This document shows positions 1 to 38,168 of a stretch of 38,168 nucleotides of DNA, in pieces (the stretch's first letter is position 1; each line of letters begins with the position of its first letter). The notes beneath the pieces were generated by a model. The model was not told the DNA's origin. It was given only the letters and a program-made list of their open reading frames with translations, and made no database searches. A program made the position numbers and the translations under genes. The stretch is taken from contig JAQBYC010000036.1 of assembly GCA_027623205.1 (NCBI GenBank), positions 1-38,168 of the forward strand. The letters run 5' to 3'. This stretch comes from Pseudomonadota bacterium. Its GTDB lineage: Bacteria; Pseudomonadota; Alphaproteobacteria; GCA-2731375.

Positions 1-69
1 GTCTGCGACCTCTTCACAGAGAAAGAATGCCGAAACTTCTTCAACGCAGCGGGATATGAGGCTAATTAA
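1..69 (+). CDS. IS630-type transposase, C-terminal 22 residues (partial)
   Basis: Frame 1 is open from the window edge and reads VCDLFTEKECRNFFNAAGYEAN followed by TAA at 67-69. A short tail with an ECRNFFNAAGY-like motif is what I associate with the C-terminus of IS630-family DDE transposases, which end in a similar ECxNYFxNAGY sequence. The catalytic domain lies outside the window, so activity cannot be judged. The family call rests on about 20 residues and on the element-like terminus that follows. Confidence 0.5.
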   Translation, partial: VCDLFTEKECRNFFNAAGYEAN

Positions 70-84
70 ATGCGACACGCTCTA
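1..84 (+). mobile_element. Right end of an IS630-like insertion sequence (partial)
   Basis: The transposase stop at 67-69 is followed at once by TGCGACACGCTCTA (71-84), which could be the terminal inverted repeat. It would end at a TA dinucleotide (83-84), as expected for IS630/Tc1-type elements that duplicate TA. The left end and the partner repeat are outside the window, so the boundary is inferred. The terminal GCTCTA also closes both modules of the dispersed repeat described below. Confidence 0.4.
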
Positions 85-216
85 AACTGCCGGTGTTTTT
101 ACCGGAGACCGCCGCCACAAGTGCAGGTTACCGACAGCAGTCCCGCTTTTACCGTTCGTTAACAGAATGCCGTTAACTTTCAGGGCATCCGAAAGCGCAG
201 CGCAGAGGAGCGCCAG

Positions 217-378
217 ATGGCATATATGCAAACCATATCATTCGGAGCGGCGGATCGGATCACTGTCGATCGTGAAGAAGCGCGGCTGCCATACCTTGTT
301 GCCGTACCCATTTGGATATCGCTGGCGGTGGCGGCCTGGAGTCCAATTATTGTGCTCTTTCACGGCATACTTGCCTGA
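217..378 (+). CDS. Small single-span membrane protein, 53 aa, unknown function
   Basis: An ATG at 217 follows a good ribosome binding site, GAGGAG at 205-210, with 6-nt spacing. The frame runs to TGA at 376-378. The predicted protein begins MAYMQTISFGAADRITVDRE. After this polar segment of about 25 residues comes a hydrophobic stretch (LPYLVAVPIWISLAVAAW, then PIIVLF) that would form one membrane helix, and the tail is very short. I do not recognise the family. The strong Shine-Dalgarno sequence, sensible soluble-then-membrane layout and absence of a competing gene on either strand support a real gene. It sits between the IS630 end and repeat copy 1, and its function cannot be inferred. Confidence 0.55.
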   Translation: MAYMQTISFGAADRITVDREEARLPYLVAVPIWISLAVAAWSPIIVLFHGILA

Positions 379-420
379 CGCAGCGATCTGAACCTTTCCA
401 GCTATCAGACAACCGCACCG

Positions 421-438
421 CCCATGTGTATTCATGGG
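421..438. other. Short hairpin downstream of the small membrane protein gene
   Basis: CCCATG at 421-426 and CATGGG at 433-438 form a perfect 6-bp stem with a TGTATT loop. Flanking CACC and GGTG could extend it with bulges. No T-run follows on either strand, so it is at best a weak or factor-dependent end for the gene stopping at 378. Apart from this hairpin and repeat copy 1, I see nothing in 379-660. Confidence 0.25.
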
Positions 439-560
439 TACCGTGGTGAAGGCCGGCGACCCGTCCCGACTCAGCGATGCGGGATCATCCTGCGGCCGAC
501 CCTAAATTAGCTGAATTGTTAATAGGAACAGAACGCCCCGAAAGGCATCTGATTTGCCCG

Positions 561-664
561 GAGCAGTTTTCAATTTATTGGAGGCGCGAAGGCAAAATAA
601 GTGATTGGTTCAACGGCTCTACCTATTAAAGGCGCCGGGCATATTTGGATCAAATGGGCTCTAG
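561..664 (+). repeat. Dispersed ~100-bp intergenic repeat, copy 1 (degenerate)
   Basis: This segment begins GAGCAGTTTTCAATT, contains TGATTGGTTCAA, GGCTCTA and ATTAAAGG, and ends GGGCTCTAG, in the same order as the better copies at 2209, 27109 and 35821. It is clearly more diverged, and its terminal hairpin has decayed. The last bases, CTAG at 661-664, overlap the gcrA stop codon (TAG on the minus strand, 661-663), as in copy 2 with the DadA-like gene. Alignment was by eye. Confidence 0.65.
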
Positions 665-1077
665 GCTGAGCGTTTGCGATTGGCGTTTTTGGCTTTTGGC
701 GGCTGGTAGGCCATGGCTGCATGGTAGTCGCAATATGGCGCACCTACCTTGCTGTTCGCACCGCAAAAATGAAAACCCAGGTCACCGGGGTCGCCAATCG
801 GCCAGCGGCAGGTTGACGCCGTCAATGAAAATATGGTTGCGCCCTGATCTATCGGAGGTTGCAATTGCAAGACCTTCTCGGCGCGTTCTATTTGCCGCTG
901 CTGCCGCGTCACCGACGATTTCGACGGTTTGGAAAGGCCCAACCGGTTGGCTTTGCCGATCACGGCGTTTCGGGTGATCCCTTCATCCAAACGCTCCGCA
1001 ATTTGCCGGGCGGAATAGCCTTCCTGCCAAAGTCTCGATAGTTGTGTAACACGTTCGTCTGTCCAGTCTACGGCCAT
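661..1077 (-). CDS. gcrA: GcrA cell cycle regulator
   Basis: GcrA is an alphaproteobacterial transcription factor that binds sigma70-RNA polymerase and acts at promoters carrying CcrM-methylated GANTC sites. The N-terminus WTDERVTQLSRLWQEGYSARQIAERL, followed by ITRNAVIGKANRLGLS, is the conserved helix-turn-helix domain. The C-terminus carries CRWPIGDP, FHFCG and PYCDYH, the cysteine/histidine-rich end typical of the family. The length (138 aa) is slightly short of the usual range. I chose the ATG at 1077 because it gives the family-like start MAVDWTDERV and has a G-rich site (GGGGGCG) just upstream. The ATG at 1101 would place that site inside the gene. The stop codon lies in the end of repeat copy 1. 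The upstream region carries a DnaA-box array. Confidence 0.93.
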   Translation of the reverse strand: MAVDWTDERVTQLSRLWQEGYSARQIAERLDEGITRNAVIGKANRLGLSKPSKSSVTRQQRQIERAEKVLQLQPPIDQGATIFSLTASTCRWPIGDPGDLGFHFCGANSKVGAPYCDYHAAMAYQPPKAKNANRKRSA

Positions 1078-1158
1078 GTCACGCCCCCACAGCAAATTCA
1101 ACTGTTGTCGTTTTACCGAGGTCTATTGTAGCGATGCTTGGCGGTCAAAACAATATAT

Positions 1159-1188
1159 AATGTAGGTACAAAATAGGAACTATACCAA
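1159..1188 (-). promoter_or_regulatory. Candidate gcrA promoter
   Basis: On the minus strand TTGGTA (1183-1188) and TACATT (1159-1164) are separated by 18 bp and resemble sigma70 -35 and -10 elements, in a markedly AT-rich stretch. Transcription would start near 1150, giving a leader of about 70 nt before the gcrA ATG. A perfect DnaA box begins 5 bp upstream of the -35 element. The elements match only partly and other registers are possible. Confidence 0.35.
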
Positions 1189-1190
1189 AT

Positions 1191-1226
1191 CCTGTGGATA
1201 ACCTTGTGGTTCATCTTGTGGAGATC
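1191..1226 (-). promoter_or_regulatory. Three 12-bp units with DnaA-box-like TGTGG cores upstream of gcrA
   Basis: TGTGG occurs at 1193, 1205 and 1217, exactly 12 bp apart, as three consecutive units (1191-1202, 1203-1214, 1215-1226). The first reads TGTGGATAA, the complement of the perfect DnaA box TTATCCACA. The other two share the TGTGG core but match the box less well. In Caulobacter DnaA is known to promote gcrA transcription, so an activator site is a natural reading. The array lies between the hydrolase stop (1246) and the candidate gcrA -35 element. Confidence 0.6.
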
Positions 1227-1245
1227 TCCTGTAGAAAGTGCGAAC

Positions 1246-2199
1246 TCAACGCAGTTGCGTGAGGAAATTCAACACTCTATCCAGATGCCAGTGGCGATTG
1301 CGCTTGGTGTGAAAGCCGACATGGCCACCCCATCGAGAAATTTCAGGAAACAGCCATGAATTGCGGCCCCAGGGATAGTCGCAATAGGGCGCCACTGGGA
1401 CGATGGGGTCATCTTGTGCATGCAGCAGCAGTGTCGGCACCTTGATTTGTGCCAAATATCCCAGCGCTTGGCAATTCGCCCAGTAGTCGCACGCATCGCG
1501 ATAGCCATTGCGCGGCGCGACGAAATCATTATCCAGATCGACAAAGTTTCGCGCTGCTACGATGGCGGCCCGCTCGCGCCCATCGAGGGCAGCGCCCGGG
1601 GCCAAACATTCACGGCAAAAATCCCGTAACAATTTTCTGTTATAGAGGACATTCCGCGCCCGTAACATGTTGGCGGCGGTCACCGCCAGATCGATTGGGG
1701 CCGAGATGCTGGCGACCGCCCGAATGGATAATTCAGCGCCATATTCAGCCGCGAATTTCAGGCTCATATTGCCGGCCAGGGAAAAACCTACGACAACCAC
1801 GCCCTGGGCGACAGCGGCTGTCGGCAACGCCAAAATCGCGTCGTGCAGATCCTGGCTGCGCCCGGCATGGGATTGCAGGGCGCAGGTTGGCCGCGAGGGG
1901 CCGGCGCCGCGTAGATTCAGACGCAGGACGCTAAATCCCTGTTGCAGAAAATACCGCGCACTTACGGTGATATAGCTGCTGCCCTCGCATCCGGCCAGAC
2001 CATGGATCAGGATCACCAATGGCTTGACGGCATCGTCACCGGCATTGTACAGGGCCCAAAGGCGGTCGCCACTGCCGTCCGCCATGGCCATTTGCAGACG
2101 CTCGCCCGGCAGCGGCCGGGGCGCCTTGATCAAGGAATTGCGCAGCGTCTGCAAATCTCCGCCCCACCAGGGCGGGCGCTGCCGGAAGGCCCCAGGCAA
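1246..2199 (-). CDS. YheT-like alpha/beta-fold hydrolase
   Basis: This is a predicted serine hydrolase of the YheT/EMB8 group, whose substrates are mostly unknown (small esters or lipids). The family-typical N-terminus PPWWGGDLQTL is followed by an oxyanion segment (VILIHGLAG) and the nucleophile elbow GFSLAGN with the catalytic Ser. An Asp is in LLLHAQDDPIVP and the C-terminal His in WGGHVGF, which completes a triad. The start is uncertain. The frame stays open to a TTG at 2262, but the 21 residues before Leu-22 are encoded largely by repeat copy 2. I give a TTG at 2199, which puts the start 14 codons before the conserved DLQT. Neither start has a convincing ribosome binding site. It is transcribed away from repeat copy 2 and toward gcrA. 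Confidence 0.8.
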   Translation of the reverse strand: MPGAFRQRPPWWGGDLQTLRNSLIKAPRPLPGERLQMAMADGSGDRLWALYNAGDDAVKPLVILIHGLAGCEGSSYITVSARYFLQQGFSVLRLNLRGAGPSRPTCALQSHAGRSQDLHDAILALPTAAVAQGVVVVGFSLAGNMSLKFAAEYGAELSIRAVASISAPIDLAVTAANMLRARNVLYNRKLLRDFCRECLAPGAALDGRERAAIVAARNFVDLDNDFVAPRNGYRDACDYWANCQALGYLAQIKVPTLLLHAQDDPIVPVAPYCDYPWGRNSWLFPEISRWGGHVGFHTKRNRHWHLDRVLNFLTQLR

Positions 2200-2208
2200 A
2201 TCCGTACT

Positions 2209-2313
2209 GGAGCAATTTTCAGTTAATTGAGGTCGCGCTCGTGACTTAAGTAATTGGTTCAATTGCTCTAATCTTTAAGGAGTCCGAGCATGTTTTTGGG
2301 AAACATGCTCTAG
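2209..2313 (+). repeat. Dispersed ~100-bp intergenic repeat, copy 2
   Basis: This is a well-preserved copy. The first module (2210-2269) runs from GAGCAATTTTCAGTTAATT to TAATTGGTTCAATTGCTC, bounded by the inverted repeat GAGCAATT/AATTGCTC. The second module is a perfect 10-bp hairpin, GAGCATGTTT at 2286-2295 with AAACATGCTC at 2301-2310 and a 5-nt loop. The terminal CTAG (2310-2313) provides the TAG stop of the DadA-like gene. The other side is read as the false N-terminus of the hydrolase. A GAGTC (GANTC, the CcrM methylation motif) lies at 2280-2284. Confidence 0.85.
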
Positions 2314-3581
2314 AAGCGGTCCGCACGAAAAGGTGTCGGATCAATTGCAGTGGGACGATCCTGCACCAGGTCGGCGATCAGGCGCCCGGTAACAGCGCCG
2401 AGAGACAGTCCTAAGTGACCATGACCAAAGGCAAAAAATACATGAGGGAAACGGCTGGAACGACCGATCACGGGTAGTGAATCGGGCATGGATGGCCGAT
2501 GCCCCATCCAGCGTTCCGCACCGGCATCTTTCAGGCCGGGAAACAGCCGCTTGGCATTTATCAGCAAGGCATCCGCACGGGCATAGTTGGGCGGCGCCGT
2601 CAAACCACCGAATTCTACGGTGCCGGCCAGCCGCAGCCCCTCGTTCATGGGGGTAATGCCAAAACCTAGCGAGCTGATCAGCATGGGTACCCGCACCTCT
2701 ATCTCCGGCGTGGGCAGCATCACGTGGTAACCCCGCTCGGTGTCCAAAGGAACCGCGTTGCCCAGGGCCTTGGCTAGCGGTTTCGAAAAGGCCCCCGCCG
2801 CGATCACCAGATCCTCGACCGGAAAATCACCCTGATCCGTATGCACATGCGTGGGGCCGCTCTCGCCGACGGCAAAGCCGGTCGCCTTGGCGCGCACGAA
2901 GGTACCGCCATCCGCCACGATCCGGGCCGCTAGAAGTTGTGACAGGGCGAGGGGTGAGGTAGCGTGGCCCGATTGCGTGGCCAGCGCGCCGCCCGCCATG
3001 TCAGGGCCAATCGCCGGCACCAGTTGGCGAATTTCATCGGGGCCCAATATCTCCAACGCGACGCCTCGGCGCGTGCGGGTGGCGTTGTCGGACTTGGCCG
3101 CGGCGGCATCGGCCGCGTTGGGATAAATATATAAGCAGCCCTGTTGGCGGATCGGCACCTGATCCCTGGGGACGTCGTCCAGCAGCTCGTTATAATGCCG
3201 CAGGCCGGGCAGCACGATGGTCGCTAGCGCCTGGGAAATTTCTTCGACTCGCCGGGGCGTGGTGTTCGCCATGAACCGCAGCATCCAAGGCGTCAGCTGC
3301 GGGAGATAGCTGAGCCGGATGGTCAACGGCCCCAACGGGTCCAACAGCATGCCGGGTACCCGCTTCCATAAACCGGGCTTGCCCTCGGGCAGGACCGAGC
3401 CGGTGGCGAAGATGCCCGCGTTACCGTACGAGGTTCCGCGTCCCGCTTCGTCCGGATCTATCACCGAGACCGAACAGCCGCGCCGCTGCAAGGTACGGGC
3501 GCAACAAAGGCCAACGATGCCCGCCCCGATCACTGTAACATTGCGCCGATCCCGTTCCTGAGCCAGCTGTTGATCGGTCAT
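2310..3581 (-). CDS. DadA-like FAD-dependent D-amino-acid dehydrogenase/oxidase
   Basis: The 423-residue protein has the DAO-family layout. A dinucleotide-binding motif (VTVIGAGIVGL) with an acidic strand end (VIDPDE) is at residues 15-45, GTSYGNAG is typical of DadA, and the C-terminus carries HRPSMPDSLPVIG and FGHGHLGLSLGAVTGRLIADL. It would oxidise a D- or secondary amino acid to the imino acid, passing electrons to the membrane or to oxygen. The substrate cannot be predicted. The ATG is 9 nt after the stop of the secreted-protein gene, so it is probably the last gene of the RND/rhodanese operon. Its TAG stop is the end of repeat copy 2. Confidence 0.85.
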   Translation of the reverse strand: MTDQQLAQERDRRNVTVIGAGIVGLCCARTLQRRGCSVSVIDPDEAGRGTSYGNAGIFATGSVLPEGKPGLWKRVPGMLLDPLGPLTIRLSYLPQLTPWMLRFMANTTPRRVEEISQALATIVLPGLRHYNELLDDVPRDQVPIRQQGCLYIYPNAADAAAAKSDNATRTRRGVALEILGPDEIRQLVPAIGPDMAGGALATQSGHATSPLALSQLLAARIVADGGTFVRAKATGFAVGESGPTHVHTDQGDFPVEDLVIAAGAFSKPLAKALGNAVPLDTERGYHVMLPTPEIEVRVPMLISSLGFGITPMNEGLRLAGTVEFGGLTAPPNYARADALLINAKRLFPGLKDAGAERWMGHRPSMPDSLPVIGRSSRFPHVFFAFGHGHLGLSLGAVTGRLIADLVQDRPTAIDPTPFRADRF

Positions 3582-3590
3582 GTCCGTTGC

Positions 3591-3977
3591 CTAGTTGGTG
3601 GAAGTGGATGAACTGGTCGATGTCGAAGTGGAGGTCGACGTTGACGTTGACGTCGCCGTTGTCGTGGTGGTGCTGACCGAACTGACGGAACCGTCAGCGC
3701 GGACTTGTAGCTCGTAGGTCAAGGCGTCGTTAGCCAGCGAAAGCGCCGCGGCCAGGCCGGCAAGGCCCACGGCGCCTTTGACCAATTGGCCGGCAGGGCC
3801 GTCCCAGTGCTTTTTGGCTTCCGTCTGCAACGCCTCAATCGATTGCATGGGACTGCCCGTGCCGGTCTGGGCGCCATTCTGGGATTGTGCAATAGCCGTT
3901 GACAAATAGGCCGGGGACAGACTTGCGAACACGGCAAATAGGACCAGACCGACAGCCATGCGGGCGATCGATCTCAT
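3591..3977 (-). CDS. Small secreted protein with Ser/Thr-rich C-terminal tail, 128 aa
   Basis: The N-terminus (MRSIARMAVGLVLFAVFASL...STAIAQ) is a signal peptide with likely cleavage after AIAQ near residue 31. A short middle region (MQSIEALQTEAKKHWDGPAGQLVKGAVGLAGLAAALSLANDAL) has an amphipathic then glycine/alanine-rich helix that may touch the membrane. The last ~27 residues are almost only Ser and Thr, largely alternating. The codons in this tail vary (TCA, TCG, TCC, AGT; ACG, ACC, ACT, ACA), which suggests the protein sequence is kept rather than recent DNA slippage. The ATG overlaps the rhodanese stop as ATGA, so the two are translationally coupled. I do not recognise the family; an exported accessory factor is an inference from context. 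Confidence 0.75.
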   Translation of the reverse strand: MRSIARMAVGLVLFAVFASLSPAYLSTAIAQSQNGAQTGTGSPMQSIEALQTEAKKHWDGPAGQLVKGAVGLAGLAAALSLANDALTYELQVRADGSVSSVSTTTTTATSTSTSTSTSTSTSSSTSTN

Positions 3978-5563
3978 GTAAACAGCCGAAAACGGTGATC
4001 GCCGTCCCGTTCGATATCCTGCAATAAATTCACTTCCCAGGTCAGATAGGCGCGCATGCGCGATTCCACGTCGCCGTCACTATCATAGGGTTTCAGCCAG
4101 ATATCGTCACGCTCATCCGCCAAATTCTCCAGGCCTTGAACTACCTTTTGCCCGGCTTGGGTCCAGGCCGCCGTGCCGCCGGTTAGGACGGCCACCGGCA
4201 TGGCCGTTAATTCGGAGGCCTCGGGCGCCGCCAAACGGGCGACAATGGCGTCCGGCGAAGTCAGAACCAGCAGCGATTTTTTGGCCAACTTCGGCAAACT
4301 GTCCGCCAGACGGGCCCGCACGGCCCACCAGGCGCCGGGCACATGGCCTTTGGCATAGTCCGGGCTGGGTGCCAGATCGACGACCAAGACATCGTCTGTC
4401 GTGATCCGGGCCGCCAATTCAGCGGGAGAGATTTCGTTCTTCCCAGCCTGCCCAATTTCCGCCGGTCCGCGACGGGGATTTTCCGTCGTCATTTCAAAAC
4501 CATCCAGGCCACCATCCAGGACCGCCACATCCCAGCCCATCTGCACCAGCCACGATGCGGTCATGGTGGCGCGCACACCGGTATCATCCACCAGTACGAC
4601 GCGGGCGCCCAGCGTCGCGCACCATGCCTCTATCCCCTGCACCAACTGCCCGCCGGGCGCATTGGCCACCCCCATCGGATGACCAGCGGCATATTCGGAC
4701 GGATCGCGCACATCCAGAATGTACAATGTGCGCCGCGTTGCCTCGGCCTGCCATTGGGCCAGGGTGGCACGGTCAATGATCGGCACCTGAAATCGTTTGG
4801 CCGCGGCCCCGGCGCTGATCCGGGCCTTGGCCAGCCCCTCGATGGAAGGTGATGGCGCCCTGCGGCTTTGTCCCCGTTCCAATTCATAACCCGCCAGATG
4901 CCAACCCATGGTGCCATTTTTCAGCGCCATCACCGGGTTCGGGATCGCCGCGTTGATTAATGACTGGGCGCCGATGATGCTGCGGGTGCGGCCGGCGCAA
5001 TTGACCACCACGGTCGTTTTGGGGTCGGGTGCCAAGTCGTGCACCCGATAGGCCAGTTCCGCGCCCGGACAATCAATGCCGTCTGGAATATTCATCAGTT
5101 GGAATTCATCCATGGGCCGGCTGTCTAGAATTACCAGGTCATCGCCCGCATCACGCATGGCCTGTAATTCTTCCGCATCAATGTGTGGCGTGCCGTAATG
5201 ATGCTCAATATATTCGCCAAACGCCTTGCAGGGCACATGGACACCGGAAAACAACACGAACCCGGCAGCCTCCCAGGCCGCAACGCCACCCTGAAGACAG
5301 GCCACGTCGGTATATCCCAGGTCAGCCAACTTGGCCGCGGCGCGATCCGCCAAGCCGCCGCCTGCGTCCACAAGGACGGTCCGGGTGCCCAGACGCGGCA
5401 CCAAGGATTCCGCCAGTAATTCCAGCACACTAAGGGGCATGGGCGCGGCGTAAAACAGATGAGATTGAGAATGCGCGCCTTCCTCACGGACGTCCAGCAG
5501 CGCCAGCTCGCCGCCGTCGCCGAGCATGGCCTTCAATTGGTCGGGCGTTACGTAGTTTGTCAT
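3974..5563 (-). CDS. Four-domain rhodanese-like sulfurtransferase, one active-site Cys
   Basis: The 529-residue protein contains four rhodanese-like domains at about 5-105, 125-225, 265-360 and 380-475. Each has the ALLDVR/ILDSR/ILDVRD/VVDLA strand and the GG-hatched GGVAAW/NGTMGW/GGLDGF/GGTAAW end. Only domain 2 has the loop cysteine (VVNCAGRTRS, Cys189). The others read VDAGGG, VDDTGV and LTSPDA and should be inactive or regulatory. It probably moves sulfane sulfur from a thiol donor. The ATG at 5563 has a strong GGGGAGCAGG site. The longer start at 5575 would bury that site. It begins 25 nt after the RND pump stop and overlaps the following secreted-protein gene by 4 nt. Confidence 0.9.
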   Translation of the reverse strand: MTNYVTPDQLKAMLGDGGELALLDVREEGAHSQSHLFYAAPMPLSVLELLAESLVPRLGTRTVLVDAGGGLADRAAAKLADLGYTDVACLQGGVAAWEAAGFVLFSGVHVPCKAFGEYIEHHYGTPHIDAEELQAMRDAGDDLVILDSRPMDEFQLMNIPDGIDCPGAELAYRVHDLAPDPKTTVVVNCAGRTRSIIGAQSLINAAIPNPVMALKNGTMGWHLAGYELERGQSRRAPSPSIEGLAKARISAGAAAKRFQVPIIDRATLAQWQAEATRRTLYILDVRDPSEYAAGHPMGVANAPGGQLVQGIEAWCATLGARVVLVDDTGVRATMTASWLVQMGWDVAVLDGGLDGFEMTTENPRRGPAEIGQAGKNEISPAELAARITTDDVLVVDLAPSPDYAKGHVPGAWWAVRARLADSLPKLAKKSLLVLTSPDAIVARLAAPEASELTAMPVAVLTGGTAAWTQAGQKVVQGLENLADERDDIWLKPYDSDGDVESRMRAYLTWEVNLLQDIERDGDHRFRLFT

Positions 5564-5588
5564 CCTGCTCCCCATCTGTGTTTCTTTG

Positions 5589-8500
5589 CTATTCCGCAGC
5601 TTGGGTGTTTGCGTCCGCGTCCAGATGCCGGCCCCGCTCCACCACCGCCGAAACCAGGCTCAACAGCGGCGGAATTATCAACAGGGTCAATACCGCCGAC
5701 AGGGATAACCCGCCCAATACCACCGAGCCCAGGCCACGATACAATTCCGAACCGGCACCCGGAAAAACAACCAGCGGCAGCATACCGAAAACAGAGGTTA
5801 AAGTGGACATGAAGATTGGCCGAATGCGGTTCCGCACAGCCTCGATAATAGCCTCCTCCGCGTGCATCCCTCTAGCGCGCACAAGAAACAGAGTTTGATG
5901 TACAATCAAAATGGCGTTGTTGACCACGATACCAATCAAAATGACAAAGCCCAGCATGGTCAACATATCCAAGGACTGGAAGCTGAACACATTCAACAGC
6001 GCCAGGCCGAGTACACCGCCCGCCGTGGCCAGTGGCACGGAAAACAAAATGATCAGGGGATAGAGAAAACTTTCAAACAATACCGCCATGACCAGATAGA
6101 CGATCACCACGGCGACGGCGAGGTCAACCACCAGATGATCCCAGGCGGCGGTCAGCTTGTCCGCGGTGCCGGACAAGCGCAGTTTTACAGCCGGCGGCAG
6201 GCCCTGCCTGCTCAACGGGCCGATTACGTCGCTTTGCAGGATTTCCATGGCTGCTTCCAGCGGCAGATCAGCTCTGGGCTTGACCTCCAGGGTCACCGTG
6301 CGTTCCCGCTCAACATGCAGGATTTCGGTCGGTCCCGCCGTTATCGTGACATCCGCCAGGGAGGCAACTGGTAAAATGGCACCCGATCGGGTCACGACGG
6401 GTAGGCTGCCGATACCCTGAGTGGTCGTAATCTGGCCGTCGGGACCCGCCAGCATCAGATCGATGCGGCGGCCGTCAACGGTTACTTCCGCGACCCGCAG
6501 ACCATCGTTGAAAGCGTCCACGGTCAGGCCCAGTTCCAACGCCGTAACGCCGTTGTCCGCCAGCAGCAATGGATTTGGCACCACCCGAATTTCCGGCGCG
6601 CCCAGTTCCAAACCCGGTTTTGGCCGCAATTGGTTTCCCTGTGTTCGGGGCAAAGCGCCGCCAATCAGGCGTGCGGCCTGCCGCGCCACCTCCAGCACCA
6701 CCTCCAGGTCCGGGCCCGAGACGTTCAAATTTATGCTACGCCCACCACCAATGCCACGGCCAAACAACGAACGTTGAGAGATGAAGCCATAGGTTCCCGG
6801 TTCTTTGAAGATCGGCGCCTGCAATACCGGGATTAGTTCGCCCACCCGATCGGGATCGACCGCAGAGGCGCCGACAATGGTCCGGGCCCTGAGTGATACA
6901 AAAAAGAAATTCTCGATTTTCGGCGGTTTGCCCGGTTCCGCCACCGGACCGGTTTCCGAGGCCCATAAGGGCCGGACGGCCTTTTCCAAACCTTCCGCGA
7001 TGGCGGTGGTGGTATCAAGGTTGTAGCCGGGCGGTGGCTGGATTACGCCAAAGATCAAGTTGCGGTTGCCGGTCGGCAGATAATCAAGCTTGGGCAGAAA
7101 GGCCCAGGTCGCGATGGCGCCGGCGCCACTCAACAGGACAACCACCGTTACGGCAAGAGAACGGTTCCGCACAATCCGGTGGGTGAAATACATGACCCCC
7201 CGGCTGAAAGCGCTGGCGGCGGCATCAAATACGGGCAGACGAAGGGGCGCGTGCAGGCTTTTTGTATTTTCGCTCAACAGGCGCCGGGACAAGGCCGGGA
7301 CCACGGTCACCGATACCAAAAGAGACAATAAGACCGAGACGGAAATTGCCACGGCGATATCGCGGAACAACTGGCCCACTTCCAATTTCATCACCAGCAG
7401 GGGCAAAAATACCAGAACCGTGGTCAGGGCGGATACCAGGATAGCGCCCCATACTTCCTGGGCGCCCAAAAAGGCCGCCATCTTTGGCGCCGTGCCCGCC
7501 TGTCGGTGGCGGTAAATATTTTCCAGCACCACGATTGCCGCGTCGACCACCATACCGACCGAAAAGGCGATGCCGGCCAGCGAAATCACATTCAGGGACC
7601 GGCCCAGCGCGGCCATGGCAACGAACGCGCCAACCACGGATACCGGAATGGCCAGCGAGATCACAAGCGTGGCGCGGACCGAACGCAGGAACAGCAATAG
7701 CACGATGGCAGCCAACAAACCGCCAACGACGATATTGTTCTGCACCAGATTTATGGCTGAATTGATGTACACAGTCTCGTCATAGACCTGATGTATGGTC
7801 AAGCCGATAGCCGGCAGGGTGACCTCGGCCAACTCGCGGACTGCCGCATGAATACCAGCCATCACCTCAATGACGTTGGCGCCGGCGTCACGAATGGTGT
7901 TGACCGCCAAGGTCGGGTTGCCCAAGCTACGAATATAAGCCGTCGGTGATTTGTGGGAAAATTCGACGTTGGCGATATCACCTATGGTGACCCGGCCAAT
8001 GCGGCCCGTAGCGCCATTCCCTTCGGAACGCACCAGCACGGCGGCAACTTGTTCGGTTGAAGTGAATCCGCCCTCGGTGCGCACCACATAGCGGCGTTTG
8101 CCCTCGACGACGTCGCCCCCCGACATGGAAGTATTGGCTTCCTTCAGGGCCTGCACGACCCGTGGCACGGTCAGACCATAACGGGCCAGCTTTTCCGGAT
8201 CGACAATAACCCGCAATTCCCGCTCGCTGCCGCCATAGACATTGACGCGGGAAACGCCCGGCACCCGCTCCAACCGATCGCGCACCAGATCGTCCACCTG
8301 ATCGCCGAAGGTATGGATCGGCCGGTCATTGCCCGGCAGGCGGCCGATGATGAACCAACCGATTGGATTATCGTCGGAACTGGAGGTGCTAATGGTGGGT
8401 TCATCCGCTTCGAGCGGATAACCCGTCACCCGGTCCAGCCGGTTGGCCACCAGCAGAAGCGCCCGATCCATATTCTGGGCAAGATCAAATTCGAGGCTGA

Positions 8501-8771
8501 TGCTGGCGCGGCCGTCTTCGGCCTGGCTGGTAATCTCGCTCACGCCCGGCAGCCCCTTGAGGGCTTCTTCCTGGCGGTTGATGATTTCCCGTTCGATCTC
8601 CGCCGGGGCGGCACCGTACCAGGTTGTTTGGATGTTCAGAACCGGGCGGCGGACATCCGGGGTCAATTGAATGGGAATAGTCTGCAAAGCCAGCAAACCG
8701 AACAACAGAATCATCAATACCGCCGCCACCACGGCGATGGGGCGTTCGATGGATACACGGATCAGGTTCAT
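5589..8771 (-). CDS. RND-family efflux permease (AcrB/HAE-like inner membrane pump)
   Basis: This is a proton-driven inner-membrane pump of 1,060 residues, the normal length for the family. The N-terminus MNLIRVSIERPIAVVAAVLM is the first membrane helix, and porter-domain signatures such as GVSEITSQ and RVNVYGG follow. The TM4 segment GMVVDAAIVVLENIYR has one Asp where AcrB has Asp-Asp. The C-terminal half repeats the fold (VVNNAILIVHQ, MSTLTSVFGMLPLVVFPGAGSELYRGLG). With the adaptor gene upstream it should form a tripartite exporter. No outer-membrane TolC-like gene is in the window. Substrates are unknown. The start lies 67 nt after the adaptor stop. Confidence 0.93.
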   Translation of the reverse strand: MNLIRVSIERPIAVVAAVLMILLFGLLALQTIPIQLTPDVRRPVLNIQTTWYGAAPAEIEREIINRQEEALKGLPGVSEITSQAEDGRASISLEFDLAQNMDRALLLVANRLDRVTGYPLEADEPTISTSSSDDNPIGWFIIGRLPGNDRPIHTFGDQVDDLVRDRLERVPGVSRVNVYGGSERELRVIVDPEKLARYGLTVPRVVQALKEANTSMSGGDVVEGKRRYVVRTEGGFTSTEQVAAVLVRSEGNGATGRIGRVTIGDIANVEFSHKSPTAYIRSLGNPTLAVNTIRDAGANVIEVMAGIHAAVRELAEVTLPAIGLTIHQVYDETVYINSAINLVQNNIVVGGLLAAIVLLLFLRSVRATLVISLAIPVSVVGAFVAMAALGRSLNVISLAGIAFSVGMVVDAAIVVLENIYRHRQAGTAPKMAAFLGAQEVWGAILVSALTTVLVFLPLLVMKLEVGQLFRDIAVAISVSVLLSLLVSVTVVPALSRRLLSENTKSLHAPLRLPVFDAAASAFSRGVMYFTHRIVRNRSLAVTVVVLLSGAGAIATWAFLPKLDYLPTGNRNLIFGVIQPPPGYNLDTTTAIAEGLEKAVRPLWASETGPVAEPGKPPKIENFFFVSLRARTIVGASAVDPDRVGELIPVLQAPIFKEPGTYGFISQRSLFGRGIGGGRSINLNVSGPDLEVVLEVARQAARLIGGALPRTQGNQLRPKPGLELGAPEIRVVPNPLLLADNGVTALELGLTVDAFNDGLRVAEVTVDGRRIDLMLAGPDGQITTTQGIGSLPVVTRSGAILPVASLADVTITAGPTEILHVERERTVTLEVKPRADLPLEAAMEILQSDVIGPLSRQGLPPAVKLRLSGTADKLTAAWDHLVVDLAVAVVIVYLVMAVLFESFLYPLIILFSVPLATAGGVLGLALLNVFSFQSLDMLTMLGFVILIGIVVNNAILIVHQTLFLVRARGMHAEEAIIEAVRNRIRPIFMSTLTSVFGMLPLVVFPGAGSELYRGLGSVVLGGLSLSAVLTLLIIPPLLSLVSAVVERGRHLDADANTQAAE

Positions 8772-8838
8772 GCGTCATCCCCAACAGGGCTATCATGCAC
8801 GACGCGATGCTGCATGATGCGGCTGGGAATGGCAACGC

Positions 8839-10005
8839 TCAAAAGCGCACAGGCTGTCCGGGAAACAGCCGCTCATTGCCACGTATGACCACCACCTCGC
8901 CCACTTGCAAACCTTTCCGCACCACAAACCGTCCCCCCACCCCTTCGCCGATCGCGATATCGCGTGCCTGGACCGCGCCCTCCACGACCACGAATACCAT
9001 ATCATTGCCGTTGCGCTTTAGAATTGCATCTTTGTGGACGGAAACGACTTTTTCCCCGGCATTGAGGGGGATGGCCACCGTGACGCTCTGATTGCTGGCC
9101 AAACGGCCCAGCAGGGCGGCTATATCGGCGGTAAAGCGGACCGCTCTGGTCCTGGTCAGGGGATTTTCCTGGGGCACCACGGCGCGGACCTTGGCCGCGA
9201 TGGTTTGATTGTTGGTCCGAACCGTGACTTCCGCGCCTGGCAATAATCCCGCCAGCCGATTAGCCGGCACTTCGGCCTCCACTTCCAGGGCACTATCGTC
9301 GATCATTGTGACGACCGGCTGCCCAACACTTAAATATGCGCCAACATCTGTATGGCGCTGGGTGACAACGCCCGAAAATGGCGCTCTGACGGTGGCGTAA
9401 CCAAGGTCGATCTCCGCCAGATGGGCGTCGGCGTCGGCCTGTAGCAATCGCGCGGAGGCTTCGGTAACCTGGCTGTTCAAGATTGCCACCTCTTGACGCA
9501 TGTCATCAAACTTGGAGGCGCGGTGGGCGGCCGACTTGTTCTTTCGCAGTTGTTCCAAGCGCTCCATTTCCATATTTTTCATCATCAGTTCCGCCTTGCG
9601 GCCGGCCAACTGGGCCCTGCGAGACGTCACCTCGGCAGCCCGCCGCTCACGCACCCAATGCAATTGCTCGCGCACAAGTACTGCCAGCACTTCGCCTTTT
9701 TTCATTCGATCACCCACGTCGGCCCGCATCTCGCCTACCGGGCCACCGACCCTCGCGGCCACGACGCCGGATTGCCGGGCCACCAGGCGTCCAATTACAG
9801 GAAAGGTTTGCAGGACATTTTCCGAGCGCACTTCGTCGACACCAACCAGGGCCGCGTTCCCGGCCGCTTTCGCCTCCGTCTTCTGGGGCGTTGTCTTCTG
9901 CGCCAAGCCTGGAGCGCCAGGGAGCAGCAGAGAGCATGTCACGATCACGACCGGAAAAAAGCCAACCGGGTACCGGCTCAAGCGGATGAATTGATGCGGT
10001 TTCAT
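8839..10005 (-). CDS. RND periplasmic adaptor (membrane fusion protein)
   Basis: This is the periplasmic adaptor linking the RND pump to an outer-membrane channel. An N-terminal signal or anchor (FFPVVIVTCSLLLPGAPGLAQ) is followed by a lipoyl-type half (GEMRADVGDRMKKGEVLAVL), a coiled-coil hairpin (about residues 105-190) and the second lipoyl half (LGYATVRAPFSGVVTQRHTDVGAYLSVGQPV). Beta-barrel and membrane-proximal domains end in RGNERLFPGQPVRF. I use the ATG at 10005 (388 aa); a GTG at 10020 is equally open. Neither has a clear ribosome binding site. It is probably the first gene of a five-gene operon running to 2310. Confidence 0.9.
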   Translation of the reverse strand: MKPHQFIRLSRYPVGFFPVVIVTCSLLLPGAPGLAQKTTPQKTEAKAAGNAALVGVDEVRSENVLQTFPVIGRLVARQSGVVAARVGGPVGEMRADVGDRMKKGEVLAVLVREQLHWVRERRAAEVTSRRAQLAGRKAELMMKNMEMERLEQLRKNKSAAHRASKFDDMRQEVAILNSQVTEASARLLQADADAHLAEIDLGYATVRAPFSGVVTQRHTDVGAYLSVGQPVVTMIDDSALEVEAEVPANRLAGLLPGAEVTVRTNNQTIAAKVRAVVPQENPLTRTRAVRFTADIAALLGRLASNQSVTVAIPLNAGEKVVSVHKDAILKRNGNDMVFVVVEGAVQARDIAIGEGVGGRFVVRKGLQVGEVVVIRGNERLFPGQPVRF

Positions 10006-10101
10006 GAATTCAGCAAACACTTCAATTGAGGATTAGGCCGCAAGGTCGCACCGTGAGTGGGGCTATTCAAGCTATCATAATTTAGCAGTTTGGATTGCGG
10101 C

Positions 10102-10120
10102 TTTTAAACGGGCTGCCCGG
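10102..10120 (-). terminator. Weak terminator-like hairpin after the PAS histidine kinase
   Basis: On the minus strand, just beyond the kinase stop, CGGG and CCCG pair around a 3-nt loop (CGGGCAGCCCG) and are followed by TTTAAAA. The stem is short, so termination would be inefficient. It separates the kinase gene from the RND adaptor gene that starts about 100 bp further on. Confidence 0.3.
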
Positions 10121-10126
10121 AAGTAT

Positions 10127-11944
10127 TCATTTAACCCGTTCAGTCGGAAAATGCAGGGTCGCGCGGGTTCCCGCGCCCAATTCCGATTTCAGTTCCAGGC
10201 TGCCGTCATGCATTTCCGCGAATGCCGTGGTGATAGCCAAGCCGAGACCCAGACCGCCATGCCGGCGGCTTGGTGCATCGTTGAGCTGGGCAAAGGATAA
10301 CCGAGCCCGCTCCAGTTCCCCTTCATCCATGCCAATACCGTTATCACGCACGAACAGGTCCAAACCGTCACCGAGCTCAAATTTGACACCGATTTCTACC
10401 TCGCCGCCGTTATCAGTGAATTTGATCGCATTCGTCAACAGATTCAGCAGCATTTGTTTGATTTTGGTTTGATCGCCGATCAGTTCGGGCAAATGGCGCG
10501 GCAGACTTTCCTTCATCACCAAACCTTTGGTGGCGGCCTGCTGGGCGATCATGGCAATGGATGATCGAATACATTCTTCCAGATCCACGATGCCTTCCGC
10601 CAATGCCACGTCGCCGGTTTCAATTCGTGACATATCCAGAATGTCGTTGATGACCACCAGCAGCTCACGGCCCGAACTGTTGATGGAATGTAAAAAATCA
10701 CGACTGTCTTCGCCTGAAAATTGACCGTCACCGTGGTTGCTCAACAACTCGGAAAAGCCGATGATGGTATTCAACGGCGTGCGCAATTCATGGCTGACAA
10801 TGGCCAGAAACTGGGTCTTGGCGCGGTTCGCGATTTCCGCTGCATCCTTGGCCTGGGACATTTCCACTTCCGCCCGTTTTCGGGCGGTAATATCGGACAC
10901 CGAACCGGCAATGCGGTAGGCATGACCGGTGGAATCGCGCAAAGCCAGGGCCCGGTCAGCGATCCAGCGCAGTTCACCGTTCATATGAATGACCCGGTAT
11001 TCCATATTGAACACTTGGCTGTCGCCGTCTAAATGTTCCTGCCAGTGTTGGTGATAGCTGTGCTGATCATCGGGATGGATCACGGCTATCCAGTCTCCCC
11101 GCCGGAAACCGGCAGCTTCGCATTGCGCGCCAATAAGGGATAGCACCCGGGGCGAAATATAAAAGCGGCCGGTACGCATGTCCATGTCCCACAGGCCCTC
11201 GTTCGAGGCCAAGGAGACCAGGGCATAGCGTTCCTGGCTATCGCGCAAGTCCCGCTCCCTGGTTTTCAAGGTTGTGACATCGCGGACCAGGGTCAGGGTG
11301 CCGCCGCCATCGCACAGAGAATCCACAAACTCATAGTCGCGGCCGTCGATTTCACGCTGTTCGCCGATATCACCAATCCAATGGTGTTGCCGACGCTTTT
11401 CTAACCAGATAGACGCGGCGGCAGTGGGGATATAGGCCGCGTCAAGTTCCGCAATCAACAAATCGTCGAAATGCGCGCCGGGGCGCAGATCGCTCTCAAT
11501 ACGGGAAAAGATGCGGCGATAGGCTTGGTTGCACAGGACCAATCGATCATCCTCATCCCACAGGGCGATGCCTTCGGGCAAATGATCCACCATTGCATGA
11601 AACAACTTGGCCCTTGGTGCGACTTCCGCCGCAATCGCGGATGCCGCCATATGCAGAATTGCCCGGCGCATGGCCAAGGCGGAGGTTGCGGAGAGCGCTA
11701 GCCCGATCACGGCAAATGAGATCAATACTGGCGAGGACATTGAAAAACCCGAGATCGGATGGACCGCGGTTGTTATCAGTGCCGTAAGCCCGCCCACGAG
11801 GACAAAGATCAGCAAAGCCACGATTGATGCAAAGGTAGCTGCGCGATCGGGCGTCGTCCCGAGATGATCCAATTTGAAAGCGTGGCCTACAGCGATGCTG
11901 GGTTGTCCATCGCCGGAGTCATGCCGTATTGCCATGCTCGCCAT
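10127..11944 (-). CDS. Membrane-bound PAS sensor histidine kinase
   Basis: The order of domains is two N-terminal membrane helices ([20 protein letters not shown] and [20 protein letters not shown]), a PAS domain ([19 protein letters not shown]), a second PAS/PAC unit ([19 protein letters not shown] to [16 protein letters not shown]) and a HisKA dimerisation domain. The phospho-acceptor is SHELRTPLN, His385. An HATPase domain follows with [12 protein letters not shown] and GGLGLGLAI. There is no receiver domain and no adjacent response regulator, so it is an orphan kinase. I chose the ATG at 11944 because GAGGA precedes it by about 9 nt; an ATG at 11980 is also open. Divergent from the YedK-like gene. 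The signal and target are unknown. Confidence 0.88.
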
Positions 11945-12122
11945 ATACAATCGTCCTCGACACGCGGGGCGGTCGTCCATCAATGCAGACGCACTGAAAT
12001 CCTCAAAAAATGTTCATCCTTGCGGGGGTCTTTGTGACAAAATAAAGCGAATAAACTGCTAACGGTTATTAACAATGCGCTATAACCGACGGGCCTTATT
12101 GTGATTGTGTTAAACTTTAAAC

Positions 12123-12824
12123 ATGTGCGGCCGTTATAGCTTGACCTCGCCCGAAGACGCCATGCGCCTGTTGTTTGATCTACCGGCAGGGGTTACCGGC
12201 GCTTGGGCACAACCGCGCTTCAATATTGCGCCGAGCCAAACCGCGCCAGTGGTGCGCTGCGGCGCTGATGGCCTAGGGCAGGAACTGGTGGGCATGACCT
12301 GGGGCTTGATCCCTGGTTGGAGCCAGGGTCCAGGCAGCCGCGGCGCGGGTCAAATCAATGCGCGCAGCGAAACAGCGATGGAAAAGCCGACCTTTCGCGC
12401 GGCCTGCCGTCTGCGCCGCTGTCTGGTACCCAGCGACGGGTTCTATGAGTGGCAAAAAATCGAGGGCGGCAAACAGCCCTACTGGATCAGCCGGATCGAT
12501 GGCGCGCCCTTTGCCTTCGCGGGGCTGTGGGAAACCTGGTCGGCCGGCCAGGCGGGGGAAATCGTCAGTTTTGCAATTCTGACGACGGCGGCGGCGCCAG
12601 CGTTGCGTTCGATCCATCACCGCATGCCGGTGATCATGCGGGAAAAAGATTACGCTGCCTGGCTGAACCCGGACCGCACCCCGCCGCCGGAATTGTTCGC
12701 GCCGGAGCAGGCGCCGCGCATGCAGGCCCACCCCGTATCACACCGGGTCAACAGTCCGCGCAACGATGATGCCGGCTGCCTGCAAGCCGCCCCTAAAACA
12801 CCGATCCAAGGCCGTCTGTTTTGA
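12123..12824 (+). CDS. YedK/HMCES-type (SRAP) abasic-site crosslinking protein
   Basis: SRAP proteins trap abasic sites in single-stranded DNA through a thiazolidine bond to their Cys2, protecting them during replication. Here the start MCGRYS leaves Cys2 at the N-terminus after Met removal. The other conserved residues are visible as Asn79 (QINARSET), Glu109 (GFYEW) and His165 (SIHHRMPV). The length, 233 aa, is normal. Because Cys2 must be N-terminal, the ATG at 12123 is fixed. It has no Shine-Dalgarno sequence, only AT-rich DNA (TTAAACTTTAAAC), so a leaderless transcript is possible. Convergent with the MFS gene, with a single base between the stop codons. Confidence 0.93.
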   Translation: MCGRYSLTSPEDAMRLLFDLPAGVTGAWAQPRFNIAPSQTAPVVRCGADGLGQELVGMTWGLIPGWSQGPGSRGAGQINARSETAMEKPTFRAACRLRRCLVPSDGFYEWQKIEGGKQPYWISRIDGAPFAFAGLWETWSAGQAGEIVSFAILTTAAAPALRSIHHRMPVIMREKDYAAWLNPDRTPPPELFAPEQAPRMQAHPVSHRVNSPRNDDAGCLQAAPKTPIQGRLF

Positions 12825-12825
12825 G

Positions 12826-14046
12826 CTATTCGATGCCCAGGCGCCGCTCAACGACGCCCAGCCGGATCGCCAGACCAACGCCTAGAATGCTGCAAACCGC
12901 CAATAACCAATAAGTCCCGGCCCAACCGCCAAAACCAGCAATCATGATGGCCATGGCCGGCGGCCCGGCCAAACTGCCAATGTTGGCCCCCTGAACGACG
13001 ATGCCGTTGACAGTACCGATCATGGCGGGACGGGGCGCGTGGACGGCTGTCCCGGCCAGGATGGCGGCCGGCAACAGGCCGCCAAAAAAATTGAAGGCAA
13101 AGGCCAGCGGCAGCTTCCAGAGCACCAGCATGGTAGCGGAAAATATTCCGGCGCCGCATATCAGCATCATGACAAAAGCCAGCAATATCAACCACCAGCG
13201 GCGGACCCCGCGATGCAGCAGCAGCGCCGCTGACAAATTGCCCAGCGCGTTGCCGCCGACCACCAGCGCTGTCGCCGCGCCGGCCCGGCCCGGCGTATGG
13301 GCCAAGACCTCGATCAAATAGGTTGGCAACCAGGAGGCGACGGCAAAGAACTGCACCGCGTACAGGAGGAAACAAAGGCTCATCAGCACAGGCCCTGTAC
13401 GACAAACCGCTTGGCCCAGGGTGCGCCAGGACAATGCTGGCTCAACATGAGGTGTCTGTGGCCAGCGTTTCACCCCGGTAAACCAGGCAACGGCCAGAAA
13501 ACAGAGCACGGCCAGTCCGGCGGCGGCCAGCCAGACTCCCTGCCAGCCGAAACGGGACGCCATGGGCGGCGCGCCCAACAACGCCAGCGCCATGCCGATC
13601 GGCATGTAACTGCCCCACGCGCCCATGGCCAGATTGCGCTGGCGCAGGGCGGTGGCAGCCACAATCAAGCGTGGCGCGGTCACCACGCAGGACAGGAATG
13701 CGACGCTCTCAATAATCCGAAAGGACAACAACCATGCCGCATCTGGTGCCATGGCCCCACCGAACCCGGCGAGGGCCATGCCCCCGAGCCCAGCCAATAG
13801 CATCCGTCGGGCGCCCAATTTATCTGCCATGGCGCCACCCATTACCCCGAACAGCGCACCGGTAAGATTAAACAGCGAGACCAACCAGCCGGCGGCCAAC
13901 AGTGACAATTCCAACTCCGCCTGCAACAGAATAATCAGGGGCGGTACCTTGCCGACCTGGACGGCGGCTACGATACCGGCGGCGATCGCGATTGCGACAA
14001 CGCCCCAACGGTTTTGCCCGAAGCACGCCGGACCGGCTTGGCCCAA
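12826..14046 (-). CDS. MFS transporter (CynX/NimT-like)
   Basis: The 406-residue protein is almost entirely hydrophobic, with about 12 predicted membrane helices. It has an MFS loop 2-3 motif (GGAMADKLGARRMLL) and a second-half start (VLMSLCFLLYAVQFFAVASWLPTYL) that recall the cyanate/nitroimidazole (CynX/NimT) transporters. The substrate is unknown. The only sensible start is a TTG at 14046, one base after the TAA stop of the GlcD-like gene. This implies translational coupling with the upstream gene, and co-expression with the FAD enzyme suggests a carboxylate or amino-acid-like substrate (inference). Confidence 0.85.
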   Translation of the reverse strand: MGQAGPACFGQNRWGVVAIAIAAGIVAAVQVGKVPPLIILLQAELELSLLAAGWLVSLFNLTGALFGVMGGAMADKLGARRMLLAGLGGMALAGFGGAMAPDAAWLLSFRIIESVAFLSCVVTAPRLIVAATALRQRNLAMGAWGSYMPIGMALALLGAPPMASRFGWQGVWLAAAGLAVLCFLAVAWFTGVKRWPQTPHVEPALSWRTLGQAVCRTGPVLMSLCFLLYAVQFFAVASWLPTYLIEVLAHTPGRAGAATALVVGGNALGNLSAALLLHRGVRRWWLILLAFVMMLICGAGIFSATMLVLWKLPLAFAFNFFGGLLPAAILAGTAVHAPRPAMIGTVNGIVVQGANIGSLAGPPAMAIMIAGFGGWAGTYWLLAVCSILGVGLAIRLGVVERRLGIE

Positions 14047-14047
14047 G

Positions 14048-15499
14048 TTAGACCACCTTGCCCGGATTCATGATGTTGTTCGGGTCCAAGGCCATTTTAA
14101 CCGTCCGCATCAGGTCCATTTCGACACTTGATTTGTAGTGCCTGGCTTCCTCGCGGCGCAGCCGGCCCAGGCCATGTTCGGCGCTGATGGAGCCCTTCAG
14201 GTCCGTGATCAGATCATGGACGATACGGTTGATGGCGCCATATTCCGCCCCGAATCCCGCACCGTCATCGCCCAGTGGTTGCGCCGGATTGTAATGAATA
14301 TTGCCGTCGCCAATATGACCAAAAGCAACGCAGCGGACGCCGGGGTAGGCCGCCGCCAGCGCCAGATCAGCCCGTTCAATAAATTCCGCGATCCGCGACA
14401 GGGGCACCGAGACGTCGTGTTTTACCGATTGGCCTTCATAATTTTGCGCTTCGGGGATCGACTCGCGAATTTTCCATAGCGCCCTGGCCTGCGCCTGATT
14501 GCCAGCCAACACCGCGTCCAGTACGTCTTCTTGCTCCAGGCCGTCGGTCAAAATTGCTTCGACCGCGGCGCGCAGGCTGTCCGGCGCGCCCTGGCCGGAC
14601 ACCTCCATCAGCACGTACCAGGGATAGGCATTGCTCAGGGGATCGGTTACATCGGGAATGTGCTGCAGGACGAAATCGATGGCCCGGCGCTGGATCAACT
14701 CGAACGCCGTGACCTGTTCGCCGATTGTTTCGGTGGCGCGGCTCAACAGTGCCAAGGCCGCCCTTGGACCGGGCACCGCGACCAGCGCTGTCTGCACTTC
14801 TGTCGGCTTGGGAAACAGCTTCAGCACCGCCGCGGTGATCATCCCCAGAGTGCCTTCGGCGCCGACGAAAAGCTGTTTCAGGTCATAGCCCGTATTATCC
14901 TTGCGCAGACCACGCAGGCCATGCCAGATCCGACCGTCAGGCAAAACCACTTCCAAACCAAGCACCAGATTGCGGGCGTTGCCATAACGCAGGACCTGGG
15001 TACCGCCCGCATTGGTGGAAAGATTGCCGCCGATCTGACAGGAGCCTTCCGCGGCCAGGGATAAAGGAAACAGGCGGTCCGCGTCCGACGCCGCCACTTG
15101 CAGATCGGCCAGGATACAACCGGCCTCGACCGTCATGGTGTTATTTAATGTGTCGATCTCGCGAACTTTGTTCATGCGTGAAGTGGAGATGATGATTTCG
15201 GTGCCACCGGCGTGCGGCTGACCGCCGCCCGTCAAACCCGTATTGCCGCCTTGGGGCACGATCGGCGTGCGGCTTTCCGCGCATATGGCGACCACGGCGG
15301 CCACTTCGTCCACATTAGCCGGTTTTACCACCATGGGCACCCAACCATGCCAATTATCGCGCCAGGACTGGCAATGGGGCGCAATTTCAGCGGGATCGAT
15401 GGTGTAACCCTTTGGACCGACGGCCGCCTTTATCCGCTCCAGAACCGCCGCGTCAACGGCGTTTGGCCGGGTCTTCGCATCTTTGTCATTCGCTTTCAT
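14048..15499 (-). CDS. GlcD/DLD-type FAD-linked 2-hydroxyacid dehydrogenase
   Basis: This is an FAD-binding PCMH-fold oxidoreductase of the glycolate oxidase subunit / D-lactate / D-2-hydroxyglutarate dehydrogenase group, 483 aa. The FAD domain shows PIVPQGGNTGLTGGGQP and GSCQIGGNLSTNAGGTQVLRYGN. The C-terminal domain has the metal and substrate histidines in FGHIGDGNIHYN and the late ISAEHGLGRLRREE and ALDPNNIMNPGKV. It should oxidise a D-2-hydroxy acid to a 2-oxo acid, with electrons passed to an external acceptor. I chose the ATG at 15499, where the family-like N-terminus begins; the frame is open to 15661. It lies 37 nt after sua5, a pairing I have seen in alphaproteobacteria. Confidence 0.9.
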   Translation of the reverse strand: MKANDKDAKTRPNAVDAAVLERIKAAVGPKGYTIDPAEIAPHCQSWRDNWHGWVPMVVKPANVDEVAAVVAICAESRTPIVPQGGNTGLTGGGQPHAGGTEIIISTSRMNKVREIDTLNNTMTVEAGCILADLQVAASDADRLFPLSLAAEGSCQIGGNLSTNAGGTQVLRYGNARNLVLGLEVVLPDGRIWHGLRGLRKDNTGYDLKQLFVGAEGTLGMITAAVLKLFPKPTEVQTALVAVPGPRAALALLSRATETIGEQVTAFELIQRRAIDFVLQHIPDVTDPLSNAYPWYVLMEVSGQGAPDSLRAAVEAILTDGLEQEDVLDAVLAGNQAQARALWKIRESIPEAQNYEGQSVKHDVSVPLSRIAEFIERADLALAAAYPGVRCVAFGHIGDGNIHYNPAQPLGDDGAGFGAEYGAINRIVHDLITDLKGSISAEHGLGRLRREEARHYKSSVEMDLMRTVKMALDPNNIMNPGKVV

Positions 15500-15536
15500 G
15501 GGGTTGGTGTAACGCGTTTCCGGCCAGGCAACAAGA

Positions 15537-16484
15537 TCAGATCCGTGGCGCCGCGGCCCGCTGCAAACGGTCATTGATGGCCCGACCCAGGCCGTGATCG
15601 GGGATTGGCGCCACGGCAATGGTCTCGCCGGGGCCAAGGTCCAGTCGCCGCAGCATGGCAAACAGCCTGGCTGCCGCCTCGATCAAATCGCCGCTTGGGC
15701 TGAGGTTATGCTCAGCAGTGCTGCCGGGGCCAAAACCCAAGAGAATTTCTCCGGGCGCCGCTTCCCGCGCATTCAGACGAAGGGGTTTGTCCGGCGCATA
15801 ATGGCTTGTCAATTGGCCCGGCGCGCTGGGCGCCGCCGGTGCCGCCACCGCCACCTCCACCGCGCCGACCACGACCCGCAATTGCTCTACCGCTATGCCG
15901 CCCGGCCGCAACAACACGGGCCGTTCCCGATGAAATCCCACGACAGTACTCTCCAGGCCAATATCACATGGCCCGCCGTCCAGAATCAGGGCCACTTCGT
16001 CACCCAGCTCCAGCGCCACATGCGCCGCCGTAGTGGGGCTGATACGGCCGGAACGATTGGCGGAGGGGGCGGCGATGGGCCGGCCGGTCGCCGCCAAAAG
16101 AGCATGCGCGGCAGGATGGCTCGGCACTCGCAAGGCAACGCTGTTCAACCCGGCGCAGGCAATATGGGCGATGGCGCAATGCTCGCGGCGGGGCAACACC
16201 AGGGTCAGGGCGCCGGGCCAAAAAGCCTGTGCCAAAGCGCGGGCGGCCTCGTTCCAAAGAGCAAATGCCTCGACCGACCCGGCATCGGCCAAATGAGAGA
16301 TCAGGGGATTGAAAGCCGGACGTTGCTTGGCCCCGAATATGGCAGCCACCGCCGGCCCGCTGGTGGCGTCCGCGCCCAGGCCATAAACCGTTTCCGTTGG
16401 AAAGGCGACCAGTTGCCCCGCCAGCAGCAATTCAGCCGCCCTGATTATATCTTCTGGCCGATCGGCGCGGCCCTTGATTGCCAT
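15537..16484 (-). CDS. L-threonylcarbamoyladenylate synthase (Sua5/YwlC type)
   Basis: The enzyme makes threonylcarbamoyl-AMP from threonine, bicarbonate and ATP, the first step of t6A37 tRNA modification. The YrdC domain (about 1-185) has VAFPTETVYGLGADATS, AIFGAKQRPAFNPL with the conserved KxR, and the SxN motif in APSANRSGRISPTTAAHV. The Sua5 C-terminal domain follows (about 195-315; GQLTSHYAPDKP). At 315 aa it is a full Sua5 rather than a short TsaC. The ATG at 16484 is 3 nt after the previous stop, so it sits inside the five-gene minus-strand cluster. Confidence 0.93.
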   Translation of the reverse strand: MAIKGRADRPEDIIRAAELLLAGQLVAFPTETVYGLGADATSGPAVAAIFGAKQRPAFNPLISHLADAGSVEAFALWNEAARALAQAFWPGALTLVLPRREHCAIAHIACAGLNSVALRVPSHPAAHALLAATGRPIAAPSANRSGRISPTTAAHVALELGDEVALILDGGPCDIGLESTVVGFHRERPVLLRPGGIAVEQLRVVVGAVEVAVAAPAAPSAPGQLTSHYAPDKPLRLNAREAAPGEILLGFGPGSTAEHNLSPSGDLIEAAARLFAMLRRLDLGPGETIAVAPIPDHGLGRAINDRLQRAAAPRI

Positions 16485-16487
16485 GTG

Positions 16488-17279
16488 CTAACGCACCAAA
16501 TCCGTGATCCGGCCCAGAGAGCAAATCGACCCGGCCGCCTTGGCCACCATCAACTCGGTGCTGTCGCGGCAAAAAATATCAACGCTGTCTTCCCAGAAGA
16601 TCGGGCTGCGGAAATCCGCCGCGATATTGATCGTCTTAGGTACACCATCCAAGGCTAGGGACTCCATCATCCAGGTCAGGGACATCAGGCCCTGGGCCAC
16701 GGGTGCCGGCAAGCCGACGGCCGCCGCCTCCTTCGGGTCGAAATGCACAAGGTAGCCGGGAAATTCAAAGCTGTATTCACCGACTAATTCGGGTCGCAGC
16801 GTCTTGTGGCCGACCTTGGTGAAACCCGCGGCATCGGCCACGACCGGCTTGCCAGCGCCCGATGCGCGCATGGCGGCGGGGTCCACCTGAAACGAAATCA
16901 ATTCTCCGGTAACGGGAATGCTGCCGTTTGGCCGCCGAAAATCGAAGGCATAGATCACAATATTACCTTTGGCCGTGGCACGGATGGAACCGATCCGGCC
17001 TTTCAGGGTCAAAGGCTCGCCTAAATAAACAGGTTCGTGTTGCTGCATGCGCTGGCCGGCGTGCAGGCCGTCGACCGCCTGGGTTTTCAGATACGCAGTG
17101 GCGAGAATCGTGTCGTTGGCCAAGATCGAAAGATCGACCATATCGCCGAAAAGGCCGCGGGCGACCTCCGCCGCCGCATGATAGCGGGCCTGCCGCTCGG
17201 CCGTGACCACCGTCGACCAGTCCTGCAGCACCATGCCGACGACACGTTCTGCCGCAACTTTGTCCGCCGGTTCGTTCAT
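16488..17279 (-). CDS. MaoC-like double-hotdog protein, paralogue B
   Basis: The 263-residue protein is a tandem hotdog protein related to MaoC-type acyl-CoA dehydratases. Features include YLGEPLTLKGRIGSI in the first half and, in the second, YLVHFDPKEAAAVGLPAPVAQGLMSL, the recognisable hydratase-2-like strand and helix. The catalytic D-x-N-P-x-H motif appears altered. The His is present, but Pro or Gly replaces the usual Asp, so enzymatic hydration is doubtful. Its ATG overlaps the stop of the paralogue upstream as ATGA, so the two are probably translated together and may form a heteromer. Substrate and role are unknown. Confidence 0.7.
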   Translation of the reverse strand: MNEPADKVAAERVVGMVLQDWSTVVTAERQARYHAAAEVARGLFGDMVDLSILANDTILATAYLKTQAVDGLHAGQRMQQHEPVYLGEPLTLKGRIGSIRATAKGNIVIYAFDFRRPNGSIPVTGELISFQVDPAAMRASGAGKPVVADAAGFTKVGHKTLRPELVGEYSFEFPGYLVHFDPKEAAAVGLPAPVAQGLMSLTWMMESLALDGVPKTINIAADFRSPIFWEDSVDIFCRDSTELMVAKAAGSICSLGRITDLVR

Positions 17280-18106
17280 GGCTCCATATCCCGGGTGGTC
17301 AGATGATGCAGTTTTGCCTCTGCCGTCATTTTTCCGTCCTGATCAATGCAGCGGTACAGCCGACCTGCAGGATCGCTGTACAGGGTCAATTGGTCATCCC
17401 AGAACACGGGCCGCAGAAAACGTGTTTCCAGGTCCATTTCCCAGGGCATGGCGCGCTGGACGATGACGCCGTGCAGGGCTGTCAATTGCATCAGACCTTG
17501 GGCCAGAGGCGCGCGATAACCCCGGGATCGGGCGAATACGGGATCGGAATGAATTTTATTGCCGACCTCTTTGGCATAACCCATGACTTTTTCCGGGTTC
17601 AGTTTCAGATTGCCCACGGACTGCATGCCGAGACGCGGATCGTCACGCTTGGCGGCTGCGGTCTTTTTTCGCACCGCGGGTGTTTCGTCATACGGCAGCA
17701 GGTGTTCCGTCGCCATGCGCAAGGGCACCGTGCCGTTGGCCCGGCGGAAGGCAACGTGGCAGGTCAGATAGCGGCCCCGCGGTCCTTCTCCATAAGGGCC
17801 AATTTCCCCCTCCACGGACAACGCCTCGCCCAGGCGTATGCGGCCGGTCTGGAACAGACGCTGACACACCAGGACACGGCCGTCGTTAGGCAGGCCGGCC
17901 ATGGTCACGGCGCGGGAAACATCCTGCGCAAAGATCGAAACATCGGCCAAACCGTCAAAAAGCGCACCCGATATATCCGTGGTCTGATGATAATGCGCCT
18001 GCCGCGCCTGATCGATATGGCTGGAAAACACCGGAAAACGGGTGCCGACCGGGGCGTCATCATAGGCATTCAATGCGCCGCCGAGGGTTTTTGCTTGATC
18101 GTTCAT
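17276..18106 (-). CDS. MaoC-like double-hotdog protein, paralogue A
   Basis: This 276-residue protein resembles the gene downstream in layout: an N-terminal domain ending RLGEALSVEGEIG, a linker, then NKIHSDPVFARSRGYRAPLAQGLMQL, which matches the MaoC/R-hydratase NPxH and hydrophobic-helix region. The catalytic Asp position appears to hold Val (KEVGNKIH), while the His remains. It is the first gene of the cluster running to 12826 and is divergent from the acyl-CoA dehydrogenase. Co-regulation with CoA metabolism is therefore plausible but inferred. A non-hydratase thioester role or a purely structural role is possible. Confidence 0.7.
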   Translation of the reverse strand: MNDQAKTLGGALNAYDDAPVGTRFPVFSSHIDQARQAHYHQTTDISGALFDGLADVSIFAQDVSRAVTMAGLPNDGRVLVCQRLFQTGRIRLGEALSVEGEIGPYGEGPRGRYLTCHVAFRRANGTVPLRMATEHLLPYDETPAVRKKTAAAKRDDPRLGMQSVGNLKLNPEKVMGYAKEVGNKIHSDPVFARSRGYRAPLAQGLMQLTALHGVIVQRAMPWEMDLETRFLRPVFWDDQLTLYSDPAGRLYRCIDQDGKMTAEAKLHHLTTRDMEP

Positions 18107-18151
18107 ATACGCTTTCCGGGCCGGGCAATGGTGCCAAACCAGCTTGGCGTT

Positions 18152-18184
18152 GCCTTTGGTGGGAGAGATAGCATATTACCGAAT
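18152..18184 (+). promoter_or_regulatory. Candidate promoter for the acyl-CoA dehydrogenase gene
   Basis: TTGCCT and ATATTA separated by 17 bp lie in the divergent intergenic region 18107-18223, upstream of the dehydrogenase ATG at 18224. The -10 element matches the consensus only in part. The opposite-strand promoter for the MaoC-like cluster should also be in this gap, but I could not place it. Confidence 0.25.
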
Positions 18185-18223
18185 GGACACGATAAACTCC
18201 AGCCGCTGATAGGTCCCGCCAAC

Positions 18224-20023
18224 ATGAGTGCATATCAAGCTCCCCTCAAGGATATCCGCTTCACCCTGAGCCAGATTTGCGATCTGGAAAAATTACTGAC
18301 GCTGCCGGATTTCGCCGATTGCGATGGCGATACCATCAATGCGGTCCTGGAAGAGGCCGGGCGCTTGGCTGCAGGCGTTTTGGCCCCCTTGAACCGCCAA
18401 GGGGATGTTCAAGGCGCGACACTGGCCAATGGCGTGGTGACCACGCCTGATGGCTTCCGCGACGCGTATGCGGCATTTCGCGATGGCGGCTGGAACGGCA
18501 TTCAATTCGATCCGCTATATGGCGGCATGGGCCTGCCTCTTGTGATCGGCAATGCCTGTGCCGAGTTGTGGAACAGCGCCAACATGGGTTTTGCCCTATG
18601 CGCCATGTTGACGCAGGGCGCGATCGATGCGGTGAGCACCCATGGCAGCGATGAATTGAAGGAAACCTATCTGGAAAAACTCGTCTCGGGACATTGGACC
18701 GGTACCATGAATTTGACCGAGCCGCAGGCCGGCTCTGACGTGGGCGCTCTGCGCAGTCGGGCCGAGCCGGCCGGGGATGGGACTTGGCGCATCAAGGGGC
18801 AAAAAATCTTCATCACCTATGGCGAGCACGATTTTGCCGAAAATATCATTCACCTGGTGCTGGCCCGCACCCCAGGCAGCCCCGAAGGCACCCGGGGCAT
18901 TTCGCTATTCGTGGTGCCGAAATTTTTGGTCAACCCCGACGGCAGCCTGGGGCAGCGCAATGATCTGCGTTGCATTAACCTGGAAGAAAAACTGGGTATC
19001 CATGCCTCGCCCACGGCGGTCATGAGCTTCGGTGACAATGAAGGCGCGGTTGGTTACCTGCTGGGAGATGAAAATAAAGGCATGCGCTGCATGTTCACCA
19101 TGATGAACGCAGCGCGTCTCGGTGTTGGCGTGGAAGGCCTGGCCATTGCCGAAGCCGCCTATCAACATGCCGTGGCTTATGCCTTGGAACGGCGTCAGGG
19201 CAAGGCCATCGGCGCCACGGACTCGGGACCCGCGGCCATCGTGGAGCACGCCGATGTGCGCCGCATGCTAATGACCATGAAGGCGCAGATCGATGCCATG
19301 CGGGCATTGTGCTACGTCAACGGTCAGGCCCTGGATTTGTCCCGCCACCACGGCGATGAGGCGCAACGTGCCTGGTTTGGCCAGCTGGCCGAATTGTTAA
19401 CGCCATTATCCAAGGCCTGGTGCACGGATCTGGGTTGCGAGATCGCCTCCCTGGGGGTGCAAATTCATGGCGGCATGGGCTTCATTGAAGAAACCGGTGC
19501 GGCACAATTTTACCGCGATGCCCGTATCGCCCCGATTTACGAAGGCACCAACGGTATCCAGGCGCTGGATCTGGTGATGCGAAAACTGGGCCTGCAGGGG
19601 GGTGAGGTGGTGCGCCGGTATCTGGGCGAGATGCGCAGCCTGGACGCGGCTTTGGCGGGGGGCGGCGAGACCTTCGCCAAGACCCGTGCAAATCTGGGCG
19701 CCGCCCTTGACAGCTTGGAGGCTGCCACTCGGTGGTTGGCGGAAGCCGCGGTGGCGGACCCCAACGCCGCCGCCGCCGGCGCGACGCCCTATTTGCGCAT
19801 GTTCGGACTGACGGTTGGCGGGTATCTCATTGCCAAGGGCGGTTTGGCCGCCGCCGCCCAGGCGGGCGAAGCAGATGCAGATACGCCGTTCCTGGCGACC
19901 CGGGTCGCCACAGCGTGTTTTTATGGCGAGCAATTATTGCCGCAGGCGCCGGCCCTGTTACCCAGCATCACCGCCGGATCCGGACCCTTGTACGCCATCG
20001 CGCCCGAGCAACTTGTAAGCTAG
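18224..20023 (+). CDS. DmdC-like acyl-CoA dehydrogenase
   Basis: This is an FAD-dependent acyl-CoA dehydrogenase of 599 aa. The extra N-terminal and C-terminal length is typical of the DmdC (3-methylmercaptopropionyl-CoA dehydrogenase) / long AcdH group rather than classic 380-residue enzymes. Signatures are MNLTEPQAGSDVGALRSRAE, ARLGVGVEGLAIAEAAYQHA and DARIAPIYEGTNGIQALDL with the catalytic Glu440. The C-terminal ~120 residues form the additional helical domain. The frame stays open upstream across the antisense of the MaoC-like genes, but the family-like start is MSAYQAPLKDIRF at 18224, preceded by AGG. Natural substrate unknown; DMSP-related use is only a possibility. Confidence 0.9.
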   Translation: MSAYQAPLKDIRFTLSQICDLEKLLTLPDFADCDGDTINAVLEEAGRLAAGVLAPLNRQGDVQGATLANGVVTTPDGFRDAYAAFRDGGWNGIQFDPLYGGMGLPLVIGNACAELWNSANMGFALCAMLTQGAIDAVSTHGSDELKETYLEKLVSGHWTGTMNLTEPQAGSDVGALRSRAEPAGDGTWRIKGQKIFITYGEHDFAENIIHLVLARTPGSPEGTRGISLFVVPKFLVNPDGSLGQRNDLRCINLEEKLGIHASPTAVMSFGDNEGAVGYLLGDENKGMRCMFTMMNAARLGVGVEGLAIAEAAYQHAVAYALERRQGKAIGATDSGPAAIVEHADVRRMLMTMKAQIDAMRALCYVNGQALDLSRHHGDEAQRAWFGQLAELLTPLSKAWCTDLGCEIASLGVQIHGGMGFIEETGAAQFYRDARIAPIYEGTNGIQALDLVMRKLGLQGGEVVRRYLGEMRSLDAALAGGGETFAKTRANLGAALDSLEAATRWLAEAAVADPNAAAAGATPYLRMFGLTVGGYLIAKGGLAAAAQAGEADADTPFLATRVATACFYGEQLLPQAPALLPSITAGSGPLYAIAPEQLVS

Positions 20024-20109
20024 CGGATTGGAATCAGCCCAGAGTTCCGGCGCGTGGATTGAACTCGCAACTTCCGGCGCTGCTTTTGTTTCGCGATGCT
20101 AATATTCAA

Positions 20110-22758
20110 TCATGTGTCTAAAGCGGCGCGCACCATGTTTGCCAGGTCGAACTTGCGAAAAGGCTTCCGCAGCACTTCCGTATCATCGGCGAGGTCATCT
20201 ACAGGCAGCATCGAATCCGACGTATAGCCTGACATGTACAACACCTTAATGTTGGGAAGCCGCGCCACGGCTTCTTTCGCCAGGTCGGGGCCGCTTATGC
20301 CGCCCGGCATCACCATATCCGTCAACAGCAGATCGATGTCCGTCACACTCTCCAGTTCCGCCAAGGCCGATTTCCCGTTCCAGGCTTCAAGGACCGTATA
20401 GTCCAAGCTAACGAGAAGTCTTACCGCCAGTCGCCGTATATCCGGATCGTCTTCGACCACAAGGACCGTCTCACCGCGTCCTTTCGGCATCGTCGCGCTC
20501 TTTTCCGGCGCAACTGTTGGTGCCAGCGACGTATAGGGCAAATATAGGCGCACGGTCGTCCCGACATCCAACTCGCTTTCAATCTCGACATGACCACCGG
20601 ACTGTTTGGTGAAACCGAACACCATGCTGAGACCAAGTCCTGACCCCTTGCCCACATCCTTGGTCGTAAAAAACGGCTCGAAGACGTGAGAAAGAACCTC
20701 CTGTGACATACCCATCCCCGTGTCACTCACCGCAAGCCTCACAAATTCGCCTGCCGTCATCTCGGGACGGGTCGAGACATCCTCGTCGTCGAGCCGTACT
20801 TTCATCGTCTCGATGATCAGTTTGCCGCCCCCCGGCATCGCGTCTCGGGCGTTGACGGCGAGATTGAGCAGTGCGCTTTCCAACTGGGCCGGATCAACCT
20901 CTGTCGTACACCGGCCCGGGTGCTGCTTTGTCTCGATCTCGACCGTTGCACCCAATGTTCGCTGCAGCATTTCAAGCATGCCTGACACCGTTTCAGTCAG
21001 GTCGATGACTTTGGGTGACAACGGCTGTTTGCGTGAAAATGCGAGGAGTTGGGCGTTTAAATTCGCGCCGCTAAGCGCGGCCTTCGTCGCATTTTCCAAC
21101 AAAGGACGCAATTCCGCGTTGCCTTCTAGGTCCTCATTTATGATATCGAGATTGCCTATAATGACGGCTAGCAGATTGTTGAAGTCGTGTGCGATGCCGC
21201 CCGTGAGTTGGCCTACCGCCTCCATTTTCTGCGCCTGGATGAGGCGGTTCTCGAGGTTGCGTCGATGCAGCTCGGCCGCAGCGCGATTGGCCAGGATATG
21301 GAGCAGGTCCATGGCCGTGCCAAAATCGTCAAGCGGTTCGCGATGCATCATGACGATCAGACCAAGGTGCGTGCCATCAGGATCGAACAGCGGCATGCCG
21401 ATATAGCTTTGAACCTCCAGCATTATCAGCTTCTTGTCCCTGGGAAACTCCAATTGGACGTCGCGCCTGTAGATGCAGGTTTTTTTGCCAAACACATTTT
21501 CGCATGGCGCGCCAATGAGGTTGTAATCGAAATTATCGGCAACAACCCCATCGCGGCAAAAAGCTATCGTGCGAATCTGGTTGCCACTGGCGGCTGCAAG
21601 TTCGCCTATAAAAACATAATCGACCTGTAGAATTTGGGCGAGGCTGCGTACCAGCTGCTCAAAAGCATTCTCGCCAGTGGCGGAAGAAACGGCTTCGGCA
21701 ACGGCAGTAAGCTTTTGGTGTGCCGCATCGTTTGCGTTCGCCATGGCATTGAAGGTTTCTCGTAGCGCCTTCAACTCTCGCGGGGCAGCTTTGTTGATCG
21801 CGGGGACCCGAACACTGCGGACACCACCGGCCATCTCTCGCGCGGTATTGACCACGGCAAGCACCGGGCGCGTCAGGTATCCGGAAAGAAACCAGCTCAG
21901 GATAGCGGCTGCCAGTACCCCAGCGGCGATGACTCCCAACGCATATCTCTGGACCGCATCTGCCCGCGCGCGTAGTTCCGACAAGGGTTGTGGAATCATC
22001 ACGCCCCAATTCGGCCCCGGAACCCAGGCGAAACCCGCGATCATATCGTCTTTCAAGGCCGGCGAATAAAATGTCGCAACACCGGTTTCCATATTCAGCA
22101 TCCGTTTGACCGGCTCCACTGCCGATATATCTTTCATTGTTTGCCGCCACATTGGCAACGGATGAGCAAGAACCTTACCCTTATGATCGACAATCGCCGC
22201 ATGGCCGCGTGTGCCGAATGAGATGGCCTTTGCAAGTTCTACGATGTAATCGGTAGTAATGGCGCCAACGGATAAATAGTCGCCAACGATCAAGACGACA
22301 TAGATTAATGGCCCGCCGTGGGGGCCTGGCAATACTTCCGTAAATTTGACTTCATCCTTTGAAGCTATTTCCTTGAAAATGGCCAACCGCTTTGCGGGTA
22401 CACGCTCTGGGCATGGCGCACCTTCTTCGTACAGCGAGTGAACGACGGTTCCATCCCCAATTCTTGCCACGCATATATGTCGAAAATTCAAGTTGGAAAG
22501 GATTTCCTTGGTTGCCGTGAGCGGCGTATCCCGAACCAAATTCAAGGTCAGGGACCGAAAGGTCGATTTTACGTCGCGGTCATAGCGCTGCAACGCCGCG
22601 CCCATGTTTCGCGCCAACAACAGGTGACGGTCGGTAACATCCGAGAGCTCTTTATCGAACGCACGGGAATGCGGCCAGACGCCGAAAAAAACGACCGGAA
22701 TAAGGGCGGCCATCGATAAAACGATGAAGAGGAGAAGTCTTAATCCCATCGATCTCAT
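20110..22758 (-). CDS. Hybrid sensor histidine kinase (Cache-HAMP-GAF-HisKA-HATPase-REC)
   Basis: This 882-residue membrane kinase has TM1 (6-27), an extracytoplasmic Cache-like sensor with a PDC-type fold (GTRGHAAIVDHKGKVLAHPLP), TM2 (about 275-293), HAMP, a GAF-like domain (about 370-530), and HisKA with the acceptor in GGIAHDFNNLLAV, His524. The HATPase has NLAVNARDAM, DTGMGMS and GSGLGLSMV. A C-terminal receiver (763-882) carries the phospho-Asp814 in LLLTDMVMPGG. Such kinases act in phosphorelays, and no partner is nearby. A GGGAG site precedes the ATG at 22758. Base composition looks slightly lower in GC than neighbouring genes (by eye). The sensed ligand is unknown. Confidence 0.92.
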   Translation of the reverse strand: MRSMGLRLLLFIVLSMAALIPVVFFGVWPHSRAFDKELSDVTDRHLLLARNMGAALQRYDRDVKSTFRSLTLNLVRDTPLTATKEILSNLNFRHICVARIGDGTVVHSLYEEGAPCPERVPAKRLAIFKEIASKDEVKFTEVLPGPHGGPLIYVVLIVGDYLSVGAITTDYIVELAKAISFGTRGHAAIVDHKGKVLAHPLPMWRQTMKDISAVEPVKRMLNMETGVATFYSPALKDDMIAGFAWVPGPNWGVMIPQPLSELRARADAVQRYALGVIAAGVLAAAILSWFLSGYLTRPVLAVVNTAREMAGGVRSVRVPAINKAAPRELKALRETFNAMANANDAAHQKLTAVAEAVSSATGENAFEQLVRSLAQILQVDYVFIGELAAASGNQIRTIAFCRDGVVADNFDYNLIGAPCENVFGKKTCIYRRDVQLEFPRDKKLIMLEVQSYIGMPLFDPDGTHLGLIVMMHREPLDDFGTAMDLLHILANRAAAELHRRNLENRLIQAQKMEAVGQLTGGIAHDFNNLLAVIIGNLDIINEDLEGNAELRPLLENATKAALSGANLNAQLLAFSRKQPLSPKVIDLTETVSGMLEMLQRTLGATVEIETKQHPGRCTTEVDPAQLESALLNLAVNARDAMPGGGKLIIETMKVRLDDEDVSTRPEMTAGEFVRLAVSDTGMGMSQEVLSHVFEPFFTTKDVGKGSGLGLSMVFGFTKQSGGHVEIESELDVGTTVRLYLPYTSLAPTVAPEKSATMPKGRGETVLVVEDDPDIRRLAVRLLVSLDYTVLEAWNGKSALAELESVTDIDLLLTDMVMPGGISGPDLAKEAVARLPNIKVLYMSGYTSDSMLPVDDLADDTEVLRKPFRKFDLANMVRAALDT

Positions 22759-22924
22759 TGACTCCCAACCAAAGCGGACAGTTGAATTTGACGCACTTTG
22801 GGATACAGGTTTGACAATTGGTCCGGCTGCGCAAGACGGGCGCCCTGAGCCGAGGCACTATGGTCTAACGATAACCTTCAGAATTGTGGTAACAGTAGCC
22901 AAATTGCGCCGCCGTTGAAATTAT

Positions 22925-23098
22925 TTATGCCCGCATCCTCGCGGACAACCAGATAACTGTCCGTTGGCGGCGTCCTGGCGCCGCCCATAGTGACCCTGAA
23001 ACGCCGGCTGCGGGCGGCAATCAAAGTCAACCGGCAGTGCCACTATGGCGCGGTGTGCTGGTTCGATGGATTTAGCCTTGAATCCAGGCTTATGCGGC
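22925..23098 (-). ncRNA. Candidate structured RNA between trmFO and the hybrid kinase
   Basis: The segment contains three near-adjacent stem-loops. One is CGGACA/TGTCCG (22942-22947 with 22958-22963). The second is a 7-bp GC stem GGCGGCG/CGCCGCC (22966-22972 with 22979-22985) with a 6-nt loop. The third is a long arm with CCATAGTG/CACTATGG (22985-22992 with 23041-23048) enclosing GCCGG/CCGGC. GCCCGCAT (22929-22936) and ATGCGGC (23092-23098) could close the whole structure, with one bulge. Size and layout resemble a 6S-like RNA, but I cannot confirm a family or the strand. It overlaps the last codons of trmFO and could be a leader of the kinase transcript. Confidence 0.35.
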
Positions 23099-24454
23099 AA
23101 GCCAGGCGGCCAAATCATTGAGGGCCCGGTCCGCATAGGCCGCCTTGCGCAGTTTCTTCTTTACGGGCGGTCTCAATAAGGGAAACAGGCCGAAATTGGC
23201 GTTCATGGGCTGAAAATCCAACACCTTGCCAGCATTGGTATCCCGGTGCTTCGCGGCGCCGGTGATATGACCGAGTAACGTACCCATCGACGTTGTCGCC
23301 GGCGGCAGCGCCGGGCTTTGGCCCAAACGCTCGGCAGCGGCGAAACGGCCGGTCAACAGGCCTATGGCGGCGCTTTCCACATAACCCTCAACGCCGGTGA
23401 TCTGGCCTGCGAAGCGCAGGCGCGGTTGGGCCATCAGGCGGCAGGTGCCATCCAACAGCGCAGGGCTGTTCAAGAACGTATTGCGGTGGATGCCGCCCAT
23501 GCGGGCAAAGCGGGCGCTTTCCAGGCCGGGAATGGTGCGCAGAATTTCCGCCTGGGCGCCATGCTTCAACTTGGTTTGAAACCCGACCAGATTATACAGA
23601 GTCCCCTGGGCGTTATCCTGGCGCAGTTGCACTACAGCATATGGCTTGATGTCGGGCTGGTGGGCGTTGGTCAGGCCGACCGGCTTCATGGGTCCGAAAC
23701 GCAGGGTCTCCGGGCCCCGCTCGGCCATCACTTCGACCGGCAGGCAGCCTTCAAAATAAGGCGTATCGCGCTCCCAATCGTGAAATTCGGTCATTTCGCC
23801 GGCCAGCAGGGTTGCAACAAAGGCCTCGTATTGATCCTTGCTCAAAGGGCAGTTCAGGTAATCCTTGCCCGTGCCGCCCGGTCCCGGCTTGTCATAGCGG
23901 GATTGAAACCAGGCTTGGCTCATATCGACGGAATCCGCATAGACAATGGGCGCGATGGCATCGAAAAAAGCCAGATGCTCGGCTCCCGTCAGATCGACGA
24001 TGGCGGTGGCCAAATTGGGTGAGGTGAGGGGGCCGGTGGCGACAATCACGCTATCCCAGTCCGCGGGCGGCAGGCCGGTCACTTCACCCCTGGCCAGCGC
24101 CACCAAGGGTTCGGCGGCCAGGGCGGCGCCGACATGGGCGGAAAAGGCTGCGCGGTCCATGGCCAAGGCGCCGCCCGCCGGTACCTTGTTGGCATCGGCG
24201 GCGGCCATGATCAGGCTGTCGCAGCGGCGCATTTCCTCGTGCAGCAGTCCGACGGCGCTGGCCTGGGCATCGTCGGAGCGGAAGGAGTTGGAACAGACCA
24301 GTTCCGCCAGACCATCGCTCCTATGGGCCTCGGTCATGCGTTCGGGGCGCATTTCATGCAGCACAACCCCCACGCCGGCACGCGCGATTTGCCAGGCCGC
24401 CTCGGAGCCGGCCAGGCCGCCGCCAATGACGTGAATGGGTTTATATGGCTTCAT
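23090..24454 (-). CDS. trmFO: TrmFO, folate/FAD-dependent tRNA (uracil-54-C5-)-methyltransferase
   Basis: TrmFO uses methylenetetrahydrofolate and FAD to make m5U54 in the tRNA T-loop. The 454-residue protein has the N-terminal FAD motif [15 protein letters not shown], then [29 protein letters not shown] (family signature), and late [20 protein letters not shown] and [11 protein letters not shown] chose the ATG at 24454 ([13 protein letters not shown]); the ATG at 24469 adds five residues, and neither has a clear ribosome binding site. The C-terminus partly overlaps the candidate RNA. It is divergent from the dioxygenase gene, with 188 bp between the chosen starts. Confidence 0.95.
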
Positions 24455-24563
24455 TCTATCTGGAATCATGGGCGGTTAGATAAGCCCCTCCAGGCCAGGA
24501 TGCAACAGGCCCTTCTGTCATCTCCTGTGTCATCCGCAGGGTACCTGCAAACCTGATTGGGGC

Positions 24564-24593
24564 TTGTCTCGCTGGCGCCGGTAAGTTTAACAT
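24564..24593 (+). promoter_or_regulatory. Candidate promoter for the TauD-like dioxygenase gene
   Basis: TTGTCT (24564-24569) and TAACAT (24588-24593) are 18 bp apart and about 50 bp upstream of the dioxygenase ATG. Apart from inverted repeats such as AAGCCCC/GGGGCTT and GCAGG/CCTGC in 24470-24642, this is the only promoter-like signal I see there. Match to the consensus is partial. Confidence 0.3.
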
Positions 24594-24642
24594 AAGTCCG
24601 GGCGCGTCCGTTCCGGGCGGCAAGTAAATTTGGGGACGTCTT

Positions 24643-25470
24643 ATGATCTTGAGCAATATCCGCGTGAAACCATTGACGGCGGCCATCGGGGCCGAGGTGG
24701 AGGGTGTTAGCCTGGCCGAACCGTTAAGTGATGCCACCTTTACCGCCTTGCACGATGCCTTGATGGATCATCAGGTAATTTTCTTTCGTGACCAGGAGAT
24801 GACCCTGGAACAGCACAAGGATTTCGGCCGCCGCTTTGGCGACTTGCATGTGCATCCGGCGGCGCCGGGTCCGAAAGGGCATCCTGAAATTCTGGTCATC
24901 CATGCAGACGAGAAATCCAAGCATGTCGCGGGTGAGGGCTGGCACACGGACGTCAGTTGCGATGTGGAACCCCCCATGGGCAGCATCCTGCACATCCACA
25001 CCGCGCCCGAGGTTGGCGGCGATACCCTGTTCTCCAACATGTACGCGGCCTATGAATCCCTGTCGGACAGGATGCAGCAATTTCTTGATGGCCTGACCGC
25101 CATGCATCGCTCGGAACATGTACACAAGGGCCGCTACGGCCTGAAGGAAAAATTGCGCGATGACGACTATCCGGAAGCCATTCACCCGGTCGTGCGCACC
25201 CATCCGGTGACCGGGCGCAAGGGGCTTTACGTCAATGCCTCGTTCACCACAAGAATTATGGAGTTAAGCAAGGCGGAAAGTCACGATATTCTGCAAATGC
25301 TGTGCAACCACATTGCCCGCGGCGTGCAATTCCAGTGCCGCTACCGCTGGGAGAACAATTCTGTGGCGTTTTGGGACAACCGATGTGTCCAGCATCATGC
25401 GGCCTGGGACTATTACCCCAACGTCCGCCACGGCTACCGTGTCACCATCCAAGGTGACCGGCCGGTTTAG
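24643..25470 (+). CDS. TauD/TfdA-family Fe(II)/2-oxoglutarate dioxygenase
   Basis: The 275-residue protein belongs to the TauD/TfdA family, which hydroxylates small organic acids such as taurine and releases sulfite in the taurine case. The iron facial triad is visible as His101 and Asp103 (WHTDVS) and a distal His251 (NRCVQHHAAWDYYPN). The 2-oxoglutarate-binding Arg is in HGYRVTIQGDRP (Arg266). GGDTLFSNMYAAYESL is typical of the family. The ATG at 24643 has GGGGACG about 5 nt upstream. Substrate specificity cannot be read from motifs. Convergent with the acyl-CoA ligase gene, with a 7-nt gap. Confidence 0.9.
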   Translation: MILSNIRVKPLTAAIGAEVEGVSLAEPLSDATFTALHDALMDHQVIFFRDQEMTLEQHKDFGRRFGDLHVHPAAPGPKGHPEILVIHADEKSKHVAGEGWHTDVSCDVEPPMGSILHIHTAPEVGGDTLFSNMYAAYESLSDRMQQFLDGLTAMHRSEHVHKGRYGLKEKLRDDDYPEAIHPVVRTHPVTGRKGLYVNASFTTRIMELSKAESHDILQMLCNHIARGVQFQCRYRWENNSVAFWDNRCVQHHAAWDYYPNVRHGYRVTIQGDRPV

Positions 25471-25477
25471 AACCTAA

Positions 25478-27100
25478 CTAGCGGTGGCGTTTTTTCAGCC
25501 TGCGGAGATCGTTGATAAGCGGGTTTTCCCGGGGGTCTTCGTCGGTGCCGAAGATTTGCGCTTTCTGGATTTTTTGTGTGCCGGTTGTCGGCAGGCCGTC
25601 GACGAATAATAACCAGCCGGGTGCCTTGTAATAGGACAGCCGCGCGAAACACCAGTCGAACAGGGCGCGGGCCTGATCCGCATCCGTGGGCGTGCCGGGC
25701 ATGGCGACGATGCAGGCCAGGACCTCCTCTTCGCGAATGTCGTCGGGGACCGGCAGGACCGCCACCTGTGCGACCTCGTCATGGGCTTGCAGGCAGGCCT
25801 CAATCTCGGCGGCGGCGATGTTCTCGCCCGAGCGGCGAATGATGTTCTTTTTGCGGTCGACGAAATACATCATGCCATCGGCTTCCTGGCGCACCGTATC
25901 GCCGGTGTGGAACCAGCCATTGCGCCAGGCATGTTCGGTTTCCGTCTCGTTCTTCAGATAGCCGGAAAAAAACCATTTGCGCGGCGTCTCGGCGCTATGG
26001 CGGACCAGCAATTCGCCATCCCGGCCGTTGCCAACGTCGTTGTCATCATCGTCAACCACCCGCGCCTCCAGCTTGGCCAATGGCTTGCCAAAGGCGCGGG
26101 TATCGATTTGTCTCGGTTCGTGGCAGTCGGCAAAAACGCGGCCGGTCTCGGTCATGCCCCAGACTTCCACCAGGGGAAAGCCAAAGCGTTTTTCGAAGCG
26201 GCGATGCAATTCCGGTTCAACGCCCGCGCCGGTGCCAAAACGCAGTTTATGCTGTGTTTCCTCCGGTGTGACCGGCTGGTTCAACAGCAGCGGCGGTACT
26301 ACGCCCAGATAATGCATGGCGGTGGCGTTGGTGGCGATCACATCCTGCCACCAGGTTGAGGGATGAAAACGGTCTGGGGCAATCAGGCAACCGCCTGATA
26401 GGAACAGCGCGGTGGCGCAGACGGCCTGTGCGTTGACGTGAAAAAATGGCAGCGGGTTCAGGATGCGTTCCGGCGCGGCGAAGCTCAGGCGGCCACCCAT
26501 GGACAGATACCAGCGCCCGGCCTGCACATAAAACTCATTGCTCAGGATACAGCCCTTGGGCCGGCCGGTCGTGCCGGATGTGTAGAGCAGGCTGGTCTGG
26601 CTATGGGGCCCCGGTGGGGCAGCATGGGGTGTTGATCCCGGCTTGGGCAAATTCTGGGGGAAGGTTTCGAACGGCACAACGGGCAGGGGTTTTCCGCGTA
26701 CCGCTGCGACCCGCTGCAGATCTTCCACCCGGCTTTCGATGCAGATAACCATGTCAGCTTCCGAATGTTCCATCTGGTAGAGCAATTCGTCGTGACGGTA
26801 GTCAGGGTTGATCGGCACAATGGCGCAGCCCAGGCCGTTCAGGGCCAGATAATGAAAGAAGAATTCCGGCCGTTGCTCCAGCAGCAGGGCCACCCGGTGG
26901 CCATGGCCAAAACCCGCGGCGCTGTAGATTTCCCGTAGTGTCTCGATCCGCATCCAGGCCCGGGCGTAGGTGAACTCCTTGCCGTCCGGATAATAATCCC
27001 GCCCCGGCATGGGCGTGGCACACAGCGCGCCCTGATCGGGCCATTGCTCGGCTGCCCGCTGGAAAACCGCGTGCACCGTATCGAACCGAGGTTCGATCAT
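25478..27100 (-). CDS. AMP-dependent acyl-CoA synthetase (ANL superfamily)
   Basis: The 540-residue enzyme activates a carboxylic acid to acyl-AMP and transfers it to CoA. The phosphate-binding loop is LLYTSGTTGRPKG, followed by EVWGMTETG, the hinge-region YFVDRKKNIIRRSGENIAAAEIE and the C-terminal catalytic Lys in TGTQKIQKAQIF. The N-terminus resembles CaiC-type and medium-chain ligases more than acetyl-CoA synthetase; substrate unknown. The open frame extends to a TTG at 27115, but that extension lies in repeat copy 3, so I use the ATG at 27100 (MIEPRFDTVHAVF). Confidence 0.9.
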   Translation of the reverse strand: MIEPRFDTVHAVFQRAAEQWPDQGALCATPMPGRDYYPDGKEFTYARAWMRIETLREIYSAAGFGHGHRVALLLEQRPEFFFHYLALNGLGCAIVPINPDYRHDELLYQMEHSEADMVICIESRVEDLQRVAAVRGKPLPVVPFETFPQNLPKPGSTPHAAPPGPHSQTSLLYTSGTTGRPKGCILSNEFYVQAGRWYLSMGGRLSFAAPERILNPLPFFHVNAQAVCATALFLSGGCLIAPDRFHPSTWWQDVIATNATAMHYLGVVPPLLLNQPVTPEETQHKLRFGTGAGVEPELHRRFEKRFGFPLVEVWGMTETGRVFADCHEPRQIDTRAFGKPLAKLEARVVDDDDNDVGNGRDGELLVRHSAETPRKWFFSGYLKNETETEHAWRNGWFHTGDTVRQEADGMMYFVDRKKNIIRRSGENIAAAEIEACLQAHDEVAQVAVLPVPDDIREEEVLACIVAMPGTPTDADQARALFDWCFARLSYYKAPGWLLFVDGLPTTGTQKIQKAQIFGTDEDPRENPLINDLRRLKKRHR

Positions 27101-27108
27101 TGCCGGCC

Positions 27109-27210
27109 AGAGCAATTTTCAATTAAACGGAGCAATTCTCGCGACTTAAGTAATTGGTTCAATTGCTCTATCCTTAAAGAGCCTGAGCATGTTTCAAGGC
27201 AACATGCTCT
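27109..27210 (+). repeat. Dispersed ~100-bp intergenic repeat, copy 3
   Basis: The copy has AGAGCAATT at 27109-27117 and its perfect inverted partner AATTGCTCT at 27161-27169, with an internal CTTAAGTAATTGGTT. The second module is the hairpin GAGCATGTT (27185-27193) and AACATGCTC (27201-27209). The minus-strand parC gene ends inside it, so the final residues SMLP and the TGA stop (27194-27196) are repeat-encoded. On the other side it gives the false TTG start of the ligase. Confidence 0.85.
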
Positions 27211-29434
27211 CGCCGAATGAATGGTTTTTGGGGAAGCCTTTCGGGGCCAACCTGCCGGATTGGCCGCGTTTGCCGCGCCACATCTCCAGGTCCAGTTCGG
27301 TACGCGTGCGCCCGCCGGCCTGGCGCCAGGTCAGGCCGTCGGCCAAATTCATGGTCTTGACGTCGCCCAGGCCGCCATCACGGTAGCGTTGCAGCACCAC
27401 GCCGCGGCCACGGTTCATTTCCGGCAGCTCGGACAAGGGGAATAGCAACAATTTGTGGTTCTCTCCAACCACGGCCAGATGGTCACCTGCCACGGCGGCG
27501 CAAACAGCCGCTTCTACGTCACCCGAGACGTTGAGAACCTGACGGCCGCCGCGGGTTTGCGCCACGATGTCCTTTTCCGCCACGATGAAGCCCCGGCCAT
27601 CGCTGGCCGCGACAACCAGTTTGCGTGCTGGATCATGCACCATGACGGTAATGATGTCCTGATCGTTGGCCATGTCCAGCAACAGGCGAACCGGCTCCCC
27701 ATTGCCCCGGCCAGCCGGCAGTTTGTCACAGGTCAGGGTGTAGAACCGGCCGTTGGTGGCGAACAGAACCAGCTTGTCCGTGCTTTGCGCATGCAGCCAG
27801 AAACGGCCTTTGTCACCGTCCTTGTAATGTACGTCGTGGCCTTCCTCGACATGACCACGCAGGGCGCGCAGCCAGCCTTTGTCGGAACAGACCACGGTAA
27901 TCGGCTCGCGCTCCACCATGGACTCAATGGGCATCAGTTCGCCGGTCGGGGCGCCGGCGAAGGTGCTGCGGCGCGGTCCCAGGGCCGGATCGTCGCCGAA
28001 GATCCGGCGCATCTCGCGAATCTCCTCTGAGATCGCGGCCCAGCGGCCGCTTTCGGAGGCCAGCAACGCGTTCAGGTCCCCTCGTTCCACCTGCAGGGCT
28101 TTGTCTTCCGCCCGGATTTCCATCTCTTCCAGGCGGCGCAGGGCGCGCAGGCGCATGTTCAGGATTGCTTCGGCCTGGGCATCGTTGAGGCCAAAGGCGC
28201 TCATCAGGGCCGGTTTAACTTCATCCTCTTCGCGAATGATCCGGATCACTTCATCCAGGTTCAAATAACAGATCAGGTAGGCGCCCAACACTTCCAGACG
28301 CCGTTCGATCTGCCCCAGACGGTGTTCGGAGCGGCGGACCAGGACCACATGACGGTGATCCAGAAAGGCCTGCAAGGCTTCCCGCAGATTCATTACTTTC
28401 GGCGTCTGGTCCGCGTCCAGGACGTTCAGGTTTAAACCGATGCGCACTTCCAGGTCGGACAGGCGGAATAAATGCTCCATCAGCATTCCGGCCTCAACCC
28501 GGCCCGATTTCGGCTCCAACACCAGGCGGATATCCTCGGCGGATTCATCGCGAATATCCGCCAACAAGGGCAGCTTGCGCAAGTGCATCAGCTCGGCGAT
28601 TTTCTCGATTACCCGGCCCTTGGAGACCTGATAAGGGATCTCGGTGACCACGATGTTGTAGGTACCGCGCTTGCCTGGCTCCACCTCCCATCTGGCGCGC
28701 AGGCGAAAACCGCCACGCCCGGTTTTATAGGCCTCTAATATGGCGGCCGGGTCTTCGACGATAATCCCGCCCGTGGGAAAGTCGGGGCCGGGGACTATTT
28801 GCACCAGCTTGTCCAAGCCGGCATTGGGAAATTTGATCAGGTGCAGCAGGGCGGCGCATAATTCGCGGATGTTGTGCGGCGGGATAGAGGTCGCCATGCC
28901 AACCGCGATGCCAGTGGCGCCATTGGCCAACAGGTTGGGAAAGGCCGCCGGCAGCACCTGGGGTTCCTCGTCCTCGCCATCGTAGGTGCCGCGGAAATCC
29001 ACCGTGTCCAGGTCAATGCCCTGCAGCAGGGCCTGGGCCACGGCGGTCATGCGGGCTTCCGTATAGCGCATGGCGGCGGCGTTATCGCCGTCCACGTTGC
29101 CGAAATTGCCCTGCCCATCGACCAGGGGATAGCGCTGGGCGAACTCCTGGGCCAGACGGACCAGTGCGTCATAAATCGCCTGATCGCCATGGGGATGAAA
29201 CTTGCCCATGACATCGCCGACGATGCGGGCGCATTTTTTGAAGCCCGTCTCCGGGTTCAGCTTCAATTGCCGCATGGCGAAAAGAATGCGCCGATGCACC
29301 GGCTTCAGGCCATCGCGCACATCCGGTAGCGACCGGGACATGATGGTGGATAGGGCATAGGAGAGGTAGCGTTCGCCAAGGGCCTCACTGAGGGGCGTGT
29401 CGCGGATTTCACCGCCGTCGAGAATCTCTATCAT
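27194..29434 (-). CDS. parC: DNA topoisomerase IV subunit A
   Basis: ParC is the breakage-reunion subunit that unlinks daughter chromosomes with ParE. The 746-residue protein has [33 protein letters not shown], the fluoroquinolone-determining segment [26 protein letters not shown], and the active-site Tyr in [11 protein letters not shown]. The C-terminal half is the shorter beta-pinwheel of ParC rather than GyrA. The residue at the E. coli ParC Ser80 position appears to be Gln, which I recall in related alphaproteobacterial ParC proteins. The start overlaps the end of recO by 26 nt. The stop lies in repeat copy 3. Confidence 0.95.
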
Positions 29435-30185
29435 CCCCTAATGTACCATCAGATGCTTTGTCTGTGCGCGAAATGCGTTCCAAAAGGCGGCTTCTGGCCG
29501 CCGGCGTTGGGCGGTGGTGGGGGGCGAAGACTTGGGATTGAAGGAAATACCCGGTCAATCTCAGGCCATCGAGAACCTCCGCATTGGTCGGTTTTTCCGT
29601 TGCGCCGGGCAGTAGAAAGCGCGGCAACGGCAACAATCTGTCTTTGTACGGCGCTGCGGCGCTGCGGCTGACCGCGCGGGCGGAACGCGGCGAGACATAG
29701 GCCAGGTCATCGGTGCGTCCGGTTGCCGCGCATTGGCTCAAATCCAAGCCAAAACCAAGCTCGGCCAGCAATCCCAGTTCGAATCGCACATAAATGGCGG
29801 CCCAGGCCGGCGCCCCGCCCAGGGCCTCCAGCAGGGCGGCAAAGCCGTCGTGGATGGCCAGATGCGGCTCCCGCTCCGGCAACGCGGCCTCGGTCAGCGC
29901 CGCCGCCGAGGCCAATCCGGCCAGACGGTCGCCGTCCGACAGCAGGCCGGCGGCATGGTCGCGCATGGCCTCCACCGTAAAGCTGCCCAGATGCTCGGAC
30001 AGCCGCCCCCGCCAGGATGCGGCCACCTGATTGCCCGGTTGCAGCACGCCGCGCAGGCGGCGGCCCATGCCGCCCCGAACCAGGCCGGCGTGGCGGCCAT
30101 GCTCGCGGGTCAACAAATTTACAATTGCCGCCGCCTCGCCGTGACGCCGGACAGAAAGCACATATCCTTCATCGGACCAGTTCAT
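29409..30185 (-). CDS. recO: DNA repair protein RecO
   Basis: RecO anneals single strands and helps load RecA at gaps with RecR. The 258-residue protein starts [31 protein letters not shown], the OB-fold N-domain, then has the helical domain with [34 protein letters not shown], a typical alphaproteobacterial RecO segment, and LPLPRFLL. The ATG at 30185 is chosen; the ORF is open to 30233 but that extension is not family-like. The last 26 nt overlap parC, consistent with a recO-parC operon. Confidence 0.93.
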
Positions 30186-30259
30186 GGCCCGACTGTAGCA
30201 GGAGATTGCCCGGTGATCGCAAATTGACGGCAATGATCGACCGCAATGGGAGACGGGCC

Positions 30260-30481
30260 ATGACGGAAGACGTCAAGTTGAGCGGCAAAATTCAGCAGCG
30301 GGAGCGTTTGGCGGCGGTTGAGGACTTGTGCGTTTCGATCCTGACCTAGGCGCCAGGCGAGGCCGTGCCCTGGCACCGCCATTCCGTCATCAAGGATGCT
30401 TTCTTTTGCATGGATGGACCCATGCAGATGGAAGCCCTCCGGCCGGAGGGAGTGCGAACTCTGCAGCCTGGCGAAATTTTT
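30260..30481 (+). pseudogene. Cupin-domain gene interrupted by an amber codon and truncated
   Basis: A frame with a strong site (GGGAGACGG) and ATG at 30260 reads MTEDVKLSGKIQQRERLAAV, then VEDLCVSILT, then TAG (30347-30349), and continues in the same frame as APGEAVPWHRHSVIKDAFFCMDG. The first cupin motif G(X)5HXH(X)4(D/E)(X)6G is fully present across the stop. Related cupins have Leu at the stop position, so a single change TTG to TAG would explain it. The frame runs out near PGEIF where the opposite-strand enoyl-CoA hydratase gene ends, so the second cupin motif is missing. Confidence 0.75.
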
Positions 30482-31258
30482 CTAAGCCTTGCTGCCCAGC
30501 TTGGCCACGAAATCGGCCATGCGCCGGCCAGCGTCGGGGATGTCGTAGGGGGTGTCGCGTTCATAGTCCAGGCCGTCATTCAGGCCGGCGTTTTCGGCCC
30601 GGCTGTAGAGGTCCTTGTAGGCCTGGATGGAACCGGGGCTGTTGCGGGCGATGGCGCCGGCCAACGCGTCCACGCGGGCATCCAACTGGGCAAGGGGGAC
30701 GGCTTCAAGCGCCAGGCCGATCCAGGCCGCCTCGATGCCGCTGATGGTGCGGGCGGTAAATGATAATTCCTTGGCGCGCATGACACCGACCCGGCGTGGC
30801 AGGCGCTGAGTCATGCCCCAACTGGGGCGAAAACCAAGCAAGGCATGGGTATCGCCCAATTTGGCCTGCTCGGCCACGATGGCAATGTCGAAGGCCAGCA
30901 TCAACTCCATGCCGCCCGTGAAGCAGAAGCCATTGACCTTGGCGATGGTGGCTTGGGGCATGGCCTCGATGCTTTCCAACACCGCACGGGCGCCATTGTT
31001 CAGGTCATCGCCCACATTGCCGCTGGAAAGGTCGACGCCGCGCGCCTGCAGGGCCTTCAGGTCGACGCCGGCGCAAAAGCCTCGTCCCGCGCCGGTCATC
31101 ACCAGGACGCCAACATCCGGGTCCACCGCAATTTCGCCCAGCGCCATGGCAACTTCCCCCAGCATTTCCGGCGTCAGGGCGTTCATGGCGTCGGGCCGGT
31201 TCAGTGTAATGGTCGCCGTGCGCCGCGCGCGTTCCACGATGATATGGTCGTAAGGCAT
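30482..31258 (-). CDS. Enoyl-CoA hydratase/isomerase (crotonase) family protein
   Basis: The 258-residue crotonase-fold protein has the oxyanion-hole segments GRGFCAGVDLKAL and GFCFTGGMELMLAFDIAIV with the first catalytic Glu. It also has LGDTHALLGFRPSWGMTQRLPRRVG, where the second catalytic Glu (rat Glu164 position) seems to be His. This variant is known in part of the family (FADTHARVGxxPGWG type), so it may not be a simple hydratase. The C-terminal trimerisation helix ends the gene. It follows bpt by 31 nt, the third gene of a minus-strand set with the SLC13 permease. Confidence 0.9.
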   Translation of the reverse strand: MPYDHIIVERARRTATITLNRPDAMNALTPEMLGEVAMALGEIAVDPDVGVLVMTGAGRGFCAGVDLKALQARGVDLSSGNVGDDLNNGARAVLESIEAMPQATIAKVNGFCFTGGMELMLAFDIAIVAEQAKLGDTHALLGFRPSWGMTQRLPRRVGVMRAKELSFTARTISGIEAAWIGLALEAVPLAQLDARVDALAGAIARNSPGSIQAYKDLYSRAENAGLNDGLDYERDTPYDIPDAGRRMADFVAKLGSKA

Positions 31259-31289
31259 TACGGCCTCTCCTTACGGTGCGTTTTCAGGT

Positions 31290-32015
31290 TTAATTATACA
31301 ATAATTCCCAGCCGTTCGGGCCGTGCGCTTCCAGGGGGCGAAAGCGGGCCTTATAGGCCATTTTGCGGCTTTCTTCGATCCAATAGCCCAGATAGACATA
31401 AGGCAATCCGCGGCGTCGGGCCTCGTCGATATGCCACAGAATGATATATTTTCCGGGGCTGTCGCCGGCCAGGTGGGGATCAAAAAAACTATAAACCAGG
31501 GAGAGGCCGTCATCCAACGGATCGGTCAGGCAAACGCCGTATAATTCGTCGTCCGCGGTGCGAAATTCGATCAACTCGGACGGCACTGGCGTGTCCTGCA
31601 CCATCGCCAAATAGTCGTCGAAGCTCATGCCCGCCATGCCGCCGTCGCCGTGGCGGGAGCGGACATAGCGGTGAAACAGGGCGTAATGCTCGCCCCGCCC
31701 AGCCGACGGCAGGACCTTGGCGGTGATGCCGGCATTGCGCCGGGCAATGCGTTGTAGACTGCGCCCAGGGGTAAAGGTCGCCACCGGGACGCGGACCGCG
31801 CGGCAGGCCTGGCAGTCAGGGCAATTAGGCTTGTACGCGATGCCCTGGCTACGGCGAAAGCCGGTGCGGGACAATTGGTTGTGTAGTTTTTGCGGCGTGC
31901 CGGCGCTCGACAGATCGGTGAAAACCATCTGCTCGACCCTGTCCGGCAAGTAGGGGCAAGCCGAAGCCCGGGACAAGAAAAAATAGGTCAATGATTGCGG
32001 CGAAAATGGTTTCAT
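31290..32015 (-). CDS. bpt: Aspartate/glutamate leucyltransferase (Bpt)
   Basis: Bpt transfers leucine from Leu-tRNA to N-terminal Asp or Glu, making an N-degron for ClpAP/ClpS. The 241-residue protein has the N-terminal SACPYLPDRVEQMVFTDL, the Cys-rich NCPDCQACRAVRVPVATF, the conserved SFDDYLAMV and SLVYSFFDPHLAGDSPGKYIILWHIDEAR, and the final YLGYWIEESRKMAYKARFRPLE. These match the bacterial Ate/Bpt family well. The ATG at 32015 has only a weak ribosome binding site. It lies 25 nt after the SLC13 stop. Confidence 0.93.
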   Translation of the reverse strand: MKPFSPQSLTYFFLSRASACPYLPDRVEQMVFTDLSSAGTPQKLHNQLSRTGFRRSQGIAYKPNCPDCQACRAVRVPVATFTPGRSLQRIARRNAGITAKVLPSAGRGEHYALFHRYVRSRHGDGGMAGMSFDDYLAMVQDTPVPSELIEFRTADDELYGVCLTDPLDDGLSLVYSFFDPHLAGDSPGKYIILWHIDEARRRGLPYVYLGYWIEESRKMAYKARFRPLEAHGPNGWELLYN

Positions 32016-32040
32016 AGCATCTGCTTATGCGAATTTTCTT

Positions 32041-33870
32041 TCAGAACCCGTAATACCATGGGGCGAACAGAGAAAATGCAAGCCAAATTAGCACGACCAA
32101 TGGCGCGCCCCCGCGTAGATAGTCGCTGAATTTATAGTGACCTGGCCCCATTACCAACAAATTTGTCTGATATCCCATGGGTGTGGCGAAGGAGCAGTTA
32201 GCGGCGAAAATGATCGCATGAATGAAGGCCGTGGGCGCCACCCCCAGGGACAGGGCGGTGTTGATGGCGATGGGGGTGAACAGGACGGCGGTGGCGGCGT
32301 TGGAGAGGACGTTGGTCATGACCGCCACCAGGGCGAATAGGGCAGACAGCAACACCGCCGGGCTCTGGCCGGCCATGGCGGAGATCATATGCTGGGCCAG
32401 ATAAGCCGCGCCGCCCGTGCCTTGCAGGGCGCTGCCCATGGCCAGGGCGGCAGCGACCAGAAAGGCCACCTGACGGTCCACGGCACGGGCTGCCTGATTG
32501 ATGTTCAGGCAACCAAGCATGATCATACCCAAGGCGCCAGCCAGGGCGGCGACAACAATTGGTACCAGGCCGGTGGCCGCAGCCGCCACGACCGCGGCGA
32601 AGAGGCCCAGTGCCCGTTTAGCATGCAGGCGTGAAGGCAGTTCCAGGGCCGACCATTCGATCAACAATACTTCACGGCTGAACCGCAGGTTGGTCACACG
32701 GTCCCGCGGCCCCAGCAGCAGCAATACATCGCCGGCTTCCAGGCGGATGTCCTCCATGCGTCCGCGCATCATGCGTGAGCGTCGCTGCACGCCTAGAATG
32801 ACGCAACCCGTGTGATAGTGAAATCCAACCAGACGCAAACTGCGCCCGATGACCCGCGAGGCCGGCGTTACCATCGCCTCGGCCAGCAGGCTATCGCCCA
32901 CGCCGCCGCTTTCCCCGCCCTCGTCCTTCGCATCGGCCAGTTCCGGCATGCGGGCCAGGGCCTCGGCCAGCACGGCGCGGGTGGCGGCTACGACCACGGT
33001 ATCGCCGGGCCTTAACAGCACGTCCTCGAAGGGCGGCAAATGACTTTCCGCGCCGCGCTGGATCAGGCGGACGGTCATCCCTTGCAGCTGTGGGATCATG
33101 CCGGCGACGGCGGTTTGCCCGACCAATGGGCTACCGGGGCGCACTGCGATTTGGGCGATGAACTGCTTGCCGTCGCCGGTGATCTCGCTGGCCAAGGAGG
33201 CCCGTTCGTGCAACAGGTGCGGCAGAATAAAGAACACATAAACCAGACCGACGATCGCCAGCACGACACCGGGCATGGCGAAATCGAAAAATTCGATAGC
33301 CGGCTGGCCCATGCCGGCGGCGGCGCCGGCCACCAGTAGATTGGTCGACGAGCCGATCAAGGTGACCGTGCCGCCCAGAATGGCGGCGAAACTTAATGGC
33401 ATCATCAGCCGCGAGGGGCCCCGGTGAAGGCGTTCGGCGATGGTGGCCATCACGGGAATGAAGATCACCACGATGGGCGTATTGTTGATGAATGCGCTGA
33501 GCGCGGCGACAACCGTTAGCGCCACGATCAATGAAAGTCCAGGTCTGCGCTGGAAGCGGCGGCTCATAAACCGGATCGCTTCATCGAGCGCGCCGGTGCG
33601 GATCAAACCCTGCCCGACGACCATCAAGGCCAGAACCGCGATCAATGCCGGATCGCCAAAACCGGCAAGCAGGCGTCGGGCATCGAGACGTTGTCCGGAA
33701 ATGTCTCCCGGCAGCGCAACTGGCGCGAAATGGAACAACAGCAACAAGGCCGCCAACAGCGCCAGCGAAGTCTGTTCCAGGGGAAAGCGTTCCGTGGCAT
33801 AGAGCACGATAGCGCCTGCGATCAGCGCGAATGTAGCCCACATTTGCCAACTGGGTTCCATGACCATCAT
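32041..33870 (-). CDS. SLC13/DASS-type permease with two RCK_C (TrkA-C) domains
   Basis: The 609-residue protein has an N-terminal membrane half (AFINNTPIVVIFIPVMATIAE, and GGTVTLIGSSTNLLVAGAA, the SLC13 signature), two soluble TrkA-C-like domains in the middle (IAVRPGSPLVGQTAV... VLLRPGDTVVVAATR and VTPASRVIGRSLRLVGF... VLLLLGPRDRV), then a second membrane half with NAATAVLFTPIAINTAL and FATPMGYQTNLLVMGPGHYKFSDYLRGG. The likely substrate is a dicarboxylate, sulfate or similar anion. The start could be the ATG at 33870 or at 33861. First gene of the set ending at 30482. Confidence 0.9.
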   Translation of the reverse strand: MMVMEPSWQMWATFALIAGAIVLYATERFPLEQTSLALLAALLLLFHFAPVALPGDISGQRLDARRLLAGFGDPALIAVLALMVVGQGLIRTGALDEAIRFMSRRFQRRPGLSLIVALTVVAALSAFINNTPIVVIFIPVMATIAERLHRGPSRLMMPLSFAAILGGTVTLIGSSTNLLVAGAAAGMGQPAIEFFDFAMPGVVLAIVGLVYVFFILPHLLHERASLASEITGDGKQFIAQIAVRPGSPLVGQTAVAGMIPQLQGMTVRLIQRGAESHLPPFEDVLLRPGDTVVVAATRAVLAEALARMPELADAKDEGGESGGVGDSLLAEAMVTPASRVIGRSLRLVGFHYHTGCVILGVQRRSRMMRGRMEDIRLEAGDVLLLLGPRDRVTNLRFSREVLLIEWSALELPSRLHAKRALGLFAAVVAAAATGLVPIVVAALAGALGMIMLGCLNINQAARAVDRQVAFLVAAALAMGSALQGTGGAAYLAQHMISAMAGQSPAVLLSALFALVAVMTNVLSNAATAVLFTPIAINTALSLGVAPTAFIHAIIFAANCSFATPMGYQTNLLVMGPGHYKFSDYLRGGAPLVVLIWLAFSLFAPWYYGF

Positions 33871-33961
33871 GGGGCTATCATGGCGGTCTCAAGGGTGGAT
33901 GTGCAAGTTATGGATCAAAACCGCGAAGCCCGCGCAAATGTGCGAACAATGGGAGAGGCCA

Positions 33962-35188
33962 ATGCATCACGTTAGCTTCGAGGATATCCGCCGGGCCCAG
34001 GCGCAGTTGGCCGGTATTGTCGTGCGGACTCCCTGCATCAAATCCATGACCCTGTCGCGGATCACCGGGGCGGAAGTGTTCTTGAAATTTGAAAATCTGC
34101 AATTCACTGGGTCCTTTAAGGACCGCGGCGCCTTGATCAAGTTGCTGCAGTTGGATCCGGAGGAACGCGCTGCCGGCGTGATCGCCAATTCCGCCGGCAA
34201 TCACGCCCAAGGCGTGGCCTATCATGCCCAGCGCCTGGGGATACAGGCGACCATCGTCATGCCGGTCGGGACGCCGAATATAAAGGTGCGCCAGACCCGC
34301 GACCTGGGCGCCGAAATCATCTTGTGCGGCGAGACGGTGGACGAGGCGGCCATCAGCGCCCGGGCGATTTGCGAAGAGAAGAATTTGACTTTCATCCATC
34401 CTTATGACGATGCGGCGATCATCGCCGGTCAGGGTACCGTCGCGATAGAGATGCTGGAGGCCGCACCAAGGATCGACACCTTGGTGGTGCCCATTGGCGG
34501 CGGCGGATTGATCGCCGGCAATGCCATAGCCGCCCGCGCCATAAAACCCAGCATCGAGATTATTGGTGTTGAAAGCCGGTTGTACCCCTCCGCCTATCAG
34601 GCACGTCATGGCCTGACCAGCGATTGTGGCGGTCATACAATTGCCGAGGGCATCGCGGTGGCGCAGCTGGGAAAACTGACGTTGCCCGTCATGGATGATC
34701 TGGTCAGCGATATTCTGCTGCTGTCGGAACAGGATATTGAACGGGCCATCGATCTACTGATCACCATAGAAAAAACCGTCACCGAAGGAGCCGGCGCGGC
34801 CGGTCTGGCGGCCCTGTTGGCCTATCCGGAACGCTTTCGCGGTCGCGTGGTGGGGTTGATCCTGTGCGGCGGCAACATTGATACCAGAATGTTGTCATCG
34901 ATCCTGATGCGCGGCTTGATCCGGGAAGGCCGGATCACCCGCATGCGGGTGGAAATCAGCGATCTCCCCGGCGCCTTGGCCAAGGTGGCGCAGTTGGTCG
35001 GCAACCGCGGGGGCAATATATTGGAAGTTCAGCATCAGCGGAATTTTCCTGGCGTGCCGGCCAAATTGGCCGAACTGGATCTGGTGCTCGAAACCCGTGA
35101 CCGGGATCATATTGGCGAGATCGCCGGCGTCCTAGGCGAGGCCGGCTACAAGGTGCGTGAACTGATCGATACCCCTGATGCCGGCTAA
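33962..35188 (+). CDS. Threonine/serine dehydratase with C-terminal ACT domain
   Basis: This PLP enzyme, 408 aa, deaminates threonine or serine to a 2-oxo acid. The PLP Lys53 is in FTGSFKDRGA, NSAGNHAQGVAYHA is conserved, and the glycine loop is IGGGGLIAGNAIAARA. The C-terminal 80 residues (RMRVEISDLPGALAKVAQLVGNRGGNILEVQHQR) form an ACT-like regulatory domain, as in biodegradative/catabolic IlvA-type enzymes of this length. The ATG at 33962 has GGGAGAGG upstream; the frame is open farther but without support. Divergent from the SLC13 gene. I cannot tell ilvA from tdcB, so I leave the symbol blank. Confidence 0.92.
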   Translation: MHHVSFEDIRRAQAQLAGIVVRTPCIKSMTLSRITGAEVFLKFENLQFTGSFKDRGALIKLLQLDPEERAAGVIANSAGNHAQGVAYHAQRLGIQATIVMPVGTPNIKVRQTRDLGAEIILCGETVDEAAISARAICEEKNLTFIHPYDDAAIIAGQGTVAIEMLEAAPRIDTLVVPIGGGGLIAGNAIAARAIKPSIEIIGVESRLYPSAYQARHGLTSDCGGHTIAEGIAVAQLGKLTLPVMDDLVSDILLLSEQDIERAIDLLITIEKTVTEGAGAAGLAALLAYPERFRGRVVGLILCGGNIDTRMLSSILMRGLIREGRITRMRVEISDLPGALAKVAQLVGNRGGNILEVQHQRNFPGVPAKLAELDLVLETRDRDHIGEIAGVLGEAGYKVRELIDTPDAG

Positions 35189-35207
35189 TACCAACGCGGG
35201 TTGGTAT
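35188..35207. terminator. Perfect 8-bp hairpin immediately after the threonine dehydratase gene
   Basis: ATACCAAC (35188-35195) and GTTGGTAT (35200-35207) form a perfect stem with a GCGG loop, starting on the last base of the stop codon. No T-run follows, so it is not a classic intrinsic terminator. It sits between the convergent dehydratase and flavin reductase genes, so a two-way end or transcript-stabilising role is likely. Confidence 0.45.
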
Positions 35208-35251
35208 GATACTCGCGCTTGTAGGTATTCACCCAGGGTAGACCAGCCCGA

Positions 35252-35746
35252 TCAAGTTTCGGGACTGACCCCGCTATAGCGGCCGCGATAATAGACTAGC
35301 GGGTCGCCGTCGGGATCATGGCGTAATTCGTTGACGCGGCCAATCAGGATCACATGGTCGCCGCCATCGTGGATCGCCTCGGTCTGGCAGTCGAAAATGG
35401 CCAAGGCATTCGGCACCAGTGGATTGCCCATGCTTGATACTTTGTGCGCCAGAGTCTGAAAGAAATTTGCCCCGGCCCTGGCGAAACCAGTCGAGATCTG
35501 GTCCTGATCCCGGCGCAGGATATTTACCGCAAAACGGCCCGCAGCCAGAAAATGCTCATAATTTGTTGCTTCCCGGCCCAGGCAAAACAGGATCAAGGGA
35601 GGATCCAGGGATACGGAATTGAAGGAATTGACGGTCATGCCAATGGCCTGACCCTGTTTTGTGGTGGTGGATACGATCGTGACGGCGGAGGCAAAACAGC
35701 CCATGGCGTCGCGAAAGGCCCGCGGATCAATGCTTTCAATACTCAT
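35252..35746 (-). CDS. Flavin reductase-like FMN-binding split-barrel protein
   Basis: The 164-residue protein has the flavin reductase fold: RDAMGCFASAVTIVST, GMTVNSFNSVSLDPPLILFCL (flavin-binding), FAVNILRRDQ, and the final HVILIGRVNEL and PLVYYRGRYSGV. Such proteins reduce FMN or FAD with NAD(P)H, often for a partner monooxygenase, none of which is adjacent. I chose the ATG at 35746 with GGGG about 9 nt upstream. The frame stays open to a TTG at 35827 in repeat copy 4, which is not a real start. Confidence 0.9.
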   Translation of the reverse strand: MSIESIDPRAFRDAMGCFASAVTIVSTTTKQGQAIGMTVNSFNSVSLDPPLILFCLGREATNYEHFLAAGRFAVNILRRDQDQISTGFARAGANFFQTLAHKVSSMGNPLVPNALAIFDCQTEAIHDGGDHVILIGRVNELRHDPDGDPLVYYRGRYSGVSPET

Positions 35747-35820
35747 GTTGTACCCCCGACCCCCCGTGCCGCCGCCCGTCGCGTCCTGCTGCGGCCAAAT
35801 CGACGCCAATATACATCCTA

Positions 35821-35923
35821 GGAGCAATTTTCAATTAACCGGAGTCGCTCTCGCGACTTAAGTTATTGGTTCAATTGCTCTAACCTTAATGAGTCCGAGC
35901 ATGTTTTAAGGCAACATGCTCCA
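35821..35923 (+). repeat. Dispersed ~100-bp intergenic repeat, copy 4
   Basis: This is a well-preserved copy with GAGCAATTTTCAATTAACC at its start, TTCAATTGCTC closing the first module and the hairpin GAGCATGTT (35897-35905) with AACATGCTC (35913-35921). It ends CATGCTCCAG. Two GAGTC (GANTC) sites lie at 35842-35846 and 35891-35895. Unlike the other three copies, no gene ends at its right edge. The gap between it and motA is 280 bp. Confidence 0.85.
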
Positions 35924-36126
35924 GACAATGAATTTTAGAGTGATTACTCGAAAAAGGCATGGGAATTGCGTTGGTAACGGCCCCTGATCGAAAAAAGATT
36001 TGTCACGGTCGTTTCAAACACCATCACGTCATTTCGGATCATCTGCGGAAAGTTGGCAACAAGACAGCCGGCAACGGCACTTACAGGCGTCAGACTAACG
36101 CTATCTTAACCTTATCTCGCCAGCAT

Positions 36127-36178
36127 CCAAGCACGACCAATCGGCCTTTCGGTCGGGTGTCGACAACGCTTGGTTTTT
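36127..36178 (+). terminator. Terminator-like hairpin plus T5 in the motA leader
   Basis: CCAAGC (36127-36132) pairs with GCTTGG (36168-36173). Inside it are CGAC/GTCG and CGGCC/GGTCG (one G-U pair) around a TTTC loop, with small internal loops. TTTTT follows at 36174-36178 and the motA ATG is at 36203. It is either the end of a short transcript beginning in 35924-36126 or an attenuator of motAB. No gene is seen in 35924-36126. Confidence 0.5.
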
Positions 36179-36202
36179 GTGCGTCGAATTGATGGGCGAG
36201 AT

Positions 36203-37060
36203 ATGTTTCTGATAATTGGATTGGTCGTCGTGTTCGGCTCCGTGGTTGGCGGTTATGTGCCACATGGCGACCTGCGGGTGCTTTGGCAACCGTATGAATT
36301 TTTGATCATTTTGGGGGCCGCACTGGGTGGGTTCATTATTTCCAATCCGAAAGACGTGACCATGGCCACGGGCAGGCACCTGGGCCGATTATTGAAGGGT
36401 GCCCCCTACAACAAGCAAGACTATGTGGAACTGCTCTGCCTGCAGTTTTCGCTTTTCAAATTGGCGAAAAGCAAGGGCGCCCTGGCGTTGGAAGCGCATA
36501 TTGAAAATCCAGAGGATAGTGCGATTTTCGCCAACTATCCCGGCTTCATGAAGAACCTGGATGCGGTCGATTTTCTGTGCGACACGCTGCGTCTGATTAC
36601 CATGGGAACAGAGAACCCGTACGAGCTTGAAGCCATGATGGATGGTGATATCGAGTCGCGGAAACATGAAGCCCATGCCGTGGCCCACGCAGTGGGTCAG
36701 TTGGGCGAAGGTCTTCCCGCCTTCGGTATCGTCGCCGCGGTGTTGGGCGTTATAGTGACCATGGGCAGTATCTCCGAGCCTCCAGAGGTGCTGGGGGCCC
36801 TGATCGGTGGCGCCCTGGTTGGCACGTTTTTCGGCATTTTAATGTCCTACGGCGTCGTGGCCCCAATGGGCACTTATCTGATGAGCTATTGCGATGCCGA
36901 GTTCAAATACTTTGAGTGTATGCGCTCGGGCATTTTGGCGCACGTGCAAGGCTATGCCCCGGCCATTTCCGTGGAATTCGCGCGCAAGACGTTGAACGGG
37001 CACGATCGGCCCAGCTTTTTTGAACTAGAGGATGCGACCAACGAATTGGCGCCAGGTTAA
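36203..37060 (+). CDS. motA: Flagellar motor stator protein MotA
   Basis: MotA surrounds MotB in the proton-driven stator complex. The 285-residue protein has MFLIIGLVVVFGSVVGGY and PYEFLIILGAALGGFII (TM1, TM2), the cytoplasmic region with RLITMGTENPYELEAMMDGDIE, and GEGLPAFGIVAAVLGVIVTMGSI and LGALIGGALVGTFFGILMSYG (TM3, TM4). This matches MotA family lengths. I use the ATG at 36203 (GGGCGAG upstream); an upstream ATG-like start at 36170 lies in the hairpin region. It is followed by motB after 41 nt. Confidence 0.95.
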   Translation: MFLIIGLVVVFGSVVGGYVPHGDLRVLWQPYEFLIILGAALGGFIISNPKDVTMATGRHLGRLLKGAPYNKQDYVELLCLQFSLFKLAKSKGALALEAHIENPEDSAIFANYPGFMKNLDAVDFLCDTLRLITMGTENPYELEAMMDGDIESRKHEAHAVAHAVGQLGEGLPAFGIVAAVLGVIVTMGSISEPPEVLGALIGGALVGTFFGILMSYGVVAPMGTYLMSYCDAEFKYFECMRSGILAHVQGYAPAISVEFARKTLNGHDRPSFFELEDATNELAPG

Positions 37061-37101
37061 ATGCCGGTTAGATGAAATGCTGGTTCGCGGGGTGGTAAAT
37101 C

Positions 37102-38025
37102 ATGGCACGCGGTAACGAAGGCACAATTATCATCAAGAAGGTCGTCAAGGGTGGTGCCGCCGCTCATGGCGGCGCCTGGAAAGTTGCCTACGCCGATTTC
37201 GTGACCGCCATGATGGCCTTCTTCCTGTTGCTATGGCTGTTGAACGTGACAACCGATGAACAAAAGCGTGGCTTGGCCGATTATTTTGCGCCTACGGCGG
37301 CGTCCCAATCCACCTCTGGCAGCGGCGGCATCATGGGCGGCACGTCCCTGACGACGGAAGGCGCCCGGATTGGCCAGAGCGCGCCATTGAGCGTGACAAT
37401 GGAAATGGCCCCACCCCGTCAACGCAAACCAGCGGACGAGGACACGATCGAAAAAGAGGGCGAAGCCGGAAGTCTCAGCGAAGAAGAATTGCAGCGGGAA
37501 ATGGCCGAGCGGGAACAGCAAGAGTTTGAGAATGCCGAGGCGACCCTTCGCCAGGCGATGGAAGATTCACCCGGCCTGTCGGATATGGCGCAGAATTTAA
37601 TCATTGATAACACCCCCGAAGGCCTGCGTATCCAATTGGTGGACCAGGAAAATGCCTCGATGTTCGCCTCCGGCGGTTCGCAATTGCAGGACAACTTGAA
37701 AATGATTCTGGAAAAGGTGGCGGATATAATTCACCGTATGCCAAACCAGATAGCCATTACCGGCCACACGGACTCGGTGCCTTTCCGGGGCAAAAAAGAC
37801 TATAGCAACTGGGAACTCTCCGCCGAACGGGCCAACGCCTCGCGCCGCGCCTTGATTGGTTTCGGTGTGCCCATCAGCCGTATAGCCACGGTCAGCGGCA
37901 AGGCCGATACGGAACCTCTGGTGGCCGAAGATCCGACCTTGCCGACCAATCGGCGTATTTCCATCGTCCTCCTGCGGGAAGCGGCCTTTGTGCCCTCGCT
38001 CCCGCCGGCCCCCGCTGACAACTAA
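37102..38025 (+). CDS. motB: Flagellar motor stator protein MotB
   Basis: The 307-residue protein has an N-terminal cytoplasmic piece, a single membrane helix (YADFVTAMMAFFLLLWLLNV) with the proton-binding Asp32, and the plug that follows. A low-complexity acidic linker (EEELQREMAEREQQEFENAE) leads to a C-terminal OmpA-like peptidoglycan-binding domain (ITGHTDSVPFRG, NWELSAERANASRRAL). GGGGTGG precedes the ATG. It is co-transcribed with motA. A short inverted repeat follows. Confidence 0.95.
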   Translation: MARGNEGTIIIKKVVKGGAAAHGGAWKVAYADFVTAMMAFFLLLWLLNVTTDEQKRGLADYFAPTAASQSTSGSGGIMGGTSLTTEGARIGQSAPLSVTMEMAPPRQRKPADEDTIEKEGEAGSLSEEELQREMAEREQQEFENAEATLRQAMEDSPGLSDMAQNLIIDNTPEGLRIQLVDQENASMFASGGSQLQDNLKMILEKVADIIHRMPNQIAITGHTDSVPFRGKKDYSNWELSAERANASRRALIGFGVPISRIATVSGKADTEPLVAEDPTLPTNRRISIVLLREAAFVPSLPPAPADN

Positions 38026-38050
38026 AAATAAGTCAAGTTCTCAGACAGTC

Positions 38051-38073
38051 CGGACTTCTCCCTGATAAGTCCG
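38051..38073 (+). terminator. Weak hairpin after motB
   Basis: CGGACTT (38051-38057) and AAGTCCG (38067-38073) form a 7-bp stem with a 9-nt loop, starting 25 bp after the motB stop codon. No T-run follows, so it is only a candidate end for motAB. Nothing else is recognisable to the window edge. Confidence 0.3.
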
Positions 38074-38168
38074 AATGGCGACTTTGAAAATGCGCCCTAT
38101 CTATACTCCGACTCATTGAGTAAGCGAAAAATCCTTGCCAAATTCATTTTAAAGGATTCTTGTTGTCA

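Follow-up and report, generated by a model that had tools for sequence, protein, structure and literature searches.

In Caulobacter, DnaA activates gcrA from a promoter reported to carry a single DnaA box, and DnaA-ADP has been proposed as maybe the better activator (PMC3193534). DnaA boxes likewise precede other cell-cycle genes in this organism, with up to six upstream of hdaA, two upstream of ftsZ, and one upstream of mipZ (PMC3193534). When DnaA motifs were surveyed earlier across the class, none at gcrA proved taxonomically conserved (PMC2877005). The statement in the sequence-only reading of the present locus that DnaA promotes gcrA expression in Caulobacter thus agrees with the published record (PMC3193534).

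Herein, the window (i.e., the whole stretch of DNA analysed, 38,168 nucleotides) encodes the 138-aa cell-cycle regulator GcrA on the minus strand (661..1077; PF07750, E 2.4e-37), with 97% identity to the GcrA of its nearest named record, the MAG "Alphaproteobacteria bacterium isolate OFTM58." The gene upstream, also on the minus strand, encodes an alpha/beta hydrolase (1246..2262; PF00561), the start codon of which is uncertain. Between them, TGTGG recurs at 1193-1197, 1205-1209, and 1217-1221, with a spacing of exactly 12 bp; because gcrA runs on the minus strand from an ATG at 1077, this array lies 116-148 bp upstream of the gene, with the hydrolase stop (1246) just beyond. One copy of a ~105-bp interspersed repeat directly follows the gcrA stop; the four copies in the window (560-646, 2209-2315, 27110-27210, and 35821-35925) are ~72-86% alike, and further copies are found on other contigs of the genome. 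Elsewhere in the window, a small ORF (3591-3977) ends in a long Ser/Thr repeat tail.

Read on the minus strand, the array region is GATCTCCACAAGATGAACCACAAGGTTATCCACAGGAT, containing three CCACA cores 12 bp apart, the last of which belongs to a perfect DnaA box. This box (box 1, 1193..1201, minus strand; predicted centre ~-79) reads TGTGGATAA in the window and TTATCCACA on the gcrA strand, confirming the original report of a TGTGG triple at 1193, 1205, and 1217 with exact 12-bp spacing and one perfect DnaA box upstream of gcrA. Box 2 (TGAACCACA; 1205..1213, minus strand; predicted centre ~-91) and box 3 (ATCTCCACA, within RGATYTCCACA; 1217..1225, minus strand; predicted centre ~-103) are weak DnaA-like boxes with two mismatches each, neither of which would count as a DnaA site alone. 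Taken together, the set comprises a strong box and same-orientation weak boxes at a close fixed period, as in the cooperative arrays of the oriC type. The array had also been described as helical; whereas the 12-bp spacing stands, 12 bp is not an integral helical turn, and the array is therefore better described as tandem 9-mers with 3-bp gaps.

Chance accounts poorly for this arrangement. The perfect box pattern TTATNCACA occurs once in the 38-kb window, at 1193-1201 (0.43 expected), and the triple pattern with up to two mismatches, expected 0.09 times per window, was observed once, with zero mismatches. From the density of TGTGG, the exact triple would be expected ~2e-5 times per window and 0.0025 times per genome (5.02 Mb). 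A terminator or RNA element was ruled out as a reading of the array, given that no terminator-like site was detected there and that folding did not exceed that of shuffled sequences (z 0.18).

Alignment across relatives, as had been proposed for checking the motifs, recovered all three units at exact spacing in 10 congeners and the sister genus. In the genus and its sister genus, whose genomes are mostly draft assemblies, all 12 genomes readable at this site, that of the window included, carry the array without indels. Searches located gcrA in nine congeners and one sister-genus genome, every one of which has the array; in the tenth congener (G007) the array is present but gcrA itself was not found, the contig ending just past the array. 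The refuting condition named with the original observation, a lack of conservation in close relatives, is thus not borne out. In 11 aligned genomes, 18 of the 19 columns of the array core are invariant, versus 48 of 149 other intergenic columns (Fisher p 1.3e-7). Box 1 keeps all nine bases in these genomes, and is also unchanged in the more distant genus of G012, while the weak boxes keep mainly their CCACA; for box 2 this core is found in 11 of 12 genomes (TCACA in G006 being the sole exception), and for box 3 it is invariant, as is a GAT immediately upstream of it. Strong and weak DnaA sites would be expected to differ in this way, if these boxes do serve as such.

The same alignments bear on the gcrA promoter. 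The sequence-only reading had placed a -35 element (TTTGGT/TTGGTA) 5 bp from the perfect box; this sequence is not conserved, with many relatives carrying TTTAGT or ATATAGT, and that assignment is therefore rejected in favour of the conserved pair TTGTTT-N17-TACAAT (1153-1125, minus strand). Its -35 (1148..1153, minus strand) is conserved with the 17-bp spacer in L001-L011 and varies to TTGCCG in L012 and TTGTTC in L013, while its -10 (1125..1130, minus strand) predicts a transcription start near 1118. A generic promoter scan made no call at this pair because the -35 is weak. Overlapping the -35 is a conserved block, ACATTATATATTG (1151..1163, minus strand); the 13-base block ACATTATNTATTG (window 1151-1163) was found once each in G000, G005, and G012 (two genera), only at the gcrA promoter.

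Box and promoter are held at a nearly constant distance. From box 1 start to -35 start, the interval is 48 bp in nine of 11 close genomes and 47 bp in the other two. A box 48 bp ahead of a TTG...-N17 promoter recurs in two genera of the family that are more distant, represented by G012 and G013, which extends the conserved position to four genera; the box of G013 is imperfect (AAATCCACA), and neither genome has the three-box array. These two genomes have different 5' leaders, with 123 bp (G012) and 32 bp (G013) between -10 and ATG, compared to 46-48 bp in close genomes. DnaA itself is single-copy in the genus and bears the usual DNA-binding signature GRDHTT in domain IV, i.e., it is a canonical DnaA. 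Of the link to DnaA suggested at the outset, the sequence type, the box-promoter geometry, and the nature of DnaA thus fit, whereas the adjacent -35 does not. CcrM is the partner of GcrA elsewhere, and a CcrM-type protein (RAMA domain) is encoded in the genome; CcrM control at the site was rejected, as the 420 bp preceding gcrA in the window's genome contain no GANTC.

The reading that we consider probable is that DnaA binds all three motifs as one array and, by doing so cooperatively, activates the gcrA promoter. DnaA would first bind the perfect box (1193-1201), then extend head to tail, cooperatively, onto the weak boxes, which lie 12 and 24 bp further upstream. The resulting short DnaA oligomer, at ~-75 to -107, would activate the weak sigma-70-type promoter, with gcrA transcription thereby following DnaA amount and nucleotide state. 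From these sequence features we infer DnaA binding, cooperativity, and activation alike, and they point to the array being a real switch from DNA replication to the cell cycle. We advance more tentatively, and with doubt outweighing conviction, the further suggestion that a cooperative filament of DnaA spans all three sites, so that GcrA synthesis would sense the DnaA-ATP level steeply; this would set it apart from the single-box promoter of Caulobacter, where DnaA-ADP is the form proposed to activate better.

An opposite sign of regulation is unlikely but is the best-surviving alternative, wherein DnaA bound to the array acts as a repressor of gcrA, or chiefly lowers its expression at high DnaA-ATP. 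DnaA is an activator or a repressor in different bacteria (PMC8203912), and sequence does not fix the sign; however, the array ends ~40 bp upstream of the -35, leaving the core promoter free, and this upstream position together with the weak -35 would favour activation. Direct evidence for activation of gcrA by DnaA exists in Caulobacter only (PMC3193534), and it is by analogy that the same sign would be expected here.

Highly improbable is a function in DnaA bookkeeping, with the array serving as a store of DnaA or as a site of DnaA-ATP/ADP conversion that lies beside gcrA by chance. Multi-box arrays are indeed the usual look of such datA/DARS-like sites, and two other places in the genome carry similar conserved arrays, but titration needs no fixed box-promoter distance such as that held across four genera. 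Pattern searches of the genome found triple YCACA arrays to be rare, few of them recurring in relatives. The first of the two other arrays (locus L136; G000:C71:6117-6157) comprises four CCACA units of exact 12-bp period, the boxes being of the TTACCCACA type; it is flanked on one side by a metallo-beta-lactamase-fold gene and on the other by a 171-aa ORF that matches no Pfam family. Both the genus and its sister genus conserve it, with relatives carrying three-unit versions. The second (locus L168; G000:C209:24378-24403) is a three-unit CACA array of 11-bp period with a reversed GTGGATAA, situated in a block of non-coding sequence that is strongly conserved, looks like an origin, and is a candidate for the replication origin. 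The gap upstream of hemE was rejected as an origin, having no box cluster in G010 and, in the genome that includes the window, one perfect box. For 200 kb around gcrA in the relative G005, GC skew is mostly positive, with no clear switch at gcrA.

OmpR/PhoB-type response regulators use direct repeats of about one helical turn, and the CCACA repeats could by that token be sites for such a factor with a coincidental DnaA-box match, but this is highly improbable given the invariance of all nine DnaA consensus bases at one unit and the presence of TTATCCACA at other DNA-metabolism promoters in the genome. By pattern search, TTATNCACA is found 46 times in the genome, versus 27 for a reversed control pattern, and 12 of 25 TTATCCACA sites are intergenic according to a simple ORF caller. 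It thus behaves as a regulatory motif, with sites upstream of likely nrdJ and lexA, among others. Two perfect boxes (L149:2131 and 2299) precede a probable ribonucleotide reductase gene, and an inverted pair of perfect boxes (L150:4492-4510) precedes a probable lexA, both genes being named from sequence inspection.

The probable control of gcrA by DnaA can also be viewed against the class as a whole. A perfect TTATNCACA lies within 400 bp upstream of gcrA at 10 of 98 other alphaproteobacterial loci, versus 11 of 761 control slices (p 2.9e-5); none of these 98 gcrA loci carries the 12-bp three-box array, which was rejected as a class-wide feature. As boxes are enriched but the array is not shared, and no class-wide motif was reported (PMC2877005), the DnaA-gcrA link therefore seems to recur across the class with changing architecture. 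Against that earlier negative result, the present locus provides a strictly conserved multi-box DnaA motif at gcrA in one family far from Caulobacter. It also makes testable which quantity (total DnaA, DnaA-ATP, or DnaA-ADP) sets the timing of GcrA synthesis, and whether the response of gcrA to DnaA owes its steepness to the number of boxes.

Ultimately, the known systems differ from this locus in distinct ways. In the literature collection searched, no paper dealt with DnaA boxes arranged head to tail at 12 bp. The low-affinity DnaA arrays of E. coli oriC share a strong box with close, fixed-spaced weak boxes allowing cooperative oligomers, but have 2-bp gaps between weak sites (PMC6727663) as opposed to 3 bp here, and are located at an origin instead of a promoter. 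The hdaA, ftsZ, and mipZ promoters of Caulobacter resemble it in having DnaA boxes upstream of cell-cycle genes, yet differ in box number and target. With the gcrA promoter of Caulobacter crescentus, it has in common a DnaA box upstream of gcrA in a genome encoding DnaA and a CcrM-type RAMA protein; there, however, a single box is reported, compared to a strong box joined in 12-bp tandem by two weak ones here. The DnaA-gcrA link is thus already known from Caulobacter, and the three-box, 12-bp architecture would be a further, differently built version of that link.

Follow-up and report, generated by a model that had tools for sequence, protein, structure and literature searches.

Five open reading frames stand on the minus strand of the window (the whole 38,168-nucleotide stretch of DNA analysed here), and the families assigned to them in an earlier note were borne out by the ORFs and by Pfam and NCBIfam matches. 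In the direction of transcription, they encode an RND periplasmic adaptor (membrane fusion protein, MFP; positions 8839..10020), an RND inner-membrane pump of a divergent HAE-1 type (5589..8771), a four-domain rhodanese (3974..5575), a small orphan protein that is putatively secreted (3591..3977) and a DadA-like FAD-dependent amino-acid dehydrogenase/oxidase (2310..3581). The adaptor ORF reaches position 10020, or 10005 with the ATG chosen by the earlier reader. The gaps within the row are 67, 13, −4 and 9 nt. Three of these values agree with those given before; the fourth, the pump–rhodanese gap, had been put at 25 nt, a figure that is obtained only if the rhodanese starts at an internal methionine, Met5.

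The five ORFs lie where the earlier note placed them; two flanking genes on the same strand had been missed. An alpha/beta-hydrolase (YheT-like, PRK10985; 1246..2262, minus strand; Abhydrolase_1, 2.8e-18) lies downstream, its longest ORF starting 47 nt 3′ of the oxidase (DAO) gene, and is probably the last gene of the transcription unit. A PAS-domain histidine kinase (10127..11983, minus strand; HisKA, HATPase_c and PAS domains) lies upstream, separated from the adaptor gene by 106 nt, and its membership of the unit is uncertain. Promoter and terminator scans of the window returned no more sites than shuffled sequence did. A search of the window against Rfam gave zero matches. The downstream edge of the conserved block is formed by a gene for a GcrA-type regulator (661..1101, minus strand; GcrA Pfam, 3e-37).

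The adaptor matched RND_mfp (TIGR01730) with 180.4 bits against a cutoff of 94.9, as well as HlyD_3 and HlyD_D23, and the pump matched ACR_tran at 1.4e-199, the closest solved structures being MdtB and AcrB-type pumps. The tandem of an ACR_tran pump with an HlyD/RND_mfp adaptor places the pair among RND (HAE-1) systems; against the RND_permease_2 model, the pump scored 577 bits, where the cutoff is 1250. The earlier note had remarked that no outer-membrane channel gene is present. This holds for the cluster, but the missing gene is not a puzzle, since the same genome carries one TolC-type gene (OEP, two domains) on another contig, C220, whose product may serve the pump of the window.

Residues 14-530 of the rhodanese align to PDB entry 1yt8 (3.6e-140), indicating homology across the full length, and four Pfam Rhodanese stretches were recognized. 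The protein has a single active-site cysteine, C193, located in the CAGRTRS loop of domain 2, while domains 1, 3 and 4 are without a catalytic cysteine; it is thus of the 1yt8 type, with four domains and one catalytic cysteine in domain 2. C193 is invariant in all 146 aligned rhodanese homologues. The active loop of mercaptopyruvate sulfurtransferases, CG[S/T]GVT, is absent from the window rhodanese, which has CAGRTRS instead. At E ≤ 1e-60, the rhodanese was matched in 79 of the 386 sampled alphaproteobacterial genomes, and homologues were also found in records from beta- and other proteobacteria. Plasmid-borne homologues exist as well, all of them below 60% identity.

The oxidase belongs to the DAO family (9.9e-65). 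Its best curated match is PRK00711 (DadA, D-amino acid dehydrogenase), with 179.9 bits, below the cutoff of 383, so that it does not score as a DadA by the curated model; the PRK12409 score was 119 bits against a cutoff of 494. The nearest solved structures are glycine oxidases. The oxidase gene adjoins the rhodanese gene only within the family, in four genera (that of the window and those of genomes G012, G013 and G014). When the genes around oxidase homologues elsewhere were counted by Pfam family, with the anchor gene lost in six loci through simple ORF picking, no consistent partner and no consistent sulfur gene emerged. Three of the neighbours were parC-like.

The putative secreted protein has a signal-peptide-like N-terminus, a short Gly/Ala-rich hydrophobic stretch and a Ser/Thr-rich C-terminal tail that ends in STN. 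As the earlier note had supposed, it is of no known family: neither Pfam nor NCBIfam provided one. Weak Pfam matches to a silk protein and a sporozoite antigen were rejected, as they reflect the Ser/Thr tail. Among the genomes searched, the protein is limited to 12, with one copy in each, always at the rhodanese locus. The ORF is intact in all 12, its pN/pS is 0.47, and the third codon position is the most variable; by these sequence measures, it looks like a true gene. A single-sequence structure prediction was mostly helical, with a low-confidence pLDDT of 58.7. Every part of the cluster other than this orphan is of a known kind.

Conservation was followed in 15 genomes of the window's order; the genomes of the lineage are metagenome-assembled, and neighbours at GC-rich loci were called by simple ORF picking. 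Among named relatives, the nearest are Rhodospirillaceae/Alphaproteobacteria assembled from metagenomes. The order adaptor, pump, rhodanese, secreted protein, oxidase, hydrolase and GcrA is kept, as far as contigs reach, in 10 of 10 relatives of the same genus and in G012, which represents a sister genus of the same family; with the window itself, these are the 12 genomes referred to throughout. The kinase gene, which adjoins the adaptor gene in relatives, an MFS transporter gene and an FAD-linked-oxidase gene upstream are also kept in the genus relatives and G012, and the GcrA gene occupies the same position in the genus, in G012 and in the sister genome G014. The gene row is stable within the lineage. 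The earlier note had proposed a neighbourhood comparison in which scattered genes would speak against a unit: the genus and G012 keep the genes together, and elsewhere they are scattered or absent.

Synteny alone is weak evidence here, and the co-location of the pump says little, because the flanking kinase, hydrolase and gcrA genes are conserved too. Conserved spacing is stronger evidence than synteny. In each of the 12 genomes, the rhodanese stop and the start of the secreted-protein gene overlap by exactly 4 nt. The gap between the secreted-protein and oxidase genes is 9 nt in eight of the 12 and 6-30 nt in the others, the pump–rhodanese gap is short across the genus, and in relatives the hydrolase ORF overlaps or nearly abuts the DAO gene. 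The persistence of this spacing in up to 12 genomes gives good support to co-transcription, which the earlier note had considered likely and which may be expected on these grounds.

Outside the window's genus, the rhodanese keeps different company. Of the 129 non-redundant loci of the rhodanese that could be evaluated, 85 carry, immediately upstream and on the same strand, a gene for an Msdo-like cupin, whose best PDB match is 8vni, a mercaptosuccinate dioxygenase (4.6e-34); matches to solved cysteine and 3-mercaptopropionate dioxygenases were weaker. These cupins were located by protein searches, since the Pfam profile CDO_I (PF05995), with matches in only 2 of the 15 genomes of the order, misses Msdo-like ones. 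At several rhodanese loci, a cystathionine-beta-lyase-like gene lies downstream. In Advenella and Variovorax, genes for a cystathionine beta-lyase and a rhodanese accompany the mercaptosuccinate dioxygenase gene in a cluster (PMC5373536), and in Pseudomonas protegens a PA2603 homologue appears to share one unit with the 3-mercaptopropionate dioxygenase gene, 3mdo (PMC12947264). The literature searched yielded no established role for a four-domain rhodanese that accompanies thiol dioxygenases.

No Msdo-like cupin gene was found beside the rhodanese in the window, nor in any of the 11 genus and G012 relatives, and the genome of the window has only distant cupins, located elsewhere. Both the window's genus and a sister genus, then, lack the dioxygenase and have the RND adaptor and pump genes upstream of the rhodanese instead. 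G014 has the order cupin, rhodanese, oxidase and gcrA, and G013 has rhodanese and oxidase. The G014 arrangement suggests that the cupin was lost in the window's branch; the genomes compared are few, and a gain in G014 is possible. An RND gene upstream of the G014 cupin was considered as a counterpart of the window pump and rejected, the two being ca. 30% identical.

Our tentative preference is for a lineage-specific operon derived from a locus of thiol or sulfane-sulfur catabolism, from which the dioxygenase was lost and to which an exporter and a secreted protein were added; it would handle a thiol, a persulfide or an amino-acid-derived sulfur compound, which is the substrate class that we infer for the gene row. 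In such a pathway, the oxidase would produce a 2-oxo acid by deaminating an amino acid. The rhodanese would draw sulfane sulfur from thiosulfate or a persulfide, or possibly from mercaptopyruvate, bind it at Cys193 in persulfide form and hand it on to an acceptor. The pump, with the TolC-type channel of the genome, would expel a toxic or unused organic product, and the secreted Ser/Thr-tailed protein, presumably coupled translationally to the rhodanese, would act in the envelope. A small thiol that relatives may oxidise by means of the dioxygenase would, in the window's lineage, be deaminated, desulfurated and/or exported.

Several lines of evidence are consistent with this reading: the cupin gene upstream at most of the rhodanese loci outside the genus, together with the published Msdo/3mdo–rhodanese clusters; the gene orders of G014 and G013, set beside the lack of an adjacent cupin in the 11 relatives; and the invariant Cys193, the constant 4-nt overlap, the short gaps to the oxidase and the single TolC-type gene. 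The earlier note suggested that the substrate is a sulfur-containing or D-amino-acid-derived compound; a sulfur or amino-acid compound is plausible, and its sulfur side gains from the rhodanese's usual thiol-dioxygenase partner, but D-amino-acid specificity fares less well, the oxidase lying below the curated DadA cutoff. Other observations argue against the preferred reading. A distant dioxygenase-like cupin is still present elsewhere in the window's genome, and the absence of a dioxygenase gene in the window is not unique, since 40 of the 129 other loci are also without an adjacent one. In P. protegens, deletion of tst, the only such knockout located in the literature, had no significant effect on 3-mercaptopropionate (PMC12947264). 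In addition, homologues of the pump elsewhere lie near genes other than sulfur genes, those of the oxidase have no consistent sulfur-gene neighbours, and with synteny extending over the whole region in the genus, the position of the pump need not reflect a shared function.

These last points lead to the strongest rival, a passenger pump. In this view, an RND pump of a general alphaproteobacterial kind would have been inserted in front of an unrelated rhodanese–oxidase unit and carried along, exporting general toxic compounds with no biochemical link to the enzymes. We consider this a serious possibility, slightly less likely than the preferred reading. Pump homologues were found in 82 of 386 alphaproteobacterial genomes (E ≤ 1e-180), mostly 44-69% identical, and in 29 of 29 genomes outside the genus in which both proteins were matched, the pump and rhodanese genes are either separated by more than 200 kb or located on different contigs. 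At 20 sampled loci elsewhere, genes for a histone-deacetylase-like protein or a polyprenyl synthetase were frequent neighbours of the pump gene, and sulfur genes were not; a scan of viral contigs for the pump gave zero matches. A passenger would also fit with the equal conservation of the flanking genes in the genus and with G012, where a gene for an iron-type alcohol dehydrogenase sits between the pump and rhodanese genes. However, the pump–rhodanese gap never exceeds a few tens of nucleotides in the genus, and the linkage persists in G012 even though rhodanese identity has fallen to 73%.

An unlikely alternative places the kinase, pump, secreted protein and hydrolase in a unit for envelope homeostasis under stress, with the rhodanese limited to thiol redox repair. 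The conserved same-strand kinase upstream and hydrolase downstream would suit such a unit, as would the coupling of the secreted-protein gene to the rhodanese gene, but in G013 and G014 the rhodanese–oxidase pair occurs without adjacent orthologues of the kinase, pump, hydrolase and secreted-protein genes. About as unlikely is a D-cysteine route, attractive by analogy, in which the DadA-like enzyme would convert D-cysteine to 3-mercaptopyruvate, the rhodanese would desulfurate this to pyruvate and the pump would remove excess thiol: the oxidase–rhodanese pair is kept in four genera of the family, and mammals are described as making H2S from D-cysteine via D-amino acid oxidase and 3MST (PMC3712494), but the route is weakened because the CAGRTRS loop is not of the mercaptopyruvate type, and the oxidase falls below the DadA cutoff with glycine oxidases as its nearest solved structures.

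The derivation from a thiol-catabolism locus could be taken further, to a dedicated machine for detoxification and export of sulfur metabolites that replaced thiol dioxygenation in the lineage. It would convert an amino-acid thiol into a sulfane-sulfur or keto-acid product for expulsion by the RND pump, with the orphan protein assisting the pump or accepting sulfur in the envelope; we regard this extended form as improbable. A lineage that keeps the rhodanese without a neighbouring dioxygenase, and adds a pump and an oxidase, provides an independent genetic context for the role of the rhodanese. In such a lineage, an RND pump would also be tied to metabolism and not to drug resistance. The combination of pump, rhodanese and oxidase was not found in the literature searched and, among the genomes searched, is confined to one narrow lineage.

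The cluster is best called a variant of the dioxygenase–rhodanese gene pairs in which the dioxygenase is missing and an exporter precedes the rhodanese. With the Msdo/3MDO–rhodanese pairs (the mercaptosuccinate cluster of Variovorax and Advenella, and PA2602-PA2603 of Pseudomonas), it shares a four-domain, single-cysteine, 1yt8-like rhodanese whose gene forms an operon-like row with that of another enzyme for small organic molecules; it differs from them in having no thiol dioxygenase and in having an RND pump, an orphan secreted protein and a DadA-like oxidase. Like AcrAB among the HAE-1 RND systems (MdtABC, AcrAB-TolC), it has an adaptor and a pump without an outer-membrane gene of their own, whereas the pump diverges from the named multidrug subfamilies and gene order links it to metabolic enzymes. 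The oxidase shares the DAO family, with PRK00711 as its best curated match, with FAD oxidases of the DadA/glycine-oxidase type, but lies far under the curated cutoff, and the cluster is without a racemase gene. The mammalian D-amino-acid-oxidase/3MST pathway offers an analogy, in that a sulfurtransferase there works together with an FAD amino-acid oxidase; the sulfurtransferase of the window differs from the mammalian one in type and loop.

Of the 12 sequences compared from the lineage, which comprises the genus of the window and G012, a genome of a sister genus of the same family, 11 carry Cys at position 116 of the four-domain rhodanese (window 3974-5575, minus strand). Among homologues outside the lineage, the same position in the homologue alignment is Ser in >93% of cases. 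Cys116 of the lineage rhodanese could be a second thiol close to the domain 1-2 linker. The pump and rhodanese genes of G012 have a gene for an iron-containing alcohol dehydrogenase (L053:10868-12034, minus strand) between them.

Upstream of the PAS histidine kinase gene and on the opposite strand, the window encodes an SRAP-family (HMCES/YedK-type) protein (12123-12824). A TauD-family dioxygenase (24643-25470), located ~15 kb from the cluster, is possibly another sulfur-related gene.

RND pump homologues of other alphaproteobacteria (L274-L293) often have a histone-deacetylase-like gene and a polyprenyl synthetase close by (12 and 6 of the 38 scanned neighbours, respectively). Close to oxidase homologues (44-47% identical), ORFs of 748-754 aa are present in L297, L300 and L313; three of the scanned neighbours of oxidase homologues are parC-like, and parC of the window lies at 27194-29434.

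A distant thiol-dioxygenase-like cupin is encoded on contig C109 of the window's genome (L187:54-617, plus strand; match of 9.2e-5 to 8vni, the mercaptosuccinate dioxygenase (Msdo) structure), where it adjoins a LysR-type gene, with no linkage to the cluster. At L091, L099, L103 and L120, consecutive genes encode an Msdo-like protein, a four-domain rhodanese and two acyl-CoA-dehydrogenase-like proteins, an arrangement that recalls 3-mercaptopropionate degradation with the Acd desulfinase.
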